From positions 1-39,636 of the forward strand of contig WQSB01000007.1 in NCBI GenBank assembly GCA_009788085.1: a stretch of 39,636 bases of DNA, written 5' to 3'. Positions 1 through 39,636 of the stretch are shown here, in pieces. A model generated the notes under the pieces. That model saw nothing but the letters and a program-made list of their open reading frames with translations, searched no databases and had not been told where the DNA came from. Numbering within the stretch: position 1 is the first letter of the stretch; each line of letters begins with the position of its first letter. Source of the DNA: Defluviitaleaceae bacterium (lineage in GTDB: Bacteria > Bacillota > Clostridia > Lachnospirales > WQUN01). The position numbers and the translations under genes are program-made.

Positions 1-219
1 CCCGCCTGTCACGCTGACGGCCATCACAATCCCCGCGCCGCCCGGCGCGTCAAATCGTGGCGTCAGCATCAGGCCCAGCCCACCTGTCACCGTCAAAAAT
101 ATTGCAATCAGTGTAGGCCGCAAAAACGAAAAGCCAATCCCTTCAACTTCCCACAGCGCACCTATACACAGCGACAAGGCAATAAAGCCCAAGCCGACTC
201 CAAAAGGTACAACATACAT
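1..219 (-). CDS. Membrane protein, 5' part (NfeD/YuaF-like, tentative)
   Basis: The first 73 codons of a minus-strand gene that runs off the left edge. The start ATG at 219 follows an AAGGGGTGATGAA ribosome binding site. The peptide begins MYVVPFGVGLGFIALSLCIG and has two hydrophobic segments (about residues 3-22 and 36-52), then a short stretch leading to a second glycine-rich patch (PGGAGIVMAVSVTGG). Two N-terminal membrane helices followed by a soluble part would suit an NfeD/YuaF-type membrane protein, but the diagnostic OB-fold lies outside the window, so this is only a guess. It is divergent from the MutS-like gene at 448. Confidence 0.5.
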   Translation of the reverse strand, partial: MYVVPFGVGLGFIALSLCIGALWEVEGIGFSFLRPTLIAIFLTVTGGLGLMLTPRFDAPGGAGIVMAVSVTGG

Positions 220-363
220 TTCATCACCCCTTCTATTGCTCGTTTTGAATTATCCTATTGCTTGCGTCTAAGAAAATATACGTTTAAAATAGCAAAAATG
301 TATGAGAAATGCAAGTAATAACCGGTGTATGATAACGCGAGTCTAATTTGGGGAGGGCGGCGG

Positions 364-447
364 TTGGGGGTGGGCGTTACCATAACCGCGCTGGAAATGG
401 CCGAGTTGAAAAATCTGATTAATGATTTGGACATATTTAATACATGA
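364..447 (+). other. Short upstream reading frame in phase with the MutS-like gene
   Basis: A TTG at 364, placed a few bases after a GGGGAGGGCGGCGG purine-rich site, opens a 27-codon frame (LGVGVTITALEMAELKNLIN...) that ends in TGA at 445-447. The TTG of the MutS-like gene follows at once in the same phase (TGA-TTG). It could be a leader peptide coupled to translation of the next gene, or the true N-terminus interrupted by a stop. No homology is recognised. Confidence 0.3.
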
Positions 448-2289
448 TTGCCGAATGGAGTGGCCGAATTGCGCGATAAATTTCAAGTCCTCGTTGATAA
501 GCACGAGGCTGTTATTGAGCAAAAAAACAGGGTTTTTAATACGCTAGGTTATGTACGGCTGGTTTTGCTGGTGGCTATGATTTTTCTGGGGATTTTTATG
601 TTTACGATGGGGTTTCCGGTGGGATTGATTGGCGCGTTTGTTGGCACGGCTTTTGCTTCAGGCATACTATGGTTTATTCACAGCGAAATGCACAGCAAAC
701 TCAATTTCCACAAGGGAATCGTGAAAATTTGCAATCGCCAGCTGGCCAGAATTTCCGGTGAGTGGACAAATTTTACGGACAATGGCGGGACGCTGGCTGA
801 CGCCGCGCATTTTTATGCGCGGGATTTGGACATTGTTGGGCCAAAGTCGCTGTTTCAGCTGTTGAATACGACACACACATGGTTTGGCCGCAAGGCTTTC
901 TCACGGGATTTGCTTGCGCCGCCGCATAATGCAGAAGAAATTAAAAAACGGCAAGCCGCAATTGAAGAACTAAGCGGCGACGTGGAATTTACAAGCCAGA
1001 TGCAGTACCATCTGTCACAAATTGGCGTAAATGCCCTTGATGAGAAACTACAAAAGCAGCTCTCGAACGCCAGCATATTTTTTCACAATACGGCGGCGAA
1101 ATTCCTTCTTACGTATATGCCCGTGCCGACGATTTTGTTAATTGCGGCGGGTGTGATTTTTGCGATACAGCCGCTATGGACGGCGGGTGCGATGCTGATT
1201 GCAGCACAGATGCTTGTGTGGGGCGTCAGTTGGCGGCACATAGCAGGGTATTTTGGGTTGATGGGCAATATGCCATACAAATTGGGCAAATACGCCGCGG
1301 CAATCAATGCCATCACAGCGCGAAAATTCTCCTGCGAGAAATTGCTGGAAATACAGGCCCAACTGAATGAAGCTTCGGCCGCCGTCAACGAACTCGAAAA
1401 AATCGGCGACCGCATCGACATAAAACACAATGCATTGCTGTATCTCGCGCTCAATGCGGTTCTGCTGTGGGACTTTCACTGTGCGTTTCTGCTGGAAAAT
1501 TGGAAAAAGAAGCACGCCGCCCAAACGGACAAATGGTTCACCGCGATTGCGGAATTCGAGAGTTTGCAAAGCTTTTCCCATTTGCCGAATGTATGTACAC
1601 ACACCTGTTTGCCGGAAATTCAGGCAAAAAAACCCTTGTACCAAATCATCGACGCAACCGGCATCGGACATCCCCTGATTCTAAACGAAAGCCGCGTCAA
1701 TAATGATTTAAGCTTCAACAACAATATTTTTATCATCAGCGGCTCTAACATGTCGGGCAAAACCACTTTTATGCGAACGGTAGGCATTAATTTGATTCTG
1801 GCCCGGGCGGGAAGCTTTGTATGCGCGGAAAAAATGACCTGCGCACCCTTCGATGTAGTGACATCTATGCGAATTTCCGACGATTTGAACGAGGGCATTT
1901 CCACTTTCTATGCCGAGCTTAAACGAATAAAACTCATAATTGACGCCGCAAGCGAAAACCCAAATATGCTATTCCTCATCGACGAAATTTTTAAGGGAAC
2001 AAATTCCATAGACCGCCTTGCCGGGGCGGAGGCGGTAATTTCCCGCCTAAACGAAATGGGCTGTGCCGGAATGCTCTCCACCCACGACCTGGAGCTCTGC
2101 CGTCTAGCCGGCACCGGCGTCTCAAGAATCCAAAACCACAGCTTTTCCGAGTTCTATCAAAATAACGGCATCCATTTCGACTACAAAATAAAACCGGGGC
2201 AATCCCAAACAACCAACGCAAAATATCTCATGCAAATGGTGGGGCTAACGTGCGCATCTGCGCAACAAGAGGATTTTTCATTTTTCTGA
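448..2289 (+). CDS. Membrane-anchored MutS-like ATPase
   Basis: A 613-residue protein of the MutS-related ATPase group. The C-terminal third is a MutS domain V: Walker A GSNMSGKT near residue 432, then a Walker B LFLIDEIFKGTNS and the STHDLEL segment, which are typical of MutS family ABC-type ATPases. The N-terminal part lacks the mismatch-recognition domain and has hydrophobic helices around residues 36-76 and 217-258, so it is probably membrane-bound. Relatives are usually annotated 'MutS family DNA mismatch repair protein', but a role in mismatch repair is not supported by this architecture. The TTG start at 448 is forced to be at or after this point by the in-frame TGA at 445; GTG at 460 is an alternative. 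The 3' end overlaps a regulator remnant. Confidence 0.85.
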   Translation: MPNGVAELRDKFQVLVDKHEAVIEQKNRVFNTLGYVRLVLLVAMIFLGIFMFTMGFPVGLIGAFVGTAFASGILWFIHSEMHSKLNFHKGIVKICNRQLARISGEWTNFTDNGGTLADAAHFYARDLDIVGPKSLFQLLNTTHTWFGRKAFSRDLLAPPHNAEEIKKRQAAIEELSGDVEFTSQMQYHLSQIGVNALDEKLQKQLSNASIFFHNTAAKFLLTYMPVPTILLIAAGVIFAIQPLWTAGAMLIAAQMLVWGVSWRHIAGYFGLMGNMPYKLGKYAAAINAITARKFSCEKLLEIQAQLNEASAAVNELEKIGDRIDIKHNALLYLALNAVLLWDFHCAFLLENWKKKHAAQTDKWFTAIAEFESLQSFSHLPNVCTHTCLPEIQAKKPLYQIIDATGIGHPLILNESRVNNDLSFNNNIFIISGSNMSGKTTFMRTVGINLILARAGSFVCAEKMTCAPFDVVTSMRISDDLNEGISTFYAELKRIKLIIDAASENPNMLFLIDEIFKGTNSIDRLAGAEAVISRLNEMGCAGMLSTHDLELCRLAGTGVSRIQNHSFSEFYQNNGIHFDYKIKPGQSQTTNAKYLMQMVGLTCASAQQEDFSFF

Positions 2290-2441
2290 TAGCGTCAAAC
2301 TTCATAATGGTAGCAACTGTCTTATTGATTGAAAACGGTAAATATAATCCCTCTCTCATCTTGGCATATTCGATTGCCAAAGTATTCAATGTAGCAATTG
2401 AAGATATTTTTGAAATTATTGATGAAGAAGAAAGGGTGTAA
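2250..2441 (+). pseudogene. Remnant of an Xre/HTH regulator (C-terminal part)
   Basis: The reading frame ends in IENGKYNPSL, then ILAYSIAKVFNVAIEDIF and a run of acidic residues. This is the C-terminal signature of small YgzP-like Xre regulators (usually ...SRQTINxIENGKYNPSLxLAxxIAxxFxxxIExIF). The DNA-binding helices before it are missing. Codons CGT CAA ACT at about 2294 read RQT in another phase, as expected for the lost 'SRQT' helix. The frame overlaps the 3' end of the MutS-like gene by 40 nt, so the fragment is best read as a regulator truncated by rearrangement. It is followed five bases later by the M23 peptidase gene, which it may once have accompanied. Confidence 0.6.
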
Positions 2442-2446
2442 TAAAA

Positions 2447-3415
2447 ATGCAAGGCTGGATGCTCATTATATTGATAATGCTTTCGTGCAGAATCGTTGGT
2501 ATTGTTTTGCGCAGATTCAAGGCGGGGGGCATTATTTTAGTGCTTTTAAGTAAGCTGATGTGGTTATTTCTATTAGGGATTTTAGGCTCACTAATTGGAA
2601 ATGATGCATTAGCGTTATTTCATTACTTTTTTCTTCTTATCTTTTTAAGTACGCCGCTGTCTGTGTTTATTCAATCTTTATATCAGCTTGTGGGGGACAC
2701 ATACGTCAAGATTTCGCATAAAAACAAGCTACCCGCTATGGAAACGTATGTGCAAAAAGGTAGTTACATCTTGCCGTTTACTGGAAAATGGACTGTCTTT
2801 AATGGTGGCGTTAATGATAATTTGCTTCATGGAGGCTCGGTGTCACAGAAATATGCTTATGATTTCATCATTGCCAATGATGAAGGAAAATCTTTTGAGG
2901 GTAATGGGCGTTCTGTGCAAAATTATTTTTGCTACGGCAAGGAAGTGATAGCCCCTGCTGACGGCACGGTTGTAAAAGTGCGAAGAAAATCTAAAGACAC
3001 TTTTGTTGATGGAGTGGCTGCCTATTGCGATTCGCTCGACCTTCGGGGAAATTATATTGTAATCAAACACCACGATAAGGAATACAGCCTTATTGCTCAC
3101 CTTGCGCCAAACAGTATTAAAGTGAATGTTGGAGATAGCGTGAAGCAGAGCGAAAGAATTGCCATATGCGGCAACACAGGCAACACTTCTGAACCACATA
3201 TTCATTTCCAGTTGCAAACAGGAAAAAGTTTTTTCCTATCAGCAGGACTTCCGATTGCATTTACCGATGTAGTGGCACAAGACAAGGAAAATTACAGTTT
3301 GATGGATAAACGCCCATGTGCCGATAATCTAAAAGTAGTAGGCAACAATAGCTATATCGGCAGAGGGCTCGAGGTTGAAAACACGGTAAAATTAACGCTC
3401 TACACATCAATATAA
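2447..3415 (+). CDS. Membrane-anchored M23 family metallopeptidase
   Basis: 322 residues. The N-terminal 85 residues hold three or four hydrophobic helices; the C-terminal half is an M23 (LytM/lysostaphin-type) domain that would act on peptidoglycan peptides outside the membrane. Visible M23 features are YAYDF (the Asp ligand region), APADGTVVKV, NYIVIKHHDKEYSLIAHL, GDSVKQSERIAICGNTGNTSEPHIHFQL with the HxH metal motif. The first motif has no clear His before the Asp (SQKYAYDF), which is common in the 'QxYAYD' subgroup but could weaken zinc binding. The start ATG follows an AAAGGGTG site. Substrate is not known. Confidence 0.8.
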   Translation: MQGWMLIILIMLSCRIVGIVLRRFKAGGIILVLLSKLMWLFLLGILGSLIGNDALALFHYFFLLIFLSTPLSVFIQSLYQLVGDTYVKISHKNKLPAMETYVQKGSYILPFTGKWTVFNGGVNDNLLHGGSVSQKYAYDFIIANDEGKSFEGNGRSVQNYFCYGKEVIAPADGTVVKVRRKSKDTFVDGVAAYCDSLDLRGNYIVIKHHDKEYSLIAHLAPNSIKVNVGDSVKQSERIAICGNTGNTSEPHIHFQLQTGKSFFLSAGLPIAFTDVVAQDKENYSLMDKRPCADNLKVVGNNSYIGRGLEVENTVKLTLYTSI

Positions 3416-3422
3416 AAGGGTT

Positions 3423-3484
3423 GGGGATTCCGTGAGAGACTTGCGGAGGCGGCCGTAGCCTTAAGCGAACGGAACCACAAGCCC
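3423..3484. other. Imperfect hairpin after the M23 gene
   Basis: TTCCGT (3428-3433) pairs with ACGGAA (3469-3474); inside, CTT...AAG and GGC...GCC can pair, and outside GGGG (3423-3426) can pair with CCCC near 3482. There is no T-run, so it is not a typical terminator. The segment contains GTGAGAGA and GCGAACGGAA words that recur in the palindromes near 19300 and 31850. Confidence 0.35.
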
Positions 3485-3545
3485 CGCACCGCCGGCCCCT
3501 CAGGCCCAAAGTAAATGCTGCTGCCCTGAAAATCAACCACCAAAT

Positions 3546-3574
3546 TTGCAACAATCAGATTATTCCTGTATACT
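3546..3574 (+). promoter_or_regulatory. Sigma-A-type promoter for the CNNM/CBS gene
   Basis: TTGCAA (3546-3551), 17-bp spacer, TATACT (3569-3574), 38 bases before the preferred start codon. Confidence 0.55.
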
Positions 3575-3611
3575 ACGACACATTGAATATGTGAAAGAGG
3601 TAATGGTCCGA

Positions 3612-4931
3612 ATGGATCCACTGGTGTTAAATTTAATATCAATTGCGGCGTTGGTTCTGCTGCTGTGTATGGGGACGTATTTCAGCGCGGCGGAAATGGC
3701 CTTTTCGTCCCTTAACCGCGCGCGAATTAAAAATCTGGCTGAAAATGACATCGAAAAAGGCAAGCGGGCAAAGCTGGTTATGAATCTCTATGAGAACCGC
3801 TTCGACGAGGTTATTTCCACCTTGCTGATTTTGAATAACATCGTGGCCATTACGTCGGCGACGGTGTCCGTGGCGTTGTTTATCCGGCTGATTGGGGATT
3901 TGGGTTACATTGTTTCAACGGTTTTGATAAGCGCGATAGTTATTGTTTGCACAGATATTTTTCCCAAGAGCCTAAGCAAGGAGCAGCCGGAGAAAGTCGC
4001 TATGATGTGCGCGCCGTTTTTGAGCTTTCTGATGGCTCTGTGCCGGCCGCTGACTTTGGGTGTTATTAAAATGAAGAACCGCTTAGGTTCGAATTTTTTT
4101 GCCAATTCCGAGGAAAACGAAACCGAGCAGCAGAATATGCTTGGCCAAGAGATTTTATTTATGGTGGAGGAAGCCGAAAAAGACGGGGCGATTAACGAAG
4201 ACGATTCTTTGCTGATTACCAACGCCATCGAATTTAACGATGTGCTGGCTTGGGATATTCTCACCCCCCGGGTGAATATCGTAAGTATTCCCATGGGCGC
4301 AACCGTGGAGGAAATTGCCGAGCTGTTTCTCGAAAGCGGATACTCCCGAATGCCCGTCTATGAAGACTCGCTGGACACGATTCGCGGCATTGTGCATATC
4401 CGTGACTTTTTAAAATGTATGGCTTCCGGTGCCGGGGAAAATCCCGTCACTTTGGAGGATATTATTACACCGGCGGTTTTCACAGTAACAAGTGCGCGGG
4501 TGACGGATGTTCTCACCGTTTTGAAAAAAGAAAAAAGTCACATGGCCATCGTTGCCGACGAATACGGCGGCACGGAGGGTCTTGTGACCATGGAAGACAT
4601 TTTGGAGCAGCTCGTCGGTGATATCTGGGATGAAAACGACGAAATAATCGAGGAATTTCTGACCATGGGCGGCAACAGACATAAAATCCTGTGCACCGCC
4701 GCCGTTAATAAAATGTTCGAATACTTCGACATGGAGGCCGAGTCCGAATCCAATACCGTCAGCGGCTGGATTACCGACATGTTCCGTCATCTACCAGAAG
4801 TCGGAGAAAGCTTTACCTTCGAAAAGCTGACCGTCACAGTCACCAAAATCGACGGCCCCCGCGTGGAAGAATGCGAGGTGGAGGTCGCCGAGAAGGAAGA
4901 GAAATCACAGGAAGAATTGGTTGACCTATAA
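3612..4931 (+). CDS. CNNM/CBS-domain membrane protein (HlyC/CorC family)
   Basis: About 439 residues. Order: CNNM (DUF21) transmembrane domain in the first 170 residues (three or four helices, including FSAAEMAFSSLNRARIKNLAE), a linker, a CBS-domain pair (residues about 205-335, with DILTPRVNIVSI, YSRMPVYEDSLDTIRGIVHIRDFL, HMAIVADEYGGTEGLVTMEDILEQLVGDIWDE) and a C-terminal CorC_HlyC transporter-associated domain. The family is linked to magnesium/divalent cation efflux or tolerance; old 'hemolysin' names are historical. ATG 3612 is preferred because GAGG ends at 3600 (11-base spacing); ATG 3603 is only two bases away. A consensus promoter precedes it. Confidence 0.9.
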   Translation: MDPLVLNLISIAALVLLLCMGTYFSAAEMAFSSLNRARIKNLAENDIEKGKRAKLVMNLYENRFDEVISTLLILNNIVAITSATVSVALFIRLIGDLGYIVSTVLISAIVIVCTDIFPKSLSKEQPEKVAMMCAPFLSFLMALCRPLTLGVIKMKNRLGSNFFANSEENETEQQNMLGQEILFMVEEAEKDGAINEDDSLLITNAIEFNDVLAWDILTPRVNIVSIPMGATVEEIAELFLESGYSRMPVYEDSLDTIRGIVHIRDFLKCMASGAGENPVTLEDIITPAVFTVTSARVTDVLTVLKKEKSHMAIVADEYGGTEGLVTMEDILEQLVGDIWDENDEIIEEFLTMGGNRHKILCTAAVNKMFEYFDMEAESESNTVSGWITDMFRHLPEVGESFTFEKLTVTVTKIDGPRVEECEVEVAEKEEKSQEELVDL

Positions 4932-4941
4932 AGAGGGAAGT

Positions 4942-5460
4942 GTGAAACTATTTCATGTAAGCGAAGAGCCGGATATTTCAATATTTGAGCCGAGAAAGCC
5001 ACTGCGTGACGACTTGGATAAGAGCAAAGGTCTGGTGTGGGCGATAAACGAATGTTGCCTGCCGAATTTTCTGACTCCAAGAGACTGCCCGCGAGTGACA
5101 TACCATGCAGCAAAGCATTCCACTTCAGAGGATATCACGAAATTCTTTTCTTCATCTTCGCGGCATTGCGTGTCGATTGAATACGCTTGGTTTGAGAGAA
5201 TGGCCAAGACGCGCTTGTTTGTGTACGAGTTTGATTCGGCTAATTTTTATCTGCAAGACCAAATCGCGGGCTTCTATGTAAGCGAGTGCGTGGAAATGCC
5301 CGTTTCTGTCGCAAAAATTGACGATTTGTTTTCCGCGCTTTTTGAAAGATGTGTGGAGATTAGGATTTTGGATAATTTGTGGCCGCTGGGCAACGCGGTG
5401 CAAAAATCCACGTTGAATTGGTCGCTGTGCAGAATGAGAAACGCCGCGACAAGAGTTTAG
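4942..5460 (+). CDS. DUF6886-like protein
   Basis: 172 residues from a GTG start at 4942, preceded by AAAGAGGGAAGT. The N-terminus (KLFHVSEEPDISIFEPR, then GLVWAINECCLPNFLTPRDCPRVTYHA) matches what I know of the DUF6886 family, small soluble proteins of unknown function. The gene starts 10 nt after the CNNM/CBS gene and is likely co-transcribed with it. It has no signal peptide or membrane helix. Function unknown. Confidence 0.75.
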   Translation: MKLFHVSEEPDISIFEPRKPLRDDLDKSKGLVWAINECCLPNFLTPRDCPRVTYHAAKHSTSEDITKFFSSSSRHCVSIEYAWFERMAKTRLFVYEFDSANFYLQDQIAGFYVSECVEMPVSVAKIDDLFSALFERCVEIRILDNLWPLGNAVQKSTLNWSLCRMRNAATRV

Positions 5461-5468
5461 GGCGAGGA

Positions 5469-6212
5469 TTACAAAAACCCGCCGTCCAGCGGGATGACCT
5501 GGCCGGTAAGGTATGCGGCCTTTTCCGAGGCCAGAAAAACAGCCAAATCGCCCGCTTCTTGCGGGAGTCCGAAACGCCCCAGCGGAATGCTTTCCGCAAA
5601 GGCGTTTTTTTCGTCCTTGGAGAGGCGGTCGTTCATGCGGGTTTCGAACGCGCCGCAGGCTATGGCGTTTACGCAGATTCCGGAGGGGGCAAGCTCTTTC
5701 GCGAGGGACTTAGTCAGGCCGACGACCCCGGCCTTGGCGGCGGAATATACCGTCTCGCATGATGCGCCGGTGATTCCCCAAATGGATGTGATATTGATGA
5801 TAGTTCCGGTTTTCGCGCTCACCATGTTCGGAATTGCCCGGTGGGAGGCGTTTAGGGCCGTGTGCAAATTGGCGGCGAGAATCCCGTGAATTTCGGGCGG
5901 GGACATATCCGTGAACAGCCCAAAATGTGCCGCTCCGGCGTTGTTAATAAGCACCTGAACCGCACCGAATTCCGCCTCCACTTGGGCAAACAGCCTCTCG
6001 CTGCTTTCGTAGTCGGCGAGGTCGGCGAGGATGCCTGTTATCTTGGGATTGGCCGGAAATGCCTCCCGCAGCTCATTCACGGCACGCTCCAATTGTGCAG
6101 CGTCCTCGCGGGCGTTCAGTACAATGGAGTCCCCCTGCGCGGCAAAGGCTTTGGCGATTCCCAGGCCAATTCCCCGAGACGAGCCGGAGACCAAAACAAC
6201 GCGGCTAGTCAT
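5469..6212 (-). CDS. SDR family oxidoreductase (FabG-like)
   Basis: 247 residues of the classical short-chain dehydrogenase/reductase type. Seen: cofactor loop SGSSRGIGLG (residues about 9-18), ADLAD acidic turn, NNAG, catalytic Ser (NITSIWG), Tyr-x-x-x-Lys (YSAAK), and the C-terminal YLTGQVIPLDGGF typical of FabG-like 3-oxoacyl-ACP reductases. NADP(H) is likely because of NAREDAA after the second strand, but this is inference. Substrate cannot be told from sequence; no other fatty acid synthesis genes lie alongside. ATG at 6212 follows AAGGAG. It lies downstream of rpsU, separated by a terminator. Confidence 0.88.
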   Translation of the reverse strand: MTSRVVLVSGSSRGIGLGIAKAFAAQGDSIVLNAREDAAQLERAVNELREAFPANPKITGILADLADYESSERLFAQVEAEFGAVQVLINNAGAAHFGLFTDMSPPEIHGILAANLHTALNASHRAIPNMVSAKTGTIINITSIWGITGASCETVYSAAKAGVVGLTKSLAKELAPSGICVNAIACGAFETRMNDRLSKDEKNAFAESIPLGRFGLPQEAGDLAVFLASEKAAYLTGQVIPLDGGFL

Positions 6213-6226
6213 ATAAAATCTCTCCT

Positions 6227-6260
6227 TAAAAAGAGGCTACCTTGCGTCAACAAGATAGCC
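6227..6260 (-). terminator. Rho-independent terminator of rpsU
   Basis: On the minus strand GGCTATCTTG pairs with CAAGGTAGCC (10 bp with one G-T pair), loop TTGACG, followed by TCTTTTT. It lies between rpsU and the SDR gene. Confidence 0.7.
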
Positions 6261-6285
6261 CTTTGAATTAAATTTGATTTTTGAC

Positions 6286-6459
6286 CTAGAATTTCCTCTT
6301 TCTTGCGGCTTCGGATTTTTTCTTCCGCTTGACGCTGGGTTTATCGTAGTGTTCGCGTTTGCGAATTTCACCCATGATTCCCGCTTTTGCGCAATTACGT
6401 TTGAAACGCCGAAGCGCACTGTCCAGGGTCTCATTATCTTTTATAACTACCTCTGACAT
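6286..6459 (-). CDS. rpsU: 30S ribosomal protein S21
   Basis: 57 residues: [20 protein letters not shown], then a Lys/Arg-rich tail ending in [12 protein letters not shown]. Length and sequence fit bacterial S21 of Firmicutes, which binds the 30S platform near the 3' end of 16S rRNA. The ATG at 6459 follows a very strong GGAGGGAGGG site seven or so bases upstream. The gene has its own promoter (6501-6529) and terminator (6227-6260), so it is a single-gene unit. Confidence 0.95.
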
Positions 6460-6500
6460 TGGACTTCCCTCCCTCCGGCCTGCGCGTGTGATGTTCGGCC

Positions 6501-6529
6501 ATAATACACTACTTATCGGGAGGCGTCAA
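6501..6529 (-). promoter_or_regulatory. Promoter of rpsU
   Basis: Minus strand: TTGACG (6529-6524), 17-bp spacer, TATTAT (6506-6501), about 42 bases before the start codon. Confidence 0.7.
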
Positions 6530-6552
6530 GGCGTGAAAAGACGTTTGCAATA

Positions 6553-6771
6553 TTATGAAATGAACACGGCTCGGCTTTCGCTGTCCCATTCGACGGAATA
6601 ATCTTGTAATAAATGTAACGGTTCCGTCGTCGTTGACCCATGAATTAAGCGGCTCCAGCGTGTTTTCGGCGGTAACGCGCCGGGGGTTGCATTGCTTATT
6701 GCATCCCGTAGCTTGAACATATTATTGACCTCAACCTCGTAGCCGTTGGCAGCCGCGATGGCCAGCATCAT
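6553..6771 (-). pseudogene. Remnant of a stalk-domain (copper amine oxidase N-like) protein
   Basis: A 72-codon frame: AAANGYEVEVNNMFKLRDAI ... YSVEWDSESRAVFIS. The 'N-x-x-FKLRD' and 'xSVEWD...AVxIS' blocks are the two halves of the stalk-domain repeat found in secreted Firmicutes proteins. There is no ribosome binding site, no signal peptide and no partner domain, and the middle of the repeat (NATPGALPPKTRWSRLIHGS) does not fit. It is best read as a fragment of a decayed surface protein. Confidence 0.55.
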
Positions 6772-6864
6772 GAATCTTTTAGTTTGCCCTATTTTTTAGC
6801 CAAGATAAGTTGCGGCGGTCAACGGCATATAGTGAAATACACCCTGTTTTGAAAGGTGTTAATT

Positions 6865-7296
6865 ATGAAGCAGCTGAATATATATACATCGAAATATGAG
6901 AACGAGCTGCGTGACTTCGCAGCGAAAGAGGCGGCGGCGGGGACGATTGCGATAAAGCACAGCCGAACCTGCGAGAAGAGGCGGCTATTTGAGCTGTGCT
7001 GCGTGTGTTTGAACTATAAGACCTTGCCGGAATCGTTGACGGCTCTGCTGATGGATATTGCGGAGGAGGAAAACCCGGTATACCGGCATTCGCCGAGGCT
7101 GCGAGAAATGGCGCAAAGCGTTCGCAGCTCACTGGTTCACAAGCAGGAAGTGAAACAAATGCGAGCCTTTTTGGCGGAGAACAAAGCCCTTCACTTGGAG
7201 GGTTACGCTACCTTCCGCCTAAGCGAGTACCGCGAGAAGCTGGACATGATGATATACACCCTTGTGAAGAAAATAAAATTTAGCAAAGAGGACTAG
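6865..7296 (+). CDS. Unknown soluble protein before the V-ATPase operon
   Basis: 143 residues from ATG 6865, preceded by AAAGGTG at six-base spacing. The protein is mostly helical, Glu/Lys/Arg-rich, with a Cys pair (FELCCVCLNY) and a C-terminal block LHLEGYATFRLSEYREKLDMMIYTLVKK. That last block faintly resembles the 'FRLxxY' part of YtxC-like sporulation proteins, but the match is too short for a call. It ends 32 bases before the V-ATPase operon. No function assigned. Confidence 0.65.
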   Translation: MKQLNIYTSKYENELRDFAAKEAAAGTIAIKHSRTCEKRRLFELCCVCLNYKTLPESLTALLMDIAEEENPVYRHSPRLREMAQSVRSSLVHKQEVKQMRAFLAENKALHLEGYATFRLSEYREKLDMMIYTLVKKIKFSKED

Positions 7297-7328
7297 AATT
7301 ATATGGAAATATATGGTATAGTAAAAAT

Positions 7329-7643
7329 ATGGATATTATCAAACAACTGCTGGCAATAGAAAGCGAAGCCCAGGAGGCAATGAAAACCATGGCAACAGAA
7401 ATGTCACGCCTGACGCAAAAAGCGGGAACAGGCCTGGCCGAAAAAGTAGCTCAAATAGAGCGTGACGGCGCGGAGGCGGTTCGTAAACTGGAGCGCGATA
7501 CCGCCGCTGAAACCACCGCCAGAATCGCTGCAATTCAAGAAGAATACCGTCACAAATGGGAAAGCTTTGAAAGGGAATTTCAAGTGGGTAAAAAAAACCT
7601 CCGCTCAAAAATAGTCCGAGAAGTCCTTGGACAAAACCCATGA
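7329..7643 (+). CDS. V-type ATPase peripheral-stalk subunit H (G-like)
   Basis: 104 residues, nearly all coiled coil, rich in Ala, Glu, Lys and Arg (MDIIKQLLAIESEAQEAMKT...). This and its first place in the operon fit the small subunit that pairs with subunit E in the V-type peripheral stalk. There is no Shine-Dalgarno before the ATG at 7329; a TATAGT at 7317-7322 would put the transcript start within a base or two of the ATG, so it may be leaderless. Internal ATGs at 7380 and 7389 follow an AGGAGG but would remove the conserved N-terminal helix. The stop overlaps the next gene (ATGA). Confidence 0.75.
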   Translation: MDIIKQLLAIESEAQEAMKTMATEMSRLTQKAGTGLAEKVAQIERDGAEAVRKLERDTAAETTARIAAIQEEYRHKWESFEREFQVGKKNLRSKIVREVLGQNP

Positions 7644-8389
7644 TATTTGAGAGTAGTATGAACTACACCGCCGCGAAAACAAAAGCCCTATCAATGTCCG
7701 CAAAGCTTCTCACCTCCCGCGATTACGAGGAGCTTTGCCACGCCTCGTCAACCGACGCTCTGAGCCTCGGAGAGCGGACAAGCCTTTTGGAGGAAAACGA
7801 CCGCATTTCTTCCTATATATATGCAAAGCCCGTCCGGGATTTTGTAAAAACCATGGCCCTTTGCCTGAAAACCAACACACCAAACCTCAACACAGAGGCC
7901 GCGGCAATCAACCACTGGTCATACGTCCTGTGGCGCAAGCTTGGCGCGGTGGACAAGCCCAGCCGCTCTTCCCTGCGGCGTGTACTTGGCACGGAAATGG
8001 ATTTGAGAAACATCCTGTGGATTTACCGCCTCAAGCAATTTCACAAAATAGAAGGCAGTGCGGCTGTCGGGCATCTGTTGCCCGCGGGCTACCGCCTGAC
8101 CCGCGTAACAGAGCTGGTAGAGTGCAAAGACGCTCCCGCCCTCGTCGAAGCTTTGGCAAAAAGCCCCTACGGTGAAATTTTCTCAAACCCGGCGGACTTC
8201 CGTTTGGGCGAACAAGCCTTAGCCAAAGCAGTGCGGGCACAGTTCCGCGCAGAAAGCTTCCGTCAAAACGCTGCCTGCATTTGTAAATTCCTATACGAAA
8301 AGCACCTCGAAATACGAAACATCCGCACAATCACAGAGGGTATTAAATTCGGCTTCCCCCCCGAGCAAATCCTTGCACGGATATGCTAA
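7640..8389 (+). CDS. ntpC: V-type ATPase subunit C (V0D/AC39 family)
   Basis: 249 residues if the ATG at 7640 is used. ATG 7658 (MNYTAAKTKALSMSAKLL) better fits the usual start of this family, so 243 residues is possible. It is a soluble, helical V0D/AC39-type protein that joins the central stalk to the membrane rotor. Blocks such as DLRNILWIYRLKQFH and YRLTRVTELV are typical. It overlaps the preceding gene by four bases (ATGA) and lies before subunit I, whereas in many clostridial operons C comes after E. Confidence 0.85.
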   Translation: MIFESSMNYTAAKTKALSMSAKLLTSRDYEELCHASSTDALSLGERTSLLEENDRISSYIYAKPVRDFVKTMALCLKTNTPNLNTEAAAINHWSYVLWRKLGAVDKPSRSSLRRVLGTEMDLRNILWIYRLKQFHKIEGSAAVGHLLPAGYRLTRVTELVECKDAPALVEALAKSPYGEIFSNPADFRLGEQALAKAVRAQFRAESFRQNAACICKFLYEKHLEIRNIRTITEGIKFGFPPEQILARIC

Positions 8390-8420
8390 CCCACAAAATC
8401 TACTGCAAAGGAGCATCCAC

Positions 8421-10289
8421 ATGGTAGCCAAGATGAAATACATAAGTATAACCGGGCACATAGGCAGCATGAACCATGTGGTGAGCAGGTATTTGTCGAG
8501 GTACGATATTCAGCTGGAGCAGGCGTCAAGCGAGCTTATGAAGCCGTTTACGACGCTTAATCCGTATGCGCAAACCCTTCGGAAAGCGGAGATGTTTGCT
8601 GGGATGGTTGACGGGCCGCCGGCGATTTATGTTCCGATGACAGCGGCGGCAGCGGTTAATCTGGTGGAGGAAGCGGCGGCGGCGTATGAGCGGCGGGACG
8701 AGCGGCTTAAGGAAGCGGAGGTCAGATTGTTTGAGGTCAGAAAGCAGATTGAGGTTCTGCGGAATTTCACATCCTTGGACATGGAGCTATCAAACAATTT
8801 GGAATTCATCCACTGTCGGCTTGGGCGGCTTACTGCGGCGCAGTTCCGGCGGTACGAGAGATTTCTGCAAGACGACGAAAAAATTTTGTTCATCCCGGCA
8901 AAGCGCGAAAAGGACTTCGTCCACGGAGCGTATTTCACGCCCGTCAGTCACAGGGACGAAGCGGACGCGGCGTTTGCGTCCTTGGAATTTCTGCCGGCGG
9001 ACCTGCCGGCCAAAACCGCGAAAACCCCGGCCGCTTTACTCCACCATCTGCGGCTGGAGGTTTTGCAAACGGAAAAGGACATCACCGAGCTTACCCACAA
9101 TACACTCGGGGGGGTCTGCGGGAAAGAGAAGCTGGCCATTGCCTGTGCGAAAGTGAAAAATTTATACGCAGCCTTCGACGTAAAAAAATACGCCGCAATC
9201 AGCCGCGGGCGGCGGGTGTTTACCTTTTCCGGATGGATGAGCCAAAACGATGCGGATTCACTTGCGTCTGAAATCTCCGGCGACGATTTGGCGTTGTTTA
9301 CATGTTATGGCAAGGATAGCGAAAGCGGCGAGGCCGACCAAAGCCGCCCACCGACTCTGCTGAAAAATTTGCCGATTATCAGACAGTTTGAATTCTTCAC
9401 CCGCCTGTACGGCCTGCCTGATTATGGTGAAATCGACCCCACGCCTCTTTTGGCTGTTACCTACACATTGTTGTTTGGCCTGATGTTCGGGGATATAGGC
9501 CATGGGATGGTGCTCGCGCTTTTGGGAATTCTTGTGCAACGCCGCTGGCATCCGGACCTTGGCGGCATAATGACCGTCGTGGGAGCTTCGGCGGCGTTTT
9601 TTGGTGTACTTTACGGAAGCATCTTCGGTTTTGAATTCCGTCCCCTATGGATGCGGCCTCAGGCTGACATTATGAGCACCATTGTATTCGCCGCCGCCCT
9701 TGGCGCGGGGCTGATTACTCTGTCCATGCTGCTTAATATGTACAACGCTTTCCGGCGCGGGCGAATCGGCGAGCTGCTTTTTAGCGCGAACGGTGTTGCC
9801 GGGCTTATGTTTTACGGCGCGGCACTGTGGATTCTGGTGCGCGTTTTGGTGCAGGGCCACCCGCTTACACTGCCGGTAGTGTTGCTGGCGGTATTGCCGC
9901 TGATTTTTGTTTCCTTTAAGCACCCACTGGAAAATCTGCTCGCCGGGCACAGAATCCGCCCAAAGGAAAGCATTGGTCAATTCATTTTCAACACCATCAT
10001 TGAAACCTTTGAAACCTTGCTTACCTACGCCACAAACACGATATCCTTCGTGAGGGTGGGCGCGTTCGCCGTCAGCCACGCCGGCATGATGCACGTTGTT
10101 CTGCAATTATCGCGGGGGGCGGCGGGCGCGCAGAATATACTGATATTAGTGTTTGGGAATGTTCTAGTAATGGGAATCGAGGGGCTACTGGTGGGTATTC
10201 AGGTGCTGAGACTGGATTTTTATGAGATTTTCAGCCGGTTTTACAAGGGCGGCGGCCGGGCGTTTGAGGAAACCTACAGCAAGCGTTAA
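8421..10289 (+). CDS. ntpI: V-type ATPase subunit I (a-subunit)
   Basis: 622 residues, the membrane stator that lines the ion half-channels. The first 320 residues form the soluble N-terminal arm with coiled coil (about 80-115); the rest holds seven or so helices. The start of the membrane domain is PDYGEIDPTPLLAVTYTLLFGLMFGDIGHG, and the conserved ETFETLLTYATNTISFVRVGAFAVSHAG carries the Arg (SFVRVGAF) expected opposite the rotor Glu. ATG 8421 follows AAAGGAG by seven bases; the frame is open further upstream but overlaps subunit C. Length is usual for the family. Confidence 0.93.
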   Translation: MVAKMKYISITGHIGSMNHVVSRYLSRYDIQLEQASSELMKPFTTLNPYAQTLRKAEMFAGMVDGPPAIYVPMTAAAAVNLVEEAAAAYERRDERLKEAEVRLFEVRKQIEVLRNFTSLDMELSNNLEFIHCRLGRLTAAQFRRYERFLQDDEKILFIPAKREKDFVHGAYFTPVSHRDEADAAFASLEFLPADLPAKTAKTPAALLHHLRLEVLQTEKDITELTHNTLGGVCGKEKLAIACAKVKNLYAAFDVKKYAAISRGRRVFTFSGWMSQNDADSLASEISGDDLALFTCYGKDSESGEADQSRPPTLLKNLPIIRQFEFFTRLYGLPDYGEIDPTPLLAVTYTLLFGLMFGDIGHGMVLALLGILVQRRWHPDLGGIMTVVGASAAFFGVLYGSIFGFEFRPLWMRPQADIMSTIVFAAALGAGLITLSMLLNMYNAFRRGRIGELLFSANGVAGLMFYGAALWILVRVLVQGHPLTLPVVLLAVLPLIFVSFKHPLENLLAGHRIRPKESIGQFIFNTIIETFETLLTYATNTISFVRVGAFAVSHAGMMHVVLQLSRGAAGAQNILILVFGNVLVMGIEGLLVGIQVLRLDFYEIFSRFYKGGGRAFEETYSKR

Positions 10290-10313
10290 TTCAAATTAGA
10301 AGGGGTAGGAGAA

Positions 10314-10766
10314 ATGTTAATTTTAATCGGGATGTTTTTGACTGCAATTGTTGCGCCGATGGGATTTTATTATATCGGAAGCAAACGGGCCCACGCACAG
10401 GGACAAAACAACGGGCATAAAAATATAAGACGTGGGAAGCTGGCGTTGGTTTTAAACCTTGGGGCCTTTACGCTGGTGTTTTTACTGGCGACGGTTCTCA
10501 TTTTCACGGGGCGGGTTCATGCGGCGGAGCCTGCGGCGGTGGCTTCTGACCTGGCCTTGGCGGCGGCGTTTATCGGCGCGGGGCTGGTTACGGGGCTTGG
10601 CGCGATTGGCACGGGCATTGCGGTAAGCTCTGCAACGGCGGCGGCAATCGGCGCGATAAGCGAGAACGAAAACAATTTTGGAAAGTCCATGATTTTTGTG
10701 GCCATGGCCGAGGGCATTGCGATTTATGGCCTGCTGATTTCATTTATGATTCTTGGGCGGGTGTAG
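10314..10766 (+). CDS. ntpK: V-type ATPase subunit K (proteolipid, rotor)
   Basis: 150 residues. Two N-terminal helices (residues 1-22 and 42-66, the latter ending in RVHAAEPA, signal-peptide-like), then one c-type hairpin: a Gly/Ala-rich helix (about 80-112) and a second helix with the ion-carrying Glu133 in VAMAEGIAIYGLL. The residues after Glu133 are Gly-Ile, with Tyr138 five positions on; the Ser-Thr pair found in Na+-binding single-hairpin c subunits is absent, which leans to H+ but does not prove it. The N-terminal extension is known from clostridial relatives. AGAAGGGGTAGGAGAA precedes the ATG. Confidence 0.9.
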   Translation: MLILIGMFLTAIVAPMGFYYIGSKRAHAQGQNNGHKNIRRGKLALVLNLGAFTLVFLLATVLIFTGRVHAAEPAAVASDLALAAAFIGAGLVTGLGAIGTGIAVSSATAAAIGAISENENNFGKSMIFVAMAEGIAIYGLLISFMILGRV

Positions 10767-11333
10767 ATGAATACAGAAAAAAAATTGCAATATTTCACTG
10801 AGGCAATCGCCCGCGAGGTGGAAGCGAGGCAAAGGCGGGCGAGGCATCAAGCGGCCAATGATTTAAGCGAGGAAACGGCCTCCGCGTTGGAGTCCGCCGA
10901 AAGCCGTGCCCATTTTCAATTGGAGGCCACGCGGCGCAAGTTATTACGGGAGGCAAATAAAAAAATCGCCGCTGCCACAACCGGGGCGCGGGCGAATTTT
11001 GCTGCGAAGCGGAAATCCCTGTTTGAGCGGCTGACCGCCGAGGCCGCCGAAGAACTGGAAAGCTTTACGCGCTCTCCGGAGTACGAGGATTATTTAATAA
11101 AATCAATTGCACAAGCACAGGAGGAGCGGGGCTTTGCCGACGGGGCTTTGCTAAAGCTACACCCGCGGGACATGCATTTTGCTGAAAAAATCCGTCAAAC
11201 CACGGGGCTGAATGCCACAGAGGGCGATGAGAATTACATAGGCGGGTTCGTGCTGGAGTCCGCCGCTTCCCGTGCGGATTACACCTTCAAGACCCGCTTG
11301 CTTGACCTAACGTCCACCGTCATATTCTTCTAA
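10767..11333 (+). CDS. ntpE: V-type ATPase subunit E (peripheral stalk)
   Basis: 188 residues. Long N-terminal coiled coil (about 1-95) and a small globular C-terminal domain ending GGFVLESAASRADYTFKTRL, a hallmark of V/A-type E subunits (the region that binds the top of the A3B3 head). It begins directly after the stop of subunit K (TAG-ATG). The gene for subunit F, which often lies hereabouts, is not present between K and E or between E and A. Confidence 0.88.
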   Translation: MNTEKKLQYFTEAIAREVEARQRRARHQAANDLSEETASALESAESRAHFQLEATRRKLLREANKKIAAATTGARANFAAKRKSLFERLTAEAAEELESFTRSPEYEDYLIKSIAQAQEERGFADGALLKLHPRDMHFAEKIRQTTGLNATEGDENYIGGFVLESAASRADYTFKTRLLDLTSTVIFF

Positions 11334-11403
11334 AATTATCTAAGGTTTGTCCAAACCATCTATTTTCAACTGAAAACGCTATATACCCGGAGGTGTTCCC
11401 AAA

Positions 11404-13068
11404 ATGGCGGTAATATACGGAATTAACGGCCCGGTGCTGAAGGTTAGCGGCAGGGGCTTTGCCGTTGCGGAAATGGTGACAATCAACGGAAAACCCGGAG
11501 AGGTAATTGCCATAAGCCCTTCTGGGGCTACGATTCAGGTGTACGAGAGCACGGCGGGGCTGCGGCCGGGCGTGGAAGTGGTGGGCACGGGGCGTCCGAT
11601 GTCTGTGACGATGAGGCCGGGAATTATGGGGCAAATTTTCGACGGAATAATGCGGCCGCTGAAAGACCCCGAAGCGGAAAACTTTACCTATTCCGTGCGT
11701 GTCCTCGTTGAAGAGGGCCAGGCCCTGCGCGAGGGTGAAATTTTCGCCGAGGCGGCGGAGACCCCCCTCATTACATACAAAGCCACCGTCCCGACGGGGC
11801 TTTCCGGCATGGTGATTAACCGCGCCCCCGACGGAGAGTACAGAGTGGACGACACAATAATAACATTGTCGATGTCGCAGAGGCTTCCAGGGCAAACCGA
11901 AAGTGACGAGGCCGAAAGCCCACAAATATCTCTCACATTGTCTCAAACCTGGCCGATTCGGGTGCCGCGTCCCGTGGCCAAACGCTATCCCCCCGACACG
12001 CCGCTGATAACCGGCCAGCGAATCATAGACAGCCTCTTTCCCATTGCCAAGGGCGGGGCCTGCGCCATCCCGGGCGGATTCGGTACAGGAAAGACCATGA
12101 CCCAGCACCAACTGGCAAAATGGTGCGATGCGGACATAATCGTGTACATAGGCTGCGGCGAGCGCGGCAACGAAATGACAGAAGTATTAGAGGATTTTGG
12201 CAAACTGAAAGACCCCAAGAGCGGCCAGCCTTTACTTGCCCGCACAGTGCTGATTGCCAACACCTCCGACATGCCGGTTGCGGCGCGGGAGGCGGGCATT
12301 TACACTGGCATCACTTTGGCGGAATTTTATCGCGACATGGGCTATCATGTCGCATTGATGGCGGATTCAACTTCCCGGTGGGCGGAAGCTTTGCGAGAGC
12401 TCTCCAGCCGCCTGGAAGAAATCCCCGCCGAGGAGGGTTATCCGGCATACCTGGCCACCCGACTGGCCGCCTTTTATGGTCGTGCAGGTTATGTAAAAAA
12501 TCTAAATGGCACATCCGGCTCAATCACGATTATCGGTGCGGTGTCGCCCCAGGGCGCGGATTTCTCCGAGCCCGTCACTTTGCACACAAAACGCTTCACC
12601 CGATGCTATTGGGCACTGGACCGGCGTCTGGCCTATGCCCGTCATTTCCCCGCCATCGACTGGATGACCAGCTACAGCGGCTATGCCCCCGACCTTGAAG
12701 AATGGTATGTTGAGAACATATCCCCAAAGTTCCCGGAATATCGCAGACAAATCCTAAAAATTCTGCAAGAAGAGAACGCTCTGCAAGAAATCGTAAAGCT
12801 AATCGGCTCCGACGCCCTCTCCGACGCCCAACGTCTTACCATGTCCATCGCAAGGGTAATCCGCCAGGGCTTCGCACAACAGAACGCTTATCATCCCATC
12901 GACACCTACACCCCCCCGGCAAGGCAATTCGAAATGATGGAAATTATTCTTAACCTCTACGAAACCTTACAAGGCCAGCTGGCTCAAGGCATCGCCATCC
13001 CTGAAAATCACCCCGCTTTCGAAGAAATTATTAATATGAAATATAATAGACTTCTTGCGCAACTGTAA
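11404..13068 (+). CDS. ntpA: V-type ATPase catalytic subunit A, short 3' end
   Basis: 554 residues. Seen in order: N-terminal beta-barrel, the bulge domain (about 110-185), Walker A GGFGTGKT near residue 222, GCGERGNEMTEVL with the catalytic Glu, NTSDMPVAAREAGIYTG, and LMADSTSRWAEALRELSSRLEE. All catalytic motifs are intact. The protein is roughly 25-40 residues shorter than the usual 580-590; part of this is a shorter bulge and part is the C-terminus, which stops at INMKYNRLLAQL where relatives continue for a few tens of residues. The last codons are formed by a 29-nt repeat (see 13036). The B and D genes expected next are missing. AGGAGGTG-type site precedes the ATG (CCGGAGGTGTTCCCAAA). Confidence 0.93.
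   Translation: MAVIYGINGPVLKVSGRGFAVAEMVTINGKPGEVIAISPSGATIQVYESTAGLRPGVEVVGTGRPMSVTMRPGIMGQIFDGIMRPLKDPEAENFTYSVRVLVEEGQALREGEIFAEAAETPLITYKATVPTGLSGMVINRAPDGEYRVDDTIITLSMSQRLPGQTESDEAESPQISLTLSQTWPIRVPRPVAKRYPPDTPLITGQRIIDSLFPIAKGGACAIPGGFGTGKTMTQHQLAKWCDADIIVYIGCGERGNEMTEVLEDFGKLKDPKSGQPLLARTVLIANTSDMPVAAREAGIYTGITLAEFYRDMGYHVALMADSTSRWAEALRELSSRLEEIPAEEGYPAYLATRLAAFYGRAGYVKNLNGTSGSITIIGAVSPQGADFSEPVTLHTKRFTRCYWALDRRLAYARHFPAIDWMTSYSGYAPDLEEWYVENISPKFPEYRRQILKILQEENALQEIVKLIGSDALSDAQRLTMSIARVIRQGFAQQNAYHPIDTYTPPARQFEMMEIILNLYETLQGQLAQGIAIPENHPAFEEIINMKYNRLLAQL
13036..13064 (+). repeat. 29-nt repeat, copy 1 (3' end of ntpA)
   Basis: 26 of 29 positions match 21678-21706; the core TATAATAGACTTCTTGC is identical, followed by RCAACT. 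Here it encodes the last residues of subunit A. Confidence 0.7.
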
Positions 13069-13118
13069 TTAGCATTTGATTTGTTGGCAAAACTGAATCA
13101 TAATATTAGTGAGTAATC

Positions 13119-13385
13119 TTATCTGTAGATTTCTCGCCTGTGCCCCACTTTCAGAACCCAGATAGTAAAGATGTTATCTTGAATATCCGCGATTAAGCGA
13201 TAATCACCTATTTGATACCGCCAGAAGCCTACTAAGCGACCTTTTAAGGGCTTCCCATATTCTCTTGGGTTAGCTGTACCCTCTAAATATTCAGCGATAT
13301 AGTTATCTATCTGCCGTTTTGCAAAAGCGTCTAGTTTGCGGTATTGTCTTGCCGCCGCACCTGCAAACTGAACTGAATACGTCAT
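13119..13385 (-). CDS. RelE/ParE-family toxin
   Basis: 88 residues with the RelE fold pattern: YSVQFAGAAARQYRKLDAFAK at the start, PLKGRLVGFWRYQIGDYRLIADI in the middle, and IWVLKVGHRREIYR at the end. Conserved basic and Tyr residues of the RNase-type RelE site (R/K in the GDYR and GHRREIY blocks) are present. It would cleave mRNA at the ribosome or, if ParE-like, act on gyrase; RelE is more likely from GHRREIY. Its start overlaps the antitoxin stop (TAATG). Confidence 0.85.
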   Translation of the reverse strand: MTYSVQFAGAAARQYRKLDAFAKRQIDNYIAEYLEGTANPREYGKPLKGRLVGFWRYQIGDYRLIADIQDNIFTIWVLKVGHRREIYR

Positions 13386-13603
13386 TATTTCATCTCCTTA
13401 CGCAGTTCAGCCCAACTAATATTTGGCTCGTTGCTATTTAATACCGCTCTGACGTCCTTTTCATCTTCAATGCTTTCTATTTCTTCACGTATTAAGTCCA
13501 TGATAAATCCGGTTATGGTCTTGCCTTGACCTTTCGCATACTCCTGTATCTGCTCATGCTCATGCTCATACAGTTTGAAAACAAGTTGTTTATCTTTGAC
13601 CAT
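13385..13603 (-). CDS. RelB-like antitoxin (ribbon-helix-helix type)
   Basis: 72 residues: QLVFKLYEHEHEQIQEYAKGQGKTITGFIMDLIREEIE, an RHH DNA-binding pattern, and an acidic C-terminal tail that would wrap the toxin. First gene of the pair, ATG 13603 after GAAAGGGGATTTCATC. Partners overlap by one base. The module sits immediately after the truncated V-ATPase operon, on the opposite strand. Confidence 0.85.
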   Translation of the reverse strand: MVKDKQLVFKLYEHEHEQIQEYAKGQGKTITGFIMDLIREEIESIEDEKDVRAVLNSNEPNISWAELRKEMK

Positions 13604-13633
13604 GATGAAATCCCCTTTCGATAAGATGTATGT

Positions 13634-13661
13634 ATTATATACCTATATATATTTTTTACAA
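13634..13661 (-). promoter_or_regulatory. Promoter of the toxin-antitoxin pair
   Basis: Minus strand: TTGTAA (13661-13656), 16-bp spacer, TATAAT (13639-13634), 30 bases before the antitoxin ATG. The spacer is an AT-rich alternating sequence. Confidence 0.6.
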
Positions 13662-13766
13662 AACATTGTGGATGGTCTTATTGGCCATAGCAACAACGTT
13701 AGCCTTGCCACATCGAATGTGGTATCGTGCGCAAAACTTATATTAGGCACGGTGAGGTAGTATTTC

Positions 13767-14552
13767 ATGGATAGCGTAAAGATAAGGCAACCTATTAGTA
13801 TCACAATTTATTTGGTGCTAATTATATTGATACTGGTGTTTGGCTTTATTTTATTTATTGACGCTTTTCAAACGGTCAACTTGGCGATTACTATTAGTTT
13901 TTGGGTATGCTTCCTCGCACCGCTGGCGGCTGCGGGGCTGTATGCATTACTGCTTATGAAGTATTATTCGCTTGGTTTTGAAGGAGAAACTATAGACACC
14001 GAACCTAAGCCGGCATTTGTGTGGGTAGTGATTATTTTTGTTCTCAGCAGCATTGCAATGATGTGGTATGCCTATCCGGGTTGGCGAAATTTGGGCGGGC
14101 AATGGAGCAACCGCTGGTATCTACTGTTATTTGGCGGGATTGGAATGCTTGTCGCTATTGTGTTCATACGCGAGCAGTGGTTCAACAAATTTCGCAAGCT
14201 GATTAACGCTGTATGCTGCGGCATAATCATTGCATTTTTCCTCTTTGGCACATTTCTAAGTGCAAATAGGGTGCTGGATACGTCAGATGTAGTTATAACA
14301 CAGCACACAATTGTACGTGCTGAAAGACCAAGTGCCAGTTCAAACAGGGTTTTTGTCACTATTGCAGATGATGCAGGAAATCAAACAAGATTGATGACGA
14401 CATCCACGGTTTTTCACCATTCCAGGGATAATATAGGTGGCGTAATTTATAAGGTTAGCCAAGCAGGTGCGTTTAACATTACAAATAACAAACTCGCAAT
14501 AATAGGTGATGGCCCGGGCGGTATTGAAAGGGTACGAGAAAACCGACGATAG
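13767..14552 (+). CDS. Unknown membrane protein
   Basis: 261 residues. Five or so helices (residues about 10-32, 38-64, 84-104, 117-135, 145-164), then a soluble tail of about 95 residues with a predicted beta-rich pattern. Helix 3-4 linker AMMWYAYPGWRNLGGQWSNRWY is Trp/Tyr-rich. The tail (VVITQHTIVRAERPSASSNRVFVTI) could face the outside. ATG 13767 follows GGTGAGG with about ten-base spacing. Not recognised as any known family. Upstream there is a small palindrome CCACAT-CGA-ATGTGG at 13719. Confidence 0.7.
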   Translation: MDSVKIRQPISITIYLVLIILILVFGFILFIDAFQTVNLAITISFWVCFLAPLAAAGLYALLLMKYYSLGFEGETIDTEPKPAFVWVVIIFVLSSIAMMWYAYPGWRNLGGQWSNRWYLLLFGGIGMLVAIVFIREQWFNKFRKLINAVCCGIIIAFFLFGTFLSANRVLDTSDVVITQHTIVRAERPSASSNRVFVTIADDAGNQTRLMTTSTVFHHSRDNIGGVIYKVSQAGAFNITNNKLAIIGDGPGGIERVRENRR

Positions 14553-14628
14553 TACATAGTATAAGCATAAGCAGCATTATTTCCACCCTTAGCAAAATAT
14601 GTTGTATAAGGCCGTAGTCGAAGTAGTC

Positions 14629-15735
14629 TTACTCCGCAGATTTAAAATTGTACAGCGGCTTAATTGTCTTGATGATATCCGCCGTGTCGCCGATGTTTTT
14701 GATGATTTCCTCCATGGGTTTGTATGCGAAGGGGGCCTCGTCCAAAGTGCTGCGGTTTACGGTGGAGGAATAAATGCCCTTCATGGATTTTTCGTATTGA
14801 GTAAGCGTGAAGCTTGCTTTTGCGGCGGTGCGGCTCATCAAACGGCCCGCGCCATGGGGTGCGGAAAAATTCCAATCCGGGTTGCCCTTGCCGATACATA
14901 TTAGACTTCCGTCGCGCATGTTCATGGGAATGAGTACCCGCTCGCCCTTCTGCGCGGAAATCGCGCCCTTACGCAGTATCATCCTGTCGAGGTCAATATA
15001 ATTGTGAATGGTCGAGAACTGCCCGGCAATTTTGAATTTCACCTTTTTCTCAAGCACCTTTACGATGGCCTTGCGGTTTAAATCCGCATATCGTTGGACG
15101 ATGGCCATATCATGAAGGTAATTTTTTAATGCATCCCCTTCCAAAAAAGCCAAAACCCTGTCCATTCCCTTGCCTTTTCGCCCCATCGCATCGGCGGCGG
15201 CTTTCTGATAAAGCTCACATACCTGCTTACCCAAATTGCGACTGCCGGAATGCACAATCAGATAGAGTTGCTTCTCCTCATCCTCGCCCAGCTCGATAAA
15301 ATGATTGCCGCCGCCCAGCGTCCCGACGGATAATTCTGCGCGGTTTAGGTCAACATGCTTGGCGCATCGCAGGGCACGCAGGTCTATTTCTTCATTATAA
15401 TGATGCGCAGTGTCGCGAATCGCAAAACCCGCCGGAATATATTGGTGAATCGCCTTGTCCAACTGGGAAAGCTCGACGCGCTTATCCTTTAGAAGCACGG
15501 TCTCCATTCCGCATCCGATATCCACCCCCACCAAATTTGGTACGACCTTGTCCGTAATCGTCATGGTTGTGCCGATGGTGCAACCCATCCCAGCGTGGGC
15601 GTCCGGCATGATGCGAATTTTACTGCCCTCCACAAATTCCTGATTTAGCAGATGTTCGATTTGCTGTAATGCACTTGGCTCGGCTGTGTCTGTAAACACC
15701 TTTGCTGTGCTGAATTTCCCTTTTAGCTCTAGCAT
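14629..15735 (-). CDS. rtcB: RNA ligase RtcB
   Basis: 368 residues, the short bacterial form. RtcB joins RNA 2',3'-cyclic phosphate (or 3'-phosphate) ends to 5'-OH ends using GTP and Mn2+. Visible metal/active-site blocks: PDAHAGMGCTIGTTM, NLVGVDIGCGME (Cys ligand), GTLGGGNHFIEL, VHSGSRNLGKQV, and SAPHGAGRLMSR, the block that carries the guanylylated His in characterised RtcB proteins. It overlaps the preceding gene by seven bases, so the two are translated together. No archease or RtcA gene is nearby. Confidence 0.95.
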   Translation of the reverse strand: MLELKGKFSTAKVFTDTAEPSALQQIEHLLNQEFVEGSKIRIMPDAHAGMGCTIGTTMTITDKVVPNLVGVDIGCGMETVLLKDKRVELSQLDKAIHQYIPAGFAIRDTAHHYNEEIDLRALRCAKHVDLNRAELSVGTLGGGNHFIELGEDEEKQLYLIVHSGSRNLGKQVCELYQKAAADAMGRKGKGMDRVLAFLEGDALKNYLHDMAIVQRYADLNRKAIVKVLEKKVKFKIAGQFSTIHNYIDLDRMILRKGAISAQKGERVLIPMNMRDGSLICIGKGNPDWNFSAPHGAGRLMSRTAAKASFTLTQYEKSMKGIYSSTVNRSTLDEAPFAYKPMEEIIKNIGDTADIIKTIKPLYNFKSAE

Positions 15736-16010
15736 TTCTGCACCTCTTTTAGCTTTTCGCGGATTTCCTTTTCTATCACCTTGTTCGGAAGCAGCGGTGA
15801 TAGTTTTTTTGTTATGGTTATTAATATGTAGTCCTCATGAACTTCGTATTCGCCCTCTGTGCCCAGCACAGTTATAAGGCCGCGTTGTTCGTCGCCATCT
15901 AACTTGCCGTTTAGAGTTTTCAGCTCTTCCTTCAGTTTGCCAAACGCCACCCCGATATCTTGCGGCTTGTCGATTTTAAACGAAAATAATTGCTTTTTGA
16001 AATTTACCAT
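15729..16010 (-). CDS. Small unknown protein in operon with rtcB
   Basis: 93 residues: MVNFKKQLFSFKIDKPQDIG..., then an ITVLGTEGEYEVHEDYILITITKKL strand-rich part and a Lys/Glu helix at the end. No signal peptide or helices. Not archease (too short, no metal motif). It is the first gene of the operon: ATG 16010 after AAGGAGGGTTATGCC, with a promoter just upstream, and its 3' end overlaps rtcB by seven bases. The tight coupling suggests a role with RtcB, but nothing in the sequence shows what. Confidence 0.75.
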   Translation of the reverse strand: MVNFKKQLFSFKIDKPQDIGVAFGKLKEELKTLNGKLDGDEQRGLITVLGTEGEYEVHEDYILITITKKLSPLLPNKVIEKEIREKLKEVQKC

Positions 16011-16031
16011 GGCATAACCCTCCTTAACAAG

Positions 16032-16060
16032 ATAGTATGCAAGTTATACGCAGTTGTAAA
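16032..16060 (-). promoter_or_regulatory. Promoter of the rtcB operon
   Basis: Minus strand: TTTACA (16060-16055), 17-bp spacer, TACTAT (16037-16032), 22 bases before the first ATG. Confidence 0.65.
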
Positions 16061-16129
16061 CCTTTTATTATGGACTTTTTCTTGGACTGTCACTGTGAAA
16101 GGATAAGCCTTCAAAAGTGTGCTAAAATT

Positions 16130-16160
16130 TTGCAAAGCAAGCGAACAAAATTTATATAAT
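16130..16160 (+). promoter_or_regulatory. Promoter of the phosphotransferase-like gene
   Basis: TTGCAA (16130-16135) with TATATA (16153-16158, 17-bp spacer) or TATAAT (16155-16160, 19-bp spacer). Confidence 0.5.
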
Positions 16161-16179
16161 GTGAAGCGAGGTACGGTGC

Positions 16180-16764
16180 ATGAAAAAAGGAAAAATTATC
16201 TTTCTTAATGGAACAGGAAGTACAGGAAAATCGACATTAGCAAAAACATTACAGGCAAGACTGACCGACCCTTTTTATCATCTTTCAGTGGATAGTATTT
16301 TTAGCATCTGGCCAGAAAAATATATACAGTTAAACCCTGATCAAACTGTTTCAACCGCTTTAACTGCATTAAACCATACAATTAAAACCTATTCCGATAT
16401 TGGTATAAATGTAATCGCTGACTATGTTTTCTTAGAAGGGGATGGCAAAGATTATACCGCTACTGGTTTAGGGTTGGACAACATGGAAGAATGCGTAACC
16501 TTGCTCCATGAACATGAGGTTTTATTTGTTCATGTAATATGTCCATTGGATGAATTGAAACGAAGAGAGAAAGAGCGTGGCAACCGACCAATCGGAAACG
16601 CCGAAAAAATGTTATCTCAATTATGCCCGAAAGACACATACGACATAACTGTGGATACGTTTAAAAATACAAAAGAAGAATGTGCTGATATGATTATTGA
16701 ATTGTTGGATAAACCAGAAAAACATACAGCATTCAAAATACTTTGGGAGCAGCGTACCAAGTAG
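16180..16764 (+). CDS. Chloramphenicol phosphotransferase-like P-loop kinase
   Basis: 194 residues. P-loop NGTGSTGKST at the N-terminus, LSVDSIF with the Asp in the second motif, an ADYVFLEG catalytic-type stretch, and FVHVICPLDELKRREKERGNR (the lid arginines). This matches the CPT-like family of small-molecule kinases, of which only one member was characterised with chloramphenicol; most are of unknown substrate. GAGG at nine-base spacing precedes the ATG. The 3' end overlaps the histidine phosphatase remnant by 22 bases. Confidence 0.82.
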   Translation: MKKGKIIFLNGTGSTGKSTLAKTLQARLTDPFYHLSVDSIFSIWPEKYIQLNPDQTVSTALTALNHTIKTYSDIGINVIADYVFLEGDGKDYTATGLGLDNMEECVTLLHEHEVLFVHVICPLDELKRREKERGNRPIGNAEKMLSQLCPKDTYDITVDTFKNTKEECADMIIELLDKPEKHTAFKILWEQRTK

Positions 16765-17150
16765 CAGATTTTGCTCACAAGCTTAATAAAGAAATATATA
16801 TATGTGAAAAATTGCAAGAACGAAAAATAGGTAAAAAATCCGGCGAATTTTTACAAATGCGGTGGGATGATTTTAATTTTTGCGAAGAAGGTGGCGAAAC
16901 ACTCGGAAATGTTCAACAGCGAAACATTCAGGTATTATCTGAAATAGTAAACAGACACCCTAATGAATGTATAGTCATCGGTACGCACGGCACAGCATTG
17001 AGTACAATTTTAAATTATTATAATTCATCGTTTAACATAAATTATTTCAAGCAGATATGGCATAGTATGCCTTATGTAATACAAGTGGATTTTGAAGGTG
17101 AAAGCATGGTTAGAACAAAAGAGTTATTACGAATCGACAGGGGTTATTAA
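16743..17150 (+). pseudogene. Histidine phosphatase (phosphoglycerate-mutase-like), N-terminus missing
   Basis: 135 codons matching the C-terminal two thirds of the histidine phosphatase superfamily: AYQVADFAHKLNKEIYICEKLQERKIG, then EEGGETLGNVQQRNIQVLSEI, and IVIGTHGTALSTIL with the second catalytic His. The N-terminal RHG-type motif with the phospho-accepting His is absent because the preceding 21 bases are the end of the kinase gene, so the product cannot be active. No ribosome binding site is seen for it. The junction at about 16745 looks like a deletion or recombination scar. Confidence 0.7.
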
Positions 17151-17257
17151 TCACAGTACAATTTTTCCCTTATATCAAGTCCGCTTGGACGGGCAAGCCT
17201 GTGAGGGTGTATTATAATTTTGAAAATAAGCGAACAATGTGAATGGGGGGGGTACAG

Positions 17258-17794
17258 ATGAAAAAGAAAATTGCTTATATCATAATGCTATTGCTTTCGC
17301 TTGCGATTATTTCTGCTTGTAATAATAATTCAGGTGGTTCAGGTGATACAAATTTTCTCAATGCTCAAATAATCAGGCATGATAACTGGGTTGGAATTTT
17401 TGAATCAACATCTAATCGAATTATTACGGTTGTATCTTCAAGATATGAACTTGAACAGTTTTATGAATTTGCCTGTCCCACTAAATTTATTATGGATATT
17501 GAACACTATGCTTGCATGGCTTGCACGTTTTGGCAAACCATTACCGAATACAATGATACGTTTTTTACGGAAAATTATCTTGTCTTTGTTATGCTGTATG
17601 AGGGTAGTGGGTCTGTAAGACATGAAGTGGGACGGATTGAAGGAAACGGCGATATTATTATAAATAGGCTATCACCGGGACAGGGCGTTCCCATGACTGG
17701 CGATATGGCATATTGGACTATCATCATTGAGATAAGTAAAGATTTCCAGCCTGAACAATTCAATATGGTTTTTATTAATAAAGTAATTTCATAG
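17258..17794 (+). CDS. Lipoprotein of unknown function
   Basis: 178 residues from ATG 17258 after a GGGGGGG purine run at six-base spacing. N-terminal signal MKKKIAYIIMLLLSLAIISAC ends in a lipobox-like I-S-A-C, so it should be lipid-anchored outside the membrane. The mature part starts with NNNSGGSGDT (flexible) and then contains TTE/VFVMLYEGSGSVRHEVGRIEG. Two Cys (HYACMAC) lie close together. No recognised domain. Confidence 0.75.
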   Translation: MKKKIAYIIMLLLSLAIISACNNNSGGSGDTNFLNAQIIRHDNWVGIFESTSNRIITVVSSRYELEQFYEFACPTKFIMDIEHYACMACTFWQTITEYNDTFFTENYLVFVMLYEGSGSVRHEVGRIEGNGDIIINRLSPGQGVPMTGDMAYWTIIIEISKDFQPEQFNMVFINKVIS

Positions 17795-17870
17795 TATAAG
17801 CATTTTGTACAGCCGCCATCTGCACAGATTTAAAGTCTGAATTAAAAAAGCCTTAATTTTGAGAACAGTA

Positions 17871-17898
17871 TAAAGTAAATCTTCTGTTATGCCGAAGT
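17871..17898 (+). promoter_or_regulatory. Sigma-28 (SigD)-like promoter for the FliD-like gene
   Basis: TAAAGTAA at 17871-17878 and GCCGAAGT at 17891-17898, i.e. TAAA-N16-GCCGA. The flagellar sigma factor consensus is about TAAA-N15-GCCGATAT. The first four and the GCCGA match; spacing is one longer. Supported by a flagellar gene just downstream. Confidence 0.5.
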
Positions 17899-17912
17899 AA
17901 TAAGTAGCACGG

Positions 17913-17946
17913 ATGCGCCCATTTATATCGGCGCATTTTTATTTTT
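17913..17946 (+). terminator. Terminator-shaped hairpin upstream of the FliD-like gene
   Basis: ATGCGCC (17913-17919), ten-base loop, GGCGCAT (17930-17936), then TTTTATTTTT. It ends the lipoprotein transcript, but lies only some 15 bases before the FliD-like start codon and downstream of the sigma-28-like promoter, so that transcript would have to pass through it. Confidence 0.65.
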
Positions 17947-17961
17947 AGGGAGGAGACTAAT

Positions 17962-19239
17962 ATGAACGGTATTTCATTTCAAGGAATAAGAATGGCTCAC
18001 ACAATGCACGCATTGCAGGGGATGCGCGGGCCGGGGTCGTCCATGATGGGGCCGATGCCCGTTGACAACAGACAGCTTAACTCGATGCTTATGGGCGCGG
18101 CCACTTTTGTTCACAACGCACCGCCGAGGGCGGCGCAATTGCAGGCGACGCTGACGAACATGCAACAGGTTTTAGACAGGCTGGGGGCAGTGCCCAGCAA
18201 TACAAGCGTGGTTCAGACGCGGTCGTTTACCGGCAGCAGCATTCCGGACATATCGGTTAGGGTTGACCAAATCGCCACGGCCCAGCGCAATGAGGGCACA
18301 AGCCTGCGGGCAGACCTGCGGGATATTCCCCGGGGTACATTCCGGTTTGAAATCGAAGTGGACGGAGAGACTCATGAAATTTCCTTTACAACGACGGAGG
18401 ATTTAACCAACCGAGCCTTTCAGCAGCGGATGGCCGACGCGATTAATGCAGCCGAAATAGGAATAACCGCCAACGTAACCACGGCAAATAACCAAAGTGT
18501 CTTGAGCCTAGCCACTGCCACAACAGGCGCGGGCGAAAACGACGAGCCACGTTTTACCATAAGAGATTTGGTAGGAAATGCCGTTGAAGTGACGGGTGTG
18601 AGTGAAATGACCCATGCGGCGCAAGACGCCATTTTTGCCGTAAACGGCGGCGAGCCACAGACCTCCGCCACAAACGACGTGGATTTAGGCCAAGGCCTGG
18701 CTGTTACGCTGGTGGGCACCTCGGAGGAGGCGGTGACATTTTCCGCAGGGCGGGATTCCGCAGGGATGCGGATTAGCGTCCGCAACATGGTCAGCCAGTT
18801 CAACGCTTTGCTGGAAACCGCACGGGACAATGACTCGGATATCCGTACGCGCCAGCTTATTCGCCAATTGGAATCCGTCGTTCGCAGAAGCAGACGGTCG
18901 CTAAATGAAATCGGCGTTACCATGAATCAGGAAACCGGACGGCTTACCATAAATGAAGACGCATTACAAGCCGCCTCGGAAAACGGCGCGATAGAACGCT
19001 TCCTTGGGGAACACAACGGCTTCCGTAGCCCCTTCATCCAAGCCGTAACACGCTTGACCGACAGTGTGCGCAATCATCCCACCCGCCATATCAGCCCTCA
19101 TGCCGCCAGATTCCCCGGCTTCCATGTGGCTCTTAACGCTGTGGCAAACGGCAATACATTAGCAAATGAGCCCCAGACTCCCTTTGATGCGTTCCAGCTT
19201 AACGATATGGTTGGAAGTATGTTGAATATGCTAAGCTAA
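17962..19239 (+). CDS. fliD: Flagellar cap-like protein (FliD family)
   Basis: 425 residues. FliD caps the flagellar filament and chaperones flagellin export. The C-terminal part has the FliD pattern: DAIFAVNGGEPQTSATNDV, GLAVTLVGTSEEAVTFSAG, then NMVSQFNALLETA and IRQLESVVRRSRRSLNEIGVTMNQETGRLTINEDALQ. The N-terminal 80 residues are unusual: Met- and Gly/Pro-rich (MAHTMHALQGMRGPGSSMMG), without the usual GLDT/VSQI-type start, and the last 60 residues are also without match. It may be a diverged or accessory hook-associated protein. GGGAGGAG precedes the ATG. Confidence 0.7.
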   Translation: MNGISFQGIRMAHTMHALQGMRGPGSSMMGPMPVDNRQLNSMLMGAATFVHNAPPRAAQLQATLTNMQQVLDRLGAVPSNTSVVQTRSFTGSSIPDISVRVDQIATAQRNEGTSLRADLRDIPRGTFRFEIEVDGETHEISFTTTEDLTNRAFQQRMADAINAAEIGITANVTTANNQSVLSLATATTGAGENDEPRFTIRDLVGNAVEVTGVSEMTHAAQDAIFAVNGGEPQTSATNDVDLGQGLAVTLVGTSEEAVTFSAGRDSAGMRISVRNMVSQFNALLETARDNDSDIRTRQLIRQLESVVRRSRRSLNEIGVTMNQETGRLTINEDALQAASENGAIERFLGEHNGFRSPFIQAVTRLTDSVRNHPTRHISPHAARFPGFHVALNAVANGNTLANEPQTPFDAFQLNDMVGSMLNMLS

Positions 19240-19242
19240 AAC

Positions 19243-19383
19243 TATAGCAAACGACAATTCAAAACGTGAGTCGGGCGGATACTGCCTTGTGGTGAGCGAA
19301 CGCGCGTGTTGCGCAGCAACAGCGGTGAGAGAACCGGTTACAAGGCATAGCCCGACTCACGTTTCTCAAAGTCGTTTGCTATA
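19243..19383. repeat. 141-nt intergenic palindrome
   Basis: Arms: TATAGCAAACGAC (19243-19255) with GTCGTTTGCTATA (19371-19383); AAACGTGAGTCGGGC (19262-19276) with GCCCGACTCACGTTT (19350-19364); TGCCTTGT (19283-19290) with ACAAGGCA (19340-19347). That is 36 perfect pairs with two internal loops. The 49-nt apical part contains its own hairpin TGTTGC-gca-GCAACA (19307-19321). It lies between convergent genes, so it may terminate both, but it has no T-tract. Confidence 0.85.
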
Positions 19384-19384
19384 A

Positions 19385-20326
19385 TTACTGTGTCACCAGC
19401 CTTATGAATGTATCAAGGCCGGTGCTGCGGTTTATGCGTATGCGGCGGATTTGGAAGTTGTCGAAAGCGGTATTGTGCATACCTAGGTCGTGCCGCAGGC
19501 CGAATCTGTAATATTCCGCCGTCATGGCGAGCACCGCGTCATTGAAACGCCCTCCGGGGTATGCCAGTGCTATGGGCATTCTGCCGGTAAGTTCTTCAAT
19601 GAGGCGGTTTGTTTCGGCCATTTCATGGCGAAGACGTTGAGTGCCCACGGTTCGCAGGTCAACATGAGTCATGGTGTGCGCTTCAAAAACAACCAGTCCC
19701 GAATCGTGCATTGCCAGTATCATGTCCTCGGTGAAGCCATGGCCGGCAATGGCCATCCATGTAAGAAATAGCACGATAGTAACATTATGTTCTTGCAGAA
19801 TGGGGAAAATTTCTGTGTAATTTTCGATATAACCATCGTCGAAGGTAATCATTATCGGCCGCTTGATGCGGTACAGATAGTCCCAATCTTCAAATGTGAC
19901 AAAGGTAAACCCGTTTTCGATTAACCACACCATTTGCCGTTCAAATTCGGACGGCCTTACATAAAGCTCGGGTAGCGCGCCCGGATTATACTCCGACGAG
20001 GTGTGATACATAAGTATAGGAATATTTACGTGGCGAAACTCCGGGGTTGGGGTCGGTTCGGGCGTGGGTTCGGGAATCGGCTCCGGTTCCGGTGGGGGGC
20101 CACCACTGCATGGCGGTGGGGGAATCTCAATTGGATATTCCGGTATGGCAGATGAGCCTGGCAGCTCCGGGGCGGCAGGTGTTTCTGTCGGGCCGGGGCC
20201 TGCGTTGGCAAGTATCTCCTCCATGTCAAGATTTGGTTCAAATCCCTCGTCTGCGTCGCAGCCAGTTAGGGCGAAAACGCCTAGAATAATAAGCATCAAT
20301 GCAATGCGGATGAATTTTCTGCTCAT
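19385..20326 (-). CDS. Polysaccharide deacetylase lipoprotein
   Basis: 313 residues. Signal ending LTGC (lipobox, Cys about 23), a Pro/Glu-rich spacer (about residues 45-98, PPPPCSGGPPPEPEPIPEP...), then a NodB-type (CE4) deacetylase domain. Motifs: IPILMYHTSS, IMITFDDGY with the catalytic Asp pair, EAHTMTHVDL (zinc His-x-x-x-His), LAYPGG. It would remove acetyl or acyl groups from cell-wall or capsular glycans at the outer face. ATG 20326 follows GGAGG; the GGAGGATAA of this site also forms the stop of the DUF3048 gene, showing translational coupling. Confidence 0.9.
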   Translation of the reverse strand: MSRKFIRIALMLIILGVFALTGCDADEGFEPNLDMEEILANAGPGPTETPAAPELPGSSAIPEYPIEIPPPPCSGGPPPEPEPIPEPTPEPTPTPEFRHVNIPILMYHTSSEYNPGALPELYVRPSEFERQMVWLIENGFTFVTFEDWDYLYRIKRPIMITFDDGYIENYTEIFPILQEHNVTIVLFLTWMAIAGHGFTEDMILAMHDSGLVVFEAHTMTHVDLRTVGTQRLRHEMAETNRLIEELTGRMPIALAYPGGRFNDAVLAMTAEYYRFGLRHDLGMHNTAFDNFQIRRIRINRSTGLDTFIRLVTQ

Positions 20327-20330
20327 ATAA

Positions 20331-21521
20331 TTATCCTCCAAATGTTATTGTTCCCGTGTCCTGAAAAACGCAAATCCAAGTTTTGCCCGGGGGTAGCACA
20401 AGGGGGGTGTCGCAGGCAAAATACCAGCGTGTGGGGGCGGTTTGTGAGGTTTTCTCCCAGCGCACCTCAAAGCGTTGCCCGCCTGTAATCAAGTAGCCCC
20501 TCCCCTCGCCCACAATTGTGCCGGTGCTGAAACCTCCGGCATCTCTGCCATGCCTGCGGGCGAATTGGATAAGAATATTATGGGCGACAAGCTGTTCTTG
20601 GGTTTCAGCGTCGCGATGGGGGCCGTTGCGGTTTTCAACAAGATAATGACCGTATTCCGGCTCGAAGATAAACCGTCGCCCATAGGCCGCCGAAAACGGC
20701 ACTGAGATATTATCTGCAATTCCGATACTCTCTATTTCCTCGGGGATTTCGCCAAAGGTGAAACCGAAGTTTTCGGCGTCATTCATATACATACGCATGT
20801 TTTGAGCTTCCATGTGGGTGGCGATACGGCTCCAGCCTGTGTAGGAGCTGTGCTCCATGGCGCGTTGCCCGGACAGGCCCGTCCATGCGGGGAAGCTGCG
20901 GTCACGCCAGAACACCGTCGTTTCCAGTGCCATGCCGTCCAAGTTTGTGACAACCGGGTCTCTCACCCGGGCGTAGCCGCTGTTTGTGCCGCCGTGATGC
21001 ACAAAAATGGCGTCGTGATTATTGGACATATCCACAAAGAAATCCCTTGCGGAGCGCACCGGCCCGATTCTGTCCGGTATTTCCGTTTGAAAAATAGCTA
21101 TAAGCCGAGTGACATCACCCTCGGTTAGGATTTCATAAATTACGTCGGCGGCGGGCAACCCGCTCTGTGGCCATGCGGCGCGACTGTTGTTTACCACCAC
21201 GGCCACGGGCCTGCGGTTTATATATTCCTCATAGATGGGCAAGCCAGTCAGAATTCCCCTTGGGCCGGGGTCATATGGCTCTGGCTCTTCTTCGGGTTCT
21301 TCTTCCTCGGGCTCCGGCTCCGGCTCGGGAGTGGGCGTTGGCGTAGGTGTTGGCGGAAGCTCAACAATTTCCTGAACCGTCGGCTCTGCAACATCGCCCC
21401 TGCGGTTTAAATTGACCGTGATAAAAATAATGGCAACCACAAGACTGATGGCCGCGATAATCCCCGCAGGGATAAGAGCTTTCTTGACTTGCAGATTTTG
21501 AAATCGTTCGAAAAATCCCAT
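20331..21521 (-). CDS. DUF3048 (YerB-like) membrane-anchored protein
   Basis: 396 residues. Single N-terminal helix (about 17-37), a long acidic Pro/Glu spacer (PTPTPTPEPEPEPEEEEPEE), then the DUF3048 domain: RGILTGLPIYEEYINRRPVAVVVNNSRAAWPQSGLPAADVIYE, IPDRIGPVRSARDFFVDMS, HHGGTNSGYARVRD; the C-terminal region TAPTRWYFACDTPLVLPPGKTWI is the DUF3048_C part. Function unknown; members are exported and cell-wall associated. ATG 21521 follows AAGGAGTGTGTGTC. First gene of a two-gene operon with the deacetylase. Confidence 0.88.
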   Translation of the reverse strand: MGFFERFQNLQVKKALIPAGIIAAISLVVAIIFITVNLNRRGDVAEPTVQEIVELPPTPTPTPTPEPEPEPEEEEPEEEPEPYDPGPRGILTGLPIYEEYINRRPVAVVVNNSRAAWPQSGLPAADVIYEILTEGDVTRLIAIFQTEIPDRIGPVRSARDFFVDMSNNHDAIFVHHGGTNSGYARVRDPVVTNLDGMALETTVFWRDRSFPAWTGLSGQRAMEHSSYTGWSRIATHMEAQNMRMYMNDAENFGFTFGEIPEEIESIGIADNISVPFSAAYGRRFIFEPEYGHYLVENRNGPHRDAETQEQLVAHNILIQFARRHGRDAGGFSTGTIVGEGRGYLITGGQRFEVRWEKTSQTAPTRWYFACDTPLVLPPGKTWICVFQDTGTITFGG

Positions 21522-21554
21522 GACACACACTCCTTGTTGTAGGAATCTTACTGA

Positions 21555-21583
21555 ATTTTATCGGTGCAATTAGTGTGTGTCAA
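21555..21583 (-). promoter_or_regulatory. Promoter of the DUF3048/deacetylase operon
   Basis: Minus strand: TTGACA (21583-21578), 17-bp spacer, TAAAAT (21560-21555), 34 bases before the ATG. A short palindrome GATAC-TC-GTATC (21587-21598) lies just upstream of the -35 box. Confidence 0.75.
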
Positions 21584-21662
21584 AATGATACTCGTATCGT
21601 GTTATTTATTTACAAATACATCCTTAAACGAGCAATTTACACTAACTTGTAAAAGACAGTTT

Positions 21663-21689
21663 TTGTCAAAGTGCTAAATGGATTATAAT
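21663..21689 (+). promoter_or_regulatory. Promoter of the 3H-domain regulator gene
   Basis: TTGTCA (21663-21668), 15-bp spacer, TATAAT (21684-21689). A GACA-N5-TGTC inverted element lies at about 21655-21667, over the -35 box. The TATAAT is the start of the repeat core. Confidence 0.5.
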
Positions 21690-21706
21690 AGACTTCTTGC
21701 ACAACT
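21678..21706 (+). repeat. 29-nt repeat, copy 2
   Basis: Matches 13036-13064 at 26 of 29 positions, same orientation. Here it covers the -10 box and start region of the regulator gene's promoter. Confidence 0.7.
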
Positions 21707-21732
21707 TCAAAATTTTCGGAAAGGGCTTTGTT

Positions 21733-22251
21733 ATGGATGCAACTATGCGCAGAGAAAGAATATTTGAGATAATTAACAAAGATAATATGCCTGTAAGTGC
21801 TTCCGCACTGGCTAAAGAGCTGAGTGTAAGCCGTCAGGTTATAGTTGGGGATATTGCAATATTACGCGCACAAGGGCGTGAAATCATTGCAACAGCAAGA
21901 GGGTATATGGTTCCGGAGTTTATGACGTCAAATCAGTATGTAGGGAAAATTGCATGTTGTCACAATGTCGAGAATACCAAGGAAGAACTATATGCAATCG
22001 TAGATTTAGGCGCGACTGTTGTGAATGTAATAGTTGAACACGAGATGTATGGAGAAATCACAGGACAGCTTAATATTAAAACCCGCGACGATGCAGATAT
22101 TTTTGTTGAGCGGGTGAAATCATCTGAAGCTAAATTATTATCGGTGCTGACACTGGGAGTGCATCTGCATACAATCGTTTGTCGTAATAAAACACATTTC
22201 GAGCAGGTCTATCATGCTTTGGATAGTGCTGGATTTCTGGTTCAAAATTAA
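21733..22251 (+). CDS. HTH_11/3H-domain repressor (NiaR/YrxA type)
   Basis: 172 residues from ATG 21733. Winged helix at the N-terminus (ERIFEIINKDNMPVSASALAKELSVSRQVIVGDIAILRAQG) followed by a 3H domain named for three conserved His: CCHNVENTKEELYAIVDLG, VIVEHEMYGEI, LLSVLTLGVHLHTIV. In NiaR/YrxA this domain binds nicotinate and the protein represses NAD-precursor synthesis and uptake genes. The permease gene and operator downstream make it a likely local repressor. Whether its ligand is nicotinate is inference. GGAAAGGG lies about six bases before the ATG. Confidence 0.85.
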   Translation: MDATMRRERIFEIINKDNMPVSASALAKELSVSRQVIVGDIAILRAQGREIIATARGYMVPEFMTSNQYVGKIACCHNVENTKEELYAIVDLGATVVNVIVEHEMYGEITGQLNIKTRDDADIFVERVKSSEAKLLSVLTLGVHLHTIVCRNKTHFEQVYHALDSAGFLVQN

Positions 22252-22270
22252 ACGTATTCTAAATTAACCA

Positions 22271-22299
22271 TTGACACAAGCAAATCTTTCTCATATGCT
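22271..22299 (+). promoter_or_regulatory. Promoter of the PTS EIIC-like gene
   Basis: TTGACA (22271-22276), 17-bp spacer, TATGCT (22294-22299). The -10 box is the first part of the palindrome at 22294-22329. Confidence 0.75.
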
Positions 22300-22329
22300 T
22301 TGCACATGTCAAGACACATGTAAAGCATA
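22294..22329. promoter_or_regulatory. 36-bp near-palindromic operator, probably for the 3H repressor
   Basis: TATGCTTT at the left pairs with AAAGCATA at the right, and around the centre TGTC-AA-GACA is symmetric; 14 of 18 position pairs are complementary. It covers the -10 box and transcription start of the permease gene, so a bound protein would block RNA polymerase. The repressor gene ends 43 bases before it. The centre resembles what I recall of NiaR sites, which I could not check. Confidence 0.65.
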
Positions 22330-22346
22330 TTGAAGGGGAGATTACC

Positions 22347-23444
22347 ATGAAAAAAATGACAGTTAGAGAATACCTGGCAATGATATTTGATGGAATGACC
22401 AAGGGACTTTTTGCATCCTTAATAATTGGTACAATCATTTCACAAATAGGAAGTTTACTTGGGAATATTGACAATGGGTTTATCGGGAATATCGCGCTGG
22501 GAATAGAGCAAATTGGCCGCGCCGCACAGCTAATGATGGGGCCCGCTATTGGCGCAGGCGTCGCAATGAAGCGTGTTGCAGGGGCAGAGTCGAATCTAAA
22601 GCCTTTCACTTTGCTTGCTGCGGTTTCGGCAGGTGCGCTTGGGGCGGGGACGCTTAGATTTGCTGATGGAGGCATTGCGGTGGCATCCATTGTTGTTGGT
22701 GACCCCCACGGCGCACTGCTTTCCGTGCTTATAGCCATTGAGCTTATACGACGAATTGAAGGCAAAACGAAATTCGATTTGCTAATCATACCCGCACTTG
22801 TGATTATAATCAGTGGGTCTATTGGGCTAATTGTTACGCCGATTATCACCGAGGCTATGGGACGGTTTGGAGAGTTCGTAGTGCGAATTACGGATTTGCA
22901 TACTTTCCCAATGAGTATTATGATTGCAGTGATTATTGGCCTAACCTTAACTTTGCCCATTATTTCTTCTGCCGCGCTGTGCATCGCCATTGGCATTGGC
23001 ATCCCGCCAGAGGGCGTGACCGAAATCGGCACACTTGCAGCCGGTGCTGCACTTGCAGGTGCTTCGGCGCAAATGGTCGGCTTTGCAGTAAGCTCTTTTC
23101 GCGAGAACGGCACAGGTGGGCTAATCGCCCAGGGAATTGGCACGTCTATGATTCAAATGCCGAATATAATTAAAAATCTGTGGGTTTGGATTCCGCCTAT
23201 TGTGGCAAGCGCGATTTCCGGGCCGGTTGCCGCTGTGTTGCTGGGCATGAGAACAACTTCCGTTGGTGCAGGAATGGGGACTTCCGGGCTTGTTGGCCCG
23301 TTCCAAACAATTTATGCAATGGGAATGGGCGGGTTTGTACCTATGATTCTTGCATGTGTCGTTGTGCCCGCAACAGTCGCACTCGCACTTTCTGAGCTTA
23401 TGCGAAAGAAGGGGCTAATTAAAGATGGAGACTTGAAACTTTAA
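22347..23444 (+). CDS. PTS EIIC_2-type membrane permease
   Basis: 365 residues, about ten helices, Gly/Ala-rich. Blocks such as LMMGPAIGAGVAMKRV, GALGAGTLRFADGG, GDPHGALLSVLIAIELI, GIGIPPEGVTEIGTLAAGAALAGASAQMVGFAV and GMGTSGLVGPFQTIYAM are typical of the PTS_EIIC_2 family (putative sugar-PTS IIC without IIA/IIB). No IIA or IIB gene is adjacent. The upstream 3H repressor suggests it might import a vitamin-like molecule rather than a sugar. AAGGGGAG precedes the ATG. Confidence 0.8.
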   Translation: MKKMTVREYLAMIFDGMTKGLFASLIIGTIISQIGSLLGNIDNGFIGNIALGIEQIGRAAQLMMGPAIGAGVAMKRVAGAESNLKPFTLLAAVSAGALGAGTLRFADGGIAVASIVVGDPHGALLSVLIAIELIRRIEGKTKFDLLIIPALVIIISGSIGLIVTPIITEAMGRFGEFVVRITDLHTFPMSIMIAVIIGLTLTLPIISSAALCIAIGIGIPPEGVTEIGTLAAGAALAGASAQMVGFAVSSFRENGTGGLIAQGIGTSMIQMPNIIKNLWVWIPPIVASAISGPVAAVLLGMRTTSVGAGMGTSGLVGPFQTIYAMGMGGFVPMILACVVVPATVALALSELMRKKGLIKDGDLKL

Positions 23445-23455
23445 GGAAGTGGGTT

Positions 23456-25828
23456 ATGCTGAAACTAAAAAATATATCCAAGACGTACACCGGCGGGGAA
23501 GCCGTTGTCGCGCTGACAAATGTGGAGCTGGAGTTTCGGCAAAGTGAATTTGTGGCGATTCTTGGGCCCTCCGGATGCGGGAAAACAACGATGCTGAATA
23601 TCATCGGTGGGCTGGACCGCTACGACAGCGGTGATTTGGTAATCAAGGGCGTCTCGACAAAGGCCTTTAAGGACGCGGATTGGGATGCGTATCGAAACCG
23701 CTCAATCGGCTTTGTTTTTCAGAATTATAATTTAATCGGGCATCAGACCGTGTTGCAAAACGTGGAGCTGGCCATGACATTATCCGGTGTGGGCGCAAGT
23801 GAACGCCGCAAACGCGCCAAAGCGGTGCTGGAGGAAGTGGGCCTGACAGATAAATTATACAAGAGGCCCAACCAGCTTTCCGGCGGGCAAATGCAACGGG
23901 TGGCCATCGCCCGGGCCTTGGTGAACAACCCGGAAATAATAATGGCGGACGAGCCCACCGGCGCGCTGGACAGCGGCACAAGCACGCAAATCATGGACAT
24001 TTTAAAAGAAATCGCCAAAACAAGGCTGGTAATCATCGTAACTCATAACCCGGAAATTGCAGACAAATACGCAACCCGCATTATCAAGCTGCTGGACGGC
24101 GAGGTTCAGACGGACTCGAATCCGCCGCAACCCGCAGAATCAGCGGCGGAAAAACCTTTGTCCAAATCATATAAAATGTTCAAAAGGACATCTATGTCCC
24201 TTTGGACGGCGGCGTCATTGTCCTTTAAAAATTTGCTTACCAAAAAGGGCCGCACAATAACAACGGCTTTCGCGGGGAGCGTGGGCATAATCAGTGTCGC
24301 GCTGGTGCTGGCCCTCTCCACGGGGCTGACGCGATATATGGACACGATGCAGTCCGATGTGTTGGCATCCTTTCCTATTACTATTGTCACGGGGGAGTCC
24401 ATGCTTAATATCACGGGCTGGGCGGGCGTTCGCTTCGAGGCATTCCCGGAGGACAACACGATTCACCGTTTCAACCAGATGGACTTTTTGGAATTTCACA
24501 TAAATATTTTAAGCGACGAATTTTTGGAATATGTAGCCGAAATCCCCTATGTTTTGCCCGGCGCAATCAACACGATTTCATACTCGCGGCTGATTGGCAT
24601 GAATGTGCTGTCCGCCGCAGGGGACGCGGTCACGCAGTTTAATACCATGGCCGGTGGCGGCGGGCCCATGGCCATGCTTATGTCCGCCGGGTTCCCCGGG
24701 ATGGGGCCGGCAAACCCATGGCAAGAGCTGCCGGATAATCATGATTTTGTGCTAAGCCTCTATGAATTAATCGGCGAGGGTAGTAGAATGCCCCAGGCAA
24801 AAAACGAGCTTCTTCTGGTGGTTGACGAATACAACCGTCTGCCGGAATCCTTTTTTACCAACCTGGGCATTCCCCAAGAGCATCAGGACTTTAATTTTGA
24901 TGATTTCCTAGGGCAGAGCTTTTTAACATTAATCCGTCACAATGATTTCTTTCAGCCGGTAGGCCCGGCGATGTTCATGCCGGCTACCCCAGATATGCAC
25001 CACGAGCTTTTTCACGGCGGCGTGGAGCTTACCGTCGTGGGAATTCTGCGCATTCGTCAGGAGGCCGGAGGCGAGTTTTTCTCCGAGGGTTTTGTATACA
25101 CCTCCGCGCTGACGGCATATGTAATGCAACAGGCCGCCGAATCGGACATCGTACGTGCCGCCCTTGCCGCACCGGGCACTAATATTTTCACGGGCGCACC
25201 ATTTTTAAACGAAAACGAGGAGCGTATGGTAAACTTGGTAATCGGCGCAGACCAAACCCCCGTGGCCATAAATATTTTCGCGGTGGACTTCGAATCAAAA
25301 GAGCGCGTTACGGAATATCTGGACGCTTTCAACTACGACCGCCCAACCGCCGAGCATGTTGTCTACACCAATTTGGCCGAGTTAATCTCCGCAATGACCG
25401 CCACTTTACTAAGCCTCATGTCAACGGTGCTGATTGGTTTCGCCTCCATATCTCTGGTTGTTTCTACGATTATGATTGGCATCGTCACCAGCGTATCCGT
25501 AGTCGAACGCACCAAGGAAATCGGCATTCTGCGAAGCGTGGGCGCACGCAAAAAAGACATCTCCCGGGTGTTCAGCGCGGAGGCGGTAATCATCGGTTTC
25601 ACAGCCGGGGCAATTGGCGTGGGCATCGCCTGGCTTTTGACCATCCCCATTAATTTAATCGTAAGAAGCCTCATAGACGGCGGCGCGGGGGTAAATGTAG
25701 CCATCCTAACCCCTTTTAACGCACTGGTTCTCATCGCCGGAAGCATGGCTTTGACAATCATCGCCGGCTTTCTGCCCTCCAAGACCGCCGCCCGAAAAGA
25801 CCCTGTTGAGGCGTTAAGAACAGAATAG
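23456..25828 (+). CDS. Fused ABC transporter, ATPase plus FtsX-type permease (MacB-like)
   Basis: 790 residues. Residues 1-225: ABC ATPase of the LolD/MacB kind (GPSGCGKTT Walker [16 protein letters not shown] signature, [12 protein letters not shown] Walker [10 protein letters not shown]). Residues about 250-790: permease with one helix near 275, a large outer domain of about 360 residues, and three C-terminal helices with [19 protein letters not shown] and the final [10 protein letters not shown] of FtsX/MacB permeases. Such transporters move lipoproteins, peptides or antibiotics; the substrate is unknown. It starts 12 bases after the permease gene, so may share its transcript. Confidence 0.88.
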
Positions 25829-25840
25829 AAATGGATAAAA

Positions 25841-26131
25841 TTACTTCGAAAGTGGAACAATTTGCATAGTATATCCAAGTGGATACAACACTTTGAAAAG
25901 TGTATCAATTTGCGGGGTGGCTCTTAGGCTTTCCAGCCGGGCTATGGCCGGTTGCTTTACTCCGGATAGTTCTGCAAGTTCTCTTTGGGATAAACCTTTT
26001 TCTTCCCTAGCTTCAATCATTTTTCCGATTAAAGCAACTTCAAAATTGATACGCTCACGTTCGGCTGGACTTACCCTTGTTTCGTCATTCATGTAATCCG
26101 AGAATGTATCAATGGTTTTTGCAGTTTCCAT
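25841..26131 (-). CDS. HigA-like antitoxin (Xre HTH)
   Basis: 96 residues from ATG 26131; GGTGAG lies a few bases upstream, inside the end of the toxin gene. A helix-turn-helix of the Xre type is seen in GLSQRELAELSGVKQPAIARLESL. N-terminal residues before it are acidic and could bind the toxin. Antitoxin follows the toxin, the HigBA order. Confidence 0.85.
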   Translation of the reverse strand: METAKTIDTFSDYMNDETRVSPAERERINFEVALIGKMIEAREEKGLSQRELAELSGVKQPAIARLESLRATPQIDTLFKVLYPLGYTMQIVPLSK

Positions 26132-26132
26132 A

Positions 26133-26495
26133 TTACTCACCATGCCTTTCAATAAAATCATTCATTTTTGTACGGGCTTGCTCTATTTCTCGCAGTGGTG
26201 TTTTCTTCGTTTTCTTGATAAAGTAATGTAGCAAAACAAATTTATTATCTTTCCAGTAGAAGAAAAATATGCGGTTTGTTAAGGGGCGCAACTCCCATAT
26301 ATCACCGTCTATATGCTTTACTATTGGCTCACCTATACGAGTGCCGTATTTCTCCAACGAACCGATATATGCAAGAATTTTATCACGGTTAATGCGGTCT
26401 GTTTTGCTTGATGTGCCACGCTTTTTTAATTCGTCTAGGTATTCAACTATTTCAGATTTACCATTCTTGTCACGATAGAATTTGACTGTATACAT
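26133..26495 (-). CDS. HigB/RelE-family toxin (Gp49-like)
   Basis: 120 residues: YTVKFYRDKNGKSEIVEYLDELKKRG, then GEPIVKHIDGDIWELRPLTNRIFFFYWKDNKFVLLHYFIKKTKKTPLREIEQARTKMNDF. This is the phage-derived Gp49-like / HigB pattern with conserved ELRP and F(x)KK-TP blocks. It is an mRNA interferase family. It is first in the pair and its stop (TAA) is two bases from the antitoxin ATG. Confidence 0.87.
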   Translation of the reverse strand: MYTVKFYRDKNGKSEIVEYLDELKKRGTSSKTDRINRDKILAYIGSLEKYGTRIGEPIVKHIDGDIWELRPLTNRIFFFYWKDNKFVLLHYFIKKTKKTPLREIEQARTKMNDFIERHGE

Positions 26496-26516
26496 GGTAT
26501 GCCCCCTTGCTTAACC

Positions 26517-26545
26517 ATGATAACATATTAGTTATCTGCGTTCAA
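26517..26545 (-). promoter_or_regulatory. Promoter and operator of the HigBA pair
   Basis: Minus strand TTGAAC (26545-26540), 17-bp spacer, TATCAT (26522-26517). The palindrome GATAAC-ATATTA-GTTATC (26519-26536) overlaps the -10 box, as expected for antitoxin autorepression. Confidence 0.65.
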
Positions 26546-26584
26546 CATCTGGGGGCAACATGTCCACTGTAAAGGAGAATTCCT

Positions 26585-27337
26585 ATGAGCAATTCAAAAT
26601 CAATCTACACGGGAAAAGCCCGCATCACCTATTATGACCTAGACCTGCGCGGGAGGGTGAAGCTTTCCGCCTTGCTGCGAATGGTTCATATTGCCGCAGA
26701 CATCAACGCAAATGACATAGGCGTTGGATTTAAAGTGCTGTCCGGGCTGAATATGAGTTTCGTGCTGCAACGCTTTGGGCTGGCCATAAACAGAATGCCA
26801 GCCTACAACGAGGAACTAACCATCCGCACCTGGCCGGGTTCCATGGAGCGGGGGACTTTTCTTCGCAAGGGAGATATGTACGACGAAAACGGAAATAAAC
26901 TAATGGAATGGACAAGCATGTGGATATTATTTGACCTTGCGGCGCGGAAAATTCTCAAACCCTCTGCTCTACCCGTGTTGATTGAGGGCGCAGGGGAGCA
27001 AGGCGTGAGCATTCAGCCGAAAAAAATTATTCTGCCACAGGATGCAAGCGAATCCGGCCGGGAATTATTCTCATACACCCACACCGTCCGCTATGCCGAG
27101 GTAGACACCAATATTCACATGAACAACAGCATTTACGGCGATTTAATCGGCAACGCGCTTTTCCCCACAACAGAAACAGCCGCGCCCCCTTGGCGCGAGG
27201 TTCAAATAAATTACCTCTCCGAAACCCGCCTTGGCGAGCAAATTGAAGTATCCGCCCGCCAAAACGGCGATTCTTTTCTGGTAACAGGCCAAGCCTCCGG
27301 CAGAAATGCCTTTGCCGCAACAATAGTCACTGGTTGA
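26585..27337 (+). CDS. Acyl-ACP thioesterase
   Basis: 250 residues, double hot-dog. It releases fatty acids from acyl carrier protein. Visible: N-terminal YDLDLRGRVKLSALLRMVHIAADINAND, LQRFGLAINRMPAYNEELTIRTWP, WTSMWILFDLAARKILKP, and the second-half catalytic block EVDTNIHMNNSIYGDL with the Asn-x-His pattern of plant FatA/bacterial FatA-like thioesterases. ATG 26585 follows AAGGAGAATTCCT. Unlinked to other fatty acid genes except the FabG-like SDR far upstream. Confidence 0.92.
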   Translation: MSNSKSIYTGKARITYYDLDLRGRVKLSALLRMVHIAADINANDIGVGFKVLSGLNMSFVLQRFGLAINRMPAYNEELTIRTWPGSMERGTFLRKGDMYDENGNKLMEWTSMWILFDLAARKILKPSALPVLIEGAGEQGVSIQPKKIILPQDASESGRELFSYTHTVRYAEVDTNIHMNNSIYGDLIGNALFPTTETAAPPWREVQINYLSETRLGEQIEVSARQNGDSFLVTGQASGRNAFAATIVTG

Positions 27338-27348
27338 AAAAACGCTTG

Positions 27349-27609
27349 CTATACCGCCCAACGTTTAAGCTTTGGGAAAACTTCCATGATACGCTCCCGG
27401 GCTATATCGTCACTTTCATCTTCGCTTTTCCAAAATGGTATGTTGTTTTCGACGGCTTGCGACAGTGTCGATTCGTTGGCAAATTTTCCATTTTGCCAGC
27501 AATAGCAACAATAATCTTCATTACGGCTTCCGCCGGCATCAAGGCCGAACTTTTCGGGTGCGTCCATGGGCATGGCACAGCTTTGGCACAAAGGGGCTTC
27601 GCTTGACAT
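27349..27609 (-). CDS. Putative zinc-ribbon protein
   Basis: 86 residues: LCQSCAMPMDAPEKFGLDAGGSRNEDYCCYCWQNGKF, four-Cys-plus zinc ribbon as in the putative zinc-ribbon (Zn_ribbon_2) family, followed by a short helical tail. Function unknown. GGAGATG precedes the ATG. It converges on the thioesterase gene with an 11-nt gap, and the upstream glyoxalase-fold remnant is read in the same direction. Confidence 0.85.
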   Translation of the reverse strand: MSSEAPLCQSCAMPMDAPEKFGLDAGGSRNEDYCCYCWQNGKFANESTLSQAVENNIPFWKSEDESDDIARERIMEVFPKLKRWAV

Positions 27610-27622
27610 TCTTACATCTCCT

Positions 27623-27727
27623 TTAAATCGGCTCGTAATAGCCGGTGATTTCTATAACATTCCCGTCGGGGTCATAGACATTGAAAAAATAATAATTGAT
27701 ATTAGCCTGAAAAGAGTGTAAAATTAG
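27623..27727 (-). pseudogene. Glyoxalase/VOC-fold protein remnant (C-terminus)
   Basis: Thirty-odd codons: ...ANINYYFFNVYDPDGNVIEI TGYYEPI-stop. 'FxDPDGNxIEI' is the last strand of VOC superfamily (glyoxalase/bleomycin resistance) proteins with its metal Glu. The rest of the gene is gone. It sits directly before the zinc-ribbon gene. Confidence 0.6.
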
Positions 27728-27739
27728 ACGTATTCATTT

Positions 27740-28450
27740 TCACTTTTTATTTTTCCTCTGAATAGCAAAAATATAAATCCCTATTAACGCAAGGGAATAT
27801 CCCAGGGCGTAGGCAACAAACACCCAAAAATTAAAATCCAGCAAAAAGACGCCATCGTTTAGGCCATACAGCCTGTCAGCTAAAAAATTCACAGGCGGCA
27901 GAAGGTAATAAAGATAGACAACAAGCAAATTATCTTCGAAGACCACATTAAGTGGAATCGCGGTGATAAGCACAACAATCAAATGGGCGAGGACTTTCAT
28001 TTCCTTATTCAAAAAATAGGAATTAAAGAAAATTCCTATTGACACGCCAAGCAAGCTCATCAAAAAAAGTACGATAAAATAAACCAGGATTTCGCCAAAA
28101 AGCAGGCTCCGTGGGAATAAGCCGGCCACCATTGGATACAGCGCAATCAATATATAAAGCGGGGCGGCAAATATCAAAGCGGACGCGATTTTAGCCCCAT
28201 GAAAAAGCCGCTCGTTTTGGACATGCAGCCGGGTGATAAACTGCTGCGTGACGTCCTCGCTGTCAATCAAGCTTGCGCCTATCCAGTTCGCCAAAATAAA
28301 CACGGCTATGGACACGATATGCAAATTACTCCAGATGCCAACCGGCGAGACCTGATAATTAATCGCGAAAAAAGCCGCAAATAATAAAAGCGGCGGCAGG
28401 TATTTTGGCGTCCGGAGGTAGTAGCCAAGATTATATTTAATCAGCCTCAT
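27740..28450 (-). CDS. ABC transporter permease
   Basis: 236 residues from ATG 28450, which follows AAGGAG. Six helices, resembling ABC-2-type permeases of small ATPase-plus-permease pairs; no conserved motif is decisive. An in-frame extension upstream to 28561 (with a poly-basic stretch) is not used, since the good ribosome site is at 28450. Operon with the ATPase gene before it (111-nt gap holding a hairpin). Substrate unknown. Confidence 0.75.
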   Translation of the reverse strand: MRLIKYNLGYYLRTPKYLPPLLLFAAFFAINYQVSPVGIWSNLHIVSIAVFILANWIGASLIDSEDVTQQFITRLHVQNERLFHGAKIASALIFAAPLYILIALYPMVAGLFPRSLLFGEILVYFIVLFLMSLLGVSIGIFFNSYFLNKEMKVLAHLIVVLITAIPLNVVFEDNLLVVYLYYLLPPVNFLADRLYGLNDGVFLLDFNFWVFVAYALGYSLALIGIYIFAIQRKNKK

Positions 28451-28474
28451 GTTGACTCCTTGATATATATGAAT

Positions 28475-28559
28475 GGCAGAAAATAAATACATTGACAGAG
28501 GGAAGCCGCGACTGCGTCGGCGGCGTTTTGACCGATGGGCAATGTATATTATTTTCGCC
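28475..28559. other. 85-nt hairpin between the two ABC genes
   Basis: GGC plus GAAAATAAATACATTG (28475-28494) pairs with CAATGTATATTATTTTC plus GCC (28540-28559), one bulge and one internal shift. Inside, GCCG-CGAC...GTCG-CGGC forms a second GC-rich hairpin (about 28505-28524). It lies wholly in the gap before the permease RBS. Confidence 0.7.
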
Positions 28560-28561
28560 AT

Positions 28562-29164
28562 TTATATAGTCTGATTCTCAAAAAGGAATATGTTTTCAGT
28601 GACTTTTCGCGCCAAATCCTTTTCGTGACAGGACAGGACTACGGCGGTTTTGTTCCGTGCCAATTCCGCAAAAAGCTCAACTACTCTGTCAATGGATTTC
28701 TCATCCACACCGGAAAAGGGCTCGTCCAAAACCAGCAGGTCTGGCTTGGTGATTAATGCCTGCATGATATTGATTTTCTGCACAGTTCCTTTGGAGCAAT
28801 TTTTAAGATTTTGCCTTTTTATGTTGTCAGGGATGTTCAGCTCCTTGAATTTTTCGGCGATATACGCATTTATTTCCCCGGCTGACAGCCCCTGAATGCT
28901 TCCCATGTGAAGCAGGTAATCCTGAACCTTAAACGGCAGCCTTGGGAATCTTTCCGGTACATATGAAATTTTTATTCTCGGCGCGAATGTAATCTCACCG
29001 TCAGAGCAGGCCAAAAGCCCGGCGATTATTTTCAGCAATGTACTTTTTCCGCAACCATTGCTTCCCATAACTACAATGGCATCCCCCGCGCCGATGCTCA
29101 TGCTTACACCGCCGAAAACTAGGTTTCCAGAATACGACTTGCCTACATTTTTCAGTTCAATCAA
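28562..29164 (-). CDS. ABC transporter ATP-binding protein
   Basis: 200 residues. Walker A GSNGCGKST, Walker B LLVLDEPFSGVD, and His-switch SCHEKD are present. The signature LSGGQ is replaced by NCSKGTVQK, a degenerate form. The TTG start at 29164 is preceded by AAAGGGATGATG; ELKNVGKSYSGNLVFGGVSMSI follows at once. Partner of the permease at 27740. The gene lies 15 bases after the chemoreceptor gene. Confidence 0.87.
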   Translation of the reverse strand: MIELKNVGKSYSGNLVFGGVSMSIGAGDAIVVMGSNGCGKSTLLKIIAGLLACSDGEITFAPRIKISYVPERFPRLPFKVQDYLLHMGSIQGLSAGEINAYIAEKFKELNIPDNIKRQNLKNCSKGTVQKINIMQALITKPDLLVLDEPFSGVDEKSIDRVVELFAELARNKTAVVLSCHEKDLARKVTENIFLFENQTI

Positions 29165-29179
29165 AGAGCATCATCCCTT

Positions 29180-31435
29180 TTACAGTTTAAAGAATTTTAC
29201 ACGATGCTGCAATCTCTCGGCTTGGGCGTTTAGCTCCTGGGCGGCGGCGGCTGTTTCCTCGCTGGCAACGGAGTTGGACTGCACGACCATGGAAATTTCC
29301 TGTAAGCCTTCGCTTACTTGGGCGATTGCCTCTGATTGCTCCTTGGAAGAGCCGGAAATTTCGCTGATAATGGTTAGCACCTTGTGGGCATTGTCTACAA
29401 TCGCCCGCAGCGACTCCGCAGTTTGTTGGGCGATGGACGAGCCTGTTTCTACAGCATCAACGGAGCTGCTGATTAGTTCCGTCGTTTCGCTTGCGGCGGC
29501 TTGGCTTCTGGCCGCAAGGTTGCGCACCTCCTCGGCCACTACGGCAAAACCACGGCCATGTTCCCCGGCGCGTGCAGCTTCAACGGCGGCGTTGAGGGCA
29601 AGCAAATTAGTTTGAAACGCAATATCTTGGATGGATTTATTTATTTTGGATATATTGTCAGACCTGTCCTTGATTTGCTCCATTGCGTCCAAGGTTTGAC
29701 TCATGGCGTCATTGCCCGCTTGGGCATTAGAGGTTGACATCCGGGAGAGCTCGTTGGCTTCGCCGGCACTTGCGGCATTTTGCCGGGTCTGCTCATTGAT
29801 TATGGCTACGGATTCGTTAAGCTCCTTTAAGGAGTTAAATTGCTTGGAAGTTCCGTTTGCAAGGTCTAACGAGCTGGCGGAAATCTGCTCTGCACCGGCC
29901 AGAATTTGCCCGGATGCGGCGGCAATTTCCCGCATTGTCCCATTCAGGGTGTCGGAAATATTATTAAGGGCTTTCTTAATCGCCCCAAATCTGCCGACAA
30001 ATTCGCGGTGTATAGAGGCGGTTAAGTCGCCGCCGGATATCTGCTCCAATCCGACGGTGATTTCTTCTATATAGCCGGACAATGTGTCGATTGTGTTGTT
30101 TACAGCCTCTTTTATTTTCAGGAAATCACCATTGTAATCCCCCGTTATTTTGGCACTAAAGTCCCCCTGGGAGAGGTTGCTCATTACATTACGGATTTCA
30201 ACGATGGGCGCGTCAACCGCCGCCGCTATTTCATTAAGGCCCACCATGATATCATGCCAGCCGCCATTGTATTTGCCCGCGTCAATTTGGAAATGGAGGT
30301 CGCCTCTAAGGGCTGCCGCGTCAATCATTGACTTGATTTCTGCGTTTACGGCGTTAAGATTGGACATCAGCCCGTCTACCTTGTGGTTTACAATGGCTTT
30401 TTTGCCCGGCATTTTCGCGATTTCCGCCTTGAAATCACCATTGTTTACGTTGTTAAGCGCGTCCAGGAGGGAGAGTAGGTCTTTAACAAAAGCATCTGTG
30501 AAATTATTTAGGGATACTATCATTTCGCTGTATCTGCCGATATATTTTGCCGCGTCAATGCGGTATTCGATATCGCCGTGGATTCTGATTTCATGTGAAA
30601 ATTTATCCAAATCGTCAATCATGCCGCTGATTACATTCACAAGCCTGTAAATATCCTGGGTCATAACACCGACTTCATCCCGAGGGAGATTTGACTTGTA
30701 ATTAATGTTAAAGTCTCCGTTTGCCACATCGCTTACAATTTGCCCTATCTCTACAATCGGCTTTGTTACCATCCCCGAGATAAACGAAGCAACCACTATG
30801 CCAAAAATTAAACCCACTACGCTCAACACCAGCAAAAGCCGCATCGTATTGGTAGTGGATGCGTACCTGGCGGCCTCAATTTCGGCCAGAATTGTCCTGT
30901 TGGCCTCCATCAGCTCGTCGAATTCCTCCATAATGGGGCCCACAAGTGCGTTGGCGCGGTTAAAGGTTCGGCTTTGCATTATGTCATTGCGGTTTGTGAC
31001 ATGCCTGTGCATGGCGTGTATTACTTCGTACATGTACTGGTCTATTAAGTACTTTATATTGGCGATACTATCCAGCTGAAGCAGTCTCCTGTCTTGGTCA
31101 ACACGGACATCCTCCGTTAAATTGTCCCTATAGGCGTAAAGATGCTTCATGAATAATTCCCCGGCTTGCTCCCCATCGTCCAAGGTCCGATTAAGCGAGC
31201 CCGAATCACCAATATAGAACGGCATAACCGACGCAATGCGGCGCAAGTTATTAAGCTCAATTGCCGCATAGTTTAAATAGTTATATCTGCGCACCGGAAA
31301 ATTCGTCATATATGTAGCATCGTTGTTAGTGCTAATATTACTGAAAATACCTGAAAGCGCGATAATTATTGTGACAATCAGTACCAACGCAAACCCAAAA
31401 ATCAGCTTGCTTTTAATCTTCATATGCCTAATCAT
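29180..31435 (-). CDS. Methyl-accepting chemotaxis protein
   Basis: 751 residues from ATG 31435 after AGAGGAGG. N-terminal helix (residues about 7-29), a periplasmic-type four-helix sensor domain to about 190, second helix (198-218), HAMP, several HAMP-like repeats ([60 protein letters not shown]), and the signalling domain with the hairpin tip [41 protein letters not shown]. The ligand is unknown. It senses a signal and steers CheA; no other che genes are here. Confidence 0.95.
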
Positions 31436-31476
31436 GTTTGCAATGCCTCCTCTATGTAGGAACAACTCGTATTTCC

Positions 31477-31505
31477 ATTATACTATACTATCGTATTGGA
31501 ATACA
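31477..31505 (-). promoter_or_regulatory. Promoter of the chemoreceptor gene
   Basis: Minus strand TGTATT (31505-31500), 17-bp spacer, TATAAT (31482-31477), about 41 bases before the ATG. The -10 is perfect, the -35 weak. Confidence 0.45.
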
Positions 31506-31537
31506 GTGTATAATGAGCGTTTTCGTCATTAAAAAAC

Positions 31538-31564
31538 TTGACAGCATTACGCGGAATGTATTAT
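31538..31564 (+). promoter_or_regulatory. Plus-strand promoter for the candidate RNA
   Basis: TTGACA (31538-31543), 15-bp spacer, TATTAT (31559-31564). It points into the gap, away from the chemoreceptor and into the structured region that ends at 31844. Confidence 0.45.
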
Positions 31565-31570
31565 CGATTG

Positions 31571-31846
31571 TATTAGGTAAGACCGCCGAGGACTTCCCCG
31601 CAGAATAGCACTGCGAGGACAAATCCCCTATACTAGGGACGTTTCGCAAAGGGCATGGGCACCTGTGACGCGCTGGGCCCGAAAACCCTGTGATTGCTCA
31701 GAATTTGCAAACAGTGCGGCGCATGGCGGCAACTAGAAAGGCGAGAATTCGCGCAGATGATTAAATCTGCAAGCGAATTCCCGCCTTTCTTTGTCGCCCC
31801 AGGCCGGCACGACCGTGAGCAAACTGAGCAATCACGGGGTTTTTCC
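31571..31846 (+). ncRNA. Candidate structured non-coding RNA (or large palindromic element)
   Basis: The 438-nt gap between chemoreceptor and ahcY holds no gene. From 31681 to 31844 the DNA folds into one long hairpin: a 21-bp outer stem (31681-31701 with 31824-31844, containing TGATTGCTCAG), TTTGC/GCAAA, GGCGGCAA/TTGTCGCC (31726-31733 with 31791-31798), and a near-perfect apical stem AGAAAGGCG, GAATTCGC, CAGAT (31735-31758) with ATCTG, GCGAATTC, CGCCTTTCT (31765-31790). The outer stem starts AAAA and ends TTTTT, as in a terminator. Upstream 31585-31650 has CCCTA-TAC-TAGGG and GCAG/CTGC hairpins. A promoter-like site lies at 31538-31564. It does not match RNase P, tmRNA, SRP or 6S as I know them. 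Confidence 0.45.
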
Positions 31847-31873
31847 GTTCGCGAGACAACCCTCGCTCACCCC

Positions 31874-33118
31874 TTAGTGCTCGTAGCCGTTGATATAAGC
31901 GTCTTGCTCCGGGGTGAGGACATCAAGGCCGAGGCCCATGGATTTGGACTTCATCAAAGCTATTTCGCGGTCAATTTCTAGGGGGATGGAGTATAAATCC
32001 GGCTTCATGTTTTTGCCGTTTTTGGCGATGTGCAACGCGCCCATGGCCTGTAGCGCAAAGCTCATGTCCATGATGTCGGCGGGGTGGCCGTTGCCAGCTA
32101 CTATGTTTACGAGCTTGCCATCGGCAAGGACGTTTAGGATTCGGCCGTCTTTTAGATGATACCCTTCGATAAAGGGGCGGCGTTCCTCAATTTTTGTGGA
32201 CATGGCGGCCAGGTCGGGTTTGGAGAATTCCACGTCGAAGTGACCGGCGTTTGCAAGGAAAGCGTTGTGGCGCATGACTTCGTAGTGGCGTGCGGTGATT
32301 ACGTCTTTGCAGCCGGTTACTGTCACAAAGAATTCGCCAATACGGGCTGCGTCATCCATTTTCATGACGCGGAAGCCGTCCATTACTGCCTCCATGGCAC
32401 GCCACGGGTTAATTTCCGTAACGATTACCCGCGCACCAAGGCCCTTGGCCCGCATGGCCACGCCCTTGCCGCAGAAGCCGTATCCGGCTACAACCACGTC
32501 TCGGCCGGTGAGCATCACATTGGTTGTGTACATAATGCTGTCCCATACGGATTGCCCCGTGCCGTGGACATTGTCAAAAAGGTGCTTGGAGTCGGCGTCG
32601 TTTACGGCCATCATAGGAAATTTTAATGAGCCGTCGCGAACCCGGGCTTTCAGGCGATTAATGCCCGTAGTGGTTTCCTCGCAGCCTCCCAGGAGATTTT
32701 CTCCGTATTCGGCATAGTCGCCGTGAAGCAAAGTCATAAAATCGCCGCCATCGTCGATTACGATATGGGGCTTAAATTCCAAAGTTTTGCGCAGATGCTC
32801 CCAGTATTCTTCCTCGGTGGCGTTGTGCCATGCGTAGACCTTGTATCCTTGGGACGCCAGCCCCGCGCAGATATCGTCCTTGGTGGACAGAGTATTCGAG
32901 CCTGTTGTGGCTACTTCCGCGCCGCCAGCCGCTAAAACCTGGGACAAGTACGCCGTCTTGGCCTCCAAATGAACACACACGGCTATGCGCATTCCGGCAA
33001 AGGGCTTGTCCCTCTTGAATTGCTCCTCAATTTGCCTCAGAACGGGCATGTACTCTTTTACCCATTCGATTTTTTTTATCCCGGCCTCGGCCAAGGATAA
33101 ATCACGGATAATGCTCAT
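31874..33118 (-). CDS. ahcY: Adenosylhomocysteinase
   Basis: 414 residues, the bacterial/archaeal short form. It hydrolyses S-adenosylhomocysteine to adenosine and homocysteine, keeping methylation going. Features: VCVHLEAKTAYLSQVLAAGGAEV, GCEETTTGINRL, PMMAVNDADSKHLFDN (active-site Asp/Lys), NAD-binding VVVAGYGFCGKGVAMRAKGLGARVIVTE, and LANAGHFDVE. ATG 33118 follows CAGGAGGGAATTATTAAC. No metK or mtnN gene nearby. On the 3' side lies the large hairpin at 31681-31844. Confidence 0.95.
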   Translation of the reverse strand: MSIIRDLSLAEAGIKKIEWVKEYMPVLRQIEEQFKRDKPFAGMRIAVCVHLEAKTAYLSQVLAAGGAEVATTGSNTLSTKDDICAGLASQGYKVYAWHNATEEEYWEHLRKTLEFKPHIVIDDGGDFMTLLHGDYAEYGENLLGGCEETTTGINRLKARVRDGSLKFPMMAVNDADSKHLFDNVHGTGQSVWDSIMYTTNVMLTGRDVVVAGYGFCGKGVAMRAKGLGARVIVTEINPWRAMEAVMDGFRVMKMDDAARIGEFFVTVTGCKDVITARHYEVMRHNAFLANAGHFDVEFSKPDLAAMSTKIEERRPFIEGYHLKDGRILNVLADGKLVNIVAGNGHPADIMDMSFALQAMGALHIAKNGKNMKPDLYSIPLEIDREIALMKSKSMGLGLDVLTPEQDAYINGYEH

Positions 33119-33140
33119 GTTAATAATTCCCTCCTGTTTG

Positions 33141-34295
33141 TTATCTTATTATGCTGCCAAGTGTAACCGTGATGTCCAAGCGTTCCCGTCCCCGGTATAC
33201 CCCGAAAACGACTTCGTTACCCGGACGGCTGAGAGCCAATGCCGCGACAAAATCGTCGAAACCGGCGATTCGGATACCCCCAAAAGATACGATTAAATCG
33301 TTCACTTGTAAACCGGCGGCTTCGGCGGGACTGTCCGGAAAAACTGCACGGATTAAAATTCCCGGGGCTGGCAGGTTAAAGGAGGCGGCGCGGGCCTCGC
33401 TCATTTCCTCATGCCTGATGCCAATAAAGGGCTGGCGTGCCGAGCCGTTTTCCTTCAGCTCCAGCAAAACGGGGACTACGTTATTGATGGGTAAAGCATA
33501 CCCCATGCCCTCGATGTCCGCGCCCAAAAGCTTGGCCGTAACAATGCCGATAACCTCACCGTGCCGGTTTACCAGCGGGCCGCCGCTGTTGCCGCGGTTT
33601 ACTGCGGCGTCGGTTTGCATAACGTCCAGGTTCAGACGATAGCGCGTGTGTGGGTCGTCAATATTGATATTGAGATTAAGCGCGGATATTATACCCCGCG
33701 TAACGGTTTGGCCTTCTCCCATGGCGTTTCCGATGGCTACGACGGGGTCGCCCATACGCATTATATCCGAATCTCCAAAGACTGCAACAGTAAACGGAAC
33801 ACCCTTGGCTTCCAATGCCGCTTTTGACACCGCCAGAACCGCCAAGTCGGAATCCCTGTGCCAGCCGATGGGCACGGCCGGGACATTTTCGTTATCGTCC
33901 AAGGAAATCGTAACCGACGTGGCATTTTCAATTACGTGATTATTTGTTGCGATGAACACATAGTCCCCGTCCTCGGCGAAAATGAAACCCGAGCCCGCGC
34001 CGGGAGCTTCCCCCCGCCCGAAGCCTCGGCCCATTGCCGCCGTCACGTTAATGCTCACAACGGAATCCTTCACCAGAGGGATAACGTCAACGAAGCTGGG
34101 CTCATTCGGGTCAATGGGAATCGCAAGCGGGTTCACATGAACCGTCGTAACGCTGGCGGTCCTGTCCACCTCAATAGTAACAACCTCCGGCTCCGGCGTA
34201 AAATGCCGCATAAACGCATATCCCGCACCCAGCCCCAGCCCCAAGGTCACACCGCCAAGGCATATCGCTATCAAAAACAACCATATTTTCCGCAT
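33141..34295 (-). CDS. HtrA/DegP-like serine protease with PDZ domain
   Basis: 384 residues from ATG 34295 after AAAAGGAGGAATTTTT. One N-terminal helix (about 5-27), trypsin-like domain with His120 (ATNNH), Asp150 (SDLAVL) and Ser237 (RGNSGGP), and one C-terminal PDZ domain (about 310-384). It would be anchored with the protease outside the membrane and degrade misfolded exported proteins. An open frame extends 48 codons further upstream, to an ATG just after mnhD, but without a ribosome site. Just downstream in the antiporter direction, 145 bases after mnhD. Confidence 0.92.
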   Translation of the reverse strand: MRKIWLFLIAICLGGVTLGLGLGAGYAFMRHFTPEPEVVTIEVDRTASVTTVHVNPLAIPIDPNEPSFVDVIPLVKDSVVSINVTAAMGRGFGRGEAPGAGSGFIFAEDGDYVFIATNNHVIENATSVTISLDDNENVPAVPIGWHRDSDLAVLAVSKAALEAKGVPFTVAVFGDSDIMRMGDPVVAIGNAMGEGQTVTRGIISALNLNINIDDPHTRYRLNLDVMQTDAAVNRGNSGGPLVNRHGEVIGIVTAKLLGADIEGMGYALPINNVVPVLLELKENGSARQPFIGIRHEEMSEARAASFNLPAPGILIRAVFPDSPAEAAGLQVNDLIVSFGGIRIAGFDDFVAALALSRPGNEVVFGVYRGRERLDITVTLGSIIR

Positions 34296-34439
34296 AAAAA
34301 TTCCTCCTTTTACGACTACAGTATACACGATACAATTGAATAAAATATGTACATATTGTAAATTTTGTGCTATGCGGACGCGCAAGGACATTGATTTCAG
34401 CGATGCGAGGAAATCGGATAAATTGGCGGCTCTAATCAT

Positions 34440-36050
34440 TTAAAACACTCCGATATAAATCACCAGCACTGCAAAGAAAGCCCCGATGGAAACGCAAATC
34501 TGCTGGAAGCTGAGGCTGAGGCCGTTAAGCTTGGGCAGAAACTCCCGCTTGGATATGGCGTACCTGTAAATCAAAATGCCAATTGCCACGCTGGCGGCGA
34601 AAATCCCAACCTTTTCGAGGTAGCTCCAAAAACTCAAGCTGACGGGGGCATCGAATAAAAAGTCCATGGCCTGCGCGCCGCCGATTCCCAGCGCGAGGCA
34701 GATAATTCCCAAACCCAGCACAACTGCGCGTCTGTTGAAATCCGGTTCGTCGCCGCCTTCGGTACGAACCTTGCCGAGGGGCTTGCCGAAGAAAATCGCC
34801 GCGTATTTAACAAACGCCAAAATAGTCCCCAAGTTAATTAGAATAATAATCCACTCTGTTGCGCCAGTTGCGCCGCTCATTAAAAAATACTTCGAAATGC
34901 TTCCGTTAAACAACGGTGCGCCGATGATTCCAAGGATAGCCATTATATTTGCGGCGGCAATAAGGGGCGTCTGGCGCAAAGCCCCGCGGATTTTGCGGAT
35001 ATCCTTCGTATGATAAAGGTAGGTAATCTGGCTGGCGCAAAGGAACAACGCCACCTTAAACAGCGAATGGTTTACAATATGAAACAGCGACCCCACCCTG
35101 GAATACCCATCACCCAAGCTGAGTCCGGTTATAATCAGCCCAACTTGAGCAATTGTAGAATAAGCCAGCAGCAGCCGGACATCCGTCTGGGAAAGGGCCA
35201 TAATAACCCCTGCCACGGCGGTGATTATTCCGATTACAAGAAAGAAATCCGTACCCATCCCCCCAAAAACATCCTGGAAGCGGATAAAAAGATAAACCCC
35301 GGCTTTAATATGCAACCCCGACATAATCGCGGCAATAGTAAATCGCGAGCCTGTCAGGGAATTTACCTTGGGCAGCCAAGTAAGCATGGGCAAAAGAGAG
35401 CACTTGGACGCGATACTGGTCATAATAAGTGCGTAGGGTAACGCCAGCGAACGGTCATCCATGGTGTAAAGCACTGCGGAGGCGGCCTCCATGTCCATGA
35501 CGCCAGTAAGCATGTAGATATACCCCAGTCCAAAGAGATACAACTGCATCACAATGATATTCACCATCAAAAAGGTCATACCGGCAAACAAATTCCGCCG
35601 CTCCCGGTCGTACATAAGCAAAATTGTAACAACAACTGTGCTTACCTCCACCAGCACAAAAATATTAAAAAAGTCCCGAGTCAGGAAAAGGCCAATCAAC
35701 GCGCCCTCCAGCAAAAAAATCAGGAAAAGGTACAGTCGCTTCGTGCGGTCGTAGGGTGTTTGCACGGTATAAATTCCCACTACAAGGAAGATAAAAACCG
35801 TCAGGCATACAAAAACGGCGGCCAGCAAATCCGCACGCAAAATGATACCCAAAAACCCTTCATAGTCGCCGACGGTGACGGCAATTTCGGATTCCTGCGT
35901 GGCAAAAAGCAGCCACGCCGCCGGAACCATAAACGCGGCCTGAACCGCGATGGCAATAACCCGAGCAATTTTAAGCGTAAAAAACACATATAAAAACACG
36001 GCTATAAGCACCGGCACAATTACAAAAAAAGTAAGCATCTGAGGTGGCAT
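34440..36050 (-). CDS. mnhD: Antiporter subunit MnhD/MrpD (MbhH-like)
   Basis: 536 residues, about 14 helices, homologous to complex I ND2/ND4/ND5. Conserved charges are visible: Glu in FVLVEVST (helix 5), the Lys of MTSIASKCSLLPMLTWLPKV (helix 7), and the His pair in SLFHIVNHSLFKVALFL with its Lys. These form the proton/cation path. ATG 36050 follows GGAGAGCTGAAC; it starts two bases after mnhC. It is the only large ND5-like subunit in the operon. Confidence 0.93.
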   Translation of the reverse strand: MPPQMLTFFVIVPVLIAVFLYVFFTLKIARVIAIAVQAAFMVPAAWLLFATQESEIAVTVGDYEGFLGIILRADLLAAVFVCLTVFIFLVVGIYTVQTPYDRTKRLYLFLIFLLEGALIGLFLTRDFFNIFVLVEVSTVVVTILLMYDRERRNLFAGMTFLMVNIIVMQLYLFGLGYIYMLTGVMDMEAASAVLYTMDDRSLALPYALIMTSIASKCSLLPMLTWLPKVNSLTGSRFTIAAIMSGLHIKAGVYLFIRFQDVFGGMGTDFFLVIGIITAVAGVIMALSQTDVRLLLAYSTIAQVGLIITGLSLGDGYSRVGSLFHIVNHSLFKVALFLCASQITYLYHTKDIRKIRGALRQTPLIAAANIMAILGIIGAPLFNGSISKYFLMSGATGATEWIIILINLGTILAFVKYAAIFFGKPLGKVRTEGGDEPDFNRRAVVLGLGIICLALGIGGAQAMDFLFDAPVSLSFWSYLEKVGIFAASVAIGILIYRYAISKREFLPKLNGLSLSFQQICVSIGAFFAVLVIYIGVF

Positions 36051-36052
36051 GT

Positions 36053-36439
36053 TCAGCTCTCCGGTCGTTCGTCAACGGTGGCCAAATCCTGCATGGGTTG
36101 CCAATCGACGGTCTGGTATTTTCTAAAAAGCGCGTTAAGCAGCGTAATATTAATTGCCGTGACGGCAATCCCGATAATAATTGCCGTAAGCATCAAGGCC
36201 TGTGGAAGCGGGTCGGCAATGGTATTGGGGTCGTAGACTTCTGTGGCATCCTGAAAAATAGGCGGGATATTCCCAAGCCGCGCCCCAAGTCCCAGCCAAA
36301 ACAAAATAACGGATGTTTGCATCAGCATAATAAGCACAATCGCCTTGACGATATTCCGGCTGATAATCAGGCCAAAAAAACTGATAAAAAACACAAGTAT
36401 CGGAAAAATCTCAAGAACGTGAATGTCACCCACAGTCAT
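36053..36439 (-). CDS. mnhC: Antiporter subunit MnhC/MrpC
   Basis: 128 residues, three helices, NuoK-like. MLMQTSVILFWLGLG and ALMLTAIIIGIAVTAINITLL (the Glu/Thr region of NuoK is partly changed). ATG 36439 after GGAGGATTGAGT. Partner of MnhD in a NuoK-NuoN-like pair. Confidence 0.92.
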   Translation of the reverse strand: MTVGDIHVLEIFPILVFFISFFGLIISRNIVKAIVLIMLMQTSVILFWLGLGARLGNIPPIFQDATEVYDPNTIADPLPQALMLTAIIIGIAVTAINITLLNALFRKYQTVDWQPMQDLATVDERPES

Positions 36440-36441
36440 AC

Positions 36442-37449
36442 TCAATCCTCCCCGTCGTCAAAAGCCTCGACTACTTCTTCTTTATCAGGTAAGCGTTCGA
36501 TGGCAATGTATCTGTAAAACAGCACGAAAAATCCAAAGGCAACCTTTAATCCTACAAGAAAATTCATAGCAATAAGATAAATATTTTGAAACATTTCTGT
36601 AGCATAGCCGTAGAAATAAATAAACCCTGTGAAAATGGCGAAAATCGGTAGGATAATAATATTGATAAACACAAGCTCTTCAAGCTTCATGGCTTTTTCG
36701 ATGGGTAAATCGTAAACCCCAAGCACCATAAACCGGCACACCAAAAACAGCGCAAAAGCCAAGCCCCCGAGAAAGCCTCCCCCAGCGGAGATATGTCCGT
36801 TCATAACAAGATACATACCAAAAAGCAAAATAATCGGGCAAACGATACGCATGGCAAACTTGGTCATACGCGAGCGTTCGACTTCGCTGTGCCGCCCGTC
36901 GGCGACTATTGTACGGTCAAACCAAGACAGGTGAATCACGGCCACAACAGCCGTTACCAGCAGCAACGCCTCAAAAAGCGTGTCATACACGCGATATCCC
37001 AAATAAATTGCTGTGACGGCATTTCGCCCGCCCACATCCCTCATGAACTGGAACAAATACAAATCACGAAGCTCGGTATAGGCGTATTCCGTGGTTGTGG
37101 GTACGAAAAAAATAAACAGCCCGCAAAGCATCGCCACAAACGCAAAGGCGGCAACCAGTTTAAAATAATTTCTTGGCTTAGCAGCGGACGCCATTTCTGC
37201 TTTTAAGCCGCTACCACGGCTGTAATACTTCTCGATGCACACGATAAAAAATATCGTGGCAAAGGCGGAAATACCCGCTTCGGCCATAGCCACATCCGGC
37301 GCGCCCAAAAACAAATATATCACCGAGGTAATCAGGGAAAAAACGCCAAAAAAAATCATGACCCGGTATGTCTTTTTTGCAAAGACAATCCAAATCGCGT
37401 TGACAACCCAAAATACCAGTAAAATTTCAGTGGTCAAAGCTATCGCCAT
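36442..37449 (-). CDS. mnhB: Fused MbhD-MbhE-MnhB antiporter subunit
   Basis: About 335 residues. N-terminal DUF4040/MbhD part (TEILLVFWVVNAIWIVFAKK, GAPDVAMAEAGISAFATIFF), then an MbhE-like part (GRNAVTAIYLGYRVYDTLFEALLLVTAVVAV), then an MnhB domain (ICPI-LLFGMYLVMNGHISAGGGFLGGLAFA). In canonical Mrp systems MbhD/E make up the C-terminus of the large MrpA; here they stand without the ND5-like MrpA N-terminus. The start is uncertain: ATG 37449 suits the family, TTG 37494 and ATG 37467 are also open. It overlaps mnhG by 23 bases with the chosen start. Confidence 0.87.
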   Translation of the reverse strand: MAIALTTEILLVFWVVNAIWIVFAKKTYRVMIFFGVFSLITSVIYLFLGAPDVAMAEAGISAFATIFFIVCIEKYYSRGSGLKAEMASAAKPRNYFKLVAAFAFVAMLCGLFIFFVPTTTEYAYTELRDLYLFQFMRDVGGRNAVTAIYLGYRVYDTLFEALLLVTAVVAVIHLSWFDRTIVADGRHSEVERSRMTKFAMRIVCPIILLFGMYLVMNGHISAGGGFLGGLAFALFLVCRFMVLGVYDLPIEKAMKLEELVFINIIILPIFAIFTGFIYFYGYATEMFQNIYLIAMNFLVGLKVAFGFFVLFYRYIAIERLPDKEEVVEAFDDGED

Positions 37450-37750
37450 CCTTGCAAATGGAAACATAGCCGCTTCGATAAGCCGCCTGGGCAATTATAT
37501 GCGCAACCAGCGGGTTAAGCACCATTATGATAATAATAATAAGTATAATTTTTCCGGTAAAAAAGCTGAAACCATGCCGGATAGCCAAGCCGATTCCAAT
37601 GGTCAAAAGCCCGATGGTATCAATTTTACAGGCCACAAGCAATCTATAATAAAAATCCTTTTTCGGCTGGAACATGCCAATTATACCAACAAGCATAAAC
37701 GCTATGCCGATTCCCATAATAATAAAGCTGACAATCTCCTGAACGCTCAC
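37427..37750 (-). CDS. mnhG: Antiporter subunit MnhG/MrpG
   Basis: 107 residues, three helices, PhaG/MnhG family: MGIGIAFMLVGIIGMFQPKKDFYYRLLVACKIDTIGLL. GTG start after AGGAGGACAAGGAATA. Confidence 0.9.
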   Translation of the reverse strand: MSVQEIVSFIIMGIGIAFMLVGIIGMFQPKKDFYYRLLVACKIDTIGLLTIGIGLAIRHGFSFFTGKIILIIIIIMVLNPLVAHIIAQAAYRSGYVSICKDGDSFDH

Positions 37751-38022
37751 TATTCCTTGTCCTCCTGGCCCTTGCGCCTGTCCCGCTCGCTAAGAAAAAG
37801 CGCGATAAAAATAGTCCCGATAAACCCTGACACGGCGTATAAAATGGCAAAATCCATCAAAAAAGTCATTTCACTCACCGACGCGAAAATAATAATAATT
37901 ATTATTATTTTACACGCAATCAAATTCATCCCCAAAAGCCTGTCCCACACGCTTGGGCCAATCGCCACACGTATCCCATAGGGCACAAGCAGCCCCAGCA
38001 TTATCGCAAGCACAATGTACAT
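37750..38022 (-). CDS. mnhF: Antiporter subunit MnhF/MrpF
   Basis: 90 residues, three helices: RVAIGPSVWDRLLGMNLIACKIIII, as in the MrpF family. Ends in a charged tail. ATG 38022 after GGAAGGAGAATAGCTC. It overlaps mnhG by one base. Confidence 0.9.
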   Translation of the reverse strand: MYIVLAIMLGLLVPYGIRVAIGPSVWDRLLGMNLIACKIIIIIIIFASVSEMTFLMDFAILYAVSGFIGTIFIALFLSERDRRKGQEDKE

Positions 38023-38025
38023 GAG

Positions 38026-38565
38026 CTATTCTCCTTCCATGGCTGTTGGACAGTCATGTTGGGGTCCCGCCAGCGGAATTTCCGGCTCCGGCAAAATTTC
38101 GGATTTAATCAGCTGTTTCTCAATCGCGCGCAGGCCCTCAACCGATGCGGGATATCCCTGCTTATCGCGTTTTCCGATGCATAATAAATAAATGTTCTTT
38201 TTTCTGCGCTCAAGGAAAACCGAACCCGGCGTCAACGTAATAGAGTCCGCCAGCAGTATCTTTAAAAATTCGCTTTTTAGCTCCAGATTCGTTTCAACGA
38301 CGCCCCATTTTGCGTCGGAAAAAATAAGCCTAAGCAAAAAAAACGCATCCAGGTAAATGCGCCCTATAAGCCACAGCGGATACGTCAGAAGCTTGTAAAA
38401 ATCAACATTTTTAACCTCTTCGAAGTTAAAAAATTTCCCCATCAGATGCATACTAAGCATACCCATGAACATGCCTGTGGCCACTATCTGCCAAGAGACG
38501 CCCTCCATCAGAACGCACCAGACCAACGTCAATGTCACAATTACAAAAATAGTGTGCTTTCCCAT
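38026..38565 (-). CDS. mnhE: Antiporter subunit MnhE/MrpE, first gene of the operon
   Basis: 179 residues: two to three N-terminal helices and a soluble tail. Conserved SITLTPGSVFLE, where MrpE has 'SITLTPGT', is seen. GTTGGATAGGA lies before the ATG. Promoter at 38615-38642 and possibly a longer leader. Confidence 0.9.
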   Translation of the reverse strand: MGKHTIFVIVTLTLVWCVLMEGVSWQIVATGMFMGMLSMHLMGKFFNFEEVKNVDFYKLLTYPLWLIGRIYLDAFFLLRLIFSDAKWGVVETNLELKSEFLKILLADSITLTPGSVFLERRKKNIYLLCIGKRDKQGYPASVEGLRAIEKQLIKSEILPEPEIPLAGPQHDCPTAMEGE

Positions 38566-38614
38566 TCCTATCCAACCCCTACAGACTCATAAAGGGACTT
38601 CCTCATTTTATTGT

Positions 38615-38642
38615 ATTATATCATGGACAAAGGCTTTGTAAA
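38615..38642 (-). promoter_or_regulatory. Proximal promoter of the antiporter operon
   Basis: Minus strand TTTACA (38642-38637), 16-bp spacer, TATAAT (38620-38615), about 50 bases before mnhE. Confidence 0.6.
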
Positions 38643-38775
38643 GCAAGGGAGATAGGTTCGCAGGGCAATAGCATTTCCACCTCAGCAGGCTCAGCATGTT
38701 AGGGTATACCAAGCTCACGAAGCTTGTACCCGACCTTGCAAAAATGATAGACGATTTGTTGCGCCCTCCTTTTTC
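38643..38775 (-). ncRNA. Candidate structured leader RNA upstream of the antiporter operon
   Basis: The gap 38566-39013 has no gene. On the minus strand a second promoter, TTTACC-N17-TATATT (38809-38781), would start an RNA near 38775. It contains hairpin GGGTA/TACCC around AAGCT-AGCTT (38731-38702), a direct repeat GCTGAG-CCT-GCTGAG, and terminal GGAG/CTCC ends. It could be a riboswitch-like leader for mnhE or an independent RNA. I could not assign it to a known family; ion riboswitches are the obvious test. Confidence 0.35.
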
Positions 38776-38806
38776 TTGTTAATATAATTGCTATAATGGC
38801 TTGGGT

Positions 38807-38840
38807 AAAAGGCGCGGTGACAAGTTCCGCGCCTTTTTTT
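38807..38840 (+). terminator. Strong rho-independent terminator without a matching gene
   Basis: AAAAGGCGCGG (38807-38817), nine-base loop, CCGCGCCTTTT (38827-38837), T-tract to 38840. On the minus strand the T-run is shorter (TTTT), so plus is the better direction, though it may work both ways and also end the S-layer gene transcript. Confidence 0.75.
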
Positions 38841-39013
38841 CCTTAGCTCTTGCCCGCCAGATTTGCCAAGTAATTTCCTTGACTGTGGTTATTATAATTC
38901 ATGGATATCCAATAAGCCAAGGATTTTTACGGTCAAATATTACATTTGGGTTACAAGTACATCTGGGATGTTGAAGTGACGCTGTAGCCGGCACAGTCTT
39001 TGTTTTTCTGTTC

Positions 39014-39636
39014 TTACCAGCCTGCGTCTGTCATTAAGATATCCAGCATATGCATTAAATCGCCCATGGTGAGGTTGCCTTGGGGGTTAAGCGAGCCGGA
39101 AATGAATCCGATATCGGCGGCGATGCGGATATTGCGCCTAAACTCCGGCGAGGCCGCGGTGATTCCGGGAATGGAGGCCTCGGGAGTCATGGGGGTGAGC
39201 CGCTGATTGGTCTGGAGGCCATACAAGCGCACGAGGATATCAATGGCGGTTTCGCGATTGAGATTACCGGGCGCGAGAAGATTACTGCGCTGCAAAGCCT
39301 GAATCTGTGCGGAGGTAAGATTTCCGCCCATTGTAGCGGTGGTGTTGCGGTGGGATACGGCGTGAATGATATTGTTAAACATGCCTGTGGTGACGGTCTG
39401 ATGAGCGTCGAATACATGCAGGTCTGTGATGGTAAGGCGTGAAGTCACACGGGCAAGGGCCGGATTTGTGGGTGCGGCGGCAACATTTCCCTGCCCTGTG
39501 CCACCCGCGCCGGGGTCAACGGTGGGCGGGGCGTGACGGTTTACGCCGGAGAAGGTTCCCGGCCGGCTGACTTGGGCGCGCAGGTTATTTTCCGCGAAGG
39601 AGAAGCTGCCGTTCATGTCCTGCCAGCCCTGAACAC
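39014..39636 (-). CDS. S-layer homology (SLH) domain protein, 3' part
   Basis: The last 207 codons of a minus-strand gene whose 5' end lies beyond the right edge; the frame is open to the window end (VQGWQDMNGSFSF...). One SLH-type region is clear: LNRETAIDILVRLYGLQTNQ and FRRNIRIAADIGFISGSLNPQGNLTMGDLMHMLDIL. SLH domains bind pyruvylated wall polymers, so this is a surface protein. The remainder (GGTGQGNVAAAPTNPALARV) is a Gly/Ala/Pro-rich linker. Confidence 0.85.
   Translation of the reverse strand, partial: VQGWQDMNGSFSFAENNLRAQVSRPGTFSGVNRHAPPTVDPGAGGTGQGNVAAAPTNPALARVTSRLTITDLHVFDAHQTVTTGMFNNIIHAVSHRNTTATMGGNLTSAQIQALQRSNLLAPGNLNRETAIDILVRLYGLQTNQRLTPMTPEASIPGITAASPEFRRNIRIAADIGFISGSLNPQGNLTMGDLMHMLDILMTDAGW

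Follow-up and report, generated by a model that had tools for sequence, protein, structure and literature searches.

The NiaR (YrxA) regulon and its type I operator go back to Rodionov et al. (2008), as described in PMC5343564 and PMC7713382, and the niacin transporters NiaP, NiaX and NiaY have been reported as members of it (PMC5343564, PMC7713382, PMC6593275). NiaP is a major-facilitator protein (PMC12301409). The regulon combines a 3H-domain repressor and a TGT-N4-ACA operator with targets that are either NAD-related or uncharacterized membrane proteins thought to carry niacin. NiaX is an ECF-type substrate component, and NiaY is a NiaR-controlled membrane protein of Bacilli and Clostridia. 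We take NiaY to be the protein named 'predicted nicotinate-regulated transporter BH3254' of Bacillus halodurans in SEED.

We analysed a 39,636-nt stretch of contig WQSB01000007.1 (assembly GCA_009788085.1), hereafter the window, which holds a unit of similar make-up: a 3H-domain repressor gene, niaR, followed by a predicted NiaR operator and a permease gene of the Pfam family PF13303 (PTS_EIIC_2). Our reading, to which we assign a probability of about 80%, is that this unit provides niacin-repressed niacin uptake through NiaR, its operator and a NiaY-type PF13303 permease. As with NiaP and NiaX, niacin uptake would be controlled by NiaR; unlike the major-facilitator and ECF types, the permease is predicted to have an EIIC fold. 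The idea of a niacin permease in the NiaR regulon has already been proposed by others, and the window contributes a further member, not a new kind of system.

A NiaR-family repressor precedes the permease

The repressor gene (21733–22251, + strand) encodes 172 amino acids with an N-terminal HTH_11 domain and a C-terminal 3H domain, both above the Pfam cut-off (5.3e-14 and 1.2e-32, respectively). We set its start at the ATG at 21733 because relatives align from that point. Its closest solved relatives are NiaR proteins, with 7cv0 (BhNiaR) at the top (E = 1.6e-33), in agreement with a preliminary description of this DNA that had placed a NiaR-type repressor gene directly before the regulatory site. 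In B. halodurans NiaR, the metal and niacin ligands are H83, E91, H150 and H152 (PMC7713382), to which H77, E85, H144 and H146 of the window repressor correspond. These four zinc/niacin ligand residues are identical in 15 relatives, and the hydrophobic pocket is mostly retained. A single 3H gene is present in the window's genome. By its domains, ligand residues and type I operator, the repressor is a member of the NiaR family, and its DNA binding is predicted to depend on niacin.

A predicted type I operator lies at the predicted permease promoter

A 36-bp near-palindrome, TATGCTTTGCACATGTC-AA-GACACATGTAAAGCATA (22294–22329, no strand), starts 42 bp after the end of niaR, where the preliminary description had located it. 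Repeat search returned 18-nt arms at 22293–22310 and 22313–22330 that are 83% complementary, and 14 of the 18 positions of the 36-mer pair. Symmetry alone is not significant: chance would supply 0.34 comparable 36-bp sites per window, and a second one of equal symmetry lies at 5572, so we dropped symmetry as evidence. What carries the site is its sequence content. With a symmetric 24-bp matrix built from the permease-upstream boxes of 13 genomes in which repressor and permease adjoin (window excluded), positions 22300–22323 scored 27.0 bits, while the second-highest score in the window was 8.9 bits. This core, TTGCACATGTCAAGACACATGTAA (24 bp, no strand), is a predicted NiaR type I operator: the DNA of the published B. 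halodurans NiaR gel shift (EMSA) reaches 27.5 bits when scored with this permease-trained matrix, which ties the permease-derived box to NiaR. The exact sequence ACNTGTCNNGACANNTGT has a single match in the window's genome, at the palindrome site. The outer TATGCT/AGCATA arms fall outside the 24-bp core common to other genomes and may be incidental.

The palindrome had also been said to lie on a −10 box, and a consensus scan agrees: a −35 hexamer TTGACA (22271–22276, + strand) is followed after a 17-bp spacer by a −10 hexamer TATGCT (22294–22299, + strand), the first six bases of the palindrome. With 10 of 12 consensus matches, this permease promoter is a prediction only, since the region is rich in promoter-like matches (11, against 4.9 expected). 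A ribosome-binding site, AAGGGGAG, can be read at 22333–22340 (+ strand).

Searches of the window's genome were limited to patterns and families. In a matrix scan, no NiaR box was found at its pncB gene, and a candidate second NiaR site, a one-mismatch match on contig C76, was rejected at 10.4 bits, about the noise level.

Repressor, box and permease recur across genomes

We surveyed 291 genomes of the same class, finding a 3H gene above the cut-off in 88, PF13303 in 128 and both in 49. The two genes are adjacent in 16 of these 49 genomes (window included); 15 of the 16 pairs are co-directional, niaR preceding the permease, and one is divergent. Leaving the window aside, 14 co-directional pairs remain: 13 have a strong box upstream of the permease gene and form the matrix training set, and the fourteenth has a marginal one. 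Among held-out PF13303 genes that do not adjoin a repressor, the box was present at 15 of 32 when the genome had a 3H gene and at 1 of 78 when it had none (Fisher exact test, P = 6e-9; this and the other P values overstate independence because the genomes are related). Acetoanaerobium noterae, outside the training set, has niaR, a box (22.1 bits) and the permease in that order. A search of other genomes for the operator and for 3H/EIIC_2 pairs, as the preliminary description had suggested, thus recovers both; the conservation of the palindrome, on which it had staked its proposal, extends to the 24-bp core and not to the outer arms, which are unshared.

No strong box was found for homologues in records of Fusobacterium, Photobacterium, Nicoliella and Lachnospira eligens. 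Of the 128 genomes with PF13303, 79 have no 3H gene, so the family need not be linked to niacin everywhere.

Scanning the nearest neighbours of the repressor/permease pairs one by one, we found no PTS IIA or IIB in the window or at the 15 other pairs, a result that bears out the earlier remark that such genes are not adjacent here and extends it to the related loci. In the window, no PTS gene adjoins the pair, which is flanked by genes for a DUF3048 protein and an ABC-FtsX exporter. The exporter gene (23456–25828) encodes 790 amino acids that combine an ABC ATPase with an FtsX permease domain. A gap of 11 bp separates it from the end of the permease gene, with which it may be co-transcribed. 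At the other scanned pairs, no nearest neighbour was such a fusion. At 25841–26495, on the − strand, a gene for an HTH_3/HTH_37 protein of 106 amino acids overlaps the last part of a 120-aa gene whose product looks like a HigB-type toxin by eye; a toxin–antitoxin pair is possible, the domain scan bearing on the HTH protein alone. Elsewhere, a UPF0182 membrane protein of more than 900 residues adjoins the niaR/permease pair in four genomes (loci L014, L016, L017 and L019), and AgrB-like and NUDIX proteins flank it in four genomes of family f26 (L018, L022, L023 and L024).

Gene context links the locus to NAD metabolism

At one of these loci (L017, one genome), nadA, nadB, nadC, niaR, the box and the permease follow one another in that order, nadB being an FAD-binding protein at the expected position. 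In the window's own genome, a family search found no nadA and no nadC above the cut-off, a weak nadC match falling on the pncB gene. These absences are likely real but may be gaps, as the genome is 93% complete; from its gene content, de novo NAD synthesis appears to be missing. The gene pncB, for nicotinate phosphoribosyltransferase, is present. Whereas the NiaR regulon has NAD-related targets besides membrane proteins, the sole strong operator found in this genome is that of the permease, and since nadA and nadC were not found, the role of NiaR here seems confined to uptake.

Across the survey, nadA occurred in 32 of 128 genomes with PF13303 and in 82 of 163 without (odds ratio 0.33, P = 1e-5). 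Within 3H-bearing genomes, the association of PF13303 with absence of nadA was not significant (P = 0.39). The preliminary description had suspected a vitamin or pyridine transporter: the gene order at L017, the genes lacking and present in the window's genome and the conserved repressor ligands all support the link to the vitamin, and niacin is the putative substrate.

The permease has a predicted EIIC fold and no adjacent PTS partners

The permease gene (22347–23444, + strand) encodes 365 amino acids that match PF13303 (E = 6.1e-78), with no IIA or IIB domain fused to it in the Pfam scan. Its AlphaFold2 model (mean pLDDT 89) has an EIIC fold, matching MalT (5iws) with Z = 16.8 over 335 residues and the PtsG model 9a3b with Z = 20.4 over 338. 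It therefore shares the fold of these glucose-superfamily EIIC proteins over nearly its whole length, but differs from them in its sequence (about 13% identity), in having no adjacent IIA/IIB and, by a positional comparison, in showing no GLHH or GITEP motif. GLH and TEP are common to PtsG, MalX and NagE, where the GITEP-like motif appears in part or whole; in an alignment of 33 PF13303 sequences, neither an invariant histidine nor a TEP motif was found, the correspondence with PtsG being positional and approximate. HHalign produced no alignment of the PF13303 family with PtsG, so the motif position was taken from the fold and is a positional inference only.

In public databases, relatives of the permease go under the name 'PTS sugar transporter subunit IIC'. 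In a tree of PF13303, the window permease sits on a long branch, and it has a 10-residue insertion. A separate NiaR-regulated clade of PF13303 was considered and rejected: box-bearing and box-less permeases are intermixed and do not form two clean groups, the tree requiring six changes of box label. The window's genome carries a second PF13303 copy (locus L028, G000:C62:9559-10180) that matches the family in two separate pieces and is missing its N-terminal part. It is apparently a decayed paralogue, and its locus yielded no NiaR box.

We reached the genome of H. halodurans DSM 497 through the published gel-shift site. It has a single PF13303 gene, and that gene bears a 19.9-bit NiaR box, which fits NiaY/BH3254 being a PF13303 protein. 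Alongside this result, we presume that NiaY belongs to PF13303; a literature search with BH3254, COG3641 and PF13303 found no paper that names the sequence family of NiaY. We had also considered lp_2514 of Lactiplantibacillus plantarum as NiaY, wrongly, as it is NiaP, a major-facilitator protein. Like NiaY, the window permease is a membrane protein with NiaR control, here predicted from the operator at its promoter, and it is most likely NiaY.

Proposed niacin-repressed uptake and its alternatives

In the mechanism that we propose, the 3H domain of NiaR would take up niacin and a metal ion, and NiaR would then bind the operator at 22300–22323. When niacin is plentiful, bound NiaR would block transcription of the permease, impeding RNA polymerase because the operator directly follows the predicted −10 box. 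Under niacin scarcity, NiaR would release the operator, the permease would be made and niacin would be taken up. PncB, encoded elsewhere in the genome, would convert it to nicotinate mononucleotide and hence towards NAD. The organism would need such uptake because its de novo NAD synthesis appears to be missing.

The permease would share its fold with sugar PTS EIIC proteins and probably works without PTS phosphorylation. We infer that niacin is both the co-repressor and the substrate here, and that the permease is a PTS-independent, secondary or facilitated carrier whose substrate is trapped by PncB. Coupling to the PTS is unlikely, although the genome has enzyme I. For the family as a whole, we lean slightly towards regarding PF13303 as proteins of EIIC fold in which the sugar-phosphorylation machinery was lost and which act as PTS-independent niacin carriers.

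Among the alternatives, the one nearest to this reading keeps NiaR in control of the permease and changes the substrate to another NAD precursor or pyridine, such as nicotinamide, nicotinamide riboside or a degradation product. Regulation by NiaR places the permease in NAD metabolism and no further, in Streptococcus pneumoniae the NiaR regulon also covers pnuC, for a nicotinamide riboside transporter (PMC5343564), and nicotinamide could likewise be the substrate. Quinolinate would be useless to this organism because nadC appears to be absent. We nevertheless consider another substrate unlikely, as the genome has pncB, whose product uses nicotinate, and the literature gives the name NiaY to a niacin transporter.

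A true sugar PTS EIIC that has its IIA and IIB at other loci and adjoins niaR by accident would account for the fold of the model, for the enzyme I in the genome and for the public annotation of the relatives. It would leave unexplained why the pair and its operator recur in many families, why the scanned nearest neighbours include no IIA or IIB, why the pair adjoins nadABC at L017 and why PF13303 shows no invariant histidine or GITEP-like motif (a positional and approximate correspondence), and we regard it as very improbable. Less credible still, to the point of being negligible, is that the palindrome arose by chance and regulates nothing: repeats of this symmetry are expected at 0.34 per window and one does recur at 5572, but the sequence is that of a conserved NiaR operator, at 27 bits, and across genomes the box tracks the presence of the repressor gene.

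Implications for niacin uptake in Firmicutes

A survey of a gut genome collection could assign B3 transporters of the three known families with confidence to only 25% of the B3 auxotrophs (PMC6593275). If NiaY-type permeases are niacin carriers, as we propose for the window permease, an uptake route would be identified for many niacin-dependent Firmicutes. The widespread label of 'PTS sugar transporter' would then be corrected, and the EIIC fold would be seen to be used without group translocation. Should PF13303 at large consist of PTS-independent niacin carriers, much of what is annotated there as 'PTS sugar transporter subunit IIC' would be niacin permease. The link to NiaR makes the substrate of the permease directly testable.
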